A DNA stretch of 52,620 nt from the NCBI GenBank assembly GCA_030700155.1, contig JAUYJU010000017.1, positions 1 to 52,620 on the forward strand. The letters run 5' to 3'. Made by a program: the position numbers and the translations under genes. Positions 1-52,620 of this stretch are shown one piece after another. Position 1 is the first letter of the stretch; every line of letters starts with the position of its first letter. The notes beneath the pieces were generated by a model, which searched no databases, was not told the DNA's origin, and saw only the letters and a program-made list of their open reading frames with translations. Origin of the DNA: Candidatus Nanoarchaeia archaeon (lineage in GTDB: Archaea > Nanobdellota > Nanobdellia > SCGC-AAA011-G17 > JAUYJU01).

Positions 1-923
1 AATCTGGTTAACAATAAAGAAATGCCTTTAATTAGTTCCTCAGAATTTGAACTGGCTCTTATCATCTTTCTTGAAATAGTAAAATTGCCATCGCCATCAA
101 AATATGCTCTTAATAAAGCAGAGACAAATTCATCAGGTGCATTATAAGCAAAATCAGGCACTTTCTTAAAATTAGAACCTTGTCCACAGGTTTTAGTTAT
201 GAATTTAGCAAGTATTGAAGATGAAGCCTTAACATCCCTGCCCAATCCAAAACCTCTGACATTCCAGTTTTCTTTATATTTCAAACCAATATTAGTAATA
301 AAATTCTTAGCTTTTTGTGCATAATCCTTATCTATATTAGAGATAGAAACTTCACCACTATTGGCGTGGCCTTCTGCTAAATATGCGCCTATAAACCAGC
401 CATTAATATTATTCAATCTAAGATTAGAAACAATTGCTTTCTTTGCTTTATGCGTTCTTAAAAGCATATTCCCATCTTTAACAAAGTTTTCTACGGGGGT
501 TTCTAGATAATCGCCAATATTAATTTCAGTAATAGTATTTTCTATGGGTAAATTTCTGACAACAGGTATTCTATCACCTTCAACTAAAAAAGAGCCCTTT
601 ACAGGAACAATATTATTATTTTGTCTTATCACGAAAGAATGATTAGCAGTTGCGATAATCTCTTTACCATGTGCAGTTGTCAATTTAATTAAAGGCCTAT
701 CAGTTTTATGTCTGCTACACTCTACTACTTTTTTCCACTGAATCTTTTCATTTTGATCCAAGCTTGGAACATAAATTTCTAAATCATTAGTATTAATAAG
801 TTCAGAATCATTAAATCTTATCCAGCCTTTTTTATCTAAGATTGTATCAACAAACTTTCCTATCTCTAAAATCTTAATCTCATCATTAATCTTAACAATA
901 ATTTTTTCAATAGCCCCAATGCT
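1..923 (-). other. Intein with LAGLIDADG homing endonuclease inside rpoA2 (partial)
   Basis: The intein begins with Ser (SIGAIEKIIVK, block A) directly after GEPGTQM. A block B TxxH motif is present (IIATANHSFVIR, about intein residues 100-111). Two LAGLIDADG-type dodecapeptides follow: GWFIGAYLAEGH (about residues 175-187) and LLRAYFDGDG (about 273-283). At least 307 residues are visible and the C-terminal splice junction is off the left edge, so this is a full-size, endonuclease-bearing intein. Ser as first residue is functional in many inteins. An A'' intein at this motif is known from methanogens; equivalence of the exact site is from memory. Confidence 0.93.
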
Positions 924-1127
924 CATCTGTGTACCTGGTTCACCAAAGCTTTCAGCAGTTACAACTCCAATCGCTTCTCCAGGATTTATTTTAGCATTAT
1001 CAAAATCAGTCTTAAGTTTCTTAAGAACCTCTTCTTGTTCTTTCTTAGTCAACTTAAGTTCTTCAAATAATTTTTTACATTCATCCAGCATATTTTCTGG
1101 CAGTTGACCTTTGTATTCTTCAATCAT
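1..1127 (-). CDS. rpoA2: RNA polymerase subunit A'' with intein, 3' end cut off by the window
   Basis: This is the C-terminal part of the archaeal largest RNA polymerase subunit. The start codon (1125-1127) overlaps the stop of rpoA1 in an ATGA junction. Residues 1-68 are host protein, ending in the near-invariant motif GEPGTQM of the trigger-loop/bridge-helix region. Residue 69 onward (from base 923) is an intein that continues past base 1, so the C-terminal host part, with the rest of the catalytic module, lies outside the window. The reading frame is open throughout. It is the last gene of the tRNA-rpoH-B2-B1-A1-A2 cluster and is presumably co-transcribed with it. Splicing would be needed to make active polymerase. 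Confidence 0.95.
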   Translation of the reverse strand, partial: MIEEYKGQLPENMLDECKKLFEELKLTKKEQEEVLKKLKTDFDNAKINPGEAIGVVTAESFGEPGTQMSIGAIEKIIVKINDEIKILEIGKFVDTILDKKGWIRFNDSELINTNDLEIYVPSLDQNEKIQWKKVVECSRHKTDRPLIKLTTAHGKEIIATANHSFVIRQNNNIVPVKGSFLVEGDRIPVVRNLPIENTITEINIGDYLETPVENFVKDGNMLLRTHKAKKAIVSNLRLNNINGWFIGAYLAEGHANSGEVSISNIDKDYAQKAKNFITNIGLKYKENWNVRGFGLGRDVKASSSILAKFITKTCGQGSNFKKVPDFAYNAPDEFVSALLRAYFDGDGNFTISRKMIRASSNSEELIKGISLLLTR

Positions 1128-3691
1128 TTTCCAGTTACATCCTTTATGGCTTTTCTTACGTTAATTTCTCCGCCTTCACTCTTGGATACATCCATTCCAT
1201 CATCTCCATACTTAAATTGAACAATGGCTTTGTTTGCATCTCTTACTGTATTATCATATTCAACTTTCATATCTTGTAAAGCATTTGCCAATCTTCTGTA
1301 TAAATAACCCGATTTAGGAGTTCTCAGAGCAGTATCCATCAGCGCATCTCTTCCTGTCATTGCATGGAAGAAAAATTCCACTGGAGTAAGTCCTGATTTA
1401 TAGGAATTAGCAATAAATCCATGAGCTTCTGGCCCTAAATCTCCTTTTTTAAAGGATGATAACGTTCTTCCAATATATCCTCTTTGTATTCTCATTCCAC
1501 CTAAAGCCTGCTGTCCAACTAAAGCAGCCATCTGTACTCTGTTAAGAGTATTACCTTTAGCTCCTGATCTTTCCATTATAGCAGTATGATTATCTTCTTT
1601 TGCTTCATCAGCAACTAATTCTCCAATTTTATTTCTTACTTTATTTAATAATTGTAATATTCTAATCTCTAAGGTTTCTTCAAGAGTTTTACCAGGAACC
1701 TGTTCTAATTCCTTATTGTTATAACTCTCAATTAATTTTTCAACATCTTTTTCAGATTGTTTTATTGCTGCTTTAATTTTATCTAAAACTTCTTCAGGTA
1801 AATCAGAATCTTGTATTCCTGTTGTAAATCCTCTTCTCAAAAGAACAGCAATACCTAATCTGAAAATCTTTCCTATAAGCTCTAAAGTTGTATCTTCTCC
1901 ATAAATTCTATAAAGGTCTCTTATCAAAACTCCGTTTTCTTCTCCAATAGCATTTTTATCAATTACACCTTCAACTAATTCTCCATTTTTAACTATAACT
2001 TCTTTTTTGTCTTTTGAAGTTCCCCTATAATTAAAATCTTTAGGTAATAATGCTGAAAATACTTCTTTACCTGAAACTTTAGCTTTGCTAAAACTTACAT
2101 TATCAATTCCAATTGAACACAATAATGAAACAGCATCTTCTTTTGGAAGTTCCATATTCTTAGTTAACAAATAATTTCCTGAAATTGAATCTTCAACACA
2201 CCCAATAATATTCAAACCATGTTTAGGGGTCATTATCTGAGTTTGAACTTGCATTAAAGTATAAGCCTCGGCTCTTGCTTCTTCAGTTTGTGGAATATGT
2301 AAGTTCATTTCATCACCATCAAAGTCTGCATTGTAAGGATGACAAACACTTGGATTTAATCTAAAAGATTTTCCAGGTAATACTTTTATTAGATGGCACA
2401 TTACGCTCATTCTGTGTAATGAAGGTTGACGATTAAATATAGCAACATCTCCATCCATTAAATGTCTTTCAACAGTATATCCTTCTTTTAATTCTTCTAG
2501 TAAAGCAGTTACACTATCCTCAGTAATCTTCTTCTTCTTTCCTTCTGGACTTAAAACATAATTGGCTCCAGGGTAAACATTAGGCCCTCTCTTAATAAAT
2601 TCTTTAAGTCTTTCAATGTTCCATTCTGTAACTCTTTCAGGAATAGTTAATTCATGAGCAACTTCAAATGGAATTCCAACTTCATTAAATTTAATTTTAG
2701 GATCAGGACTTATAACTGCTCTTGCCGTATAGTTTACACGTTTACCAGCCAGATTATGCCTAAATCTTCCTTCTTTACTTTTAATTCTTTCAGTCAAAGT
2801 TCTCAAAGGCTGACCAGATCTATGTCTAGCAGGAGGAACTTGAACAATAGTATTATCATAATAAGTAGTAACATGATACTGCAATAATTCCCAAAGATCT
2901 TCAACAATTATTTCAGGAGCTCCTGCATTTATATTTTCAAATAATCTCTGATTTATTCTTATGATATCTGATAACTTATGAGTCAAGTCATCTTCACTTC
3001 TCTCTCCAGATTCTAAAGTAATAGAAGGCCTCATAGTTACTGGAGGAATAGGTAATAATGTTAAGATAAACCATTCAGGTCTTGCAAATTTAGCTTCTAA
3101 TCCTAATAATAAACAATCGTCGTCACTAATTCTCTCTAATCTTGCCCTTACTTCAATTGGACTTAATTTTTTATCATTCTCCATAAAAGTAGTTGGCTTA
3201 TCTAATTTAACAGAATACTGTTTTTCCTTGCAATGAGGACATTTTCTTATATTTTTCAAAGAAATTGTTATCAATTTAGTTATTTTTCTGTAAGCATCTA
3301 AGTCTGCAGATTTTTTCGCCCTCATAATTTGCTCTTTTCTTGTTACTATATCCTTATCCTGTAATAAAATTTTACCACAAGCACTGCAAGTACTCTTCAG
3401 ACAATCTAATACTGGTTTTACAAAATTAACATGCACTATTGGTCTTGCTAACTCAATATGGCCAAAGTGTCCTATACACTCTTTTAATTTTTCTCCACAA
3501 GTTTTACATCTCAGACCAGGATCAATAACTCCTAATCTAATATCCATTATTCCACCATCTACAGGATAACCTTCTTTATCATAAAGTTCAGGAGTTACAA
3601 CTTTAGCTGCACTCATTCTTTCTACTTCTTCAGGTCCAAGTATACCAAAAGTTATATAACTCACTTTTTTGTATACATAATCGTGTGCCAT
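1124..3691 (-). CDS. rpoA1: DNA-directed RNA polymerase subunit A'
   Basis: This is the N-terminal two-thirds of the archaeal beta'-like subunit (855 aa, close to the usual 870-900). Near the N terminus it has the zinc-binding clamp cysteines (CKTCGEKLKECIGHFGH). The active-site metal motif NADFDGDEMNLH carries the three catalytic aspartates. The protein ends where archaeal A' normally ends, and A'' follows as a separate gene. Its start lies one base downstream of the rpoB1 stop, so translation is probably coupled. The gene looks intact and ordinary. Confidence 0.98.
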   Translation of the reverse strand: MAHDYVYKKVSYITFGILGPEEVERMSAAKVVTPELYDKEGYPVDGGIMDIRLGVIDPGLRCKTCGEKLKECIGHFGHIELARPIVHVNFVKPVLDCLKSTCSACGKILLQDKDIVTRKEQIMRAKKSADLDAYRKITKLITISLKNIRKCPHCKEKQYSVKLDKPTTFMENDKKLSPIEVRARLERISDDDCLLLGLEAKFARPEWFILTLLPIPPVTMRPSITLESGERSEDDLTHKLSDIIRINQRLFENINAGAPEIIVEDLWELLQYHVTTYYDNTIVQVPPARHRSGQPLRTLTERIKSKEGRFRHNLAGKRVNYTARAVISPDPKIKFNEVGIPFEVAHELTIPERVTEWNIERLKEFIKRGPNVYPGANYVLSPEGKKKKITEDSVTALLEELKEGYTVERHLMDGDVAIFNRQPSLHRMSVMCHLIKVLPGKSFRLNPSVCHPYNADFDGDEMNLHIPQTEEARAEAYTLMQVQTQIMTPKHGLNIIGCVEDSISGNYLLTKNMELPKEDAVSLLCSIGIDNVSFSKAKVSGKEVFSALLPKDFNYRGTSKDKKEVIVKNGELVEGVIDKNAIGEENGVLIRDLYRIYGEDTTLELIGKIFRLGIAVLLRRGFTTGIQDSDLPEEVLDKIKAAIKQSEKDVEKLIESYNNKELEQVPGKTLEETLEIRILQLLNKVRNKIGELVADEAKEDNHTAIMERSGAKGNTLNRVQMAALVGQQALGGMRIQRGYIGRTLSSFKKGDLGPEAHGFIANSYKSGLTPVEFFFHAMTGRDALMDTALRTPKSGYLYRRLANALQDMKVEYDNTVRDANKAIVQFKYGDDGMDVSKSEGGEINVRKAIKDVTGK

Positions 3692-3692
3692 T

Positions 3693-5492
3693 TTAGTATT
3701 TACTCTTCAACCTCAACCTTGGTAATAATCCTAAAGCCTTTAGCTCATCAATTAATAATTTGAAAGCATAAGACATTTCGATAGCTGTGATTTCAACATT
3801 ATTTCCACATCTTGCGCAGAATTTTCTCTTCCTAAAAGTATCATGAACAGCCCACATTCCACATTCTTCACAAATATGGATTAATGTTTTATCTGAATCA
3901 AATCTTTCTTTTAATAGTAATGAAGCTCCATGTGCTACTACACAGTCTTTCTCCATTTCTCCAAATCTTAATCCTCCACCCTTGCTTCTACCTTCAATAG
4001 GCTGTCTTGTCAATAACTGGATTCTTCCAGAAGCTCTAGCGTGAAGTTTGTTAGCTGCCATGTGTCTTAATTTCAAGTAAAACATGCTTCCAACATAAAT
4101 TTTAGCTGTAAATCTCTCCCCAGTAATTCCATTATAGAAAACTTCAGTTCCGTTTTCTCTAAAACCTAATTCAAATAAATGATTTCTAATTTCTTTTTCA
4201 GGATCTGCTAAAAAGGTTGTTCCATCAGTATACTTTCCAGATAAAGCTGCTACTTTTCCACCTACTAATTCAATTAAATGTGAAACAGTCATACGTGAAG
4301 GGATAGAGTGCGGTGAGAAAATTAAATCAGGAACTATTCCATTTGCTGAGAAAGGTAAATCAGCTTGAGGAACTATTAGTCCAATAACTCCTTTCTGTCC
4401 GTGTCTTGAAGCAAACTTATCTCCTAGTTCAGGAACTCTTAATTCCCTTAATCTTATTTTAACTAATTTATTACCCTCTTCATTTTCAGTAACAATAACT
4501 AAATCTGTAGTTCCATGTTCTCCGTGTTTTACTGCAACTGAACTCTCTCTTCTTATATTAGCAGCAATTGAAAATTCTTCCATTTCTCCAAGGAATCTTG
4601 GTGGACTTGTCTTTCCAATCATTACATCATCTTCTTTTACATAAACCTCAGGAGAAATTATTCCATCTTCTTCTAAATTTTTATAATCTTTCTCAGACCT
4701 GTAACCTTTTACTTCTTTGTCAGGAATTCCAACTTCATCAACTAATCCACCCGAGTATCTTAATTCTTCAGCATCATAAGGTCTAAAATAGAATGATCTT
4801 GCTAAACCTCTGTCAACTGAACCTTTATTTAAAATAATTGAGTCACTCATATTGTATCCTTCATAACTCATCATCGCAACTGTAATATTTTGACCAGCAG
4901 GATGATTAGCGTCAAATAATTCATGCATAAATGTTCTTACTAAGGGTTGTTGTGGATATTGTAAAACTGAAACATCAGTATCCATTCTTAACAAATAATT
5001 AGCAGCATAAAATCCTAATGACTGCTTTTGAGCCTTACTTCCTCTGTTCAGACGTGAAGACTGACCAAAGTTAGCATAAGGAACCAAAGAGGTTGTTATA
5101 CCAAAGATTGCAGAAGGTGAAATCTCCATATGGGTATTTTCAGGACCAACTAAACTTCTGTTTAAAGCTACAAATGCATTTTCTTCTTCAGCAGCATCTA
5201 AATAATCAATTATTCCCTGATTAACTAAATCATTCCAGCTTAATTCTCCTTTTTCTAAAGCCTTCAAGTGATCTTCAGTTAGTCTAGGTTGCCCATTCTC
5301 AACAACTATCAAAGGTCTTCTAACTCTACCACTTGAAAGTTCAATATTAACTTCGTCTAACCTGTCATTATAAGAAATATTTAAAGTTCTAGGTAATTTA
5401 CCTTTTTGTCTGTCAGACTTTACAGTATCTAAAAATATTTTTTGATCATCTACCTTACCTACATAAACATCATTCATGAATACATCTGTCAT
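3693..5492 (-). CDS. rpoB1: DNA-directed RNA polymerase subunit B' (C-terminal part of split B)
   Basis: This 599-aa protein corresponds to the C-terminal half of the beta-like subunit. It contains the catalytic-domain segment GDKFASRHGQKGVIG and, near the C terminus, a zinc ribbon with CEECGMW and CARCGNN. The start overlaps the rpoB2 stop by 4 nt. A split B subunit (B'' plus B') is common in euryarchaea and DPANN archaea and absent from most crenarchaea, which helps place the organism. No intein or frameshift is seen. Confidence 0.98.
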   Translation of the reverse strand: MTDVFMNDVYVGKVDDQKIFLDTVKSDRQKGKLPRTLNISYNDRLDEVNIELSSGRVRRPLIVVENGQPRLTEDHLKALEKGELSWNDLVNQGIIDYLDAAEEENAFVALNRSLVGPENTHMEISPSAIFGITTSLVPYANFGQSSRLNRGSKAQKQSLGFYAANYLLRMDTDVSVLQYPQQPLVRTFMHELFDANHPAGQNITVAMMSYEGYNMSDSIILNKGSVDRGLARSFYFRPYDAEELRYSGGLVDEVGIPDKEVKGYRSEKDYKNLEEDGIISPEVYVKEDDVMIGKTSPPRFLGEMEEFSIAANIRRESSVAVKHGEHGTTDLVIVTENEEGNKLVKIRLRELRVPELGDKFASRHGQKGVIGLIVPQADLPFSANGIVPDLIFSPHSIPSRMTVSHLIELVGGKVAALSGKYTDGTTFLADPEKEIRNHLFELGFRENGTEVFYNGITGERFTAKIYVGSMFYLKLRHMAANKLHARASGRIQLLTRQPIEGRSKGGGLRFGEMEKDCVVAHGASLLLKERFDSDKTLIHICEECGMWAVHDTFRKRKFCARCGNNVEITAIEMSYAFKLLIDELKALGLLPRLRLKSKY

Positions 5493-6967
5493 TTTAATCC
5501 AGCTGCCTCCAATAGTTTTTTGATGTTTTCTTCTGAATATGATTTTTCAGTAACTTGAGATAACATTGTTAAATTTTTTCTAAGTCCAATAGGTGTACCT
5601 TCTGGAGTCTCAATAGGGTCTAATCTTCCCCAATGAGTTGAGTGCAATGCTCTTGCTTCAAAGTTTTCCTGTGTTGAACTTAATAATGAAACAACCCTAT
5701 TCAGATGTGAAACTGTTGCTAAAAAGTTAGTTCTATCAATATTCTGAGAAACTCCTTTTCTTCCTCCAACCCAGGTTCCAGTTGCCATTGCAGAATTTAT
5801 TCTTGAAGTTAATAATTTATCCCTAATGATTATCTTGATAGTCTGGAACTTTCCTCTTTTTACTAATCTCTGGAAATTGTATAGGATATCATTAACTAAT
5901 GCTCTTAAATTAACTCTAAATAAATCAGAAAGTAAATCTCCACTTAATTTTAACCTTTTATTATTATAATGATCTTTATCTTGATTTTTTAAATCTGTTT
6001 TAGAAATAACTAAAAATCTCTTCAATAATTTACATAAATTATAGGCTTTGTGGATTCTATCCTTAGGTTCAACTCCTAAATGAGGCAATAAATATTTATC
6101 TAACTGTTCTCTTGCTTTTTCAATCTTAATTTCAGGAGTCTGAGTTATTCCTATTTTCTTAGCTAAGAATTCTAAAGCGGCTTCTTCATTTTTCAAATCA
6201 ACAGCATTAAATAAATTAATGAAAATATCGTCATACTCTTTATCTTCTGAAATAAATTTAACAATCTCATCGTCTCTTGATAATCCTAAAGCCTTAATTA
6301 TTGCAATTACAGGTATTCTCTGGAACCTCGTAACTGATAAAGTAATTAAACCATCTCTCATCTGTTCTATAATATGAGGCACTCTGTAAGGACCACGTTC
6401 TGAGAATACTTTAGCAGAATATTTGACAGGGCCTGTTTCATTTTCTTCAACAAATAATTTATTTGAAGCCAAATCTTCAACCATTATCAAAACTCTTTCA
6501 TTTCCATTCAAAATAAAATAACCACCAGGGTCATTTGCATCTTCTCCTTTCTCAATTAACTGTTCACTATTTAATCCATTTAAATGACAATACTTAGATT
6601 TAAGCATTATTGGTAATCTACCAACTTGAGATACAAAACTTTCTCTTTGCACACCATCATAATGAGCAGAAACTTCCAAATGTATTGGTGCAGAATAAGT
6701 TAAATTTCTCAATCTTGCTTCAATAGGGAAAATATCTCTTTTAGCTCCATCAGCTTCAACCAGTTGTGGTTTACCAATCCATATTTTATCTAATTTAATT
6801 TTGAAATCTTCCATTCCTTGTGGAATTATTGTAGGTTTAATTTCTCCCATTTCTTTGATTATTTGCTGCATTCCACGTTCAACAAATTCATTAAATGATC
6901 TAATATTAGAATCAATAAAGGTATTATCTTCAAAATATTTTTTAATTAACAAATTCTTTTCAGCCAC
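5489..6967 (-). CDS. rpoB2: DNA-directed RNA polymerase subunit B'' (N-terminal part of split B)
   Basis: This 492-aa protein matches the N-terminal half of the beta-like subunit. Landmarks are GRLPIMLKSKYC, GGYFILNGNERVLI, and near the end the highly conserved THWGRLDPIETPEGTPIGL segment, followed by the split point. The start overlaps the end of rpoH by 8 nt. Together with rpoB1 it rebuilds a complete B subunit. Confidence 0.98.
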   Translation of the reverse strand: MAEKNLLIKKYFEDNTFIDSNIRSFNEFVERGMQQIIKEMGEIKPTIIPQGMEDFKIKLDKIWIGKPQLVEADGAKRDIFPIEARLRNLTYSAPIHLEVSAHYDGVQRESFVSQVGRLPIMLKSKYCHLNGLNSEQLIEKGEDANDPGGYFILNGNERVLIMVEDLASNKLFVEENETGPVKYSAKVFSERGPYRVPHIIEQMRDGLITLSVTRFQRIPVIAIIKALGLSRDDEIVKFISEDKEYDDIFINLFNAVDLKNEEAALEFLAKKIGITQTPEIKIEKAREQLDKYLLPHLGVEPKDRIHKAYNLCKLLKRFLVISKTDLKNQDKDHYNNKRLKLSGDLLSDLFRVNLRALVNDILYNFQRLVKRGKFQTIKIIIRDKLLTSRINSAMATGTWVGGRKGVSQNIDRTNFLATVSHLNRVVSLLSSTQENFEARALHSTHWGRLDPIETPEGTPIGLRKNLTMLSQVTEKSYSEENIKKLLEAAGLK

Positions 6968-7205
6968 TAGTAACCACCCTGTAGAAAATCGCTGTTTTTG
7001 TCGTTGGACTATTCCTTGTAATCTTAACTATATCGCCCGGTTTAGGATCAACATCTTTTATAGCAGGATCTTTTTTTGAAATTTTAGGTAATTGTTTTCT
7101 TGAAACATTATAACTTTGTAATAATTTTTCAGCTTCCTCTTGTGAAATAATTTCATGCTTAGGCACTAAAATATGTTCCCCAACTTTAATTTGTTTTTCT
7201 GCCAT
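6960..7205 (-). CDS. rpoH: DNA-directed RNA polymerase subunit H
   Basis: Small archaeal polymerase subunit (about 81 aa), homologous to the C-terminal domain of eukaryotic Rpb5. The sequence VGEHILVPKHEIIS followed by KPGDIVKITRNSPT and the ending YRVV are family hallmarks. The reading frame stays open upstream through two tRNA genes, but that extension is tRNA sequence. The methionine at 7205, just after tRNA-Lys, gives the expected length. It is the first protein gene of the polymerase operon. Confidence 0.95.
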   Translation of the reverse strand: MAEKQIKVGEHILVPKHEIISQEEAEKLLQSYNVSRKQLPKISKKDPAIKDVDPKPGDIVKITRNSPTTKTAIFYRVVTSG

Positions 7206-7217
7206 TGTGTAAATAAA

Positions 7218-7306
7218 CGGGCCCGATGGGATTTGAACCCACGACCCCTTGCTTTCTCCTTTTAAATTAAAAGGCAAGTGCTCTAGCCAGGCTGAGCTAC
7301 GGGCCC
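7218..7306 (-). tRNA. tRNA-Lys (UUU) with a 14-nt intron
   Basis: Acceptor GGGCCCG pairs perfectly with CGGGCCC, and the discriminator is G. D arm GCTC...GAGC, T arm with TTCAAAT loop. The anticodon stem CTTGC/GCAAG encloses 21 nt: a 7-nt loop with anticodon TTT plus a 14-nt insertion after position 37. CCTTTT in the loop can pair with AAAAGG in the intron, as expected for a bulge-helix-bulge splicing site. No CCA is encoded. It sits 2 nt after tRNA-Asp and 12 nt before rpoH. Confidence 0.93.
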
Positions 7307-7308
7307 AA

Positions 7309-7381
7309 CGCCCTAGGCGGGAATCGAACCCGCGCCACGACCGTGACAGGGTCGTATCCTGAACCACTAGACTACTAAGGC
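7309..7381 (-). tRNA. tRNA-Asp (GUC)
   Basis: A 73-nt cloverleaf: acceptor GCCTTAG with CTAGGGC (one T-G pair), anticodon stem CGACC/GGTCG around CTGTCAC (anticodon GTC), T stem GCGGG with TTCGATT loop, discriminator G. No intron and no encoded CCA. It lies upstream of tRNA-Lys on the same strand with a 2-nt spacer, so both probably come from one precursor. Confidence 0.95.
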
Positions 7382-7580
7382 ACTTAATAGCCTCATGTAA
7401 ACAAAGCAGATAACACTATCTAACGCTTAAAAAACTTTATAATGAAATAAGAGTTTTCAGAGTTATCAGAGTAGTTAGAGGCTGCTTCATCTAGGGTTTT
7501 TGCGAATTTACCCTTATTTAAAGGTTTTGGTATTTACGCTTAAATTATGTATCACTTATCAGTAATAACAAACAGTAAAC

Positions 7581-7590
7581 TTTATATATT
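7581..7590 (+). promoter_or_regulatory. TATA box for the 7611-8909 operon
   Basis: TTTATATATT is centred about 25 nt before the ATG at 7611, which predicts a leaderless mRNA. The 229-nt gap between the divergent tRNA-Asp and this gene holds no ORF that I can support. Confidence 0.6.
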
Positions 7591-7610
7591 AGGAATTGAG
7601 ATTTTAGGGT

Positions 7611-8033
7611 ATGACAAGCTTAAAAGTATACGAATTAGAACGAGGAGGTATGATAGTGTACAATCCTTTAGAGAAAGAGGTTCTATATGCGACTCCTTTA
7701 AATCTAAATTCTGAAACACCAAAACAAAGATTAGTAGCCTTTGATGGTAAAGAAATTCAAGTTGGAAGTGAGGTAATGTTGCCTGCAGAAGGTTCTTCTG
7801 ACTTTATACTTGATACTTATAAAGTAATTGGAATTAAAAGTATTAGCCAAAATGCATTTAAACGCATAAAAGGTTCTTATGAAAAACAATTAGAGTCTCG
7901 TGATTTTCAAATTAGTTTATTAAATAAGGAAACTGAAGCAAAAATTAAGGCTTTGGAAGAAGAAAGAAAAATAATGATTAATCAAATACCTAAACCAGAT
8001 CTTGAATGGTATTTAAAAGGGGCAGTTGAATAA
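7611..8033 (+). CDS. Hypothetical protein, first gene of a three-gene operon
   Basis: 140 aa, family not recognised. The N-terminal two-thirds look beta-rich (KEIQVGSEVMLP, DTYKVIGIKSI). The C-terminal part is a charged probable coiled coil (about residues 90-125), followed by a tail with WYLKGAVE. The start at 7611 is supported by a TATA box about 25 nt upstream. A second in-frame ATG at 7650 is directly preceded by GAGGAGGT, which is too close for a normal ribosome site. The next gene begins 1 nt after this stop, so the three genes are probably co-expressed. Confidence 0.7.
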   Translation: MTSLKVYELERGGMIVYNPLEKEVLYATPLNLNSETPKQRLVAFDGKEIQVGSEVMLPAEGSSDFILDTYKVIGIKSISQNAFKRIKGSYEKQLESRDFQISLLNKETEAKIKALEEERKIMINQIPKPDLEWYLKGAVE

Positions 8034-8034
8034 A

Positions 8035-8352
8035 ATGACACTAGAAGCACTAACAGAAACAGCACCAATAATTGAAAGGTTGAATAAATTAGAGCAATAT
8101 CTGCCTAATCAAAAACCAATTTTATACAAATTTGCTAAAGGTTTTGCTTATCAACTTGGCGAAGGTAATAAAATGCTTACATTAAGTGCTTTTGTAATGA
8201 ATGCTATGAGAACATTAGAGAATGCGAGGTCAGGGGATGTATTTGAAGATATTTTAACAGCAGGATATGTAATGGATAAACTACCAACAATCGCAAAAAC
8301 AATTTGTTCAGATGAATTTGCCCAGGGAGTAGTAGAATTTTTAGAAGAATGA
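8035..8352 (+). CDS. Hypothetical helical protein
   Basis: About 105 aa when started at the ATG at 8035 (an in-frame TTG at 8026 lies inside the previous gene and is less likely). The sequence looks all-helical, with AFVMNAMRTLENA and TAGYVMDKLPTIAKT. No membrane segments or recognisable motifs. It is the middle gene of the operon and its TGA overlaps the next ATG by 4 nt, so the products may act together. Confidence 0.65.
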   Translation: MTLEALTETAPIIERLNKLEQYLPNQKPILYKFAKGFAYQLGEGNKMLTLSAFVMNAMRTLENARSGDVFEDILTAGYVMDKLPTIAKTICSDEFAQGVVEFLEE

Positions 8353-8909
8353 CAAGAGAAATAGGATATCACGGAAACGGAAAAGAACCAGAAGGTTTTG
8401 AAAGGTTAACTAAAGGAGACTGGATTAGGTTATTTATAACGAATAATCAATTTGTGAGTAGAGTAATCAATGTGGGAAAAATTGGTTTGGATTTAGAAAT
8501 GTACTTAAGAGATTTGGCAACAAATATTTTTGGGATAAAAGAAGCTTTCATGAGTTATGAATCAATTATGGGTTTTACAAGGGTAAGTGAAGAAGAAGTT
8601 AAAAGAATTATAGAACGTGAACCAGCAATTAACCAATATCTAGGAAGATATATCAGATTAGAGGGGGCTATTCACCCATTATGGGGAAAGCTTGAAGAAA
8701 TCTGTTCAGAAGGAGTTTTCTTAAGACCACATCTTCATGTAAGGGTAAAAACAGATAAATTAAGTTTAGATAGCAAAAACAAGCTTTATGTCGGTGAGCA
8801 ATATCTTAAATTAATAAGACCGTCTTCAGAAGGCGAACTTAAAAGGTATATTTCAAGAATGAACCAAGAAAGAGAAGAATCCAAAAAGACTGAATCTAAA
8901 AAAGAGTAA
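8349..8909 (+). CDS. Hypothetical protein
   Basis: 186 aa, soluble, family not recognised. The N-terminal half mixes strands and helices (KGDWIRLFITNNQ, SRVINVGKIGLDLEMYL). The middle carries RYIRLEGAIHPLWGKLEEI and LRPHLHVRVKTDKL. The C terminus is lysine/glutamate-rich and probably disordered. Translation is coupled to the preceding gene by an ATGA overlap. A short palindrome just past the stop may terminate the operon. Confidence 0.65.
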   Translation: MTREIGYHGNGKEPEGFERLTKGDWIRLFITNNQFVSRVINVGKIGLDLEMYLRDLATNIFGIKEAFMSYESIMGFTRVSEEEVKRIIEREPAINQYLGRYIRLEGAIHPLWGKLEEICSEGVFLRPHLHVRVKTDKLSLDSKNKLYVGEQYLKLIRPSSEGELKRYISRMNQEREESKKTESKKE

Positions 8910-8924
8910 CTTTTCTTAAAAGTT
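8908..8924 (+). terminator. Possible hairpin terminator after the 7611-8909 operon
   Basis: AACTTTT and AAAAGTT are perfect inverted 7-mers separated by CTT and overlapping the stop codon. A pyrimidine-rich arm at an operon end fits an archaeal terminator, but the call rests only on position and symmetry. Confidence 0.3.
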
Positions 8925-8949
8925 GGTAGTGACAAGTACGCTAGGAATC

Positions 8950-8959
8950 TTTATAAATA
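8950..8959 (+). promoter_or_regulatory. TATA box for the nucleotidyltransferase gene
   Basis: TTTATAAATA lies about 25 nt before the ATG at 8979, predicting a leaderless transcript. Confidence 0.55.
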
Positions 8960-8978
8960 TTAAACTCTTAAGCGATTT

Positions 8979-9578
8979 ATGGATATTAAATTCTCAGGAA
9001 ATAAAATAGAATTCAAAAAAGAGGTTAATGCTCTTGATAAGTTTGTGATAGATTTTACAAGAATTTTAAACAGGTTAAATATAAGATATGTTATCGTTTC
9101 AGGGTATGTTTCTATTTTATTTGGAAGAAATCGAGCTTCTGAAGATATAGATTTAATAATTGAAAAGATGAATTTAGAAGAATTCAATAAGTTTTGGGAA
9201 GAAGTTACAAAAGAATTTGAATGTCTAAATACTGAAAACAAAGAACAAGCCTATAATGAATATTTGATGGAAAACGTAGCAATAAGGTTTGCTAAAAAAG
9301 GAAAATCCCTACCAAATATGGAAGTTAAATTTCCAAAATTAGATTTAGACAGTTTAACTTTAAGTGAAAGGAAAGAAATTAAGATTAATGAAGACATAAT
9401 CTTTATCTCCCCTTTCGAAATCCAGATACCATTTAAACTATTCTTAGGCAGTGAAAAAGATATAGAAGATGCCAGATACCTCTATAAACTATTTAAAGAA
9501 AAGATAAAAATAGCTACTTTAGAAGAATTTGTCCGAAAGCTTAAAATAGAAGAGGAGTATAATAAATATTTAAGATGA
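8979..9578 (+). CDS. Nucleotidyltransferase-fold protein (AbiEii/MNT-like)
   Basis: 199 aa. Residues about 37-61 carry the nucleotidyltransferase signature: a glycine turn (VSGYVSILFGR) followed by RASEDIDLII, where the acidic pair binds metal. The usual GG is SG here. The later PFEIQIPFKLFLGSEKDIEDARYLY resembles the helical part of AbiEii-like and DUF6036-like proteins, which include toxins and abortive-infection factors. A 51-aa ORF overlaps the stop by 3 nt, giving a two-gene arrangement typical of toxin-antitoxin-like pairs. Substrate and toxicity cannot be judged from sequence. Confidence 0.75.
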   Translation: MDIKFSGNKIEFKKEVNALDKFVIDFTRILNRLNIRYVIVSGYVSILFGRNRASEDIDLIIEKMNLEEFNKFWEEVTKEFECLNTENKEQAYNEYLMENVAIRFAKKGKSLPNMEVKFPKLDLDSLTLSERKEIKINEDIIFISPFEIQIPFKLFLGSEKDIEDARYLYKLFKEKIKIATLEEFVRKLKIEEEYNKYLR

Positions 9579-9730
9579 AAGTCCCTGATATTGATTTGGA
9601 AGCTTTGGAAGAATTTAAGAAAAAGAATTTTAAAGATAGATTAGAATTTATAGATAAATACGTTGAGTCATTAAAGAAGAAATCCAATAAAAAATGGAGT
9701 TCTGAACAGAAAGACTTAATGGATGAATAA
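9575..9730 (+). CDS. Small partner of the nucleotidyltransferase
   Basis: 51 aa. The start codon overlaps the nucleotidyltransferase stop (ATGA). The protein is highly charged and probably helical (LEALEEFKKKNFKDRLEFI, then KKWSSEQKDLMDE). From memory, similar short proteins accompany archaeal nucleotidyltransferase-like genes, so it could be an antitoxin or binding partner. That role is inferred from context only. Confidence 0.6.
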   Translation: MKVPDIDLEALEEFKKKNFKDRLEFIDKYVESLKKKSNKKWSSEQKDLMDE

Positions 9731-9758
9731 CGCTTCTGAAAATATCAAAAACAATAAC

Positions 9759-9812
9759 CTTACCGTTACATTTTAACAAAAATAGGAAGATTCATATATT
9801 TGTAACGGTAAG
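9759..9812 (+). repeat. 12-bp perfect inverted repeat around a promoter
   Basis: CTTACCGTTACA (9759-9770) and TGTAACGGTAAG (9801-9812) are exact reverse complements, 30 nt apart. A TATA-like ATATATT lies between them just before the right arm, and a short ORF starts 10 nt downstream. The placement suggests operator arms for a dimeric repressor, possibly the product of the adjacent remnant gene. Confidence 0.6.
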
Positions 9813-9821
9813 ATAATCTCA

Positions 9822-9958
9822 ATGGTAGTTGTAAGGAAAAGAATCATAGGAAACCAGAAATAATTTTACCTAAAACATACTATACGCAAAAATGGAAAAG
9901 TTTAACAATTAAATTCAAGAAAAAGCGCATAATTAATAGAATAAAAGAAGCTATTTAA
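9822..9958 (+). pseudogene. Frameshifted small DNA-binding (AbrB-like?) gene remnant
   Basis: The first frame reads MVVVRKRIIGNQK and then stops at 9861. The neighbouring frame continues as IILPKTYYTQKW and KFKKKRIINRIKEAI to a stop at 9958. Restoring one base near 9857 gives one 45-aa protein (...IIGNQEIILPK...) whose start resembles the beta-strand pattern of AbrB/SpoVT-type antitoxins. It lies right behind the inverted repeat and TATA box. The bases between this remnant and tRNA-Tyr (9959-10020) hold nothing I can identify. Confidence 0.45.
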
Positions 9959-10020
9959 TTCCTATTTCTTAGCTTACCATATCCTAAGATACAGTTAGGG
10001 AGTACGCTCAAGATAAAGAA

Positions 10021-10143
10021 TCCCGGCGGCGAGATTTGAACTTGCAACCTATCGGGTACGGCTGGTGGAGATTCATAGTTTCTTAGTAGACACTCCATCC
10101 ACATCTACAGCCGATCGCTCTAGCCAGATTGAGCTACGCCGGG
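10021..10143 (-). tRNA. tRNA-Tyr (GUA) with a 48-nt intron
   Basis: Acceptor CCCGGCG/CGCCGGG with discriminator A (C1-G72 and A73 fit archaeal tRNA-Tyr). D arm GCTC/GAGC, anticodon stem ATCGG/CCGAT, loop CTGTAG...C with anticodon GTA. A 48-nt intron follows position 37, and GGCTG in the exon can pair with CAGCC in the intron as the splicing-site helix. The mature tRNA would be 75 nt. The T stem GCAAG/CTCGC contains one A-C mismatch. No CCA is encoded. Confidence 0.92.
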
Positions 10144-10165
10144 ATAACTAATCAGCCTCAATTTA

Positions 10166-10177
10166 GTCTTATAAACC
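10166..10177 (-). promoter_or_regulatory. TATA box for tRNA-Tyr
   Basis: On the minus strand GGTTTATAAGAC ends 23 nt before the tRNA 5' end, the expected archaeal spacing. Confidence 0.6.
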
Positions 10178-10188
10178 TTACGATAATG

Positions 10189-10197
10189 TTTAAATAA
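10189..10197 (+). promoter_or_regulatory. TATA box for the DoxX-like gene
   Basis: TTTAAATAA lies about 25 nt before the ATG at 10219. It is back-to-back with the tRNA-Tyr promoter. Confidence 0.5.
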
Positions 10198-10218
10198 TCC
10201 ATTTATCTCAATAATCAA

Positions 10219-10671
10219 ATGGCAAAGAGAGGTACAAGCCTAAATAAAAGATTTGATAACTTAGATAGTAAAATAGTAAACTGGATGAAAAAAGAAGGTC
10301 ATTTATTCTTAAGATACTCTTTAGCAGTAATTTTCATCTGGTTTGGAATCCTAAAACCTTTAGGTTTCAGTCCAGCATTAGATTTAGTAACAAAAACAGT
10401 TTACTGGTTCCCCCCAGAAACATTCGTTCCAATTCTAGGTTGGTGGGAAGTTATTATAGGAATTTGTTTATTATACAAACCATTAATCAGGTTAGGAATA
10501 TTTTTAATGGCGATACAGATGGCAGGAACTTTTTTACCTTTAATTTTGTTACCCGAAATAGTTTACACAAATGGAAATCCTTTTTACTTAACCTTAGAAG
10601 GACAATATATTATTAAAAATTTAGTTATTATTGGTGCAGCAATGGTTATAGGTTCTCACGCAAGAGATTAA
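10219..10671 (+). CDS. DoxX-like integral membrane protein
   Basis: 150 aa with four predicted membrane segments: about 31-48 (YSLAVIFIWFGILKPLGF), 69-88 (VPILGWWEVIIGICLLY), 93-112 and 130-146. The pattern W-x-G-x-x-K, then GWWEVIIGICLL and a TFLPLILLPE loop, fits the DoxX/YkgB (DUF417) superfamily of small quinone-related or unknown membrane proteins. The start is set by the TATA box. It ends convergently, overlapping the next minus-strand gene by 4 nt. Function is not known. Confidence 0.65.
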   Translation: MAKRGTSLNKRFDNLDSKIVNWMKKEGHLFLRYSLAVIFIWFGILKPLGFSPALDLVTKTVYWFPPETFVPILGWWEVIIGICLLYKPLIRLGIFLMAIQMAGTFLPLILLPEIVYTNGNPFYLTLEGQYIIKNLVIIGAAMVIGSHARD

Positions 10672-10880
10672 TAAACTCTAGGTCTTTTATCTATATCTGC
10701 AAGAGGAATTGTTTTTTCTTGTTTATCTTCTTCAAAAGCATTTTTTAAGGTCTCTCTTTCTTCCTTGCTTAAATGAGTATCTACATATTCTTCTCTAAAA
10801 ATATGTAACTCTCTATCAAGATCGCTAACTTTCTTCTTAACTAATTTCAATTCCTCTAAGATGTCTTCTTTGATGGCCAT
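10668..10880 (-). CDS. Small charged coiled-coil protein
   Basis: 70 aa. A single long amphipathic helix is likely (ILEELKLVKKKVSDLDREL, EERETLKNAFEEDKQE), followed by a short tail IPLADIDKRPRVY. The size and style recall archaeal antitoxins, but there is no toxin next to it. A TATA-like CTATATAAAGG at 10901-10911 supports its own promoter. Confidence 0.6.
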   Translation of the reverse strand: MAIKEDILEELKLVKKKVSDLDRELHIFREEYVDTHLSKEERETLKNAFEEDKQEKTIPLADIDKRPRVY

Positions 10881-10942
10881 GTTAATAATAAAGAAAATAT
10901 CCTTTATATAGCTTACGTTAAAAATTCCAAAAATCTTTCAGA

Positions 10943-12349
10943 TTAACGCAAACTAACAGAATTAGATTTATTCAAAACAAATTTAGCTTTCCTGTTGAAA
11001 TATTGAACAGATGCTGGTGGTATTCTTAAATCACCAACAAATGCAACATCACTTATAGCATTATAGCTTAGTACTCTTTCTTCTCCAGGAGCTAAAGTTT
11101 CTAAAGTCCATATCATTCTCATTCCTCTAATTCCTTGTTCAATTTTATCAGGAACTAAAGTACTGTAATGTCCAGTGGGTTTTACAACACTAGGTAATAA
11201 ATCTACAACTTTAACATTATGAACTTCTTTATTATCTCTATTTTTAATATGTAGCATTACTTTCACTTCTTTTTCATCACCAGTACTTCTAATTTTAAAA
11301 AGTCTCTTCTTAACTCTAACACCACGACTTAATACATAAACAACTAATCCAAACAAAGACCCTAAAACAATTAAAATCAACAATCCAGGCTTATAATCAG
11401 TATCAATCTCAATTATATAATCGTCAGCAGGTTCAACTGCAAAGTTCCAAACATAACTTCCACTTATAACTTCTGCATCAGGACTTACACTAGTAAACAA
11501 TCTTGTGAAAAATCCAGCCTGGTAATCAAAAGAACTTTCAACAGGGGCATTTCCTTCATTCAAATTAATGATTATAATTTTTTCAGCTAAAAATCCTTTT
11601 TCAACATCTTCTTTTTCTTTTAAATCAGCATTCCTGCCTACTCTAAAATTAACTTTGCCTTCTCCTTTTAATTCCTCTGCATTATATAATCTACCAACTA
11701 AATTATACTCTCCAGATTTAGTTCCAGGAGGTAAATTAATCTCATAGTATCTCTTTATCTCTTCATTAGGCTCAAAAGAAATAATTTCATTTTCTTTCCA
11801 AACTTCAGAAGTCAAATAAAATTCCAGATTTTCAAATTCAACGTCTCCTCTATTCTTAAGTATAACCTCTAAAGTATTCAGCTTTCCTGGAATAATAAGT
11901 TTTGGAGTTTTTAATACAATTTGAATTAAATCTTTATCAGAAATTACAAAAGTATTCAAAGTAGCACTTGATTTATATTCAGAAGTCAATGATTTTATTT
12001 CTATGGTTGAAGCATGATTCTTATTAGATTCTGCATCATCTAAACTTCTTATGCTTACTTCAGCTTCAGCTGTTTCTTTATAACCTAAGCTTATTATTGC
12101 AGGTTCTATAAGTATTGCTCTAGCAAACTTTGAAAAAGGAAATATATCTAAAGAACCAGGAGTCAATTGAACAATATCCTGCCTGTTTGCATTATTGGTT
12201 ACTCTAATAAGAAATTTAGCTTCCCCTCCAGCAGGTATCTGATCAGTTACTTTTTCTATTTCTATGCTAAACTGATCCTTCTGCTCAGCAGCACTGACTA
12301 TTTGTAAACTCAATAGAATTATCAGTAAAGTTAAAAAAGCCCTTTTCAT
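10943..12349 (-). CDS. Secreted/membrane-anchored beta-sandwich protein
   Basis: About 468 aa. An N-terminal signal peptide (KRAFLTLLIILLSLQIVSA) precedes repeated immunoglobulin-like segments of the CARDB/NEW3 type (GGEAKFLIRVTNNANRQDIV; KLNTLEVILKNRGDVEFENL). A membrane segment follows at about 325-345 (LLILIVLGSLFGLVVYVLS), then another DUF11-like domain (HIKNRDNKEVHNVKVVDLLP). The start at 12349 is preferred over the upstream GTG (12355) because a TATA box at 12370-12380 puts transcription start there. Probably a cell-surface protein; the last domain would face the cytoplasm if the single membrane segment is real. Confidence 0.7.
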   Translation of the reverse strand: MKRAFLTLLIILLSLQIVSAAEQKDQFSIEIEKVTDQIPAGGEAKFLIRVTNNANRQDIVQLTPGSLDIFPFSKFARAILIEPAIISLGYKETAEAEVSIRSLDDAESNKNHASTIEIKSLTSEYKSSATLNTFVISDKDLIQIVLKTPKLIIPGKLNTLEVILKNRGDVEFENLEFYLTSEVWKENEIISFEPNEEIKRYYEINLPPGTKSGEYNLVGRLYNAEELKGEGKVNFRVGRNADLKEKEDVEKGFLAEKIIIINLNEGNAPVESSFDYQAGFFTRLFTSVSPDAEVISGSYVWNFAVEPADDYIIEIDTDYKPGLLILIVLGSLFGLVVYVLSRGVRVKKRLFKIRSTGDEKEVKVMLHIKNRDNKEVHNVKVVDLLPSVVKPTGHYSTLVPDKIEQGIRGMRMIWTLETLAPGEERVLSYNAISDVAFVGDLRIPPASVQYFNRKAKFVLNKSNSVSLR

Positions 12350-12381
12350 AATCACTCTCGAGTGAAGGTGATATTTAAAGA

Positions 12382-12657
12382 TTATTGTAGGTTATTAGTA
12401 TCTTTCATGTAAGGCTTTGAAATTTTATAAGCTCGGTCAATCTTGTCTTTAGCACCATATATTTTAAGTGAAGCAGCATATAATTGATTAGCCAATTGAG
12501 ATCTGCCAGCATTAGCATCAGCGTCAGCTTGAGCAGAGAGATTTTCAGATAGTAAACTAAGAAAATTTCTCAGAATATCGAACCTCATTTTCCCTAATTT
12601 ATCCACTAAATCTTCTAAGCTTCCATTAAAACCTTCTACACTAATTGGATGTTTCAT
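12382..12657 (-). CDS. Small helical protein in the mre11-rad50 operon
   Basis: 91 aa, overlapping the rad50 stop by 4 nt (ATGA), so almost certainly co-translated. The sequence is helical and alanine-rich in the middle (SAQADADANAGRSQLANQLYAASL), with no cysteines or membrane segments. I do not recognise the family. Position alone suggests a helper or regulator of the Mre11-Rad50 complex, since archaeal operons of this type usually add HerA and NurA rather than this protein. Confidence 0.65.
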   Translation of the reverse strand: MKHPISVEGFNGSLEDLVDKLGKMRFDILRNFLSLLSENLSAQADADANAGRSQLANQLYAASLKIYGAKDKIDRAYKISKPYMKDTNNLQ

Positions 12658-14711
12658 TCTATTACCTCAGACACATGCTCACTTTTATTTAATCTTATGA
12701 TAGAGTCTACAAAACTTTCAATCTTAGGCTCATGACTAACTAAAATAACCTGTTTAGTATCAATCTCATTAAGAACTTCTCTTACTCTATCTAATTGTTC
12801 AGCAGAAAATCCATCTGTAGGTTCATCCAAGATAAGTAAATCTTTAGTGTTTATAACTGACATTACAGTATTTATAACCTGATTCAAAGCTAATCTATAT
12901 GCTAATGAAGCTGCAGTTTTTTCTCCTCCACTCAAATGTAAAAAATCAGTCTCGTAACCATTTTGTTCAATTACAGGAGTAAATTCTTCATCTAATCTGA
13001 CATTCATTATATCTTCCTCAATTAACATATTAAACCATTTCTGGAATAAAGAATTAAACTCGGAATGAACAGCAAGCATAACCTTCTTCTCCATTATTTC
13101 CATCATCTTCTTGAAATTTTCACTTAACCAATGCTGCAATTCTCCTAAATAAACAATCTTTTCCTTTACTATTTCTTTCTTCTTAATCTCTTTTTTTAAA
13201 TTTTCAATAATTTCCAAAACTAATGTTAATTCTTTATCAATACCGCCTTTCTCAACTTCTAAACTCTTTAAGCGATCGTCTGTCCCTTCTATGATCTCTT
13301 TAATTTCATCATATTTATTTCCTAACTTTCCAAAGGCATCAATTTCTTTATACAGTTCAGCATTTTTAATATTTAAGTCTCCAATATTCTTTTTAATTTC
13401 CTCAGCTTCTTTTATTAGTTTGTCCTTTCTTTCAATCTTCTCAGAAAGGTTGTTATACCTCAATTTATTCATATCGTGTTTTCTCTCTATAATAAGTATT
13501 TCATCATATTCTTTTTTTATAATTTCAAATTCTTTCTCAGAATTAATTCTTTTGACCCTTAACTCTTCCATTTGTTTATTTATCCCTAGAATTAAACTAT
13601 CTTCCCTTTCGGTTATATGGTGTTTATGCTCTTTATTCACTTCTTGTTTGCAAGTAGGACAATTATCTATTGTAATCATCTTGTTTTTTAAGTCTTCAGA
13701 TAACTTTTTCTTAGTATTTAGTTCATTAATTTTTAAATTTAATTTATTTACTTCTTCCTGTAATTCTTTTATTCTTAATTCTCTGTCTACTTTCTTATCC
13801 TTATCAAATCCTTCTCCTTTATCATCATCTATATCCTTCTCTAAAGATTTAATTTGTAAAACTAAAGTTTCAATTTCTTTATGCAACTCAGATTTCTTAC
13901 CTACTAAACTGGTTAGCCTAACATCATTGATTTCAAGTTCTTTTTTAAGTGAATCAAGTCTTTTGATATTATCTTCTATCTTAGCTAAATTTTCCTTATG
14001 CTCATTTATACCTGCAATTAAAGTTTTTAAATCAGCATTTATAACAACAAGTTGCTTCTCCAAATCACCTATTTTTCTTTCTTTTTCAGCCAAATCACTT
14101 TTTTTAACTTCCAAGTCAGCAATCATCCCAGCATATAACTTTCTTTTCTCTTTTAATTTATAATTAACAATATCCACATTCTCTCTGACTCTTTTATATT
14201 TATCAATACCAAATACTTTTCTTAAAGTATCTACTCTGAAATCTTTATCACCTAAAAGAATCTGTTTCATCTCTTCCTGTGGTGTATAAACAGTATATCT
14301 ATATACAAGAGATTTAGATTTTTTTAAAAGTTCAGGGGGGTAATTAAATAACTCCAATATCTTCTGTTTTAATTCAGTTGCAGTTGCATTTCTCATTTCT
14401 CCATCAACAGAAATAAAACCCTCATCTTGGTTTACAGTCTTTCCTCTTTTTAATGATCTTTTAATAATAATATTCTTTCCACCAACTTCAAAATCTAACT
14501 CTACGTGGCCTTTATCAGCACCATTTCTTAACAAAGAACTACCTGTTAACTCTCCAAGCCTCAATCCAAACAAGGCAAAGTCTATTGCTAATAAAATTGA
14601 AGATTTACCAGAACCTATATCTCCTCCTAGCAGAACAGTACCACTAGGAAAGTTTATTTCCTGTTCAACATAACTTCTTATGTTATTTAATTTAATTTTA
14701 TTTAATTTCAT
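12654..14711 (-). CDS. rad50: DNA double-strand break repair ATPase Rad50
   Basis: 685 aa, shorter than the usual 850-900 because the coiled-coil arms are short. N-terminal Walker A GGDIGSGKSSI (29-39), then a long coiled coil with the zinc hook CPTC near residue 350. The C-terminal ABC part has signature LSGGEKTAASLAYRLA, Walker B LLILDEPTDGF and the H-loop VSHEP. It overlaps mre11 by 14 nt. With Mre11 it forms the complex that tethers and processes DNA ends. Confidence 0.97.
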   Translation of the reverse strand: MKLNKIKLNNIRSYVEQEINFPSGTVLLGGDIGSGKSSILLAIDFALFGLRLGELTGSSLLRNGADKGHVELDFEVGGKNIIIKRSLKRGKTVNQDEGFISVDGEMRNATATELKQKILELFNYPPELLKKSKSLVYRYTVYTPQEEMKQILLGDKDFRVDTLRKVFGIDKYKRVRENVDIVNYKLKEKRKLYAGMIADLEVKKSDLAEKERKIGDLEKQLVVINADLKTLIAGINEHKENLAKIEDNIKRLDSLKKELEINDVRLTSLVGKKSELHKEIETLVLQIKSLEKDIDDDKGEGFDKDKKVDRELRIKELQEEVNKLNLKINELNTKKKLSEDLKNKMITIDNCPTCKQEVNKEHKHHITEREDSLILGINKQMEELRVKRINSEKEFEIIKKEYDEILIIERKHDMNKLRYNNLSEKIERKDKLIKEAEEIKKNIGDLNIKNAELYKEIDAFGKLGNKYDEIKEIIEGTDDRLKSLEVEKGGIDKELTLVLEIIENLKKEIKKKEIVKEKIVYLGELQHWLSENFKKMMEIMEKKVMLAVHSEFNSLFQKWFNMLIEEDIMNVRLDEEFTPVIEQNGYETDFLHLSGGEKTAASLAYRLALNQVINTVMSVINTKDLLILDEPTDGFSAEQLDRVREVLNEIDTKQVILVSHEPKIESFVDSIIRLNKSEHVSEVIE

Positions 14712-15900
14712 CTTCTATACCTAAAATATTAAAAACATCTGTGATTATTCTTTCTTCAAATACAGCTTTCACTTCACCTTCATCTTTTTCTTTATCAAAA
14801 GCAGGTATCAATAACTCAACAAGTTGCTTCTCTCTTTCACTTGTCATTCCATTAAATTGTCCTAAATGTTCCTTAACAACTGATTCTTCAATTTCATCAA
14901 CACTTCCTTCCTGTACTTGAACTTCTTGTAGTTCTTTTGTAGTTAATTTATAGGTATTTTTCATTACAAAACAAGCCTCATTGGCAGCTTCAAACACTTT
15001 ATTAAAATTGATATCTGAAGTTTTTCCAGAATTTAAAACGCCTTCAACTCTTAAAGTAACAATCTTATTTTTCAAATCTTTTTTAGCTAAAGTTTCAATC
15101 ATCTCCATTTCTATATCTAAAGGATTTTTATTATTTGCATTGAATTTAAAACATTCAACATCTTTTATTTTAACAGGAATCCATTTTAAGTTTAATTTAT
15201 CATCACAAATATAAAAACCACCATGCTTGAACTTCTCTATTTCTTTAAAATTATTTGGGAATAACGCCCCAGGATAGGTTATTAATCCATAATCTTCTAC
15301 TTTTTTATCAAAAACAAAGTGTGGGTGTCCTCCAGCATAATAATCAAAATTCCTTGGCATTAATTTATAAGATTCAGCTTCAACAATCTCTAAACCCTCT
15401 GGTTTAAACTCATTTAACATAGTATGGAATAAAAATATCTTAAATCCTTTTTCTTTTTCTAATTTCTCTCTGTTTAATTCTCTTAATTTGTATTTCTCTA
15501 ATCCTCCTTTCTGTCCCAATATTCCAGTTAATTTAACCCCAGTTTTATCTACAGTAAATTCTAATTCTCCATCTTTATATTTGAAAACATTATGTAACAA
15601 TCCAGCTTTTTCCAAAACATCTAACATAGTTTTACCAGAAGGACTCTGATCATGGCTTCCAGGAACAACATAAACATCAATATCTGCTTCTTTTAATTTA
15701 TTTAATATAGCAGCAACATCTTTTATCAAATCAATAGAAGGCAATGGTGTATCAAACAAATCTCCAGCAATTATAACAAAACCAACATTCTCATCAATAC
15801 ATATCTCAATACCTCTGTCAAAAGCATCTACATTAATTCTACGTAAAGCTTCTTCTCTCCAGCCTCCAATGTGTACATCAGAAAAATGTGCAAATTTCAT
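14698..15900 (-). CDS. mre11: DNA double-strand break repair nuclease Mre11
   Basis: 400 aa, of normal length. Calcineurin-like phosphoesterase motifs: SDVHIGG (D8, H10), AGDLFD (D47), HTML, and GGHPHFV in place of GHxH. The third motif, usually GNHD, reads GSHD here (81-84), so the usual metal-binding asparagine is serine. The C-terminal third contacts Rad50. A TATA-like element (15933-15943) and an AGGGGC ribosome site precede the start. It is the first gene of a mre11-rad50-small protein operon. Confidence 0.96.
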   Translation of the reverse strand: MKFAHFSDVHIGGWREEALRRINVDAFDRGIEICIDENVGFVIIAGDLFDTPLPSIDLIKDVAAILNKLKEADIDVYVVPGSHDQSPSGKTMLDVLEKAGLLHNVFKYKDGELEFTVDKTGVKLTGILGQKGGLEKYKLRELNREKLEKEKGFKIFLFHTMLNEFKPEGLEIVEAESYKLMPRNFDYYAGGHPHFVFDKKVEDYGLITYPGALFPNNFKEIEKFKHGGFYICDDKLNLKWIPVKIKDVECFKFNANNKNPLDIEMEMIETLAKKDLKNKIVTLRVEGVLNSGKTSDINFNKVFEAANEACFVMKNTYKLTTKELQEVQVQEGSVDEIEESVVKEHLGQFNGMTSEREKQLVELLIPAFDKEKDEGEVKAVFEERIITDVFNILGIEDEIK

Positions 15901-15946
15901 AAAGCCCCTTTATAACCATAAAAGTTCTAAGTCTTTAAAAGAATTA

Positions 15947-16153
15947 TTATCCTCTAACCATAACATAGACGCCTATAAGAAATAATATTAGTCCAATAAC
16001 CCTGTAACTAAACTCAGTTCTTTTGCTAGGTTTAAAATCAGCACCTAAAAGCTTCTTTGTCTGCCAGATATTAAACTTAATAGCCCAATCAGGCATAACC
16101 AAATAAATCAAACCGCTTGCAATCAATAAAGCAGAAACTAAAACCTCACTCAC
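15947..16153 (-). CDS. Small two-helix membrane protein
   Basis: 68 aa with predicted membrane segments at about 3-20 and 48-66. Between them is a cytosolic-type loop with WQTKKLLGADFKPSKRTEF. The pattern recalls DUF6199-like miniproteins. It overlaps the upstream membrane gene by 4 nt, so the two are probably made together. Function unknown. Confidence 0.6.
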   Translation of the reverse strand: MSEVLVSALLIASGLIYLVMPDWAIKFNIWQTKKLLGADFKPSKRTEFSYRVIGLILFLIGVYVMVRG

Positions 16154-16650
16154 TTGCTTACTCCACAGGTTTTCATGACTATTTTATTAGATAAAGAGTA
16201 TATAGATATTCCTAAAAGTGCAATGGCCAAAACAGAAATTTCTAAACCGCCAAAAGGTAAACTTCCAACAAAACCAGCTCCGCCTAAGATTGCAACTAAT
16301 CCAACCCCGCAACTTGAACAAGCAGGAGCAGCTAAACCTAAAAAGATTCCACCAAAGCCTGTAAAATTGTTTAAACTTCTTAATGTATTTACATGATAAG
16401 CTAACATCGAAACTAAAACTCCAGATAAAACTCCAGCCAAAATAATAGTAGCAACGCTTCTTAACGGCAAAGCACTAAATGTTCCAAAGAAAACTGAACT
16501 GGCAACACCAAAACTGGGTAATCCTAAAAATAACCTGTAATTTACAACAGCAATATTAAACACAATTAAAGCTAAAGCAATTATCAAAGAAAGAACAAGA
16601 TACCTTGGTTTACTATAAACTTCTTTTGAAGCCAATAACACTTTTTTCAT
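16150..16650 (-). CDS. Polytopic membrane protein with an intramembrane CxxC
   Basis: 166 aa with about four to five membrane segments (about 18-38, 50-68, 66-87, 103-125, 134-152). The notable motif APACSSCGVG (about 107-116) puts two cysteines two residues apart inside or at the edge of a glycine-rich helix, followed by AILGGAGFVGSLPFGG. Such a motif could bind metal or undergo thiol-disulfide exchange, as in CcdA-type proteins, but I do not recognise the family. First gene of a two-gene operon. Confidence 0.6.
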   Translation of the reverse strand: MKKVLLASKEVYSKPRYLVLSLIIALALIVFNIAVVNYRLFLGLPSFGVASSVFFGTFSALPLRSVATIILAGVLSGVLVSMLAYHVNTLRSLNNFTGFGGIFLGLAAPACSSCGVGLVAILGGAGFVGSLPFGGLEISVLAIALLGISIYSLSNKIVMKTCGVSK

Positions 16651-16687
16651 AGAACTAAAAAATAATTAACTTATATAAACCTTATCT

Positions 16688-17314
16688 TTAAGCTTTAATA
16701 GTTTCTGGTATATAATCAGGTATTTTAATATCCATAAATTTAGAAGCTTTAGCTTCAAGATCATCAGAATCAACAGTTCTCATAGTAGTTGCCAGGCCCC
16801 TTAATATAGAACTTGAATATCTCTCATAAGGATTGACAAAAATTTTTGAAGATTCCCCTAGTTTTAAGTTATTGACAACAAAGCCTTCTCTTCTAGAATA
16901 ATCAATATAATAAGAGTGAATTCTCCACATAGAAAGTTTTCTTCCATTATTTTGGTTTTTTCCCATGATAAGAACTGTGCCATGGTGAGTTATCATAGCG
17001 ATTTTTCCAGGATAATCCCATTCAACTTCACCAACCACTTCAAAACCTTTTTTTGTCAATAAAGTTTCAAAACGTATTTTTTGTTCACGATAAGCCAAAG
17101 CACATTCATCAACACCACCTACCATATCCCCAATATTAGAACTTAATTCCCCATTACTCATCCTCCTCATATAAACTTCAAGAATTCCTATCTGATCAAA
17201 AATATTTTCAAAGCAATTAAAACTTTCAGCACCTTCAAGATATAAATTATTTCTAGAGGAAACCATACCTCTAAAAAAAGATAGCAAACTAGAATACTCA
17301 ACAGGATCTACCAT
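16688..17314 (-). CDS. Hypothetical soluble protein
   Basis: 208 aa, no recognised family. The N-terminal half looks helical and the middle is beta-rich (FEVVGEVEWDYPGKIAMIT, HGTVLIMGKNQN, KLSMWRIHSYYIDYSRREG). The C terminus contains an alpha-helical segment and IPDYIPETIKA. No membrane segment. It stands alone between the membrane-protein pair and the RNase J operon. Confidence 0.55.
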   Translation of the reverse strand: MVDPVEYSSLLSFFRGMVSSRNNLYLEGAESFNCFENIFDQIGILEVYMRRMSNGELSSNIGDMVGGVDECALAYREQKIRFETLLTKKGFEVVGEVEWDYPGKIAMITHHGTVLIMGKNQNNGRKLSMWRIHSYYIDYSRREGFVVNNLKLGESSKIFVNPYERYSSSILRGLATTMRTVDSDDLEAKASKFMDIKIPDYIPETIKA

Positions 17315-17345
17315 ACCAGAATAAAGTTATTTAAACTATATAAAA

Positions 17346-18698
17346 TTATTTAAGTTCAATCTTAGTCTGATTCTCTATCAAATGAAGTTCTTTTCCAACC
17401 CTATAACCTAACTTGTCAGTAAGCTTAGTTAAAGGCTCGGTCTTCTTTAAATCACCATGAGAAGGAATTATATTCTCAGGATTAACCATCTTAATCAATT
17501 CTTCCATATCCTTCAAAGAACCATGACCAGAAACATGAACATTAGGATTAGTAGCACTTGTAACAACTCTAACACCTTGTTGTTTGAATGCTTTTTCCAT
17601 TTCAACTCTATTCATTATGTTAGGTTCTACAGGAATAACCATATTAGAAAATATCATAGTGTCATTGGGTGTAAACTTAAAATGTAAACTACCTTTTAAT
17701 ATTCTTGACAATACTGAATTTGGTTCTCCTTGGCCACCGGTAGCAACAATCAAATATTTTTCAGGGCCTTTATCTTTCATCTTCTTTAAAAACTTCTCAA
17801 TCTTAGCCCTATAAGGAATAATTTCAACACCAGGTAAACTTGCAATGCCTAATTCTTCAGCAGAATTAACATATTTGGACATACTTCTTCCCAAGAACAC
17901 AACTTTTCTGTCAATTTGTCTTCCAAAATCTGCAAAGCTTTTTAATCTAGCAATATGGGAAGCAAAACAAGATGCAAATATTGCATTGCCCTCATTAATT
18001 TTATCAACTACAACTTCTTCAACGCCTTCTCTTGCAACTTTTTCACTTGGTGTTCTTCTGTTAGCTCCAGAATATAAAGCATCCATAATAATGGCTTTTA
18101 CTTTTCCTGTTTCTCCTAATTCTTTTAACCTATCATAATCAGGTTTCTTTCCTAAAGTGGGAGTATCATCTAACTTAAAGTCATTAGCATATAAAATAAT
18201 TCCTTTTGGAGTATGTACAGCAACGATTGTGCTGTCAGGAGTTGAATGTGTAACATGAATCAATTCCACAGAAACATCATTGCTTATCTTCATTAATTTT
18301 CCAGTTTTCAAAGTTTTAATTTCATTAGGCACATTATATTCTTCATCTTTAATAGAATTCTTAAGAACTTCAATAGTATAAGGGCTTCCAATCACAGGTG
18401 CTTTATAATTTGGAGCCATAAAAGGAATTGCACCAATATGATCAAGATGACAATGAGAAGGAATTATAGCCTTCACATTATTCTTCCATGAATCAATTAT
18501 CCTATCATCAGGAATCATTCCTAATTGAATCATAGACTTATAATTTAACGTTCTTCTGTCGCCGCCACTTTCTTCAAAATCCATTAATTTCTGCATGTAA
18601 TAACCCATATCAAATAAAACAGCATCGCCGTTAAACTTGACAGCAGTCATGTTTTTTCCAACTTCACTATATCCACCTATTCCGCAAATTTCTATCAA
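17346..18698 (-). CDS. rnj: Ribonuclease J (beta-CASP metallo-beta-lactamase RNase)
   Basis: 450 aa, typical of archaeal RNase J, a 5'-3' exonuclease in RNA decay and maturation. The metallo-beta-lactamase motif SHCHLDHIGAIP (81-92) binds zinc. Further ligands are in VTHSTPDS and YANDFKLDDTP. The beta-CASP part contains ATGGQGEPNSVLSR and, near the C terminus, VSGHGS and IPSHGD. The start overlaps the ABC permease stop by 4 nt, an unusual partner for an RNase. Confidence 0.93.
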   Translation of the reverse strand: MIEICGIGGYSEVGKNMTAVKFNGDAVLFDMGYYMQKLMDFEESGGDRRTLNYKSMIQLGMIPDDRIIDSWKNNVKAIIPSHCHLDHIGAIPFMAPNYKAPVIGSPYTIEVLKNSIKDEEYNVPNEIKTLKTGKLMKISNDVSVELIHVTHSTPDSTIVAVHTPKGIILYANDFKLDDTPTLGKKPDYDRLKELGETGKVKAIIMDALYSGANRRTPSEKVAREGVEEVVVDKINEGNAIFASCFASHIARLKSFADFGRQIDRKVVFLGRSMSKYVNSAEELGIASLPGVEIIPYRAKIEKFLKKMKDKGPEKYLIVATGGQGEPNSVLSRILKGSLHFKFTPNDTMIFSNMVIPVEPNIMNRVEMEKAFKQQGVRVVTSATNPNVHVSGHGSLKDMEELIKMVNPENIIPSHGDLKKTEPLTKLTDKLGYRVGKELHLIENQTKIELK

Positions 18699-20206
18699 TT
18701 TTTTCTCCTTAAATCAGCAATATAAGTTAAAATAAAGAAACCAACAAGGATTCCAGTCAAAATATAAACACTGGTTAATTGCGCTTCTAAACTTGAATTA
18801 AATAATGTTATTTTTCTTATTATACCCTCACTTATAACAAAAGGATTATACAACCCAACTTTAACCATAAATGCAGGCAAGGATTCTAAAGGTAAAATAG
18901 TATTTGACATGAACAACATCAAACTTCCAGTTGACAGTGAAGCTAAAGCTCCAGTTTCCTCAGATTTGAATATTTGTCCTATAAACATTCCAACAAAGAT
19001 ATACATCGTTGCAATTATTCCTAATGCCCCAAGTAAATTAGGAACTACATCTAACAAAGTCTTACCAAAGAAATAATAACTTACACCTAAAACTACAACC
19101 ATCTGTAATGAAATTATCAAAAAGTTAGTTATAAAATTTCCAAGTACAAACCAAATATTATGTGTAGGGGTTAAAAAGTTCCTGAAGTTAGCAGAAGCAC
19201 TCTTCTCCCTTATCATAACAGTTGAGCTTAATAATAAACCAGTAAACATTACCAGCATAGCAAGTAAAGTGGGAAATAAAAAGTTAAGATTACTTTTTTC
19301 AGTAACGATTGGTTTGATCTGGGTTTCAATAGGATTAGCAATTGTGTCAGCATCTTTCACATCCAAAGAATTAATATTTTTCTGGATTAAGTCTAAAGAA
19401 CTTCCTAAAGAACCAACAAGCAATCCATTCTGCGAAATTATACTTCTTGCTGAGGTTAATTCTCTATTTGCAGTATCTCTTGCAATTCTTACCTGTTCTA
19501 AAATATCTCCAAACTCTCTAACTTGTTGTTTTATTGCTCCATAAGTCTTATCAAAATTTGCAGTATCATTTCCAAATTTAGCCTCAAGATCCGACCACGG
19601 AATATCATCAAAATCTCTGTTCATATCAACAGCTTCTAAAGTAGCTATGCTCTTAACAACAGAACTCTCTGCCCCCCTTAAAGAACTAGAAACTGATGTA
19701 ATTAAAGTTTTCTTGTCATTTATTTCTAAATTTGTTTCACTTAATTTTCCTAAAACCCCTTCAGCAAGTTGTTTGCTTATTTCATTTGATTTTCCTTCAA
19801 TTTCATTAGTAATTGTTTCTTTTACAGTATAAACTAAATTAACTCTGCTTGGATCAACATGGAAGATTATATCATTACTTGATTGAACATTCAAATTAGT
19901 TGGAAATACTATACACATATGTCCTGTTCCTAATTTTACACTTTCTATACAATCTTCTTGCGAATCTAACTTATTAACTGCAAATTTAGTTTCTTTTATT
20001 CCGTTTATTAGATCTTCAGTTAGGGCACTATATTTTTCAGAATAGGTACTAATTTTTATCCCACTTACATTAGCAGTATTAAAAGCAACTCCAACAAGCA
20101 AAACAAGCAATAAAGGTCCAAATACAACTATCAAAGATGAGCTTTTAGACCTCATAAGTAATCTAAAATTCTTTTTCACTATTCCAGCTAATTTTTTCAT
20201 ACTCAT
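18695..20206 (-). CDS. ABC-2 type exporter permease
   Basis: 503 aa. One membrane segment near the N terminus (about 22-42) is followed by a large, partly coiled-coil outer domain (about 45-285), then five to six membrane segments in the C-terminal part. This is the ABC2_membrane_3/YhgE-like arrangement. It overlaps the ATPase gene by 4 nt, so the pair makes one exporter. The substrate cannot be read from sequence. Confidence 0.85.
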   Translation of the reverse strand: MSMKKLAGIVKKNFRLLMRSKSSSLIVVFGPLLLVLLVGVAFNTANVSGIKISTYSEKYSALTEDLINGIKETKFAVNKLDSQEDCIESVKLGTGHMCIVFPTNLNVQSSNDIIFHVDPSRVNLVYTVKETITNEIEGKSNEISKQLAEGVLGKLSETNLEINDKKTLITSVSSSLRGAESSVVKSIATLEAVDMNRDFDDIPWSDLEAKFGNDTANFDKTYGAIKQQVREFGDILEQVRIARDTANRELTSARSIISQNGLLVGSLGSSLDLIQKNINSLDVKDADTIANPIETQIKPIVTEKSNLNFLFPTLLAMLVMFTGLLLSSTVMIREKSASANFRNFLTPTHNIWFVLGNFITNFLIISLQMVVVLGVSYYFFGKTLLDVVPNLLGALGIIATMYIFVGMFIGQIFKSEETGALASLSTGSLMLFMSNTILPLESLPAFMVKVGLYNPFVISEGIIRKITLFNSSLEAQLTSVYILTGILVGFFILTYIADLRRKN

Positions 20207-21129
20207 TTTTTCTTTGTTAAAACTTCAAATACTTCTTCTAAGCTTGGTCTTTTGACATCAGCATAGATTACTTTTTCTTTTTTCTTTTTAGCCCAGCCCA
20301 ATAATAATTTTAATAATACTTCAGCATTCTTGGCTCTTAATATCAAAACTCCATTTTCAATTTTTACTGATTTTGCGTGGCTCTTCATATATTTCTCAAC
20401 AGCATCATATCTCTGGGATTCAGTAACAAAGTGTATTTCATCTCCTTCTCCAAAAATATCCCTTAACTGTTCTATAGTTCCAAATCTAACAACTTTGCCT
20501 TCATGCAATACAGCAATATAATCACAAAGATCTTCAACCTCAGATAATAAATGAGAAGTTATTATGATTGTAGTTCCAACAGAGTTCAAGTCTCTTATTA
20601 ATTTTAGAACTTTTCTTCTTAATGGAGGATCCAAATCTTCTGTAGGTTCATCCATCATCAATACTTTAGGGTAGTTTATCAAAGCACAAGCCAAATCAAA
20701 TCTTCTTTGCATTCCATCTGATAAATTTTCAGCTATTACGTACCTTGCATTATCCAATTCAAGTAAAGGTAGTACTTTATCTATATTTTTCTTAATAACT
20801 TCGCTCTTCATATTATATAATGAACCAAAATATTCTAAATTTTCCTGAATACTAAGCTTAGTATAGAAAGAATTTTCTTGTGTTGCAAACCCTATATTCT
20901 TTTTTACTAAATAAAGGTTATGATTAACATTTGCACCTTCATAAAAAACATTTCCTTTGTCGGGTTTGTAATAACCAGTAATTAATTTCAGTAAAGTTGT
21001 CTTTCCAGAACCACTTGCACCTATAATTCCAACTATTTTTCCTTTGGGGATAGCTAAATCTAGCTTCTCAATAACGCTTTTGTTACCAAAAGACTTTGAC
21101 ACCCCTTTTATTTCTATGACGTCAGCCAC
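20203..21129 (-). CDS. ABC transporter ATP-binding protein
   Basis: 308 aa. Walker A GASGSGKTT (37-45), Q-loop in GFATQEN, signature NLSDGMQRRFDLA (LSDGM in place of LSGGQ), Walker B VLMMDEPTEDLDP and H-loop TSHLLSE. A C-terminal domain of about 80 residues follows, typical of ABC-2 (DrrA/CcmA-like) ATPases. The start codon is GTG at 21129, with a TATA box GATATAAAAAC about 25-34 nt upstream. First gene of the ATPase-permease-RNase J operon. Confidence 0.93.
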   Translation of the reverse strand: MADVIEIKGVSKSFGNKSVIEKLDLAIPKGKIVGIIGASGSGKTTLLKLITGYYKPDKGNVFYEGANVNHNLYLVKKNIGFATQENSFYTKLSIQENLEYFGSLYNMKSEVIKKNIDKVLPLLELDNARYVIAENLSDGMQRRFDLACALINYPKVLMMDEPTEDLDPPLRRKVLKLIRDLNSVGTTIIITSHLLSEVEDLCDYIAVLHEGKVVRFGTIEQLRDIFGEGDEIHFVTESQRYDAVEKYMKSHAKSVKIENGVLILRAKNAEVLLKLLLGWAKKKKEKVIYADVKRPSLEEVFEVLTKKK

Positions 21130-21222
21130 TAACTATTTGAGACTTTGTTAGTTTTTATATCTTTCGCGTATATTCAATATATAGTAAAACATTTAAAGGG
21201 TTAATTTACAATCAAAAGTTAA

Positions 21223-21366
21223 ATGGAAGATGAATACGACATATATGAAGAAGAAACATTAACCGCGCTTGAGGATGATGACGATATCAACGCAACTGAT
21301 AGTGCTATAATGCGTGGTGTTAGGGAAGCAGAAAAAACAGAGGAAGAAGAAGAGGAAGAATCTTAA
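21223..21366 (+). CDS. Very acidic 47-aa miniprotein
   Basis: 47 aa. About half the residues are Asp or Glu, with a terminal run TEEEEEEES. TATA-like ATTTAAAGGG (21191-21200) sits about 25 nt before the ATG, which supports a real leaderless gene. It is the only plus-strand gene between two minus-strand operons. It might be an unfolded acidic regulator, but no function is evident. Confidence 0.55.
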   Translation: MEDEYDIYEEETLTALEDDDDINATDSAIMRGVREAEKTEEEEEEES

Positions 21367-21370
21367 TTTA

Positions 21371-21709
21371 TTACTGTAAACTTTCCTTCATAGAAAAAAT
21401 TCCTAACAATATGCAGATTGCAATTAGAGGCATTAATCCAATTTCAACTGCTTGTAATGCTAAAGGCACATATGGTTGTATAGTTGCTATGTACAATGCA
21501 GAATTTCTTGGATAAGCAACAAATGCAAAATTCAGTGTGTATATAATTGCGCTAACAAATGTTAGGAAAACACCAAACAACACCGCATTAATCCCAGGCT
21601 CAAATTCTTTTTTTTCAAATCTTCTATTCTTTATAAACATAATAAAAGTAATTAATAAAAATATAACTGATGCTGCACTGCTCCAAAATAAAAATAATTC
21701 CTGTATCAT
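21371..21709 (-). CDS. Three-helix membrane protein
   Basis: 112 aa with membrane segments at about 5-27, 41-65 and 83-106, and a basic loop FIKNRRFEKKEFEP after the first. It overlaps the upstream coiled-coil gene by 4 nt. The shared context and the membrane anchor of both proteins suggest a complex. Family not recognised. Confidence 0.6.
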   Translation of the reverse strand: MIQELFLFWSSAASVIFLLITFIMFIKNRRFEKKEFEPGINAVLFGVFLTFVSAIIYTLNFAFVAYPRNSALYIATIQPYVPLALQAVEIGLMPLIAICILLGIFSMKESLQ

Positions 21710-23145
21710 CTTCTACCACTCCTTAAAGTTTTTTGAAGAATCTTAATTTTATCATTCAGATTGTTTATCTGACTATCTTTTTTATTAATTTGATTCATAA
21801 GTATTCTTATTTCCTGTTCATAATCTTCAATATCCATATGTTTCAAATTTAATTTATCTGATTTTTTCTTTATTTCTCTGATTTCGCTTGAGACGTGCGC
21901 TTTTTCATTTTCAACTTCTTTCTTTTCAGATCTTAAATTTGCTTCTAAAACTCTTACTTCTTCTTGTTTCTGTCTCAAAACTTCTTCTTGTCTATCAAGT
22001 TTAGCACTTAGTTTTTCCAATTGATCCTTTTCATATTCAACACTTTCATGTAGATCAATATAATTTTTCTTGTTTTTCTTAGCTTCTTTTAATTCTTCTT
22101 TGATTTGAGTTTTTTCTTCTTCCAATTTATCTCTATCATCCAAAATTCTTCTCTCCATCTCATTTAATTGTTCTATTCTTCTTTCAGCAGATCTTGTGCT
22201 ATCCATAACTTCTCTCTTTAAAGCCTCTATTTCGTTTCTTTCAGTATTTATTGATGCTTTTTCGTTATCTAATTGGGACTCCTGTTCTCTTAATCTTTGA
22301 ACTTTTTGATCATATTTTTCTTTAACTTGGGAAAATTTTTCTTCCATTAATTGCTCTCTTTGATTATACTTAATCTTATTCTTATCAACAGCTTTTTCAG
22401 CTGCATCTAAAAGTTCTTTCTCATATTCAGTAATCTCTTTGTTTGCATTTCTTAACTTTAAAGTCAACTTTTCTTTTAAATCCTCAACTTTAGTCTCTCT
22501 CTTATGCAAACTTCCTAATTGATTATTCAAATCTCCTTCTCTTTCTAGATATTCTTCTTTTTTCTTTAATAACTCAGCTTCTAATTTCCTTATATTACCT
22601 AATTTTTCATTCAATTTCTTTTGTTCTTCAGCTAATTTTTTCTTAGTTGGATCTAAAGATTTAAATTTAGCTTCAATAACTTTCTCTCTATTCTGGAAAT
22701 TCTTTTCTTTCTTAAGAACGTCAGCTTTCTCTTTCATGAATTTATTTTTCTCAGCTTCTAATTTCTTTAGTTCTGGCTTTATTATTTCTCTTGCAAATTC
22801 CAATCTTATTGGATGTTGAGGTTTTTTAGGTTCAGCTAATTGTTTTAAGTCTGCTTTTCTGCCGGTTTTATTTTCTTTAAATTCCCTTATAGAAGTCACA
22901 ACTAATCCTAAAGAAGTTAATAAGAAAAATCCTTGTGAAATTAAGTTTCTAGCTAGTTCAGGAATAAAATGAACTATTTTTATTAAGAAAACAATCGAAA
23001 TCATGAATAAGACTGTAATTGATTGTAAATATTTGCTATCCTCAAACAAACCTTGATTCTTAGAGTTATTCCAAAGTGCAGCTGCAATAAGTATAATAAT
23101 TGCAGATATGTAACCATGTATTGCTGTGAAGGTTTCTAACACCAT
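21706..23145 (-). CDS. Membrane-anchored long coiled-coil protein
   Basis: 479 aa. The N-terminal 100 residues hold about four membrane segments (HGYISAIIILIAAALW; SITVLFMISIVFLIKIVHFI; GFFLLTSLGLVVTSI). From about residue 105 to the end the protein is an almost unbroken charged coiled coil (heptads rich in K, E, L). This build suits a membrane tether, spacer or scaffold of about 50 nm. It is the first gene of a two-gene operon with the 112-aa membrane protein. Confidence 0.65.
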   Translation of the reverse strand: MVLETFTAIHGYISAIIILIAAALWNNSKNQGLFEDSKYLQSITVLFMISIVFLIKIVHFIPELARNLISQGFFLLTSLGLVVTSIREFKENKTGRKADLKQLAEPKKPQHPIRLEFAREIIKPELKKLEAEKNKFMKEKADVLKKEKNFQNREKVIEAKFKSLDPTKKKLAEEQKKLNEKLGNIRKLEAELLKKKEEYLEREGDLNNQLGSLHKRETKVEDLKEKLTLKLRNANKEITEYEKELLDAAEKAVDKNKIKYNQREQLMEEKFSQVKEKYDQKVQRLREQESQLDNEKASINTERNEIEALKREVMDSTRSAERRIEQLNEMERRILDDRDKLEEEKTQIKEELKEAKKNKKNYIDLHESVEYEKDQLEKLSAKLDRQEEVLRQKQEEVRVLEANLRSEKKEVENEKAHVSSEIREIKKKSDKLNLKHMDIEDYEQEIRILMNQINKKDSQINNLNDKIKILQKTLRSGRR

Positions 23146-23239
23146 TTTATTACCACTTAAGTATGGTTACTAATTACAAATCAGCTTATAAACATTTATA
23201 TGCTAAAGTATATACTGCAGAATATAAGTAGTAATAATA

Positions 23240-24886
23240 TTATTCTTTATTATCATCAGGTTTCTTCTTAATTTTATTAAGTTTAGATTTCTTTCCTAAT
23301 AAGTTATCAATAAAATTCTTAAAATGAGATTCTTTATTTACCTTTGGTTCAATTTGAGGGGATATAAAGGGGGTTATAGAAGGAATAATTTGTTCTTCTA
23401 AAGTAGGTATGTTATCAAGAATATTCTTTTTTAATATCTCTATACTTCCTTTTAAAACATCAGGCATATGATAGTTTTCGGATAGACTATAAAATTTATT
23501 CACTATCTTAGTTTCTTTTTCAATCATTTCTTTCAATTTAATATAGGGCACAGTATATGTTTGCATAGCAGAACCAATTTTTATCAAATTTACAGGTCTA
23601 TCTGTCCTATATTCTCCAGTCAAAATAGATGGAACAAGAACATCTAAATTTTTATTTTTAGTAAATCTAGATCTTAATCTACTCTCCAAATTTCTTTGTA
23701 TAAAGTCAATAGTTCCTGCATCAACACTTTGTAATATGGGTTTTAAAGTATGTTCTAATTGAGCAATAGTCTCAGTAAAATCAAAATCTCTAGCTAAAAT
23801 AGCATCAGTATAATGCTTTAATTTCAAAACAGTTTTAGGATTAGCTCCTCCACTTACGAAATAATCAAAAGTATATTTAACATCCTCATCACTATCTAAA
23901 TAACCAGAAAGATCTAAATCTAAACAAGTAAACAAAACTCTGGTAGCCTCTCTTAACACACTGGAAGTTGGTTCTTTACTTCTATCTCTAAAACTAGCTT
24001 TCAATTGTCTTTTATTTTGTTTAACTTTAAAACCTAAATGTTCAAAACATCTAGCAACATATTCTCTTCTTCTACCTGAATTTGAAAAAGCAGTCTCATT
24101 ATAATTAACTTCAACAAAACTATCTATATCACTTAACAAAGATGTAATATCAGTAGAGTGGCACCCTAGTTTAAGATGGGCATTAACAAATTCTCTATCT
24201 ACAACAGCATTTATAGTTTCACGGCTTGGGAATTTTTTATGTTCAAAAGATTCATAACTTTTAATCATCTCCTCTAAAGGAACGCAAGAAATCTGCTTCC
24301 TGCTCACAGAACGAGCATTGCTTGTCAAACCATCACCAAGATTTTTTAAATTAAAATTTAAATGACCAAACTTATAAGTTTGAGCATCAGCATCAACTTC
24401 AGCAGGACAAAACATTTCATCTAATCCTTTTTGATGCACATATCTAATCAAATCATGTAAAGTTGCTACATTCTCTAAAACAAATCCTGGATTTGCTGAA
24501 TCAGCTATTGCTCTTGATAGGTTTTCAACACCATCAAAAACTTTTCTAGAAGCAGCATCCATAACACTTGAATTATCATATCCAAACTTTCTTGCATATT
24601 GCATTCCTACAATTACTCCAGCATTTTTTCTTTCCAAATCCTCTAATTTTAAGGTATATCTAGCAACCTCTTGGTCACTAAGACTAGCAAGTTCTTTGTA
24701 AGCACCAATCATGCCACTTACTGCCTCAGTAACATCATAGAAAGAACTTTCAGCATTAAAATTTTTATTTTCTTCAAGCCCTAAACGAATACTAGCCAAG
24801 CTATTCATAGCTTTAAAATTATAAGCTAACAAACCTTTGAAGGTTTCAAACCTCTCTTTCAACTTTTCGTGTGACATTTCTTCCAT
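23240..24886 (-). CDS. Hypothetical 548-aa soluble protein
   Basis: Largely alpha-helical, with no membrane segments. Residues about 170-420 mix strands and helices. The segment RRREYVARCFEHLGF followed by KASFRDR is faintly like a pattern in PEP-synthase-like proteins, too weak for a call. The C-terminal 40 residues are lysine-rich and probably disordered. It is transcribed alone, divergent from the ribbon-helix-helix gene, with a 7-bp inverted repeat just upstream. Confidence 0.6.
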   Translation of the reverse strand: MEEMSHEKLKERFETFKGLLAYNFKAMNSLASIRLGLEENKNFNAESSFYDVTEAVSGMIGAYKELASLSDQEVARYTLKLEDLERKNAGVIVGMQYARKFGYDNSSVMDAASRKVFDGVENLSRAIADSANPGFVLENVATLHDLIRYVHQKGLDEMFCPAEVDADAQTYKFGHLNFNLKNLGDGLTSNARSVSRKQISCVPLEEMIKSYESFEHKKFPSRETINAVVDREFVNAHLKLGCHSTDITSLLSDIDSFVEVNYNETAFSNSGRRREYVARCFEHLGFKVKQNKRQLKASFRDRSKEPTSSVLREATRVLFTCLDLDLSGYLDSDEDVKYTFDYFVSGGANPKTVLKLKHYTDAILARDFDFTETIAQLEHTLKPILQSVDAGTIDFIQRNLESRLRSRFTKNKNLDVLVPSILTGEYRTDRPVNLIKIGSAMQTYTVPYIKLKEMIEKETKIVNKFYSLSENYHMPDVLKGSIEILKKNILDNIPTLEEQIIPSITPFISPQIEPKVNKESHFKNFIDNLLGKKSKLNKIKKKPDDNKE

Positions 24887-24911
24887 TACCCCTTATTATG
24901 CAAAACAGATT

Positions 24912-24934
24912 ATATTGCTTTCTGTTCGCAATAT
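24912..24934. repeat. Inverted repeat upstream of the 548-aa gene
   Basis: ATATTGC (24912-24918) and GCAATAT (24928-24934) are exact reverse complements, 9 nt apart, in the leader of the minus-strand gene. The divergent gene encodes a ribbon-helix-helix regulator, which makes this a candidate operator. Confidence 0.35.
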
Positions 24935-24986
24935 CTTAGTTACTTCATAGTAGTAAATACTATATAAAGTTATCTAAAACCATAAT

Positions 24987-24996
24987 CTTTATATAG
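24987..24996 (+). promoter_or_regulatory. TATA box for the ribbon-helix-helix gene
   Basis: CTTTATATAG lies 36-46 nt before the ATG at 25033, leaving a leader of about 10-15 nt. The leader repeats AACAATAT twice (25006-25023 region), a possible autoregulatory site. Confidence 0.5.
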
Positions 24997-25032
24997 ACAT
25001 TATCCCAACAATATTTTAACAATATCCTAACA

Positions 25033-25296
25033 ATGTCAAGCACAACAATAAGCTTCACTGTACCTAAAGAAATCAAGCTTAAGTTAGACGCTGTAACTCA
25101 TATAGGCTATTATGATTCGGTATCAGAGTTCTTAAGAGATGCAATCAGAACAATCTTACAAGATAGGAAAGATTTAAGAATAGCCATAGCCTATGAGCTA
25201 TTTACTAAGAAACAGATTTCCTGGGGAAAAGCTGCAGAAATCATCGGCAGTTCAATCGAGGAAACAAAAGAGTTATTCGAGCAAAGAAAGATATGA
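25033..25296 (+). CDS. Ribbon-helix-helix transcriptional regulator with UPF0175-like tail
   Basis: 87 aa. Residues about 3-45 form a ribbon-helix-helix: strand TTISFTVPKEI, then helices KLDAVTHIGYYDS and VSEFLRDAIRTIL. Residues about 48-87 (AIAYELFTKKQISWGKAAEIIG) resemble the UPF0175 antitoxin-like domain. Such combinations act as DNA-binding regulators or antitoxins in archaea. The next gene starts 19 nt downstream with its own ribosome site, so the two form an operon. Confidence 0.78.
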   Translation: MSSTTISFTVPKEIKLKLDAVTHIGYYDSVSEFLRDAIRTILQDRKDLRIAIAYELFTKKQISWGKAAEIIGSSIEETKELFEQRKI

Positions 25297-25315
25297 TAAA
25301 AAGAGGTAAAAAAAG

Positions 25316-25837
25316 GTGATTCCTAAACAAGATCTACCAGAATTCTATAATATAGTAATTGATTCAGATAAACATGAATATTTACAAGCTTACTCAGTTC
25401 TTGAAAATTTCACAGCACAACCAGGGATAATAATCAGTCTAAGAAGACCAGCAAAAAATATCCGAGATCAAATACAAAGATTAGGTTTTGAAATACATGA
25501 AGAAACTCATTTTATAGATGGAATATCAAAACATATAGATAATGACTTATCTTTAAGTAACACAATTTATCTTAACTCACCAAAAGACCTTAAATCAATA
25601 GCAGACGCAATTAAAAAACTAGCAGACAGAATGCCGTTATCAGAGAAATTCTTGATATTTGATTCTCCTCAAATAGCCTTAAATGGAGCAGACGCAAAAA
25701 CTTCTTTGCATTTTCTAAATCACATAACCAATCAATTAAGAGATTATAATTTTAGAGGAATTTTCATGACGCATGATGTAAAAGCCTCAATGAAAAGTAA
25801 GTTAGGACATTTTGCAGATGCATTCATTAAATTATGA
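25316..25837 (+). CDS. RecA/KaiC-like protein without a Walker A motif
   Basis: 173 aa, starting at GTG (25316) with Shine-Dalgarno GAGGT 8 nt upstream; no ATG fits. The pattern of strands and helices (YSVLENFTAQPGIIISL; EKFLIFDSPQIAL; YNFRGIFMTHD) matches a degenerate RecA/KaiC-like fold such as DUF835 or DUF7504, with a Walker B-like LIFDS but no P-loop. Cotranscribed with the ribbon-helix-helix gene, it may be a sensor or signalling partner rather than an ATPase. Confidence 0.6.
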   Translation: MIPKQDLPEFYNIVIDSDKHEYLQAYSVLENFTAQPGIIISLRRPAKNIRDQIQRLGFEIHEETHFIDGISKHIDNDLSLSNTIYLNSPKDLKSIADAIKKLADRMPLSEKFLIFDSPQIALNGADAKTSLHFLNHITNQLRDYNFRGIFMTHDVKASMKSKLGHFADAFIKL

Positions 25838-26155
25838 TTTTGATTTTTTCTCTTGTCGTTCTATAATTTCAATAAATTTCTCAAGAAAACTTTCACATGC
25901 AACCTTATAATATTTGACAGCTTTTCTATTCATTGGCCAATTTTTATTTAACAGATTAAGGTAGTCTCCAATATCAGTAATTCCATACTCTTTAAATAAA
26001 GGAATAGGTGATTCATTAGGATCATCACAAGAAACAATAGTATGGTACAAAAAAGCTGCAATCTTATCAATTCCAGGGTATCTACTAAGAAAAGGTTCAT
26101 CCTTCAATAAACTATATTCCTCAGTTACATATCGGTGTGCATGAAATAAGTCCAT
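25832..26155 (-). CDS. Hypothetical helical protein
   Basis: 107 aa from the ATG at 26155. That start is preferred over the upstream ATG at 26212 because a TATA-like TTTTTAAAG (26177-26185) lies 22-30 nt before it, and the upstream TATA belongs to the divergent helicase gene. Features include LFHAHRYVTEEYSLL, RYPGIDKIAAFLYHTIVSC and a basic C-terminal helix. Family not recognised. It overlaps the 3' end of the RecA-like gene convergently by 6 nt. Confidence 0.55.
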   Translation of the reverse strand: MDLFHAHRYVTEEYSLLKDEPFLSRYPGIDKIAAFLYHTIVSCDDPNESPIPLFKEYGITDIGDYLNLLNKNWPMNRKAVKYYKVACESFLEKFIEIIERQEKKSKS

Positions 26156-26216
26156 ATCCCAGATATAAGATATACACTTTAAAAACCTTGCCACCTTGCC
26201 AACCGCACACATAAGC

Positions 26217-26226
26217 CTTATAAATG
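26217..26226 (+). promoter_or_regulatory. TATA box for the Lhr-type helicase
   Basis: CTTATAAATG lies 20-29 nt before the ATG at 26246, predicting a leaderless mRNA. Confidence 0.55.
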
Positions 26227-26245
26227 ATTATTCCAAGATTACCTT

Positions 26246-28834
26246 ATGGAATATCTAACTAAACCCTATTTAGAAGAAGAACTAAAAGAAATACTCCATC
26301 CTTTTGTAAAAGAATGGTTTTTCAATACTTACAAATCTTTTTCAAAGACGCAATTATATGGAGTTATGGAAGTTCATCTAAAAAATAATATCTTAATAAG
26401 TGCAGCAACAGGAGGAACAAAAACATTAACCGCATTCTTATCCATTATTAACGAACTAGTTACTCTGGCAGATCAAGGCAAACTAAAAAATCAAGTTTAT
26501 TCTATATATATTTCTCCTCTTAAGGCATTATCAAACGATATTTCAGTTAATTTAGAAAGACCTTTAAAAGAAATTAAAGAAATTGCAAAAAAACATGGCA
26601 AAGAACTAGATATTAGAGTTGGATTAAGAACAGGTGACACAACACCAACAGAAAAACAAAAGATGCTTAAAAAACCACCTCATATTTTAGTAACAACACC
26701 AGAAAGCTTGGCTTTAATGCTGGCTTCTTTTAAATTTGTAGAATTACTAAAAGATGTAAACTGGTTAATTATAGATGAAATTCATTCGTTAGCAGAAAAC
26801 AAGCGTGGAGTACACTTATCTCTCTCAATGGAAAGATTGCAAAACTTATCACCTTATTTAGCAAGAGTTGGTTTATCAGCAACAGTTGCTCCAATAGAAG
26901 AAGTAGCAAAATTCTTAGTGGGTGAAAGAGAATGTAAGATTGCTCAAGTAGATTTAGTAAAGAAATTTGATTTAAAAGTTATAAGTCCTGTAGAAGACTT
27001 GATGAACATCACAGAAGAAAAACTACAGCACGAGTTATATTCCTTAATAGACAAACTAATTCAAGAGCATAAAACAACTTTAATATTCACAAACACAAGA
27101 GCAGGAACAGAAAGAGTTGTGCATCATCTAAAAGAAAAATTCCCTAAAAACTACACAGAAAATATAGGTGCTCACCACGGTTCTCTATCTAAAAAACATA
27201 GGTTAGAAATTGAAAATAATCTAAGGGCAGGTAAATTAAAAGCAGTTGTCTGCTCAACTTCATTAGAACTGGGTATAGATATTGGTTATATTGATCTAGT
27301 AATGTGTCTTGGTTCTCCAAAATCAGTAGCAAGATTTTTGCAACGCGCGGGCAGGTCAGGACACAGCTTACATGAAACAGTAAAAGGAAAACTCATAGTT
27401 TTGGATAGAGACGATTTAATCGAATGCTCAGTATTATTAAAAAATGCAATAGAAAAAAAGATAGATAAAATACATATTCCAACTAACTGTTTAGACGTTC
27501 TAGCTCAGCAGATTCATGGCATGGCTGTTTCAGACATGTGGAAAGAAGAAGACATGTTCAATCTAATTAAAAAAAGTTATTGTTACAAATATCTTAAAAA
27601 AGAAGACTTCATAGAAGTAGTCCACTATCTTGCAGGACATTTTGCTTCATTAGAAGAGAGATATATTTACGCTAAAATTTGGTATGATGAAGAAAATCAC
27701 ACTATTGGGAAGAAAGGTCGCCTAAGTCGTGTTATTCACATGACAAATATAGGGACAATTCCAGATGAAACTTCTGTAAAAGTAAAAATAGGAGAAGTAG
27801 TAATTGGAACCATAGACGAAGCTTTCTTAGAAAAATTAAAACCAAGAGATATTTTTGTGCTTGGGGGTTCAACATATGAATTTAGATTTGCTAGAGGTAT
27901 GACAGCTCAAGTTATACCTGCAATAGGAAAAAAACCCACAGTACCTTCTTGGTATTCAGAAATGTTACCTTTATCTTTTGATTTGGCAAAAGAGATAGGG
28001 AGATTCAGAAGACTAATAGAAGATCATTTCGTCAACAAAGCAACTAAAAAAGATATATTAAAATTTATCAACAATCATCTTTATGTTGAAGATAAAGCAG
28101 CAAATGCAATCTATGAATATATGAGAGAACAATATCTTTACGCAATGATGCCAACAGATAAAAGATTACTTGTAGAATATTACAAGGATGAAAATGAAAA
28201 CAAAAATTACGTTGTATTCCATTCTCTGTATGGAAGAAGAGTTAATGACGTCTTGTCAAGAGCAGTAGGTTTTGCTATTTCTAAACTTCAAAAAAGAGAT
28301 GTAGAAATAGGAATAAGTGATAATGGTTTTTATATTGCCTCTCCTAACACTATACAAGCCACTAGAGCCTTATCTTTGATTAAACCTGAAGAGTTAAGGC
28401 AAATTATGGATAAGGCAATAGATAAAACAGAAGTTCTAAAAAGAAGATTCAGACATTGCGCTACTCGTTCACTAATGATTTTAAGGCAATATAAAGGGAA
28501 CACAAAAAGAGTGGGTAGACAGCAAGTTAGCTCAATGATTTTATTAAAAGCAGTTAGAAAACTTTCAGAAAACTTCTGTATATTAAAAGAAGCAAGGCGT
28601 GAAGTTCTTGAAGATTTGATGGACATAGAAAATGCAACTAAAATAATTCAAGAGATTAAAGATGGAAAATTAAAAGTAGAACAGATAAATACAACTTTAC
28701 CAACGCCTTTTGCATTTAATTTAGTATTACAAGGTTACACAGATATAATGAAGATGGAAGAAAGAATAGAATTTCTTAAAAGAATGCACAACATGGTTTT
28801 AGCAAAGATAGGAAAAGAACATAAAATAAAATGA
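26246..28834 (+). CDS. lhr: Lhr-type superfamily 2 helicase
   Basis: 862 aa, the size of an Lhr core. Motifs in order: motif I ATGGTKT (54-60), motif Ia SPLKALSND, motif Ib TTPESL, motif II DEIH (177-180), motif III LSATV, then HHGSLSKKHR, motif V STSLELGIDIG and motif VI QRAGRSGH. The C-terminal half contains the winged-helix and beta regions typical of Lhr. Motif I is unusual: the canonical TGxGKT is TGGTKT, with the glycine before lysine replaced by threonine. The PEBP and phosphoesterase genes follow on the same strand. Confidence 0.9.
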   Translation: MEYLTKPYLEEELKEILHPFVKEWFFNTYKSFSKTQLYGVMEVHLKNNILISAATGGTKTLTAFLSIINELVTLADQGKLKNQVYSIYISPLKALSNDISVNLERPLKEIKEIAKKHGKELDIRVGLRTGDTTPTEKQKMLKKPPHILVTTPESLALMLASFKFVELLKDVNWLIIDEIHSLAENKRGVHLSLSMERLQNLSPYLARVGLSATVAPIEEVAKFLVGERECKIAQVDLVKKFDLKVISPVEDLMNITEEKLQHELYSLIDKLIQEHKTTLIFTNTRAGTERVVHHLKEKFPKNYTENIGAHHGSLSKKHRLEIENNLRAGKLKAVVCSTSLELGIDIGYIDLVMCLGSPKSVARFLQRAGRSGHSLHETVKGKLIVLDRDDLIECSVLLKNAIEKKIDKIHIPTNCLDVLAQQIHGMAVSDMWKEEDMFNLIKKSYCYKYLKKEDFIEVVHYLAGHFASLEERYIYAKIWYDEENHTIGKKGRLSRVIHMTNIGTIPDETSVKVKIGEVVIGTIDEAFLEKLKPRDIFVLGGSTYEFRFARGMTAQVIPAIGKKPTVPSWYSEMLPLSFDLAKEIGRFRRLIEDHFVNKATKKDILKFINNHLYVEDKAANAIYEYMREQYLYAMMPTDKRLLVEYYKDENENKNYVVFHSLYGRRVNDVLSRAVGFAISKLQKRDVEIGISDNGFYIASPNTIQATRALSLIKPEELRQIMDKAIDKTEVLKRRFRHCATRSLMILRQYKGNTKRVGRQQVSSMILLKAVRKLSENFCILKEARREVLEDLMDIENATKIIQEIKDGKLKVEQINTTLPTPFAFNLVLQGYTDIMKMEERIEFLKRMHNMVLAKIGKEHKIK

Positions 28835-28891
28835 AGAATTTTACTAGGTTGCAGCCAAAGATATATAAACAATGAAAACAATAATAAGAAA

Positions 28892-29335
28892 ATGATAATA
28901 ACAAGTCCAATGTTTGAAAATGAAGGTGAAATTCCTATACAATATACTTGCGATGGTTCTGATAGGATAACCCCTTTAATATTTCACGATGTTCCAAAAT
29001 CTGCTAAATCTTTAGTTTTAATTGTTGATGACCCAGATGCTCCAGTAGGAACTTGGGATCACTGGATTCTATTTAATATACCGCCGCAAATAAGGGAATT
29101 AGAAGGTGATGCAGAACCTAAAGTCCCACATGGAAAAAACAGTTGGAAAAGAACAAATTGGGGAGGACCATGTCCACCGGATAAGGAACATAGATACTTT
29201 TTTAAGTTATACGCCTTAGATACTTTATTAAATCTTAAAGAAGGAGCTTCAAAAAAAGAAATAGAAGAAGCTATGGAATCACATATCATTGCAGAAACTC
29301 AATTGATGGGCCGTTATAAACGTAAAGGAATGTAA
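28892..29335 (+). CDS. PEBP / YbhB-YbcL family protein
   Basis: 147 aa, full length for this family of phosphatidylethanolamine-binding or Raf-kinase-inhibitor-like proteins. Hallmarks are DDPDAPVGTWDHWI and GPCPPDKEHRYFFKLYALD, which form the anion-binding pocket. A TATA-like GATATATAAAC (28860-28870) precedes it. The biochemical role of archaeal members is unclear. It sits between the helicase and the phosphoesterase. Confidence 0.93.
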   Translation: MIITSPMFENEGEIPIQYTCDGSDRITPLIFHDVPKSAKSLVLIVDDPDAPVGTWDHWILFNIPPQIRELEGDAEPKVPHGKNSWKRTNWGGPCPPDKEHRYFFKLYALDTLLNLKEGASKKEIEEAMESHIIAETQLMGRYKRKGM

Positions 29336-29367
29336 ACTTTTTTAAACCCTATTTCTATTAATCAATT

Positions 29368-30057
29368 ATGGAGATACATAAAGATATTGAAATTGTAGGT
29401 TTAGGATTAAAATTCAAAGATAATCTGATAATTGGGGATCTGCAGATAGGTTATGAAGAATCCCTTAACAAGCAAGGATTAATGATTCCACGATTTCAAC
29501 TAAAAGATATCATGAAAGAACTAGAAAAAATATTCTCAAAATATAAATTCAAAAGAATTATTCTTAATGGTGATATAAAACACGAATTTGGAAGGATTTC
29601 AGACCAGGAATGGAAAGACACTTTAAAAATAATTGATTATTTACAGCAACATGGAGAAGTTATTTTAATAAAAGGTAATCACGATACTATTTTAGAACCA
29701 ATAGCTAAAAAACGTAATCTTAAAACCATAGAATATTACAAAGAAGGAGATGTAATCATCTTACACGGACATAAAATAATTCCAGATTTATCTAAAATAA
29801 TAATTATTGGGCATGAACATCCAGCAGTTTCTTTTAAAGAACGACCTAGTGAAAAATTCAAATGTTTTCTAAAAGGTAAATACGAAAAAAGTACGCTTAT
29901 AGTAATGCCTTCTCTAAATATGTTAACAGTTGGAACAGATATAACCCAAGCAAATTTCTTAAGCCCTTTCCTTAGTGGAAATTTAAACAACTTTGAGATT
30001 TATGTAGTTGAAGAAAACAAAATATATAACTTTGGAAAATTAAAAAATTTAATTTAA
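29368..30057 (+). CDS. Calcineurin-like metallophosphoesterase (COG1407 type)
   Basis: 229 aa. Phosphoesterase motifs: GDLQIG (23-28), LNGDIKHEF, IKGNHDT, LHGHK and IGHEHP. The first motif normally reads DxH; here it is DLQ, losing one metal-binding histidine. COG1407 proteins are often encoded beside Lhr helicases in archaea and bacteria, and the helicase lies two genes upstream, so a shared nucleic-acid role is plausible. It ends convergently with the VIT transporter, overlapping by 4 nt. Confidence 0.82.
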   Translation: MEIHKDIEIVGLGLKFKDNLIIGDLQIGYEESLNKQGLMIPRFQLKDIMKELEKIFSKYKFKRIILNGDIKHEFGRISDQEWKDTLKIIDYLQQHGEVILIKGNHDTILEPIAKKRNLKTIEYYKEGDVIILHGHKIIPDLSKIIIIGHEHPAVSFKERPSEKFKCFLKGKYEKSTLIVMPSLNMLTVGTDITQANFLSPFLSGNLNNFEIYVVEENKIYNFGKLKNLI

Positions 30058-30581
30058 ACTGCCACGCCTAAAATTCTTCCAATAACATAACCTGCAGCTG
30101 CAGCAACAAATCCAATTGTCAGTAATTCAGTTCCAGATCTAAACCAATTTCCATGGGTAAACTTAGCTTTGAAAACTCCAGTTAAAAATAAAGTCAATCC
30201 GCATAAGATTATTGCTCCAAATATTGCCATTTCTATAGGTAAGAAAAAGAAAGGCAACAACGCCATCGCACTTCCTAAAATATTTGAAAGTCCAACCATC
30301 CATGCACTAAACATCGGACTAGTATACTCTTTTGGAACAGCTGTTTTTTTCTCAGATTTATAATAAGCACCAGCAGTTTCTGTACTTGTATAAGCAACAG
30401 CAGCCATACTTATAGCTTCTCCTAAGGCTGCAGAAATTCCACTAATTATAACAATTCTATCACTCCATGTAGCAACAGCAACACCTAAAACTAAAGCTAA
30501 ATTACTAACAATTCCATCTTGGGCACCCAAAATAAAATCTTTAAGCCAAACAGCCCAATCATGACCATGCCTCTTTTTCAT
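30054..30581 (-). CDS. VIT1/CCC1-family metal transporter
   Basis: 175 aa with about five membrane segments. The N-terminal FILGAQDGIVSNLALVLG and GISAALGEAISMAAVAYTST match the vacuolar iron transporter (VIT1/CCC1) family, which moves Fe(II) or Mn(II). Members of this short type lack the ferritin-like domain. Transcribed alone. Confidence 0.85.
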   Translation of the reverse strand: MKKRHGHDWAVWLKDFILGAQDGIVSNLALVLGVAVATWSDRIVIISGISAALGEAISMAAVAYTSTETAGAYYKSEKKTAVPKEYTSPMFSAWMVGLSNILGSAMALLPFFFLPIEMAIFGAIILCGLTLFLTGVFKAKFTHGNWFRSGTELLTIGFVAAAAGYVIGRILGVAV

Positions 30582-30619
30582 ATAGTTAAGTTAATAATTT
30601 AGAATTAAATACTTTTCTA

Positions 30620-32635
30620 TTACCAATTATATTTTTTCTTCAATTGATCTTTTTTAACTTGAATTTTAATTGCCATCTCGTTTTCATCTTTCATAGTAAA
30701 AAGTCTGATTAATTCATCCAAATCAGATATAGGAGGTTCTAAATTCCCTTGCACCAATAAATTGCTCACAGCTTTTTCAAACCCATTAACTGCTTCTAAG
30801 GCTTCCTTTTCAACTTCTGTTTCTTGTTTTTTAAGTTCTTCTATCTCTTTTGTTCTATTGTCTCTATCTTCTTGAGATGCATCTTCAGGTAGTTCTCTCA
30901 TTTCAAGATCAAGCCTCTTATCACGCAAATCACTTAAAGTATCAACTAAAATTTTGGTATTTTTTCCTTCATCTAAACTGGATTTATTAAGTAAACTGTT
31001 TAGAGCTTCACTAAGAGGTCTTACATTTCCTGAATTAGAGTAATTTTTAATAGCAGTTCTATAATCTTCAATATTAGAAGCAATCAATCCTGATTCAGTT
31101 ACACTAATGAAACCTTCTTTTTTCTCATGTCTTGCATAAATATCAGCTATCGTTCCAACAGGACCTCTTTGATCTTGCTGAACCTTATTTAATAGTGGCA
31201 AAACATCTCCATTCCAATCACCATCATCTAAATCATGCTCCATTACTAAATCAATTAATCTCAATGTTGATCCAGCTTCTCCAATTTCAGAATCTCCTCT
31301 TAATCTTAAGATTTCATTTACCATTCTTTCAGCCATTGCCACATCATTACCATAATTTATAATTTTACGGGTCAAGGCTCTTGGATCTTGCAGTTTAGAA
31401 GCATCAATAGTAGCTTCAGTAGATTCTGCACTTGCTAAAATTTGTTTTAACTTTGTAATCTTTTCAGAATCATTTTGTTCTAAATAATCAGATATTTCTA
31501 AAGCGTCTAAAATGGGTTGTATTTGTGTTAAAATATCAGTAACATTTTTTGCTCTCAGGTTTGCACGTTTAGTATATAAATTATCAAGGGAATTTTCTAC
31601 AAGTTTCAACTTATTTTTTAAATCAACAAATTTTTCCTTGCCAGGACCTTCGCCAATACTAATCTCCAAAGCCCCTAATTGAGCTAATGAACTCCTTATA
31701 TTTCCAGCCAAAGTTTCAGCTTTCTCATTTTCAAAATCTTTCCCTTGATCAATCAGCGTATCAAGAGATTTTATTTCTCCATTAAACCCTTCTAATTGTT
31801 CACCTGCAAATTTAAGCTGTTTTGAAACAAACTCAAAGCTTTTATTTTCATCTCTAAATTTTTCATATTGCTTTTCAAATAAATCAAAAAATTCATACCA
31901 TGAAACAGGCAACTGATCACGTATACCTCCTAATTCAATATTCACTCCTAAAGCGGCAATACGATCTCCACCCTCAGCTAATCTTTTAACTTCTGCAAAT
32001 TGTTTCCTTGCTTCAGAGAGTTTAATTAGTCCATGCAAGTTTGTATTGACTTCAATCTTCTTTTTATGTATTTCAGGGTAGTCTGCCTCAAGAAGATTTC
32101 TCACAATATCACCTAATCTACTAGCATCAGAGTCTAATTTTTCAAGATCTTCTTTCTTAAATCTTTCAGGGTTTTCTAATGCCACATTAATCTTATTGTA
32201 TAAATTTTGTGCTTCAGCCTCATAATTTTTTGTCTTAACTTGATTTACAAAATAAAGAACTCCTGCAACAGCAGCTGCAGCAACACCTCCAGCAAAAGTC
32301 CAACCAGTAGTATAACCCACCCTTCTAGCCATTGCTCTTCTCAAACTTTCTACATTCTTTCCAAACTCTTGTTCAATTCTATTTTGTTGTATTATTTTCT
32401 TTCTAGAATAGTTTAAATATTGCCTCTGCAAAGCAGGCAATCTATCGTCTTCTTCATCCAAAAATTTAACTGCATCGTAACACGCCTTCATATATTCTTC
32501 AGCACGTTCAAAAAAGATTAATCTTTTAAGAGATCCCCTGTTATAACTTTCTTTCACAGGTATTCTTTCGGCTTTTTTAGCCCAATATTTACCTCTTCTT
32601 ACATTGTCTCTTGAAAATCTATCTAACAAGCTCAT
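30620..32635 (-). CDS. Membrane-anchored helical protein of the kinase operon
   Basis: 671 aa. A basic N-terminal region with a helical hairpin resembling TPR or MIT domains (RAEEYMKACYDAVKFLDEED) precedes one membrane segment at about 111-130 (FAGGVAAAAVAGVLYFVNQV). About 540 residues of helical, charged, partly coiled-coil sequence follow, ending in KKKYNW. Family not recognised. Its start overlaps the kinase stop by 4 nt, so it is a likely substrate, anchor or effector of that kinase. Confidence 0.65.
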   Translation of the reverse strand: MSLLDRFSRDNVRRGKYWAKKAERIPVKESYNRGSLKRLIFFERAEEYMKACYDAVKFLDEEDDRLPALQRQYLNYSRKKIIQQNRIEQEFGKNVESLRRAMARRVGYTTGWTFAGGVAAAAVAGVLYFVNQVKTKNYEAEAQNLYNKINVALENPERFKKEDLEKLDSDASRLGDIVRNLLEADYPEIHKKKIEVNTNLHGLIKLSEARKQFAEVKRLAEGGDRIAALGVNIELGGIRDQLPVSWYEFFDLFEKQYEKFRDENKSFEFVSKQLKFAGEQLEGFNGEIKSLDTLIDQGKDFENEKAETLAGNIRSSLAQLGALEISIGEGPGKEKFVDLKNKLKLVENSLDNLYTKRANLRAKNVTDILTQIQPILDALEISDYLEQNDSEKITKLKQILASAESTEATIDASKLQDPRALTRKIINYGNDVAMAERMVNEILRLRGDSEIGEAGSTLRLIDLVMEHDLDDGDWNGDVLPLLNKVQQDQRGPVGTIADIYARHEKKEGFISVTESGLIASNIEDYRTAIKNYSNSGNVRPLSEALNSLLNKSSLDEGKNTKILVDTLSDLRDKRLDLEMRELPEDASQEDRDNRTKEIEELKKQETEVEKEALEAVNGFEKAVSNLLVQGNLEPPISDLDELIRLFTMKDENEMAIKIQVKKDQLKKKYNW

Positions 32636-33759
32636 CTTTTTCTCTCCTCAATACCTATCTCTTTCATAACACTTAATAATCCACTACACAATTCATTAAT
32701 ATTTATTCTAACTTCAGGATCTTTTATTAAACACTCCATTACTAAATCACTTATTCTTGAATCAAGAATTTTACCCTGTTCATCTCTTACAACCTTCCTC
32801 AATATTGGTACTGGTGTTGTGCGGTCACGGATTCTCATTAATAAACTATCAACCTCATCTGGAGATTGACCTGGACCAGTATAAGGAGGATGTCCTGCAA
32901 TCACAGCATACAAAGTAGCACCAAGTCCCCACGGATCTCTTTCAACCATATGATCTATATCTCCATGTGCAGCTTCAGGAGATAAATAATGTAAAGTTCC
33001 ACCAATAAAACCGGCAGCAGTTAATATTCCTCTTTGAGTTTGTGATTTTTTTATTTTTTCTTTTTCTCCAATAATCTTAGCCATTCCAAGGTCAATAAGT
33101 TTTTCTACGCCATTTCCTTTTTCAGAAATAAGTATATTTCCAGGATTGATATCCCTATGTACTATCCCTTTAACATTCTGAAGATAGTCAACACCACCTG
33201 TTATATTGGACATTATAGCCACTGCTTCTTCAAATGACATAGTTTCATCAGGTCTCTCTCTTTGAGGATTAATTAAAGTATAATCTGATAATTTTTTAGC
33301 CTTTTGAACACATTCCATCAAAATATAATGATAAGCTGAAGTTTCACCATGCCCCAAATATCTTAACAAATTAGGGTGATTTACTCCTTCATGTTCTTCT
33401 AAAATTTCGCCAACTTCACCTTCACGCACAAATCTTCCAAGTGTCTGCATCCTTAATGCAACAGTCATAGAGTTCAATTTAGTTTTAGGTAACAACTTAG
33501 CAGCCATGTAGATTTTTCCTGTCCTTTTAACTGGTGGACTATCAGGATGGGATTCTAACAAATAAACGTCTCCAAAACCTCCACTACCTATAGCATCTTT
33601 AATCATACCATAAGATCTAACTTCACTAGTGCCATCTGTTTTATTCCATACAAAACTATCTTCAAAAGTTGTGCCTATAAATGGGAATACCTCTTTTTTC
33701 ATTTCTTCAGGCACTATTTGCTCGTATTCATCATCCGGTTCTTCATATTCTTTTGGCAT
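32632..33759 (-). CDS. Eukaryotic-like (Hanks-type) Ser/Thr protein kinase
   Basis: 375 aa. Kinase motifs in order: glycine loop GSGGFGDVY (58-66), lysine K88 in AAKLL, catalytic loop HRDINPGN (201-208), metal-binding D224 in DLG (normally DFG), and SPE (260-262) in place of APE, then DPWGLGATLYAVI. All catalytic residues are present, so it should be active. It lies between a PPP-like phosphatase and a membrane coiled-coil protein with overlapping ends. The sequence ends in the cytosol with no membrane segment of its own. Confidence 0.92.
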   Translation of the reverse strand: MPKEYEEPDDEYEQIVPEEMKKEVFPFIGTTFEDSFVWNKTDGTSEVRSYGMIKDAIGSGGFGDVYLLESHPDSPPVKRTGKIYMAAKLLPKTKLNSMTVALRMQTLGRFVREGEVGEILEEHEGVNHPNLLRYLGHGETSAYHYILMECVQKAKKLSDYTLINPQRERPDETMSFEEAVAIMSNITGGVDYLQNVKGIVHRDINPGNILISEKGNGVEKLIDLGMAKIIGEKEKIKKSQTQRGILTAAGFIGGTLHYLSPEAAHGDIDHMVERDPWGLGATLYAVIAGHPPYTGPGQSPDEVDSLLMRIRDRTTPVPILRKVVRDEQGKILDSRISDLVMECLIKDPEVRININELCSGLLSVMKEIGIEERKR

Positions 33760-34900
33760 TTTTTCTAGTTACCTTTATGTAATATTCAAGTTGACGCATA
33801 TAATCTGGATTCACTTCTTTCAACTTTTTCATTGTTCTTCTAAAATTATAAGGAACATTGTTTCTAGTTATCTCTCCAGTTGCATCATCAAAAAATAAAA
33901 GCGGATTTCTAATACCCATGCCGTCTCTTGGGAAAAAAGAATTAACCATCACAATTTTTCTGGATCTGTCTTGGTTGTAATAAGTATAAGAAGAATGCAC
34001 ATGTCCCAAAAATAAAGTATCAAATTCTAAATTAGATGCAAAAACCTCTTCAGGAGTGAAATAAGCACTTTTATCAATAGATTCTTGTTCAGCTGTTTTT
34101 CTAACTAGGTTCATATAATTTAATTGTGCACTACCTAAAACATATTTCTTCTCAAAAGTATGCATTAAGAGGGCTGTTGCATCTTTAAAGGTTCCATTAG
34201 GAAGTTTTTGTTTGTATCTTAAAGTTTTTGTTTCAGGTAAATTTACAATAAATTCTAATATACTTGGCAAAGTTTCAACGCATTTTTTCTGATCTATTAA
34301 CAACTGATATGGATCAAGATTACCTAATGTAGCACGTATAACTGATCTTAATCTTCTTTCTCCCCATCCACTAGCAACTTTCTTAATCTTTCCAGTTAAA
34401 ACATTTTCTATTCTTTCTTTTAAATTATTAAGATAATTAGGGACGATTATCTTATCTTTATTACCTTTTTTTATTTGATCTTTCCATTCAGGAACTAAAA
34501 TTTTTCTTGGATTCAAAACTTGTTTTCCATCAGAATTAAAATCCCAAATATCTTTTCCACAAAGTTGCTCTGCTGCTAATTCTACTCCACGACCAGAACC
34601 GGCTCCAGTAACACCACTTTGTTCTTTTATGCTATAATCTCCTCTTTCTAATCCAGAACCACTCTCAAGCATATTTTCTATTAATTTTTCATGATTTCCT
34701 TTTACACCACCAGTTTCTTTATCTGAGGTTGTAAATTCTTTCTGCCATTCCATAATCCTAAGATAAGAGTCACGCTCATCAGGACCATAACCGCCAACAT
34801 CACCAGTAAAAAGAAGTCCTTCAACTAAATAAAGAAAAGGTTCTGTTGAATCATAACCTTCTATACATGCATGTGTATCGCCTAATATTAAACGTTTCAT
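33743..34900 (-). CDS. PPP-like metallophosphatase
   Basis: About 385 aa from the ATG at 34900; the upstream TTG is less likely. Motifs: GDTH (7-10), GDVGGYGPDE (33-42), KGNHE (67-71) and, near the C terminus, FLGHVHSSY. These are the metal ligands of calcineurin-like phosphatases, and GNHE is characteristic of Ser/Thr protein phosphatases. A TATA-like element is at 34932-34942. It is the first gene of the phosphatase-kinase-coiled-coil operon (17-nt overlap with the kinase), consistent with opposing enzymes of one switch. Confidence 0.85.
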   Translation of the reverse strand: MKRLILGDTHACIEGYDSTEPFLYLVEGLLFTGDVGGYGPDERDSYLRIMEWQKEFTTSDKETGGVKGNHEKLIENMLESGSGLERGDYSIKEQSGVTGAGSGRGVELAAEQLCGKDIWDFNSDGKQVLNPRKILVPEWKDQIKKGNKDKIIVPNYLNNLKERIENVLTGKIKKVASGWGERRLRSVIRATLGNLDPYQLLIDQKKCVETLPSILEFIVNLPETKTLRYKQKLPNGTFKDATALLMHTFEKKYVLGSAQLNYMNLVRKTAEQESIDKSAYFTPEEVFASNLEFDTLFLGHVHSSYTYYNQDRSRKIVMVNSFFPRDGMGIRNPLLFFDDATGEITRNNVPYNFRRTMKKLKEVNPDYMRQLEYYIKVTRKNAKRI

Positions 34901-35010
34901 AACTCCCCACAAAATATACTTAGAGTAAAAGCACTTTAAAAGTGTTTTGGTAAAAAGTAGTAGTAATAGTAGTGCAAAAGTTTTTATACAATCAAATTAC
35001 AAATAAGAAT

Positions 35011-35337
35011 ATGTTTCCAGGAATAAATCCAAAAGATATGCAGAAAGTTATGAAGAAAATGGGCATCAAGCAAGAAGAAATTGATGCTACAGAAGTCATA
35101 ATAAAAACTAATTCTAAAGATTTAATAATAAAAAATCCTAAAGTTACTAAAGTAAATATGATGGGGCAAGAGACTTTGCAGATTATGGGAGATATAGAAG
35201 AAGCTTCTAGCATCTCAGAAGAAGATATTAAAACGGTTTCAGAACAAGCAGGCGTATCAAAAGAAGAGGCTAAAAAAGCCTTAGAAAACAATAATGGAGA
35301 CCTTGCAGCAGCCATTTTAGAACTTAAAAAAGAGTGA
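35011..35337 (+). CDS. nac: Nascent polypeptide-associated complex protein (archaeal NAC)
   Basis: 108 aa. The NAC domain (KDLIIKNPKVTKVNMMGQET) is followed by a UBA domain at the C terminus (SEEDIKTVSEQAGVSKEEAKKAL). The ATG at 35011 is chosen over the upstream ATG because the family starts MFPGINPKDMQKVMKKMG and a TATA box TTTTTATACA (34981-34990) sits 21-30 nt before it. It binds nascent chains at the ribosome. Confidence 0.95.
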   Translation: MFPGINPKDMQKVMKKMGIKQEEIDATEVIIKTNSKDLIIKNPKVTKVNMMGQETLQIMGDIEEASSISEEDIKTVSEQAGVSKEEAKKALENNNGDLAAAILELKKE

Positions 35338-35406
35338 TTTACTACTTTCTTCTACAAAATATAAAGGGCAATATATAAATAGAAGCATATACTCTATATA
35401 TAACCA

Positions 35407-35886
35407 ATGAACGAGGTTTTTCAGCTTCTGCAGAAAGCAAATCAATATTTTAAGACAGCTGATCATCTTTGTCACGCCACATATCCGCTGGTCAACGACC
35501 CTAAACTTTTAATGATAATAACTGAGAACATATTCAACGCGCTTAATGCTGGATTATCAGCCATGGTTTACTATGAAAGCCTCTATAAACGTGCTCCAGT
35601 ATATGAGGAAGATTTCATCTCAAAATTTAATGTATTTAGGTCAAATTGTGCGGAAAGATATAACTTTCCAAGGGAAAGCGTCATAATGATAAAAGAAGTT
35701 CGCGATTTAATAACTGAAAGGAAAGAAGCTCCAGTTGAATTTTCAAGAAAAGACCGTTACATTATTGCTTCTGATAGCTATAAACTAAAAGCATTGAGTC
35801 TTGATATGGTTAAGAGGTATTTATCGCACACTAAAAGTTTCATAGAAAGAATTAACGAGGTATTTGAATTCAATGGAAGACCTTGA
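35407..35886 (+). CDS. Hypothetical helical protein A of a tandem pair
   Basis: 159 aa, all helical, starting with NEVFQLLQKANQYFKTADHL. Family not recognised. The ADHL motif in the first helix recurs in the following gene, and the sizes match, so the two may be diverged copies, perhaps HEPN-like bundles. A TATA-like run (35384-35402) precedes the ATG. The stop lies 14 nt inside the next gene. Confidence 0.6.
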   Translation: MNEVFQLLQKANQYFKTADHLCHATYPLVNDPKLLMIITENIFNALNAGLSAMVYYESLYKRAPVYEEDFISKFNVFRSNCAERYNFPRESVIMIKEVRDLITERKEAPVEFSRKDRYIIASDSYKLKALSLDMVKRYLSHTKSFIERINEVFEFNGRP

Positions 35887-36331
35887 AGAAAGCGCACGAG
35901 AGGAACTGAAAAGAGCAGATCACTTAATTTACGTTACTTTGAAGTATACAAGAACAGCTGATGTAATCCATAATACAATTAAAAGATTAATCGCAGCATT
36001 AGATTTCTCAATAGAAGAAATAATGCAATTCCTTCTGAAAAAAAATAAAATCAAAGAAGTTCCAAAGACAGCATTCCTTCGTGCAGAATTATTAGAAAAG
36101 AAAAAAGAAGAATTCGCAGATACAGTGGAATTTTATTTCTTATTAAGGAAAATAGTTTCTTCTGATTATAAAGCACGTGAGGAATTTAGAAAAGGAGTTA
36201 CCCTAATCTCAGAAATAAGTCCAAAAGAAAAGTTAGATGTTAATATGGAACTTTTAAGAAGTTATTTTGAAAAAACAATTGAAATTGTTCAGCAAATAGA
36301 AGAAATAGTTCACAAGGGGGTTAAAAAATGA
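35873..36331 (+). CDS. Hypothetical helical protein B of a tandem pair
   Basis: 152 aa from the ATG at 35873, with GAGGT about 14 nt upstream; a TTG at 35864 is the alternative. Helical throughout, opening with EESAREELKRADHLIYVTLKY and sharing the ADHL signature with its neighbour. It ends with an ATGA overlap into the DUF4389-like gene, so four genes from 35407 to 37289 form one operon. Confidence 0.6.
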   Translation: MEDLEESAREELKRADHLIYVTLKYTRTADVIHNTIKRLIAALDFSIEEIMQFLLKKNKIKEVPKTAFLRAELLEKKKEEFADTVEFYFLLRKIVSSDYKAREEFRKGVTLISEISPKEKLDVNMELLRSYFEKTIEIVQQIEEIVHKGVKK

Positions 36332-36606
36332 GCGAAAGAACAGAAGCATTAATGAGAATAGTTGTTGGAATAATCTCAGGAATAATACTAGGCATATGGC
36401 AAGTAGTAGTCAAAATTCTTTCAATAATAAATTTCTTTTATGTAATCTTTACAAATAAAAGACACGTAGGCATGGCAGAATTTTGTAACAGATGGAATAC
36501 ACAAGCCTACAAATATATACGCTACTTAACATTTACAACTAATGAAAGACCATTTCCTTTCACAGATTTAGGTAAAGATATAATGCCTTATGATAAGAAA
36601 AAATGA
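36328..36606 (+). CDS. DUF4389-like membrane protein
   Basis: 92 aa with one long or two short membrane segments at about 9-42 (MRIVVGIISGIILGIWQVVV, then FFYVIFTNKR). The conserved tail FCNRWNTQAYKYIRYLTF and NERPFPF matches DUF4389. Function unknown. Translation is coupled to the genes on both sides by 4-nt overlaps. Confidence 0.75.
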   Translation: MSERTEALMRIVVGIISGIILGIWQVVVKILSIINFFYVIFTNKRHVGMAEFCNRWNTQAYKYIRYLTFTTNERPFPFTDLGKDIMPYDKKK

Positions 36607-37289
36607 CCCTGGTAAACTTAAAAAAAGACTTGCAAGGTCTTAGTAATCCAGATAAAATAAAAATTCTTTCTAATTTTTTTAAAACTGGTCCGGGCCAGTA
36701 TGGAGAAAATGATAAATTTCTAGGTATAACAGTTCCTAATCAAAGAAAAATAGCTCAAAAATACGCTAATCTAAACCTAAAAGAAATTAAAACTCTTCTT
36801 AACAGCCAGATTCATGAACATAGACTAACTTCACTGCTCATCTTAGTCCATCAATACCAAAATTCACCAGATACAATCTACAAATTCTATATAAACAATT
36901 CTAAAAATATCAACAATTGGGATCTAGTTGATTTAACAGCTCCAAAAATTGTTGGAAATTATTTATTAAACAAAGACAAATCAGTTTTATATAAACTAGC
37001 AAAATCAAAAAATTTATGGGAAAGAAGAATTGCAATAGTTGCAACCTACGAATTTATTAAAAATAATAAATTTAATGATACTTTAAAAATCTCAGAAATA
37101 CTTCTTAAAGATAAACATGATTTAATCCACAAAGCAGTTGGCTGGATGTTACGCGAGGTTGGGAAAAAAGATCAAAAAACTTTAGAAAATTTCTTAAAAA
37201 AATACCATAAAACTATGCCAAGAACAATGTTGAGGTATGCTATCGAAAAATTTGAAGAAAAAAAGAAAGAAGTCTACATGAAGAAATAA
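36603..37289 (+). CDS. AlkD-like DNA alkylation repair protein
   Basis: 228 aa, right for the family. HEAT-like helical repeats with the family landmarks GITVPNQRKIAQKY (about 41-54), INNWDLVDLTAPKIVG (about 104-119), WERRIAIVATYEFI and HKAVGWMLREVGK. AlkD removes alkylated bases and grips the DNA backbone without base flipping. It follows the DUF4389 gene with a 4-nt overlap. Confidence 0.92.
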   Translation: MTLVNLKKDLQGLSNPDKIKILSNFFKTGPGQYGENDKFLGITVPNQRKIAQKYANLNLKEIKTLLNSQIHEHRLTSLLILVHQYQNSPDTIYKFYINNSKNINNWDLVDLTAPKIVGNYLLNKDKSVLYKLAKSKNLWERRIAIVATYEFIKNNKFNDTLKISEILLKDKHDLIHKAVGWMLREVGKKDQKTLENFLKKYHKTMPRTMLRYAIEKFEEKKKEVYMKK

Positions 37290-37562
37290 CTATTTTTTCC
37301 TTTTTTCATATCTGCGCCAAGCACTTGCAACTCTTTTTGCTGCCCTATCAAGGCGTACAAGAACAGCCCTTCTAAGTGCAGTTGCTTTTATAGATCTCTT
37401 ACCTTTCAACGCTTTAACAACAGATACAGAAACCTCCTTTGCAAGAGCTACTCTCTTAGATTTAGCAACTTTAGCTTCTTTAGCAGCCTTCTCTACAGCA
37501 CGCTTAATCTTTGCGACACTAAATTTTTGTCTCTTACCAATTCTTTTAATGATATCAACCAT
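37290..37562 (-). CDS. Free-standing ATP-cone-like protein, very basic
   Basis: 90 aa. The pattern IIKRIGKRQKFSVAKIKRAV, then a middle helix pair, then RAVLVRLDRAAKRVASAWRRY follows the ATP-cone domain that regulates ribonucleotide reductase and NrdR (consensus KRdG...f...Ki..ai, ending in vA.aY..YR). Here it stands alone with a high lysine/arginine content (over 30 percent), which could also fit a DNA- or RNA-binding role. A GAGGTG ribosome site lies 6 nt before the start. Confidence 0.55.
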   Translation of the reverse strand: MVDIIKRIGKRQKFSVAKIKRAVEKAAKEAKVAKSKRVALAKEVSVSVVKALKGKRSIKATALRRAVLVRLDRAAKRVASAWRRYEKRKK

Positions 37563-37604
37563 AAAACACCTCTAGAGATAAAAAAGCATTCAGATACTTA
37601 AATT

Positions 37605-37925
37605 TTACTTAATCAAATTATTCCAAGTTTTCCTAACTTGTCTAGCAAAAACAAACATAGTAATTAGAGAATAAATTCTAAGATTTATATTTTGTGAAAA
37701 AAGAGCTTCTCCAGTTAAAGCATAGGTAAAAGAAATCAAAAGGGACATTATCAATAAGATAAAGAAAAGCAACTCCAATAGTTTATCCTTAATAGAAATC
37801 CTCTTAATTTTTAAGATGATAAAAATAAAGGTAAACAAAACAATCGAAGTTAAAATGAAAGTAGATATCTTAAAACCAAGCAAATTTATGTTTTCAGTTA
37901 TCAATAAAGTTTTAAGAGAATTCAT
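37605..37925 (-). CDS. Three-helix membrane protein
   Basis: 106 aa with membrane segments at about 18-38, 48-70 and 79-95. The last helix is followed by a basic tail RQVRKTWNNLIK. It begins 2 nt after the 39-aa glycine-rich protein, so the two are co-transcribed. Family not recognised. Confidence 0.6.
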   Translation of the reverse strand: MNSLKTLLITENINLLGFKISTFILTSIVLFTFIFIILKIKRISIKDKLLELLFFILLIMSLLISFTYALTGEALFSQNINLRIYSLITMFVFARQVRKTWNNLIK

Positions 37926-37927
37926 TC

Positions 37928-38047
37928 CTAATTCCTTTCATTAGCAATATAAGCTCCCAGTATTCCACCTATCACAACCCCTAACCAATTAGTAGTTATA
38001 GCATAACCTATTAAGCCACCAATTATAGCGCCTATTATCCAAGTCAT
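37928..38047 (-). CDS. 39-aa glycine-zipper membrane peptide
   Basis: The frame reads TWIIGAIIGGLIGYAIT then VVIGGILGAYIANERN: two membrane-spanning stretches with GxxxG spacing. Shine-Dalgarno GAGGT lies 5 nt before the ATG, and the downstream membrane gene follows after 2 nt, which supports a real gene. Similar glycine-zipper peptides oligomerise in membranes, but the function here is unknown. Confidence 0.6.
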   Translation of the reverse strand: MTWIIGAIIGGLIGYAITTNWLGVVIGGILGAYIANERN

Positions 38048-38096
38048 TTTATACCTCTTATTTTATAAACCCTAAACTAGTTTAAGTATTTAAATT

Positions 38097-38918
38097 TTAC
38101 TTAGTTCTAGAAAATCTAGAATCTTTAAACACTGTTCTGTTAAATCCTTGTTTAGTGGTTTTATCAGTAGACCCAAACAATCTTTTCACTTTAGTCTTAA
38201 ACCTTGTATCCTGATATTCTTCATTCACTAAGGAAGCAGCCAGATGATTAAACTCAACTGTTGAATCCGCATTTAAATTCATTAAAGTATGAGGTCGTAA
38301 TTCAGATAAAGAATGTAAAAATCCAACGTCATCAGGTAATACAGCCAATACTGGAACTTCTGCTGCATCCTCTATATCTTCTATGCTTAACTCAAAATTC
38401 TTTCCTCTAACTTTATTTAATATTAGTCCATTGATAGGAGTACCTTTATCCTTAGCTAACTTTATTGCCCTCATTGTTGTGCTTAAAGTAGGATAATCTG
38501 GAGTTGTAACTACAAACAATTCATCAGCCGCAATCATAGTTGCTAACATCTCTTCATTCAAATTAGGAGAAGAATCTAATAAAATAAAATCAAAACTTTT
38601 TTTAATAGTATCAATAACTCTCTTCAATCTTAAAGGATTTACTCTTTTATGCATCAGTGAACTTGGAAGAATGTACAATCCTTCTTCATACTTCAAAATT
38701 GCTTTAGTTACATCAGCATCCCCTCTTAATACATCATGTAAAGTTGCTTCAGGTTTTACAATACCTAAATGCAAGGCAAGATTTGGAGCAGTAAAATTTG
38801 AATCAACTATCAATACCTCTTTTCCAAACTTATGAGACAAAGTAGCGCCTAAATTCAAAGTAGTTGTAGTTTTCCCCACTCCACCTTTTATAGAAATTAT
38901 TCCTATTGATCTTCCCAT
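38097..38918 (-). CDS. MinD/ParA-family ATPase
   Basis: 273 aa. Deviant Walker A KGGVGKTT (11-18), switch I-like VDSNFTAPNL, Walker B FDFILLDSSPN. Archaea carry many MinD homologs involved in positioning of DNA, chemotaxis arrays or archaella. No ParB or MinE-like partner is nearby. The start overlaps the small upstream gene by one base (ATG at 38918). Confidence 0.9.
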   Translation of the reverse strand: MGRSIGIISIKGGVGKTTTTLNLGATLSHKFGKEVLIVDSNFTAPNLALHLGIVKPEATLHDVLRGDADVTKAILKYEEGLYILPSSLMHKRVNPLRLKRVIDTIKKSFDFILLDSSPNLNEEMLATMIAADELFVVTTPDYPTLSTTMRAIKLAKDKGTPINGLILNKVRGKNFELSIEDIEDAAEVPVLAVLPDDVGFLHSLSELRPHTLMNLNADSTVEFNHLAASLVNEEYQDTRFKTKVKRLFGSTDKTTKQGFNRTVFKDSRFSRTK

Positions 38919-39160
38919 TATCTATACGCCTCTTTTAATTTATCAATCACATCTCTAGCCTCTGATACAGCCTCTCTCGCCTCTTTTTTCCCAAGGATTT
39001 CTTTATCTAAATCATTTTTAAGATCTTCAAATCTTGGAGTTTTCATCCTCTCTTTCATAACTCTCTCTTCTTTATAGAGTCTCATTAACCTTTCAGCAAC
39101 AGATAACTTAGAATTCTTCTTTACTTCACCAATTTTTTCAACAGATAAGCCTTCCACCAT
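38918..39160 (-). CDS. Small coiled-coil partner of the MinD/ParA ATPase
   Basis: 80 aa, strongly charged and helical (SVAERLMRLYKEERVMKERM, KKEAREAVSEARDVIDKLK). It ends exactly where the ATPase starts, so the two are translationally coupled. A short basic helical protein next to a ParA/MinD ATPase is the usual build of an activator of its ATPase, but this is inferred only from position. Confidence 0.6.
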   Translation of the reverse strand: MVEGLSVEKIGEVKKNSKLSVAERLMRLYKEERVMKERMKTPRFEDLKNDLDKEILGKKEAREAVSEARDVIDKLKEAYR

Positions 39161-39252
39161 CTCTATTTACTCAAATTTTTACATTTAAATACTTTATTAT
39201 TACGATTATTAACATAAAAAAGCTTTTAAAGACTTATTCTATAGAACTTTTT

Positions 39253-39771
39253 ATGAATCACAACATACCTTATAGTCCGATGGAACTTGCAGTCATGCAG
39301 GTTTGTCTAGAAATTGGATATACAACTAAAAAAATTGCAGATATAGTTGAAAGACCTGAAGAAGGAGTTTACTTAAAATTAAAAAGACTTCGGAGGAAGC
39401 ACCCAAAAAAGTGGAATTATAGAATATTAAGTACTGCTCTTAAAGACCTTCCTGAGACTAAAAATAAATACCTAGCTTCAAAAAAGTATTACAAATATCA
39501 TGAACTAGAAATTGAAGTTTTAAGAAATGGGGTAGAAAAAGGACTTACATTATTAGGACTTGAAGAACTACTAGGTAGACCATACAGGGGAATTTTACAA
39601 AAAATTAATAAATTAGAGAAAGAAAACCCTGAAGAATGGGATCACGGAGTAGTTAAAAAGTATCAAAGAGAATCCTACAGCATGAATAGAGAATCCTTTA
39701 GAAAACATCACAGAACTTATCGGAGCAAAAATAAAGAGTGGATTAATGAGCAAAAAAGAAAAGCTAAGTAA
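39253..39771 (+). CDS. Protein with duplicated HTH/Myb-like units
   Basis: 172 aa with two similar units of about 50 residues. Unit 1 (about 8-58): ELAVMQVCLEIGYTTKKIA, then KLKRLRRKHPKKW. Unit 2 (about 84-133): EIEVLRNGVEKGLTLLGLE, then KINKLEKENPEEW. Each looks like a three-helix HTH or Myb/SANT unit ending in a conserved tryptophan. The tail is basic. It is probably DNA-binding and stands before a zinc-finger-like gene 16 nt downstream. Confidence 0.6.
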   Translation: MNHNIPYSPMELAVMQVCLEIGYTTKKIADIVERPEEGVYLKLKRLRRKHPKKWNYRILSTALKDLPETKNKYLASKKYYKYHELEIEVLRNGVEKGLTLLGLEELLGRPYRGILQKINKLEKENPEEWDHGVVKKYQRESYSMNRESFRKHHRTYRSKNKEWINEQKRKAK

Positions 39772-39787
39772 AAAAAGAGGTTAACTA

Positions 39788-40093
39788 ATGAAAATACTTT
39801 ATAATCAAAAATGTGCAAGATGCCCTAAGATGGTTCCGATAATTTCTAGGAAACAATTTCCACTTTGTTATAATTGCCAGAAAAAAGAATTACAAGGTGA
39901 AATAAAAGATCCAAAAATGAAAAAATTATTTGATATTCCTGAAGAATATTACATGGAAAGTCCGTTCCTGCGTTCAATAAAATCATATTACTTAAAGTTT
40001 AATAAAATCTCAGATAAACAGAAAGAATTCTTCAAAAAAACTATAGAAGAAATTAAAGAAGATAAGGCTAAGAAATTAAAAAAGGAGGCTTAA
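39788..40093 (+). CDS. Small zinc-binding protein
   Basis: 101 aa. A CARCPKMVPI...CYNCQKK arrangement (two CxxC pairs, about residues 9-30) should bind one zinc. The rest is helical and lysine-rich (SDKQKEFFKKTIEEIKEDKA). It shares a promoter region with the HTH-duplication gene and has a GAGGT ribosome site about 8 nt upstream. Family not recognised. Confidence 0.6.
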   Translation: MKILYNQKCARCPKMVPIISRKQFPLCYNCQKKELQGEIKDPKMKKLFDIPEEYYMESPFLRSIKSYYLKFNKISDKQKEFFKKTIEEIKEDKAKKLKKEA

Positions 40094-40124
40094 ACAAAAT
40101 TTCAATTACGAGAAAAATTAGAAT

Positions 40125-41081
40125 TCACTCTTCCTCTTTAGCTTTCTTAAGGTTCAAATCAACAAAACCTTCTGTTTCATAGATGTATCTCATTGCTTCC
40201 ATTATTTTTTTAACTTCTTCTTTTGAACCCCCAGGAGAAAATTCATTGATTAATTTTGCTAACCTACTATCATTATATATCACCTTACCTAAAAACACAA
40301 GTCCATTATCATAAGTCTCTAACACATCATTAATAATCCCGCTAATTGTATTTTCCATTTCAATTGAGATTCCACCTTCAGGTTCTTTTGCTTCTGGTCT
40401 TCTTGGTTTTAATGGTTTCCCTGAGAAGATTTTATGCATTATTTTTTGAATTTGTTTTTTCTCTCCCCCCTCTAACCAAGTACTAAATTTAATTAGTATT
40501 CTGGCTTCTGCATCATTAACTAACCTACGGAAACTTCCCCAATTAAAATCATTTACTATTAGTTCTGGATTGCCTTTCATCATTTTAATTGCATGAAGTT
40601 CAGTTATTAAGATTTCATACAACTTTTCCATTAAATCATTTACCCATGCCTCACCTTCCTCAGTTAACCAGCCTATTTTATCAACCTCCTTTTTAGAACT
40701 AAGTCTTTCTAAATCTTTTATTATTTCATTTTGAGTCTTGATTTCTCCTTTGATGTTCACTAATTCTTCAGAGATTAAAGACTCCATTAAATTCAATATT
40801 TTGAGGTGTTCTTTAATAAAAAGTTCATGATATTTCTCTCTTATCTTAACAGGATCTTTAATAAGATCAATTTCTATTTGCATTTCTTTAAGTTCTTTAT
40901 CTTTAAGTCTTTTAAGTTCAATCTTTCCTTTTTCATCTCTCTCTATTCCAGCTAAAGCGTCCTGTTTAATTGTAAAACTGACAACATATGCTTCCCAAAT
41001 TTTCTTTGCTTCATTTAAATCTTTAAGAACAACTTTTTCACCTTCTTCTTTTTTTCCAAAGAGTCTATTCAAAAGGCCCAT
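40125..41081 (-). CDS. Hypothetical helical protein
   Basis: 318 aa. An N-terminal MGLLNRLFGKKEEGE looks like an amphipathic membrane-binding start. The rest is predicted helical and rich in lysine and glutamate (LKDKELKEMQIEIDLI; NEIIKDLERLS). No catalytic motif is visible. Family not recognised. It is transcribed alone; the 174 nt upstream hold an unassigned promoter and an inverted repeat. Confidence 0.55.
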   Translation of the reverse strand: MGLLNRLFGKKEEGEKVVLKDLNEAKKIWEAYVVSFTIKQDALAGIERDEKGKIELKRLKDKELKEMQIEIDLIKDPVKIREKYHELFIKEHLKILNLMESLISEELVNIKGEIKTQNEIIKDLERLSSKKEVDKIGWLTEEGEAWVNDLMEKLYEILITELHAIKMMKGNPELIVNDFNWGSFRRLVNDAEARILIKFSTWLEGGEKKQIQKIMHKIFSGKPLKPRRPEAKEPEGGISIEMENTISGIINDVLETYDNGLVFLGKVIYNDSRLAKLINEFSPGGSKEEVKKIMEAMRYIYETEGFVDLNLKKAKEEE

Positions 41082-41220
41082 ATCATAACTTCAATTGTCT
41101 AGCACTTTAAAAACTTTTCCAACAGAAACCTTTAAAAGCCCTATTTCCTTAATCAAAACTATGACACGAGTTGATTATCTTCATAAGTAAGGACGATTTC
41201 TCTAGTTTCAACTCTAAAAA

Positions 41221-41232
41221 CCTTTATAAATC
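41221..41232 (+). promoter_or_regulatory. TATA box for tRNA-His/hisS
   Basis: CCTTTATAAATC ends 23 nt before the tRNA 5' base. No second TATA box lies between the tRNA and hisS. Confidence 0.6.
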
Positions 41233-41255
41233 TTCAATAGATAGTCTTTTATCAT

Positions 41256-41327
41256 GGCGGTCGTTGTCTAGTGGTATGATCTGGGACTGTGGCTCCCATG
41301 GCCGGAGTTCGATTCTCCGCGACCGCC
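41256..41327 (+). tRNA. tRNA-His (GUG)
   Basis: Acceptor GCGGTCG pairs with CGACCGC. An extra G is encoded at position -1 (41256) opposite C73, the hallmark of tRNA-His and an identity element for its synthetase. Anticodon stem TGGGA/TCCCA around CTGTGGC (anticodon GTG), T arm with TTCGATT. The D arm is weak. No intron and no full CCA. HisRS begins 20 nt later. Confidence 0.93.
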
Positions 41328-41346
41328 CTTTCAAAAAGAGGTTAAC

Positions 41347-42630
41347 ATGAAAATAGAAAGAGCAAAAGGAACAAGAGATTTCTTACCTAAGGAAGCCTTA
41401 GCTAGGCAGTCCATGACTGATAAATTAAGAAAAGTCTTTGAAAAATACGGTTTCTCACCTACAGAAACTCCTATCTTAGAAAGATATGAAACTCTAGCCT
41501 CAAAATATGCTGGGGGTTCAGAAATTCTTAAAGAAACTTTCAAATTAAAAGATCAAGGAGATAGAGAACTAGGATTAAGATACGACTTAACAGTACCATT
41601 ATGCAGAGTTATAAGTTCAAATCCTCAATTAAAAATGCCATTCAAAAGGTATCAAATGGAAAGAGTTTTCAGAGATGGTCCAATCTCAGCAGGAAGATAC
41701 CGTGAATTCTATCAATGTGATGTAGACATTATAGGTTGCAAAAATATGACAGCAGATGCTGAACTATTAGCCTTAACTAAAGATGTTTTCAAAGAATTAA
41801 AATTAAAAGTAAATATCAAAGCAAACAATATCAAAATATTATACTCTATTTTAGAGTATGCAGGAATAAAAGAAAATAAAGAATCAGTTCTATTAAGTTT
41901 AGATAAATTTGAAAAAATAGGAGAAAAAGGTGTAATAGAAGAATTAAAACAAAAGAAAATTCCAGAAGATTCCATTAAAAAGTTATTAACTGCAATAGGA
42001 ACAAAAGGCTCTAATGAAGATAAAATAAAGAAACTAGATAAATTATTACAAAACAAAGAAGGCTTGGAAGAGATGAAACAATTAATTAAATATTCTAAAG
42101 ATTTTAATGCAGATTTTGAATTAGATTTAGGCTTAGCTCGTGGATTAAGTTATTACACAGGAACAGTTTTTGAAGTAAAACTAAAAGAAGGAAAAATAAC
42201 AAGTTCTGTAGCAGGCGGAGGCCGTTATGATAAAATTATAGGTCAATTTATAGAATCAAAACAAGAATATCCAGCAGTTGGAATTTCTTTTGGAATAGAC
42301 AGAATTTATGATACAACTACTCTAGAAAACAGACAAACTATCTCAGACGTCTTCGTAATACCGATAAACACTTTATCTAAATCAATAAAAATAGTCCAAA
42401 AACTAAGAGCAGAAGGTATCAAAGCAGAGATAGACCTTTTAGGAAGAAACATAGGTAAAAACTTAGATTATGCTAACACTCAAGGAATTCCTTTTGTAAT
42501 TTTTGCAGGAGAAAAAGAATTGAAGGCTAAAAAACTAAAATTAAAAGACATGAAATCTGGAAAAGAACAATTATCAGATCTAGATTCTATAATCAAAACT
42601 ATTAAAAAAAGCCTTACATACTCTCCTTAG
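41347..42630 (+). CDS. hisS: Histidyl-tRNA synthetase
   Basis: 427 aa, the usual length. Class II motifs: motif 2 MERVFRDGPISAGRYREFYQCD, the histidine-specific LGLARGLSYYTGTVFE and AGGGRYDKIIGQF, and motif 3 AVGISFGIDRI. A C-terminal anticodon-binding domain follows (about 335-427). GAGGT lies 4-5 nt before the ATG. Directly downstream of tRNA-His, its own substrate, with no separate promoter visible. Confidence 0.97.
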   Translation: MKIERAKGTRDFLPKEALARQSMTDKLRKVFEKYGFSPTETPILERYETLASKYAGGSEILKETFKLKDQGDRELGLRYDLTVPLCRVISSNPQLKMPFKRYQMERVFRDGPISAGRYREFYQCDVDIIGCKNMTADAELLALTKDVFKELKLKVNIKANNIKILYSILEYAGIKENKESVLLSLDKFEKIGEKGVIEELKQKKIPEDSIKKLLTAIGTKGSNEDKIKKLDKLLQNKEGLEEMKQLIKYSKDFNADFELDLGLARGLSYYTGTVFEVKLKEGKITSSVAGGGRYDKIIGQFIESKQEYPAVGISFGIDRIYDTTTLENRQTISDVFVIPINTLSKSIKIVQKLRAEGIKAEIDLLGRNIGKNLDYANTQGIPFVIFAGEKELKAKKLKLKDMKSGKEQLSDLDSIIKTIKKSLTYSP

Positions 42631-42689
42631 GATCCTGCTTTTCACCCAGGTTTCTTATACAAGGCTAAATATAATTTAAGAAAATACAC

Positions 42690-42712
42690 TTTTTAAAGTT
42701 TTTCTTTTCTCA
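42690..42712 (+). terminator. T-rich terminator after hisS
   Basis: A run of T-rich tracts (TTTTTAAAGTTTTTCTTTTCT) lies about 60 nt past the hisS stop, in the convergent gap with the winged-helix gene. This is the usual form of archaeal intrinsic termination; strength cannot be judged. Confidence 0.35.
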
Positions 42713-42750
42713 ATTTAGTGGTTATATAACGAATCTAATTATAATACTTT

Positions 42751-43068
42751 TTAAGCAGAAATTTCCACTTTTTGTTCCATTTTTTCTAAGTTTTGTAGAA
42801 TTAAACTATCATAGAGAGTGATTAACTGCTTTGCTGTTGCATTATCTTTATTGATTTTGTATAAGGTGGCTCTTCCGATTTTCCTTGTTTTTACTATAAT
42901 GCCTAACTCTAGTAATTTAGGTATTAATGTGTTTAAAGTTCCCCAGCTTACTCTCGCATTAAGCATGTCAGTTAAAGTATAATCAAAATCTCTACCTTCT
43001 ATCAAATACTGCAGAATTCTCATTCTTGGATTGTCTCCAATATGTTCTAAAAAGATTGATTCTTCCAT
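42751..43068 (-). CDS. Winged-helix transcriptional regulator
   Basis: 105 aa. The segment PRMRILQYLIEGRDFDYTL, then SWGTLNTLIPKLLELGIIVK and RATLYKINKDN matches a winged-helix domain, with the wing at RKIGRAT. The C-terminal helix (TLYDSLILQNLEKMEQKV) may dimerise. Its TATA box (43089-43101) and that of the divergent gene face each other in a 102-nt gap, so it could regulate both. Confidence 0.75.
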   Translation of the reverse strand: MEESIFLEHIGDNPRMRILQYLIEGRDFDYTLTDMLNARVSWGTLNTLIPKLLELGIIVKTRKIGRATLYKINKDNATAKQLITLYDSLILQNLEKMEQKVEISA

Positions 43069-43170
43069 GGTTTTTCATAAGATTAAACTATATTTAAACC
43101 TTTTGTTTTTGTATATTGATGTATAATTACTAAAGGTAATATTTATTAAGGTTTAAATCAATTATGATTT

Positions 43171-43452
43171 ATGGAAAATGTTCTGAAGAAATTGATTTTA
43201 CAAAAGCTAGTTAGAGCTAACGTTTGGGGTGGTAAACACACTCCCATTGAATTTGTTGTTAAAGGCATTCCAGAACACTATAGAAATACCCATAAGGGTC
43301 AGAAAGCCGTGGAAAAGGCTTTGAAAGAATTGACAAATGATAACTTGATAATTTTTCTTCCTAAGAAAACTGGAAAAGGTGCCGGAGATCATGTTTCTTT
43401 GAATCCTAGAAAAGTCAGTGAAATAAGACAGTTTCTTGAAAAAGTTTTCTAA
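43171..43452 (+). CDS. Small winged-helix-like protein
   Basis: 93 aa, basic. Helices VLKKLILQKLVRAN and GQKAVEKALKELTNDNLIIF suggest a winged helix, ending with a beta hairpin and PRKVSEIRQFLEKVF. TATTTATTAAG (43140-43150) lies about 21-31 nt before the ATG. Probably a nucleic-acid-binding protein. It ends convergently, overlapping the zinc-finger miniprotein by 4 nt. Confidence 0.55.
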   Translation: MENVLKKLILQKLVRANVWGGKHTPIEFVVKGIPEHYRNTHKGQKAVEKALKELTNDNLIIFLPKKTGKGAGDHVSLNPRKVSEIRQFLEKVF

Positions 43453-43613
43453 TAAATCTTCCCTAAATCTTCAATTTTTTTACCGCGCCTGCAATTAACA
43501 CAGGTTCCAGAATTCTTATCAAAGCATTTCAATCCAACTAATTTACCGCAAATCTCACAACTCAAATTAGCAAGTTCATTCTCGCATATCTGACAAACAC
43601 TTTGCTCTTTCAT
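43449..43613 (-). CDS. 54-aa zinc-finger miniprotein
   Basis: The frame contains CQICENELANLSCEICGKL and later CFDKNSGTCVNCRRGKK: eight cysteines, of which three CxxC pairs (residues 7, 10, 19, 22, 38 and 41) could bind zinc in a cross-brace or HIT-like way. Its start overlaps the stop of the upstream membrane gene (ATGA), so it is the last gene of the scpA operon. No family assigned. Confidence 0.6.
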   Translation of the reverse strand: MKEQSVCQICENELANLSCEICGKLVGLKCFDKNSGTCVNCRRGKKIEDLGKIY

Positions 43614-43855
43614 TTTCTAGCCATCTTCACAAAGAAGAAATAAATTAAAGCACCTATAAAACTAGCAAATATAATCACTAATATCCAAATTACCTTAGTA
43701 CTATCTTTTCTAAATCTTCTCTTAACACAATCTATCAACATCCAAAGCCAGAATAATGCTCCAGCTAACCAGAGTGCATGCATAAAAAACATAGGTAAGA
43801 AAAATATCAAAAGTGCTGCAACTAATACAAAAATAAAGATATTACTCAACATCAT
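43610..43855 (-). CDS. PLDc_N-like two-helix membrane protein
   Basis: 81 aa from an ATG at 43855 (a GTG at 43861 and an ATG at 43852 are alternatives); all overlap the scpA 3' end. Two membrane segments flank a cytosolic DCVKRRFRKDSTKVIW. The pattern W-LWMLIDC-...-IWILVIIF matches the PLDc_N domain found at the N terminus of cardiolipin synthases and as a stand-alone protein. Co-transcribed with scpA. Confidence 0.75.
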   Translation of the reverse strand: MMLSNIFIFVLVAALLIFFLPMFFMHALWLAGALFWLWMLIDCVKRRFRKDSTKVIWILVIIFASFIGALIYFFFVKMARK

Positions 43856-44624
43856 CTTCACCTTCTTCAGTTATTTCAACTAGTTCTTCATCAAGAACTT
43901 CTTGTTTATTTGCATCATATTTTGTAATATCGATTTCTCCAAATGGAACTTTTTGATGTAAATCAATATCATGATTATTAGACAAATACAATAAAGGCAT
44001 AAAAGTATAAATTTTATTATCCCTTGATGGATTATCTCCCACCAATTCTGAAAAAGTAACTTTCTCTTTTTTTGAAAACCATCCCACTATTCTATTATAA
44101 ACGCTTTTAATCAACTTAGTAATATCTATCTTTTTAGTAGGTAATTCAACTTCATTTATCACTCTTTCAGATTTTTTTCTAATAATTCTTTTATGTTCTA
44201 CTTTTAAGGCAGTATCTAAGGCACTCATCAAATCATTCAAATCAATTCTTCTCTTTCTTGCTTGAGGAGTTTTAATAAGTAAATCAGGTATAACTTCTTT
44301 TGTAATTGGATCTATAATATAACCCTCGTCATCTAACAAATCTTCATCAGTACGGAATAATTGGGCATCAAATTCTGTCATATCCTCATTCAAAAATTTA
44401 TGAGATTTAATTTTCAATAGAATCGCAGCTGCTAAAATTACTTTTCCAGATATAAAGAAATTATGTTCTTGTAATCCCTTTACAATATCAAGATATTTTC
44501 TTGATAATAGTGAAATATCAACGTCCCAAGGATTCATCTGTTCAGACTTAACTAGATCTTGGATAATAGTCTGCCAAGTAAGCTCGTCTTTCTTCATCAG
44601 CATATCTAATAATCTGTCTTGCAT
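43842..44624 (-). CDS. scpA: Segregation and condensation protein A (kleisin)
   Basis: 260 aa. The conserved N-terminal TWQTIIQDLVKSEQMNPWDVDISLLSRKYL is the ScpA kleisin motif, followed by the SMC-binding helix region. The C terminus is a winged-helix region rich in acidic residues. ScpA bridges SMC heads in chromosome condensation. No scpB or smc is in the window. TATA-like GATTTAAAAGCC (44649-44660) gives a leaderless start at 44624. Confidence 0.93.
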   Translation of the reverse strand: MQDRLLDMLMKKDELTWQTIIQDLVKSEQMNPWDVDISLLSRKYLDIVKGLQEHNFFISGKVILAAAILLKIKSHKFLNEDMTEFDAQLFRTDEDLLDDEGYIIDPITKEVIPDLLIKTPQARKRRIDLNDLMSALDTALKVEHKRIIRKKSERVINEVELPTKKIDITKLIKSVYNRIVGWFSKKEKVTFSELVGDNPSRDNKIYTFMPLLYLSNNHDIDLHQKVPFGEIDITKYDANKQEVLDEELVEITEEGEDDVE

Positions 44625-44699
44625 ACTCTAAATTACTATTATCAGGCTTTTAAATCTTATGGATAGGTTTTTATAAAACCTAGATTAACTTTGGTTTCT

Positions 44700-44993
44700 A
44701 TGTTTTATGATACTGACGAAGAAGCGCATATTCTTTATAGGGAAGTTAAATGTGCAGAAGCTAACCTTTTTGATAATTCAAAACATTCTATAGAAGATAT
44801 GCTTACAACGGCGTATGGATCGTTCAAGAGCCTTGAAAAGTTCTTCCCTAAAAGCTATCTTACGAGGGCTGCAAGAGTTGAACTTGAACACCTAAAAGAG
44901 ACTTATTCTAAACATATAAAACACCAGGAAATAGGTATTTCTGACTATTTAGAGCTGTATTTTGATTTAGACCTTTTTGTAACTACTATCTAA
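44700..44993 (+). CDS. Hypothetical helical protein
   Basis: 97 aa from the ATG at 44700 (an in-frame TTG at 44691 is the alternative). TATA-like TTTTTATAAAAC (about 44667-44678) supports this start. The sequence is acidic and helical (DEEAHILYREVKCAEANLFD; EHLKETYSKHIKH), with no recognised motif. Transcribed toward the RNA-like region at 45.0 kb. Confidence 0.55.
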   Translation: MFYDTDEEAHILYREVKCAEANLFDNSKHSIEDMLTTAYGSFKSLEKFFPKSYLTRAARVELEHLKETYSKHIKHQEIGISDYLELYFDLDLFVTTI

Positions 44994-45010
44994 TGATTGC
45001 AATAGAAAGG

Positions 45011-45034
45011 TTTAAATATGAGTGATATATCACT
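45011..45034 (+). promoter_or_regulatory. Promoter with a 14-bp palindromic operator
   Basis: A TATA-like TTTAAATATG (45011-45020) is followed immediately by AGTGATATATCACT (45021-45034), a perfect 14-bp palindrome located between TATA box and predicted start (about 45040). A dimeric repressor bound there would block transcription. Confidence 0.55.
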
Positions 45035-45039
45035 AGTAT

Positions 45040-45205
45040 TATCACCTCTTTTTTCCCAGGATGCAGCTCTCGGGTTGCATCCCAGGGTTTACTAATCCAA
45101 GTCAGAACTATCTTCTTAGGCTTTTTACTGCTGTTTTAAGTATACTTAATTTTCTCGGGTTGCAGACTAGAGTCTATACTACAAATTCAAACTGCAAAAA
45201 GTAAC
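45040..45205 (+). ncRNA. Candidate structured RNA
   Basis: The region lies between a promoter and a small ORF pair. GGATGCA (45059-45065) pairs with TGCATCC (45076-45082) over a 10-nt loop. TTGCAG (45161-45166 region) can pair with CTGCAA (45192-45197 region), and AGACT/AGTCT forms an inner hairpin. The 12-mer TCTCGGGTTGCA occurs twice (45068-45079 and 45153-45164). A 47-codon ORF (45061-45204) is open across it, but its codons (CTC, TCG, GGG, AGG) differ from the neighbours, so RNA is favoured. No known family recognised. Confidence 0.35.
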
Positions 45206-45256
45206 CTAAAATATTTAAGTGGGAAAGTTTAAAAAGTCGTTTATCTTTAAAGAATT

Positions 45257-45442
45257 ATGACAAATGTAACCTTAGAAGAAGTTAATAAAAATGTGCTTGA
45301 ACTAAAAAGAGAAATCGAGGAAATACGTAGCTTTCTAAATGAAGATTTTGAATTAGCCGAAGATGTGAAAAAAGAAATTGAAGAGTCTAGAAAACGTTCT
45401 GATTCTGAATTCATAAGTAATGAAAATATCCAATTTAACTGA
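45257..45442 (+). CDS. Antitoxin-like small protein
   Basis: 61 aa. After a charged helix (LKREIEEIRSFLNEDFELA) comes a segment EDVKKEIEESRKR...EFI, reminiscent of RelB/VapB-type antitoxins. TATA-like TTTAAAAAG (about 45228-45236) is about 20-30 nt upstream. The next ORF overlaps it by 23 nt in another frame. No RelE or PIN toxin follows, so this may be an orphan or decayed system. Confidence 0.5.
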   Translation: MTNVTLEEVNKNVLELKREIEEIRSFLNEDFELAEDVKKEIEESRKRSDSEFISNENIQFN

Positions 45443-45569
45443 AAAAGAAATAGAAGAATTCGCAGTTAAATTAGGAAAGAAAATAACCTCACGAAAAATG
45501 ATGGAAGCTATTAAAGAAAGTGATGAAGCAAAAGAGAAGGGTGTAAAAACCTGGAAATTAAACGTTTAA
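45420..45569 (+). CDS. 49-aa small protein overlapping the antitoxin-like gene
   Basis: The frame starts with ATG at 45420 and encodes NLTEKEIEEFAVKLGKKITS, then MMEAIKESDEAKEKG and WKLNV. Charged and helical; family not recognised. The 23-nt overlap with the preceding gene suggests co-translation, but a chance ORF cannot be ruled out. Confidence 0.4.
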   Translation: MKISNLTEKEIEEFAVKLGKKITSRKMMEAIKESDEAKEKGVKTWKLNV

Positions 45570-45593
45570 TATTCTCGTAAAACTTTCAGAAAA

Positions 45594-45713
45594 TCACTTA
45601 CCGCAACTACAAGTATAACTAGGATAACCACAAGTTCTTCTGCAGACTCTAGCTAATTTACATTCATATTTAGAACTAGATTCATAGTTCAAAGAATAAT
45701 TAGTATAATCCAT
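45594..45713 (-). CDS. 39-aa cysteine-rich miniprotein
   Basis: Five cysteines in the C-terminal half (CKLARVCRRTCGYPSYTCSC), spaced as in small metal-binding or disulfide peptides. It begins 2 nt after the stop of the upstream gene on the same strand, which supports translation, but no ribosome site is clear. Confidence 0.4.
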   Translation of the reverse strand: MDYTNYSLNYESSSKYECKLARVCRRTCGYPSYTCSCGK

Positions 45714-45715
45714 AT

Positions 45716-46228
45716 CTAAAGGCTTCCGCCAATTAATCTATTAAAAAAGGATTCAACTTTCTTAACATCAATATCTTCCATAGTTATGGATTTTCCTTGA
45801 ACTTCTCTAGGCGGTTCAGGAATATAAGATTTAATAAATTCTCTTGTAGGTTCAATTGAAATACTAACTGGCTCTTCTTTAATTTCTTCAGCAATTTGAA
45901 CCGGCCCCTCAATTTTAGGTTCAACCTTCACTTCTTCAAAAGTTTTCGGTTCTTCTTTAACATCTATAGGTTTTGCAAAAATATCTAAAGTATTCTGTTC
46001 AGGATGTTTTGAAGCTGATTCTAAGGGCTTTACCTCTACTTTTTGAATGGATTGTTGAATAACCTGAGAATTATGCGGCTGTAATGGTTTAGCAGGCTTT
46101 AAATTTTGAGCTCTTGGTTGAGCATCAATCTGTTCTTCAAAGATTTTATTTTCATCAATCCTTCCAAGGTCCTTAAGCATATTGTACCGGTCAGGATTTG
46201 CTAATCTTGATAAAAGGTCTTCAGCCAT
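45716..46228 (-). CDS. Hypothetical protein with long disordered middle
   Basis: 170 aa. A short helical N terminus (AEDLLSRLANPDRYNMLKDL) is followed by about 100 residues rich in Pro, Glu, Lys and Val, which look unstructured, and a short helical end (DVKKVESFFNRLIGGSL). The two conserved-looking ends joined by a linker suggest an adaptor or scaffold. Family not recognised. Confidence 0.5.
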   Translation of the reverse strand: MAEDLLSRLANPDRYNMLKDLGRIDENKIFEEQIDAQPRAQNLKPAKPLQPHNSQVIQQSIQKVEVKPLESASKHPEQNTLDIFAKPIDVKEEPKTFEEVKVEPKIEGPVQIAEEIKEEPVSISIEPTREFIKSYIPEPPREVQGKSITMEDIDVKKVESFFNRLIGGSL

Positions 46229-46309
46229 TTCTACTATTATTAAGAACTTTAATGATTTATAAGTGTTTCGCTAAATAAAATTTATATAGATAAACTACTT
46301 CTTTAATCT

Positions 46310-46642
46310 ATGACAGTTAAACAAAAATATTCTTTGTGGACTGCACCAGCGGACCAATCAGAATCTCCTTTAGGTAATATAAATTTAAAGGAATTGGAAA
46401 AATGTTTAGCGGAAATAGACTCGGATCAATTTAAAAAAGATAGAAAATCTGAACAAAAAGCTTGTAATCATGAAAAAGTATGGAAATCTACTCTAGTCAA
46501 CCTAAGGGGAGTTTATTCAATAAGTCACAATTACTTATGCATGTGCTGTGGATTAGAAAGTGAATCGCCTATAGGAACCTATAAACATCAAAAAATAAAT
46601 CCAAATGAACTTGAGAATATTCTAAACACCCAAGTGGATTAA
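46310..46642 (+). CDS. Hypothetical protein with a CxxC pair
   Basis: 110 aa, soluble. The segment KACNHEKVWK and later YLCMCCGLES carry three cysteines and a histidine that may bind zinc. Nothing else is recognised. TATA-like TTTATATAG (about 46280-46289) lies about 21-30 nt before the start. Confidence 0.5.
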   Translation: MTVKQKYSLWTAPADQSESPLGNINLKELEKCLAEIDSDQFKKDRKSEQKACNHEKVWKSTLVNLRGVYSISHNYLCMCCGLESESPIGTYKHQKINPNELENILNTQVD

Positions 46643-46664
46643 GAAATAAATCTATAATAACCTT

Positions 46665-46994
46665 CTAACCCTTAATTAAATGGTTATTCTCTTCTTTAAA
46701 TTTTGCAAATCTTTTTTCTTCTTCCATAAAAGCTTGGCAAATTGCAACATGAAAGCCATCTAAAGTAATTTTCTCTTTTTTTAACGCAAATAATAACTGT
46801 TGAAAAGACCATTGTAGTTTATCTTCTATTCCTCCTCTTGGAGTTCTTGCTAGTTCATCTAATATGCCTCTCGGAAGAATATAACTCAATTCTTCTCCAG
46901 AATTACCATCTAAAATATAAACTAAATGATCATCAGTATGATTAGGAAAATAATCAATCTTCAGTTTATCATCCCGATATAAATGTTCAGTCAT
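46665..46994 (-). CDS. Hypothetical soluble protein
   Basis: 109 aa, acidic beta-rich first half (KLKIDYFPNHTDDHLVYIL) and helical second half (KLQWSFQQLLFALKKE; ICQAFMEEEKRFAKF). Family not recognised. TATA-like CTTAAATATC on the minus strand is about 20-30 nt before the start. Confidence 0.5.
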   Translation of the reverse strand: MTEHLYRDDKLKIDYFPNHTDDHLVYILDGNSGEELSYILPRGILDELARTPRGGIEDKLQWSFQQLLFALKKEKITLDGFHVAICQAFMEEEKRFAKFKEENNHLIKG

Positions 46995-47053
46995 AAAAAT
47001 ATTAAGAGATTAAGATATTTAAGGATTATGTTAAAAAGAAATATAGTTTAGGG

Positions 47054-47251
47054 TTATTGAACAGGTTTAGGTGCACTCTTCATCTCAGTATAATGACAAG
47101 CACCACAGAAAACTCTATCTTTATGATTGCCTAAAAAAGTTCCAGGTCCACATTTAGGGCAATTTCTTTCTTTAGTTAAATTATCTCCAGAAACTTTATA
47201 CTTCTTCCATTTTTCAGAAGGTCTCTTGTTTTTAACTTTCTTTTTTGCCAT
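47054..47251 (-). CDS. rps27ae: Ribosomal protein S27Ae
   Basis: 65 aa, a small-subunit protein. A basic N terminus (KKKVKNKRPSEKWKKYKV) precedes a zinc ribbon with CPKCGPGTFL...VFCGACHYTE. It follows S24e with a 2-nt gap, as in most archaea, and ends the PIN-rpoE'-spt4-S24e-S27ae cluster. Confidence 0.96.
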   Translation of the reverse strand: MAKKKVKNKRPSEKWKKYKVSGDNLTKERNCPKCGPGTFLGNHKDRVFCGACHYTEMKSAPKPVQ

Positions 47252-47253
47252 TA

Positions 47254-47622
47254 TTATGCCTTCACTTCAGCTGGTTTTACTTCTGCAGGAGCTTCAGCAG
47301 GTTTTGCAGCAGCTTCCTTAACAGCTTTTCTATCAGCTAAATCCTTATCTCTAATCTCTTTCAAAACTTTCTTTTTCCTATAAAAATGAATTTTATCTAA
47401 ATTTTCTTTTTTATCATAAACAAATATCTCAGCTTTACAACCTTGACCATATTCTTGTTCAATTTCATAAACAAAGATTACATCTTCCTTAGCTTTAAGC
47501 ATTGGTGCTACTTGTTTAGCAACTTCAGCCCTGGAAGGAGTTGATTTAGTTTCAGATTCCAAATTTACTAAAACTTCTTTTCTATGCAATAATTTATTTT
47601 GTCTTTCTTCTAATATTTTCAT
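47254..47622 (-). CDS. rps24e: Ribosomal protein S24e
   Basis: 122 aa. The body (MKILEERQNKLLHRKEVLVN; EIEQEYGQGCKAEIFVYD) matches S24e. A C-terminal tail of about 20 residues, alanine-, proline- and lysine-rich (AKPAEAPAEVKPAEVKA), extends past the usual end. It overlaps spt4 by 4 nt. Confidence 0.95.
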   Translation of the reverse strand: MKILEERQNKLLHRKEVLVNLESETKSTPSRAEVAKQVAPMLKAKEDVIFVYEIEQEYGQGCKAEIFVYDKKENLDKIHFYRKKKVLKEIRDKDLADRKAVKEAAAKPAEAPAEVKPAEVKA

Positions 47623-47801
47623 CTTACTTTAATTGCATATTCTCCTTTTTGTTTTATTCCAATTTTCTGAGCAACCTCAGATTTATCAGCATCTAAAATA
47701 AATAATCTTCCTTTCCAATTATCAGTAAAACTTGAACCTTTGCAGATAGGACATTGTCCACCTTCTACAAACATTTTATCATTCCTGCAAACTTTTCTCA
47801 T
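47619..47801 (-). CDS. spt4: Transcription elongation factor Spt4 (RpoE'')
   Basis: 60 aa. Cys pairs CRNDK..., GQCPICKGSSF form the small zinc fold, followed by WKGRLFILDADKSEVAQKIG, typical of archaeal Spt4. It pairs with Spt5 at the polymerase clamp. The start overlaps the rpoE' stop by 4 nt. Confidence 0.95.
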   Translation of the reverse strand: MRKVCRNDKMFVEGGQCPICKGSSFTDNWKGRLFILDADKSEVAQKIGIKQKGEYAIKVR

Positions 47802-48382
47802 TTTTCTTTAGCCTCTTTATTTTCTTTAGCCTCTTTAGGTTGATCTTTTTTAACTTCTTCTTCAATCCAATGCTCAGCTCCAAGTCTTGGCTGTCTCATT
47901 GTTAGTCCTATTTTAGGATTTGTTGGGTCTTTATATGAAATAGCAATTATTCTTGCTCTTACTTTATCTCCAACTTTTAAAACTTTTTTTGTTTCTTTTC
48001 CAGTCAAAGTATTTGATTTTGAAAAACTTACAAAATCGTCCATTGTCTGGCTGACATGAATCATTCCATCCAAGGCCCCCATATCAATGAAAGCCCCGAA
48101 ATCTGTTATGTCATTAACTCTTCCTAAGACAACTTCTTGCATCTCAGGTTTAAGTGTTAAAATCTTAAATCTTGTATCATAATATGTTGCTCCATCTCCA
48201 GGGATTATAACTCCCTCTCCAATGTTAACAACTTCAGTAACAGCAATAATAGCTCCAAGTTCTTTTGATATCATTCCATTATATTGCTGAGTAATGCTCT
48301 TAGTTATGCACTCATTAATATCTTCCTTAAAAAGAGTTGGTGGTACTCTAACATGACTTCTTACTTCAAGCTCGTAATACAT
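47798..48382 (-). CDS. rpoE1: RNA polymerase subunit E' (Rpb7 homolog)
   Basis: 194 aa. N-terminal RNP-like domain (YYELEVRSHVRVPPTLF), then an S1 RNA-binding domain (VVLGRVNDITDFGAFIDMG...GMIHVSQ). A lysine/glutamate-rich tail closes it. It forms the polymerase stalk with subunit F. It lies 2 nt after the PIN-domain gene. Confidence 0.97.
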   Translation of the reverse strand: MYYELEVRSHVRVPPTLFKEDINECITKSITQQYNGMISKELGAIIAVTEVVNIGEGVIIPGDGATYYDTRFKILTLKPEMQEVVLGRVNDITDFGAFIDMGALDGMIHVSQTMDDFVSFSKSNTLTGKETKKVLKVGDKVRARIIAISYKDPTNPKIGLTMRQPRLGAEHWIEEEVKKDQPKEAKENKEAKEK

Positions 48383-48384
48383 TT

Positions 48385-48729
48385 TTAAACAAACCTCAAA
48401 AATTTACTTTGACGAATAGTTATTACTCCAATATTCCTCTTTTTAAGCTTTTCCTTTAGTTCTCTATCCTGCGTAGCCACTATAGCCCCTTTAAAATTTA
48501 CCAGTAAATCGTCTACAGGTCTATCTCTAGATGTCTCTATAACCTTAAAATTAACGATTAAAGCCTTTGCCAATTTAGCCTGAGGTTTTCCCTCTAATTC
48601 ATCTAAAGTCCTGTCTAAAATGCATATTTCAAAGCTGAAATCACATATACGTTCTAATTCAGTCTTTATGTCAATCTTATGTTTAGCAGCATTAATTATA
48701 AAGTCAGTATCCAATATTATTTGCACCAT
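48385..48729 (-). CDS. PIN-domain protein (archaeal Fcf1/UPF0129 type)
   Basis: 114 aa from the ATG at 48729; the longer ORF upstream is promoter sequence. Acidic PIN residues lie in ILDTDFII (D near residue 6), RTLDELEG and VATQDRELKEKLK. PIN proteins are usually Mg-dependent RNases. In archaea this one is regularly the first gene of the rpoE'-spt4-S24e-S27ae cluster, so a role in ribosome or RNA maturation is likely. Confidence 0.88.
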   Translation of the reverse strand: MVQIILDTDFIINAAKHKIDIKTELERICDFSFEICILDRTLDELEGKPQAKLAKALIVNFKVIETSRDRPVDDLLVNFKGAIVATQDRELKEKLKKRNIGVITIRQSKFLRFV

Positions 48730-48750
48730 ACTACTATCGAAAATTTCACC

Positions 48751-48762
48751 CATTTTAAAACT
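48751..48762 (-). promoter_or_regulatory. TATA box for the PIN-rpoE'-spt4 operon
   Basis: On the minus strand AGTTTTAAAATG ends 22 nt before the ATG at 48729, which supports that start and a leaderless mRNA. Confidence 0.55.
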
Positions 48763-48896
48763 TTGCCTCTGGGAAGCCATTCTGTAAAGTCCATAAGCCC
48801 TATAAAACACGAAAATTTTCAGCATTTTTTCAGAGTAGAAAACAACCTCTATAAGCCGCCTAGTATCAAAATTCAAGCGTTTTAGCCTGAGAAAAC

Positions 48897-48904
48897 TTTA
48901 TAAG
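48897..48904 (+). promoter_or_regulatory. TATA box and leader of gyrB
   Basis: TTTATAAG lies about 48-55 nt before the gyrB ATG, giving a leader of about 24 nt. GAGGTGGG (48927-48934) is a ribosome site but sits 17 nt from the ATG, an unusually long gap. Confidence 0.5.
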
Positions 48905-48939
48905 CTTACCCTCATTTCTATAGCTCGAGGTGGGACTAA

Positions 48940-52134
<3,195 letters not shown>

Positions 52135-52135
52135 A

Positions 52136-52620
52136 ATGGTAGTAAACGATAAGTTAATCGAACAAGAAATGAAAGAAGCATACATAGATTATGCTATGTC
52201 TGTAATTACTTCTAGAGCCTTACCTAATGTTAAAGATGGATTAAAACCAGTTCATAGAAGAGCACTTTTTGCTATGAATGAAATTGGTGCTACTTCAGAT
52301 AAACCTTTTAAAAAATCAGCAAGAATCGTCGGAGAAATCCTTGGTAAATACCATCCCCACGGTGACACTGCAGCTTATGAATCCATTGTAAGGATGGCAC
52401 AAGAATTCTCATTACGTTATCCATTAGTACATGGACAAGGCAACTGGGGTAGCGTAGACGGAGATTCTGCAGCCGCAATGCGTTACACAGAAGCAAAACT
52501 TTCAAAGATAGCAGAAGAGATGTTAGTCGATATAGAAAAGAACACAGTTAATTTTGCCCTTAATTTTGATGGAAGTTTAGAAGAACCTTTAGTATTGCCA
52601 GCAAGAATTCCTAATCTTTT
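52136..52620 (+). CDS. gyrA: DNA gyrase subunit A, N-terminal part (cut off by window)
   Basis: 161 codons visible. The sequence [20 protein letters not shown], then [19 protein letters not shown] and [10 protein letters not shown] shows the DNA-cleavage domain; the catalytic tyrosine is Y117 in MRYTEA. It starts one base after the gyrB stop, so the two subunits are expressed as one operon. Confidence 0.97.

Follow-up and report, generated by a model that had tools for sequence, protein, structure and literature searches.

The window analysed here, a stretch of DNA 52,620 nucleotides long, carries at positions 45041 to 45093 of the plus strand what is almost certainly a member of a real, conserved and unannotated RNA family. 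Comparison of related sequences establishes this family together with its strand, structure, promoter, synteny and viral copies. The reading of its function that we favour, at a probability of roughly one half, is that of an Sm-assisted, trans-acting anti-Shine-Dalgarno regulator whose 5' seed would mask Shine-Dalgarno sites of the AAAAGAGGU type. A sequence-only reading of the window had already proposed a structured RNA behind a promoter at this place; the proposal holds, since the RNA is conserved, shows compensatory changes and lies at a fixed distance from its promoter, while most of the reasons originally given for it were wrong.

Distribution of the RNA family

Covariance-model matches to the small RNA occur in 301 of 371 Nanoarchaeota genomes (203 of the 243 good ones) and in 219 of 259 genera, with Pacearchaeota and Woesearchaeota among the carriers. 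Within the window the copy is unique, scoring 68.7 bits (E 4e-15) against covariance model R1 with filters off. BLAST of positions 44990-45256 against 99 relatives gave strong DNA matches over query positions ~16-107 in many families of the order, and all 30 loci fetched from BLAST carry AUCACCUCUUUUU, an exact 13-nt seed match being demanded neither of the BLAST loci nor of the covariance-model matches. A pattern scan of named genomes, in which the 13-nt seed was part of the search pattern, as it was in the viral scans, returned at least 110 records, nearly all from Pacearchaeota, Woesearchaeota and other Nanoarchaeota. Two contigs filed as Bacteroidetes and Patescibacteria (L065 and L099) hold a Pacearchaeota-type copy and are probably mis-binned.

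The number of model matches per genome ranges from 1 to 7, the genome with seven being L191/G351. Whole genera of good genome quality lack the RNA, and 20 genomes without it stayed negative on a recheck with laxer filters, with top scores of ~20 bits. One genome without the RNA (G106) has many weak, scattered matches of equal length and score (~21 nt, 16.7 bits), perhaps a dispersed short repeat.

The statement of the sequence-only reading that no known RNA family matches is borne out by Rfam, which returned nothing for the small RNA at gathering cut-offs or at E up to 10. In the papers searched, the small RNA is not described, and neither is any regulatory small RNA common to an entire archaeal phylum. 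Other identities for the locus were rejected: there is no tRNA or tmRNA at this spot; the sole match to a C/D or H/ACA guide RNA is a C/D hit at chance level (E 6.2), which covers 44984-45038, 5' of the RNA; and a 16S rRNA fragment or pseudogene would have to rest on an 8-nt identity to the 16S tail, with no SSU match at the locus.

Promoter and upstream sequence

The TATA-like box noticed by eye is present as TTTAAATA at 45011-45018 on the plus strand, 30 nt 5' of the predicted start. The family box reads TTTAWATA and is followed by ~22 variable nt before AUCACCUCUUUUU; counted from the first T of TTTAWA, AUCACC lies 29 nt away in 76 of 122 relatives, and no relative falls outside 28-32 nt. 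Because the TATA spacing is fixed, the start is predicted at the A of AUCACC, A45041. Directly upstream on the same strand lies a BRE, ATAGAAAGG at 45002-45010 (family consensus CCGAAAG), in which base frequencies over 121 relatives reach 98-100% for AAA and 85-93% for CG.

The BRE is preceded by an imperfect dyad, TGTAACTACT...TGATTGCAAT at 44978-45003 (plus strand), which is a degenerate form of the element TGTNACT...AGTNACA that is conserved in an alignment of 122 relatives; in 400 kb of genome G284 the full dyad plus BRE/TATA occurs just once, at the RNA gene. This dyad is the better regulatory candidate when compared with the 14-bp perfect palindrome to which repressor control had been ascribed. 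The palindrome exists, as AGTGATATATCACT at 45021-45034, where it lies outside the family, but it is neither unusual nor conserved: the window holds 7 perfect palindromes of at least 14 bp against 7.25 expected from shuffles, and a palindrome of at least 10 bp is found in the promoter spacer of only 4 of 122 relatives. The repeated 12-mer TCTCGGGTTGCA likewise occurs as described, at 45068 and 45153, 85 nt apart, with its second copy outside the conserved unit and several other 12-mer repeats at similar spacing in the window. Given the shuffle counts and these peers in the window, palindrome and repeat are both at chance level. In five loci from other orders (L190, L184, L177, L182 and L192) the TATA box is closely followed by a second dyad, TACT...AGTA, and the RNA module is accompanied by another on its 5' or its 3' side.

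Structure and coding strand

Far beyond chance is the conserved unit made up of the promoter and positions 45041-45093, with covariation in two sets of relatives. The RNA on the plus strand is predicted to begin with the seed and continues with a U6 tract (45049-45054), of which U5 is invariant in alignments A1 and A2 and which is a candidate Sm/Lsm site and seed extension. It then forms a hairpin, CCC-A-GGATGCAGCT/CUCG loop/GGTTGCATCC-CA-GGG, at 45055-45087, and closes with the 3' tail UUUACU (45088-45093; family GGGUUUUAU), a weak U-run that at the DNA level is 2-4 T long in most relatives; position 45093 marks the end of the conserved unit, as distinct from a mapped 3' end. The layout common among relatives is AUCACCUCUUUUU, CCC, a hairpin of free sequence, GGG and UUUUAU. 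Nucleotides 1-12 of the RNA are 99% unpaired over 148 sequences. The first of the two hairpins originally proposed is thus the conserved one, and the second falls outside the conserved unit. The full 169 nt folded alone give a z of -1.84 against shuffles, a mild value.

The stem is held by compensatory change. Two-sided changes occur in 10 of 14 stem pairs, and covariation over 38 sequences is 0.484 against 0.202 when shuffled, falling to 0.25 or less once the alignment is slid by one column. In 27 matches from other orders, two-sided changes affect 11 of 14 pairs and covariation is 0.721 against 0.260 when shuffled, figures biased toward the model structure in that these sequences were aligned to the model. 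Such covariation values were reached in none of 500 shuffles. The strand is indicated by UUCG loops, of which the family has 46 on the plus strand and none on the minus strand. In Pacearchaeota the hairpin is longer and its loop contains another U-tract. Other orders have tandem modules; in some of these orders the module is preceded by a 40-100 nt leader and a degenerate second one.

A covariance search in related genomes and a check of codon-type against compensatory substitutions were the follow-up that the sequence-only reading had itself proposed, and they yield a phylum-wide family with a covarying stem. The 47-codon ORF that is open through the region does exist, with an ATG, at 45061-45204, but its frame is not conserved, an ATG ORF of at least 10 codons across the hairpin being missing in 81 of 122 relatives. 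Because the changes are compensatory and no frame is conserved, the coding ORF was rejected by the reading's own measure, and it was dropped along with the palindromic operator and the 12-mer repeat, all three being unconserved in relatives.

Gene order

In the window the RNA gene is flanked by scpA, divergent at 43842-44624 on the minus strand (Pfam SMC_ScpA, E 8e-14), and by the convergent genes for S27ae and S24e at 47054-47622, also on the minus strand (Ribosomal_S27, E 3e-15). The order scpA, RNA gene, S27ae/S24e, in these orientations, recurs in the family: ScpA is near the RNA in 67 of 122 loci, S27ae/S24e in 61 and both in 41, counts in which many contigs end early. Given this shared gene order, the gene has most likely been in the phylum for a long time and been passed on mainly by vertical descent. 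Two small overlapping plus-strand ORFs (61 and 49 aa) lie 3' of the RNA at 45257-45569 and have the look of an antitoxin-type pair; the first has no Pfam match above cut-off. Elsewhere in the window, on the minus strand, a covariance model finds two tRNA genes missed by ARAGORN, at 7218-7306 and 10021-10143, the latter, of 123 nt, probably intron-bearing.

Gene order also bears on whether the element acts as a free RNA, rather than as a DNA element or as a 5' leader or terminator module of adjacent mRNAs. Viral copies at gene junctions in late operons could be taken in that sense, as could a hairpin plus U-run that resembles a terminator, but at 63 of 102 host loci the next gene is encoded on the other strand, and the one-stranded UUCG loops and a promoter of its own at a fixed distance make such a module highly improbable.

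It is improbable, too, that the RNA is a structural or housekeeping molecule (an RNP scaffold, a ribosome-associated or a hibernation RNA) whose likeness to the 16S tail is a coincidence. Its near-universality in the phylum, its synteny with ribosomal-protein and chromosome genes and its strong promoter would all agree with a housekeeping role; its absence from entire good-quality genera and the variable number of matches per genome do not, and capture by viruses better suits a regulator.

The seed and its predicted targets

The unpaired 5' seed, AUCACCUC at 45041-45048 (plus strand), is identical over 8 nt to the 16S rRNA 3' tail (GGAUCACCUCCU), that is, to the anti-Shine-Dalgarno. The tail itself is intact in 20 of 20 genomes read, which rules out the RNA as a stand-in for a lost 16S anti-Shine-Dalgarno. 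The two part after CUC, where the RNA runs into U5 and 16S rRNA into CUU or CUA. All aligned relatives carry the seed AUCACCUCUUUUU, and since it is invariant it is unable to covary with targets.

Upstream of start codons, GAGGT is the top enriched pentamer and the Shine-Dalgarno core in genomes G000, G102 and G004, three of the larger samples. In G000 and G102 a preceding G, which 16S rRNA would favour, shows no enrichment before GAGGT. A single A in that position is just mildly above background; of 126 GAGGT sites, 20 have AAAA in front, while the share is 3.9% at other G positions (P 3e-7) and 6.6% at GGAG sites (P 0.013). The observation is post hoc, and A-rich leaders might have arisen for a different reason. 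Leaders of the AAAAGAGGT type are enriched and have favourable duplex energies with the small RNA. In the window the predicted targets, on the plus strand, are AAAAAGAGGT at 41333-41342, the Shine-Dalgarno sequence of HisRS (ATG at 41347), and AAAAAAAGAGGT at 39770-39781, that of the ORF at 39788. The HisRS leader AAAAAGAGGUUAAC has a duplex energy of -11.8 kcal/mol with the small RNA seed against -7.1 with the 16S tail, and leaders with AAGGAGG reverse this preference. This is consistent with a seed adapted to a limited set of mRNAs, a reading made post hoc. A search of the RNA's own genome for AAAGAGGTGAT with one mismatch showed no enrichment (43 against 42 in the reversed control). Many mRNAs in the phylum have no Shine-Dalgarno sequence, G284 being an example, so the possible targets should be modest in number.

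The same observations weigh against a global decoy, a plentiful RNA that under stress would compete with ribosomes for every mRNA with a Shine-Dalgarno site and would have no special targets. A strong BRE/TATA promoter and a seed that can pair with the general core GAGGT would serve a decoy well, but the seed leaves the 16S tail after CUC for a U5 that favours a subset of leaders, and the sparse use of Shine-Dalgarno sites in some of the phylum and the AAAAGAGGT bias weaken the idea further, so that we regard it as quite improbable.

The main rival supposes that the mimicry is directed at proteins, in the way that CsrB titrates CsrA: factors of the 16S 3' end, such as KH proteins (archaeal Dim2/Pno1), Nob1 or ribosomal proteins, would bind AUCACCUC, and 30S maturation would be titrated or regulated. 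The identical 8 nt include AUCA, a stretch that core Shine-Dalgarno pairing can almost do without, tandem copies would suit a sponge, and some members have few Shine-Dalgarno mRNAs. A precedent for reading GAUCACCUCC is bacterial Era, which recognises it according to Tu et al. 2011 as cited in PMC10582724; archaea, however, are without Era (PMC10582724). The RNA copies neither helix 45 nor the upstream GG, and protein-directed mimicry explains neither why the U5 tract is conserved nor why Sm-like proteins are encoded nearby. We consider it unlikely, although it is the chief competitor of an anti-Shine-Dalgarno regulator.

Proposed mechanism

As an anti-Shine-Dalgarno regulator, the small RNA would be made from a stand-alone gene whose strong archaeal promoter is predicted to start a short RNA precisely at AUCACCUCUUUUU. 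Its unpaired 5' seed copies the 16S anti-Shine-Dalgarno tail and then departs from it (CUCUUUUU as against CUCCUUU), and the U-tract beside the CCC/GGG hairpin would be the likely landing site of an Sm-like (Lsm/Hfq) protein. By pairing with start regions that carry a AAAAGAGGU(G) Shine-Dalgarno sequence, the RNA would cover the site and block 30S binding, and so probably switch chosen mRNAs off. Tandem modules in other orders would supply several seeds, and viral copies, some with an Sm-fold protein encoded next to them, would presumably serve to redirect this control during infection. In this scheme transcription of the RNA, Sm binding, mRNA silencing and viral use are inferred. Features of the small RNA class are present, namely a promoter of its own at a fixed distance and a single-stranded U-tract beside a stable hairpin, and 19 of 21 genomes have an LSM gene (PF01423), among them the window's, in which it lies at G000:C22:40177-40368. 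What archaeal Lsm proteins do is still an open question (PMC10221803).

Viral copies

Nineteen IMG/VR contigs match the RNA patterns, at least 15 of which score at least 28 bits in the model, and several of the contigs that bear the RNA are plainly tailed viruses, with genes for terminase, portal, capsid and tape measure. The copy lies between the terminase and portal genes in four (L193, L195, L227 and L231), on matching sides of terminase/portal in two (L236 and L237), and 3' of the head-tail adaptor in two (L194 and L241). Where a viral copy has a clear TATA box, the box mostly lies 29-31 nt upstream; some copies have none. Because the RNA is shared, the hosts of these viruses are presumably Nanoarchaeota.

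On two viral contigs the RNA adjoins a gene for a protein of predicted Sm fold. The 61-aa protein encoded 53 nt 3' of the RNA in L232 has a predicted structure (pLDDT 87) that matches M. jannaschii Hfq with a TM of 0.78, an rmsd of 0.8 A and an E of 5e-4; the gene for an 82-aa protein of L235 ends 2 nt 5' of the RNA, and the protein matches archaeal SmAPs (E 4e-3) in a low-confidence model (pLDDT 67). BLASTP of one against the other gave no alignment. These neighbours may be a clue to Sm-like proteins that bind the U-tract; as archaeal mobile elements often carry Sm/Hfq-like genes (PMC3543421), this proximity is no more than suggestive. At L078 (3283-4796) the RNA gene is directly followed by a tyrosine integrase gene and a 64-aa Hfq-like gene, which together mark an integrated element that adjoins the RNA locus or was aimed at it; its Hfq-like protein is related to the viral protein of L232 (E 2e-5). 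A broader reading, which we think rather unlikely, would make the rRNA-tail mimic a core translation regulator of the phylum, captured by its tailed viruses, in some with a virus-encoded Sm/Hfq partner, and deciding which mRNAs are translated late in infection.

Comparison with known systems

The family offers one RNA, one candidate seed, a few leaders predicted as targets, and variants that occur naturally in viruses. With these, one can test directly whether archaeal Lsm proteins aid the search of a small RNA for its mRNAs, and metatranscriptomes extend the test to uncultured symbiotic archaea. The RNA may in addition serve as a marker that ties viral contigs to Nanoarchaeota hosts.

Bacterial Hfq-dependent small RNAs of the RybB type have an exposed seed at the 5' terminus, a U-rich stretch and a stable hairpin. 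The archaeal RNA resembles them in all three elements; it differs in that its U-tract precedes the hairpin and its Sm binding is putative. From the 16S rRNA 3' tail, with which AUCACCUC is identical over 8 nt, it departs in having U5-6 next, not CUUU or CUAU, and no helix 45. For sRNA41 of Methanosarcina mazei we know of no 16S-tail mimic and no phylum-wide conservation. That archaeal intergenic small RNA is a proposed masker of ribosome binding sites (PMC5867862) and was described in one species, whereas the RNA here is phylum-wide. The Hfq/Sm-like proteins of archaeal plasmids and viruses are likewise encoded by Sm-fold genes on mobile elements (PMC3543421), and here two such genes directly adjoin a host-type small RNA copy.

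Closest in manner of working are the alpha-r14/cuckoo RNAs of rhizobia (NfeR1), which use unpaired, ultraconserved anti-Shine-Dalgarno motifs to silence mRNAs at the start region (PMC10746234). The two share an unpaired anti-Shine-Dalgarno motif beside hairpins of variable stem sequence, and several copies of the motif. In alpha-r14 the motif is CCUCCUCCC and stands in three hairpins; in the archaeal RNA it is AUCACCUCUUUUU and occupies the 5' end, followed by a CCC/GGG hairpin. One is rhizobial and the other phylum-wide in archaea and also viral, and Rfam gives no relation for the archaeal RNA at E up to 10, with the proviso that it may lack an alpha-r14 model. Because motif, host domain and layout differ, the archaeal RNA is not a member of alpha-r14/cuckoo, the family that comes closest to it as a working analogue.
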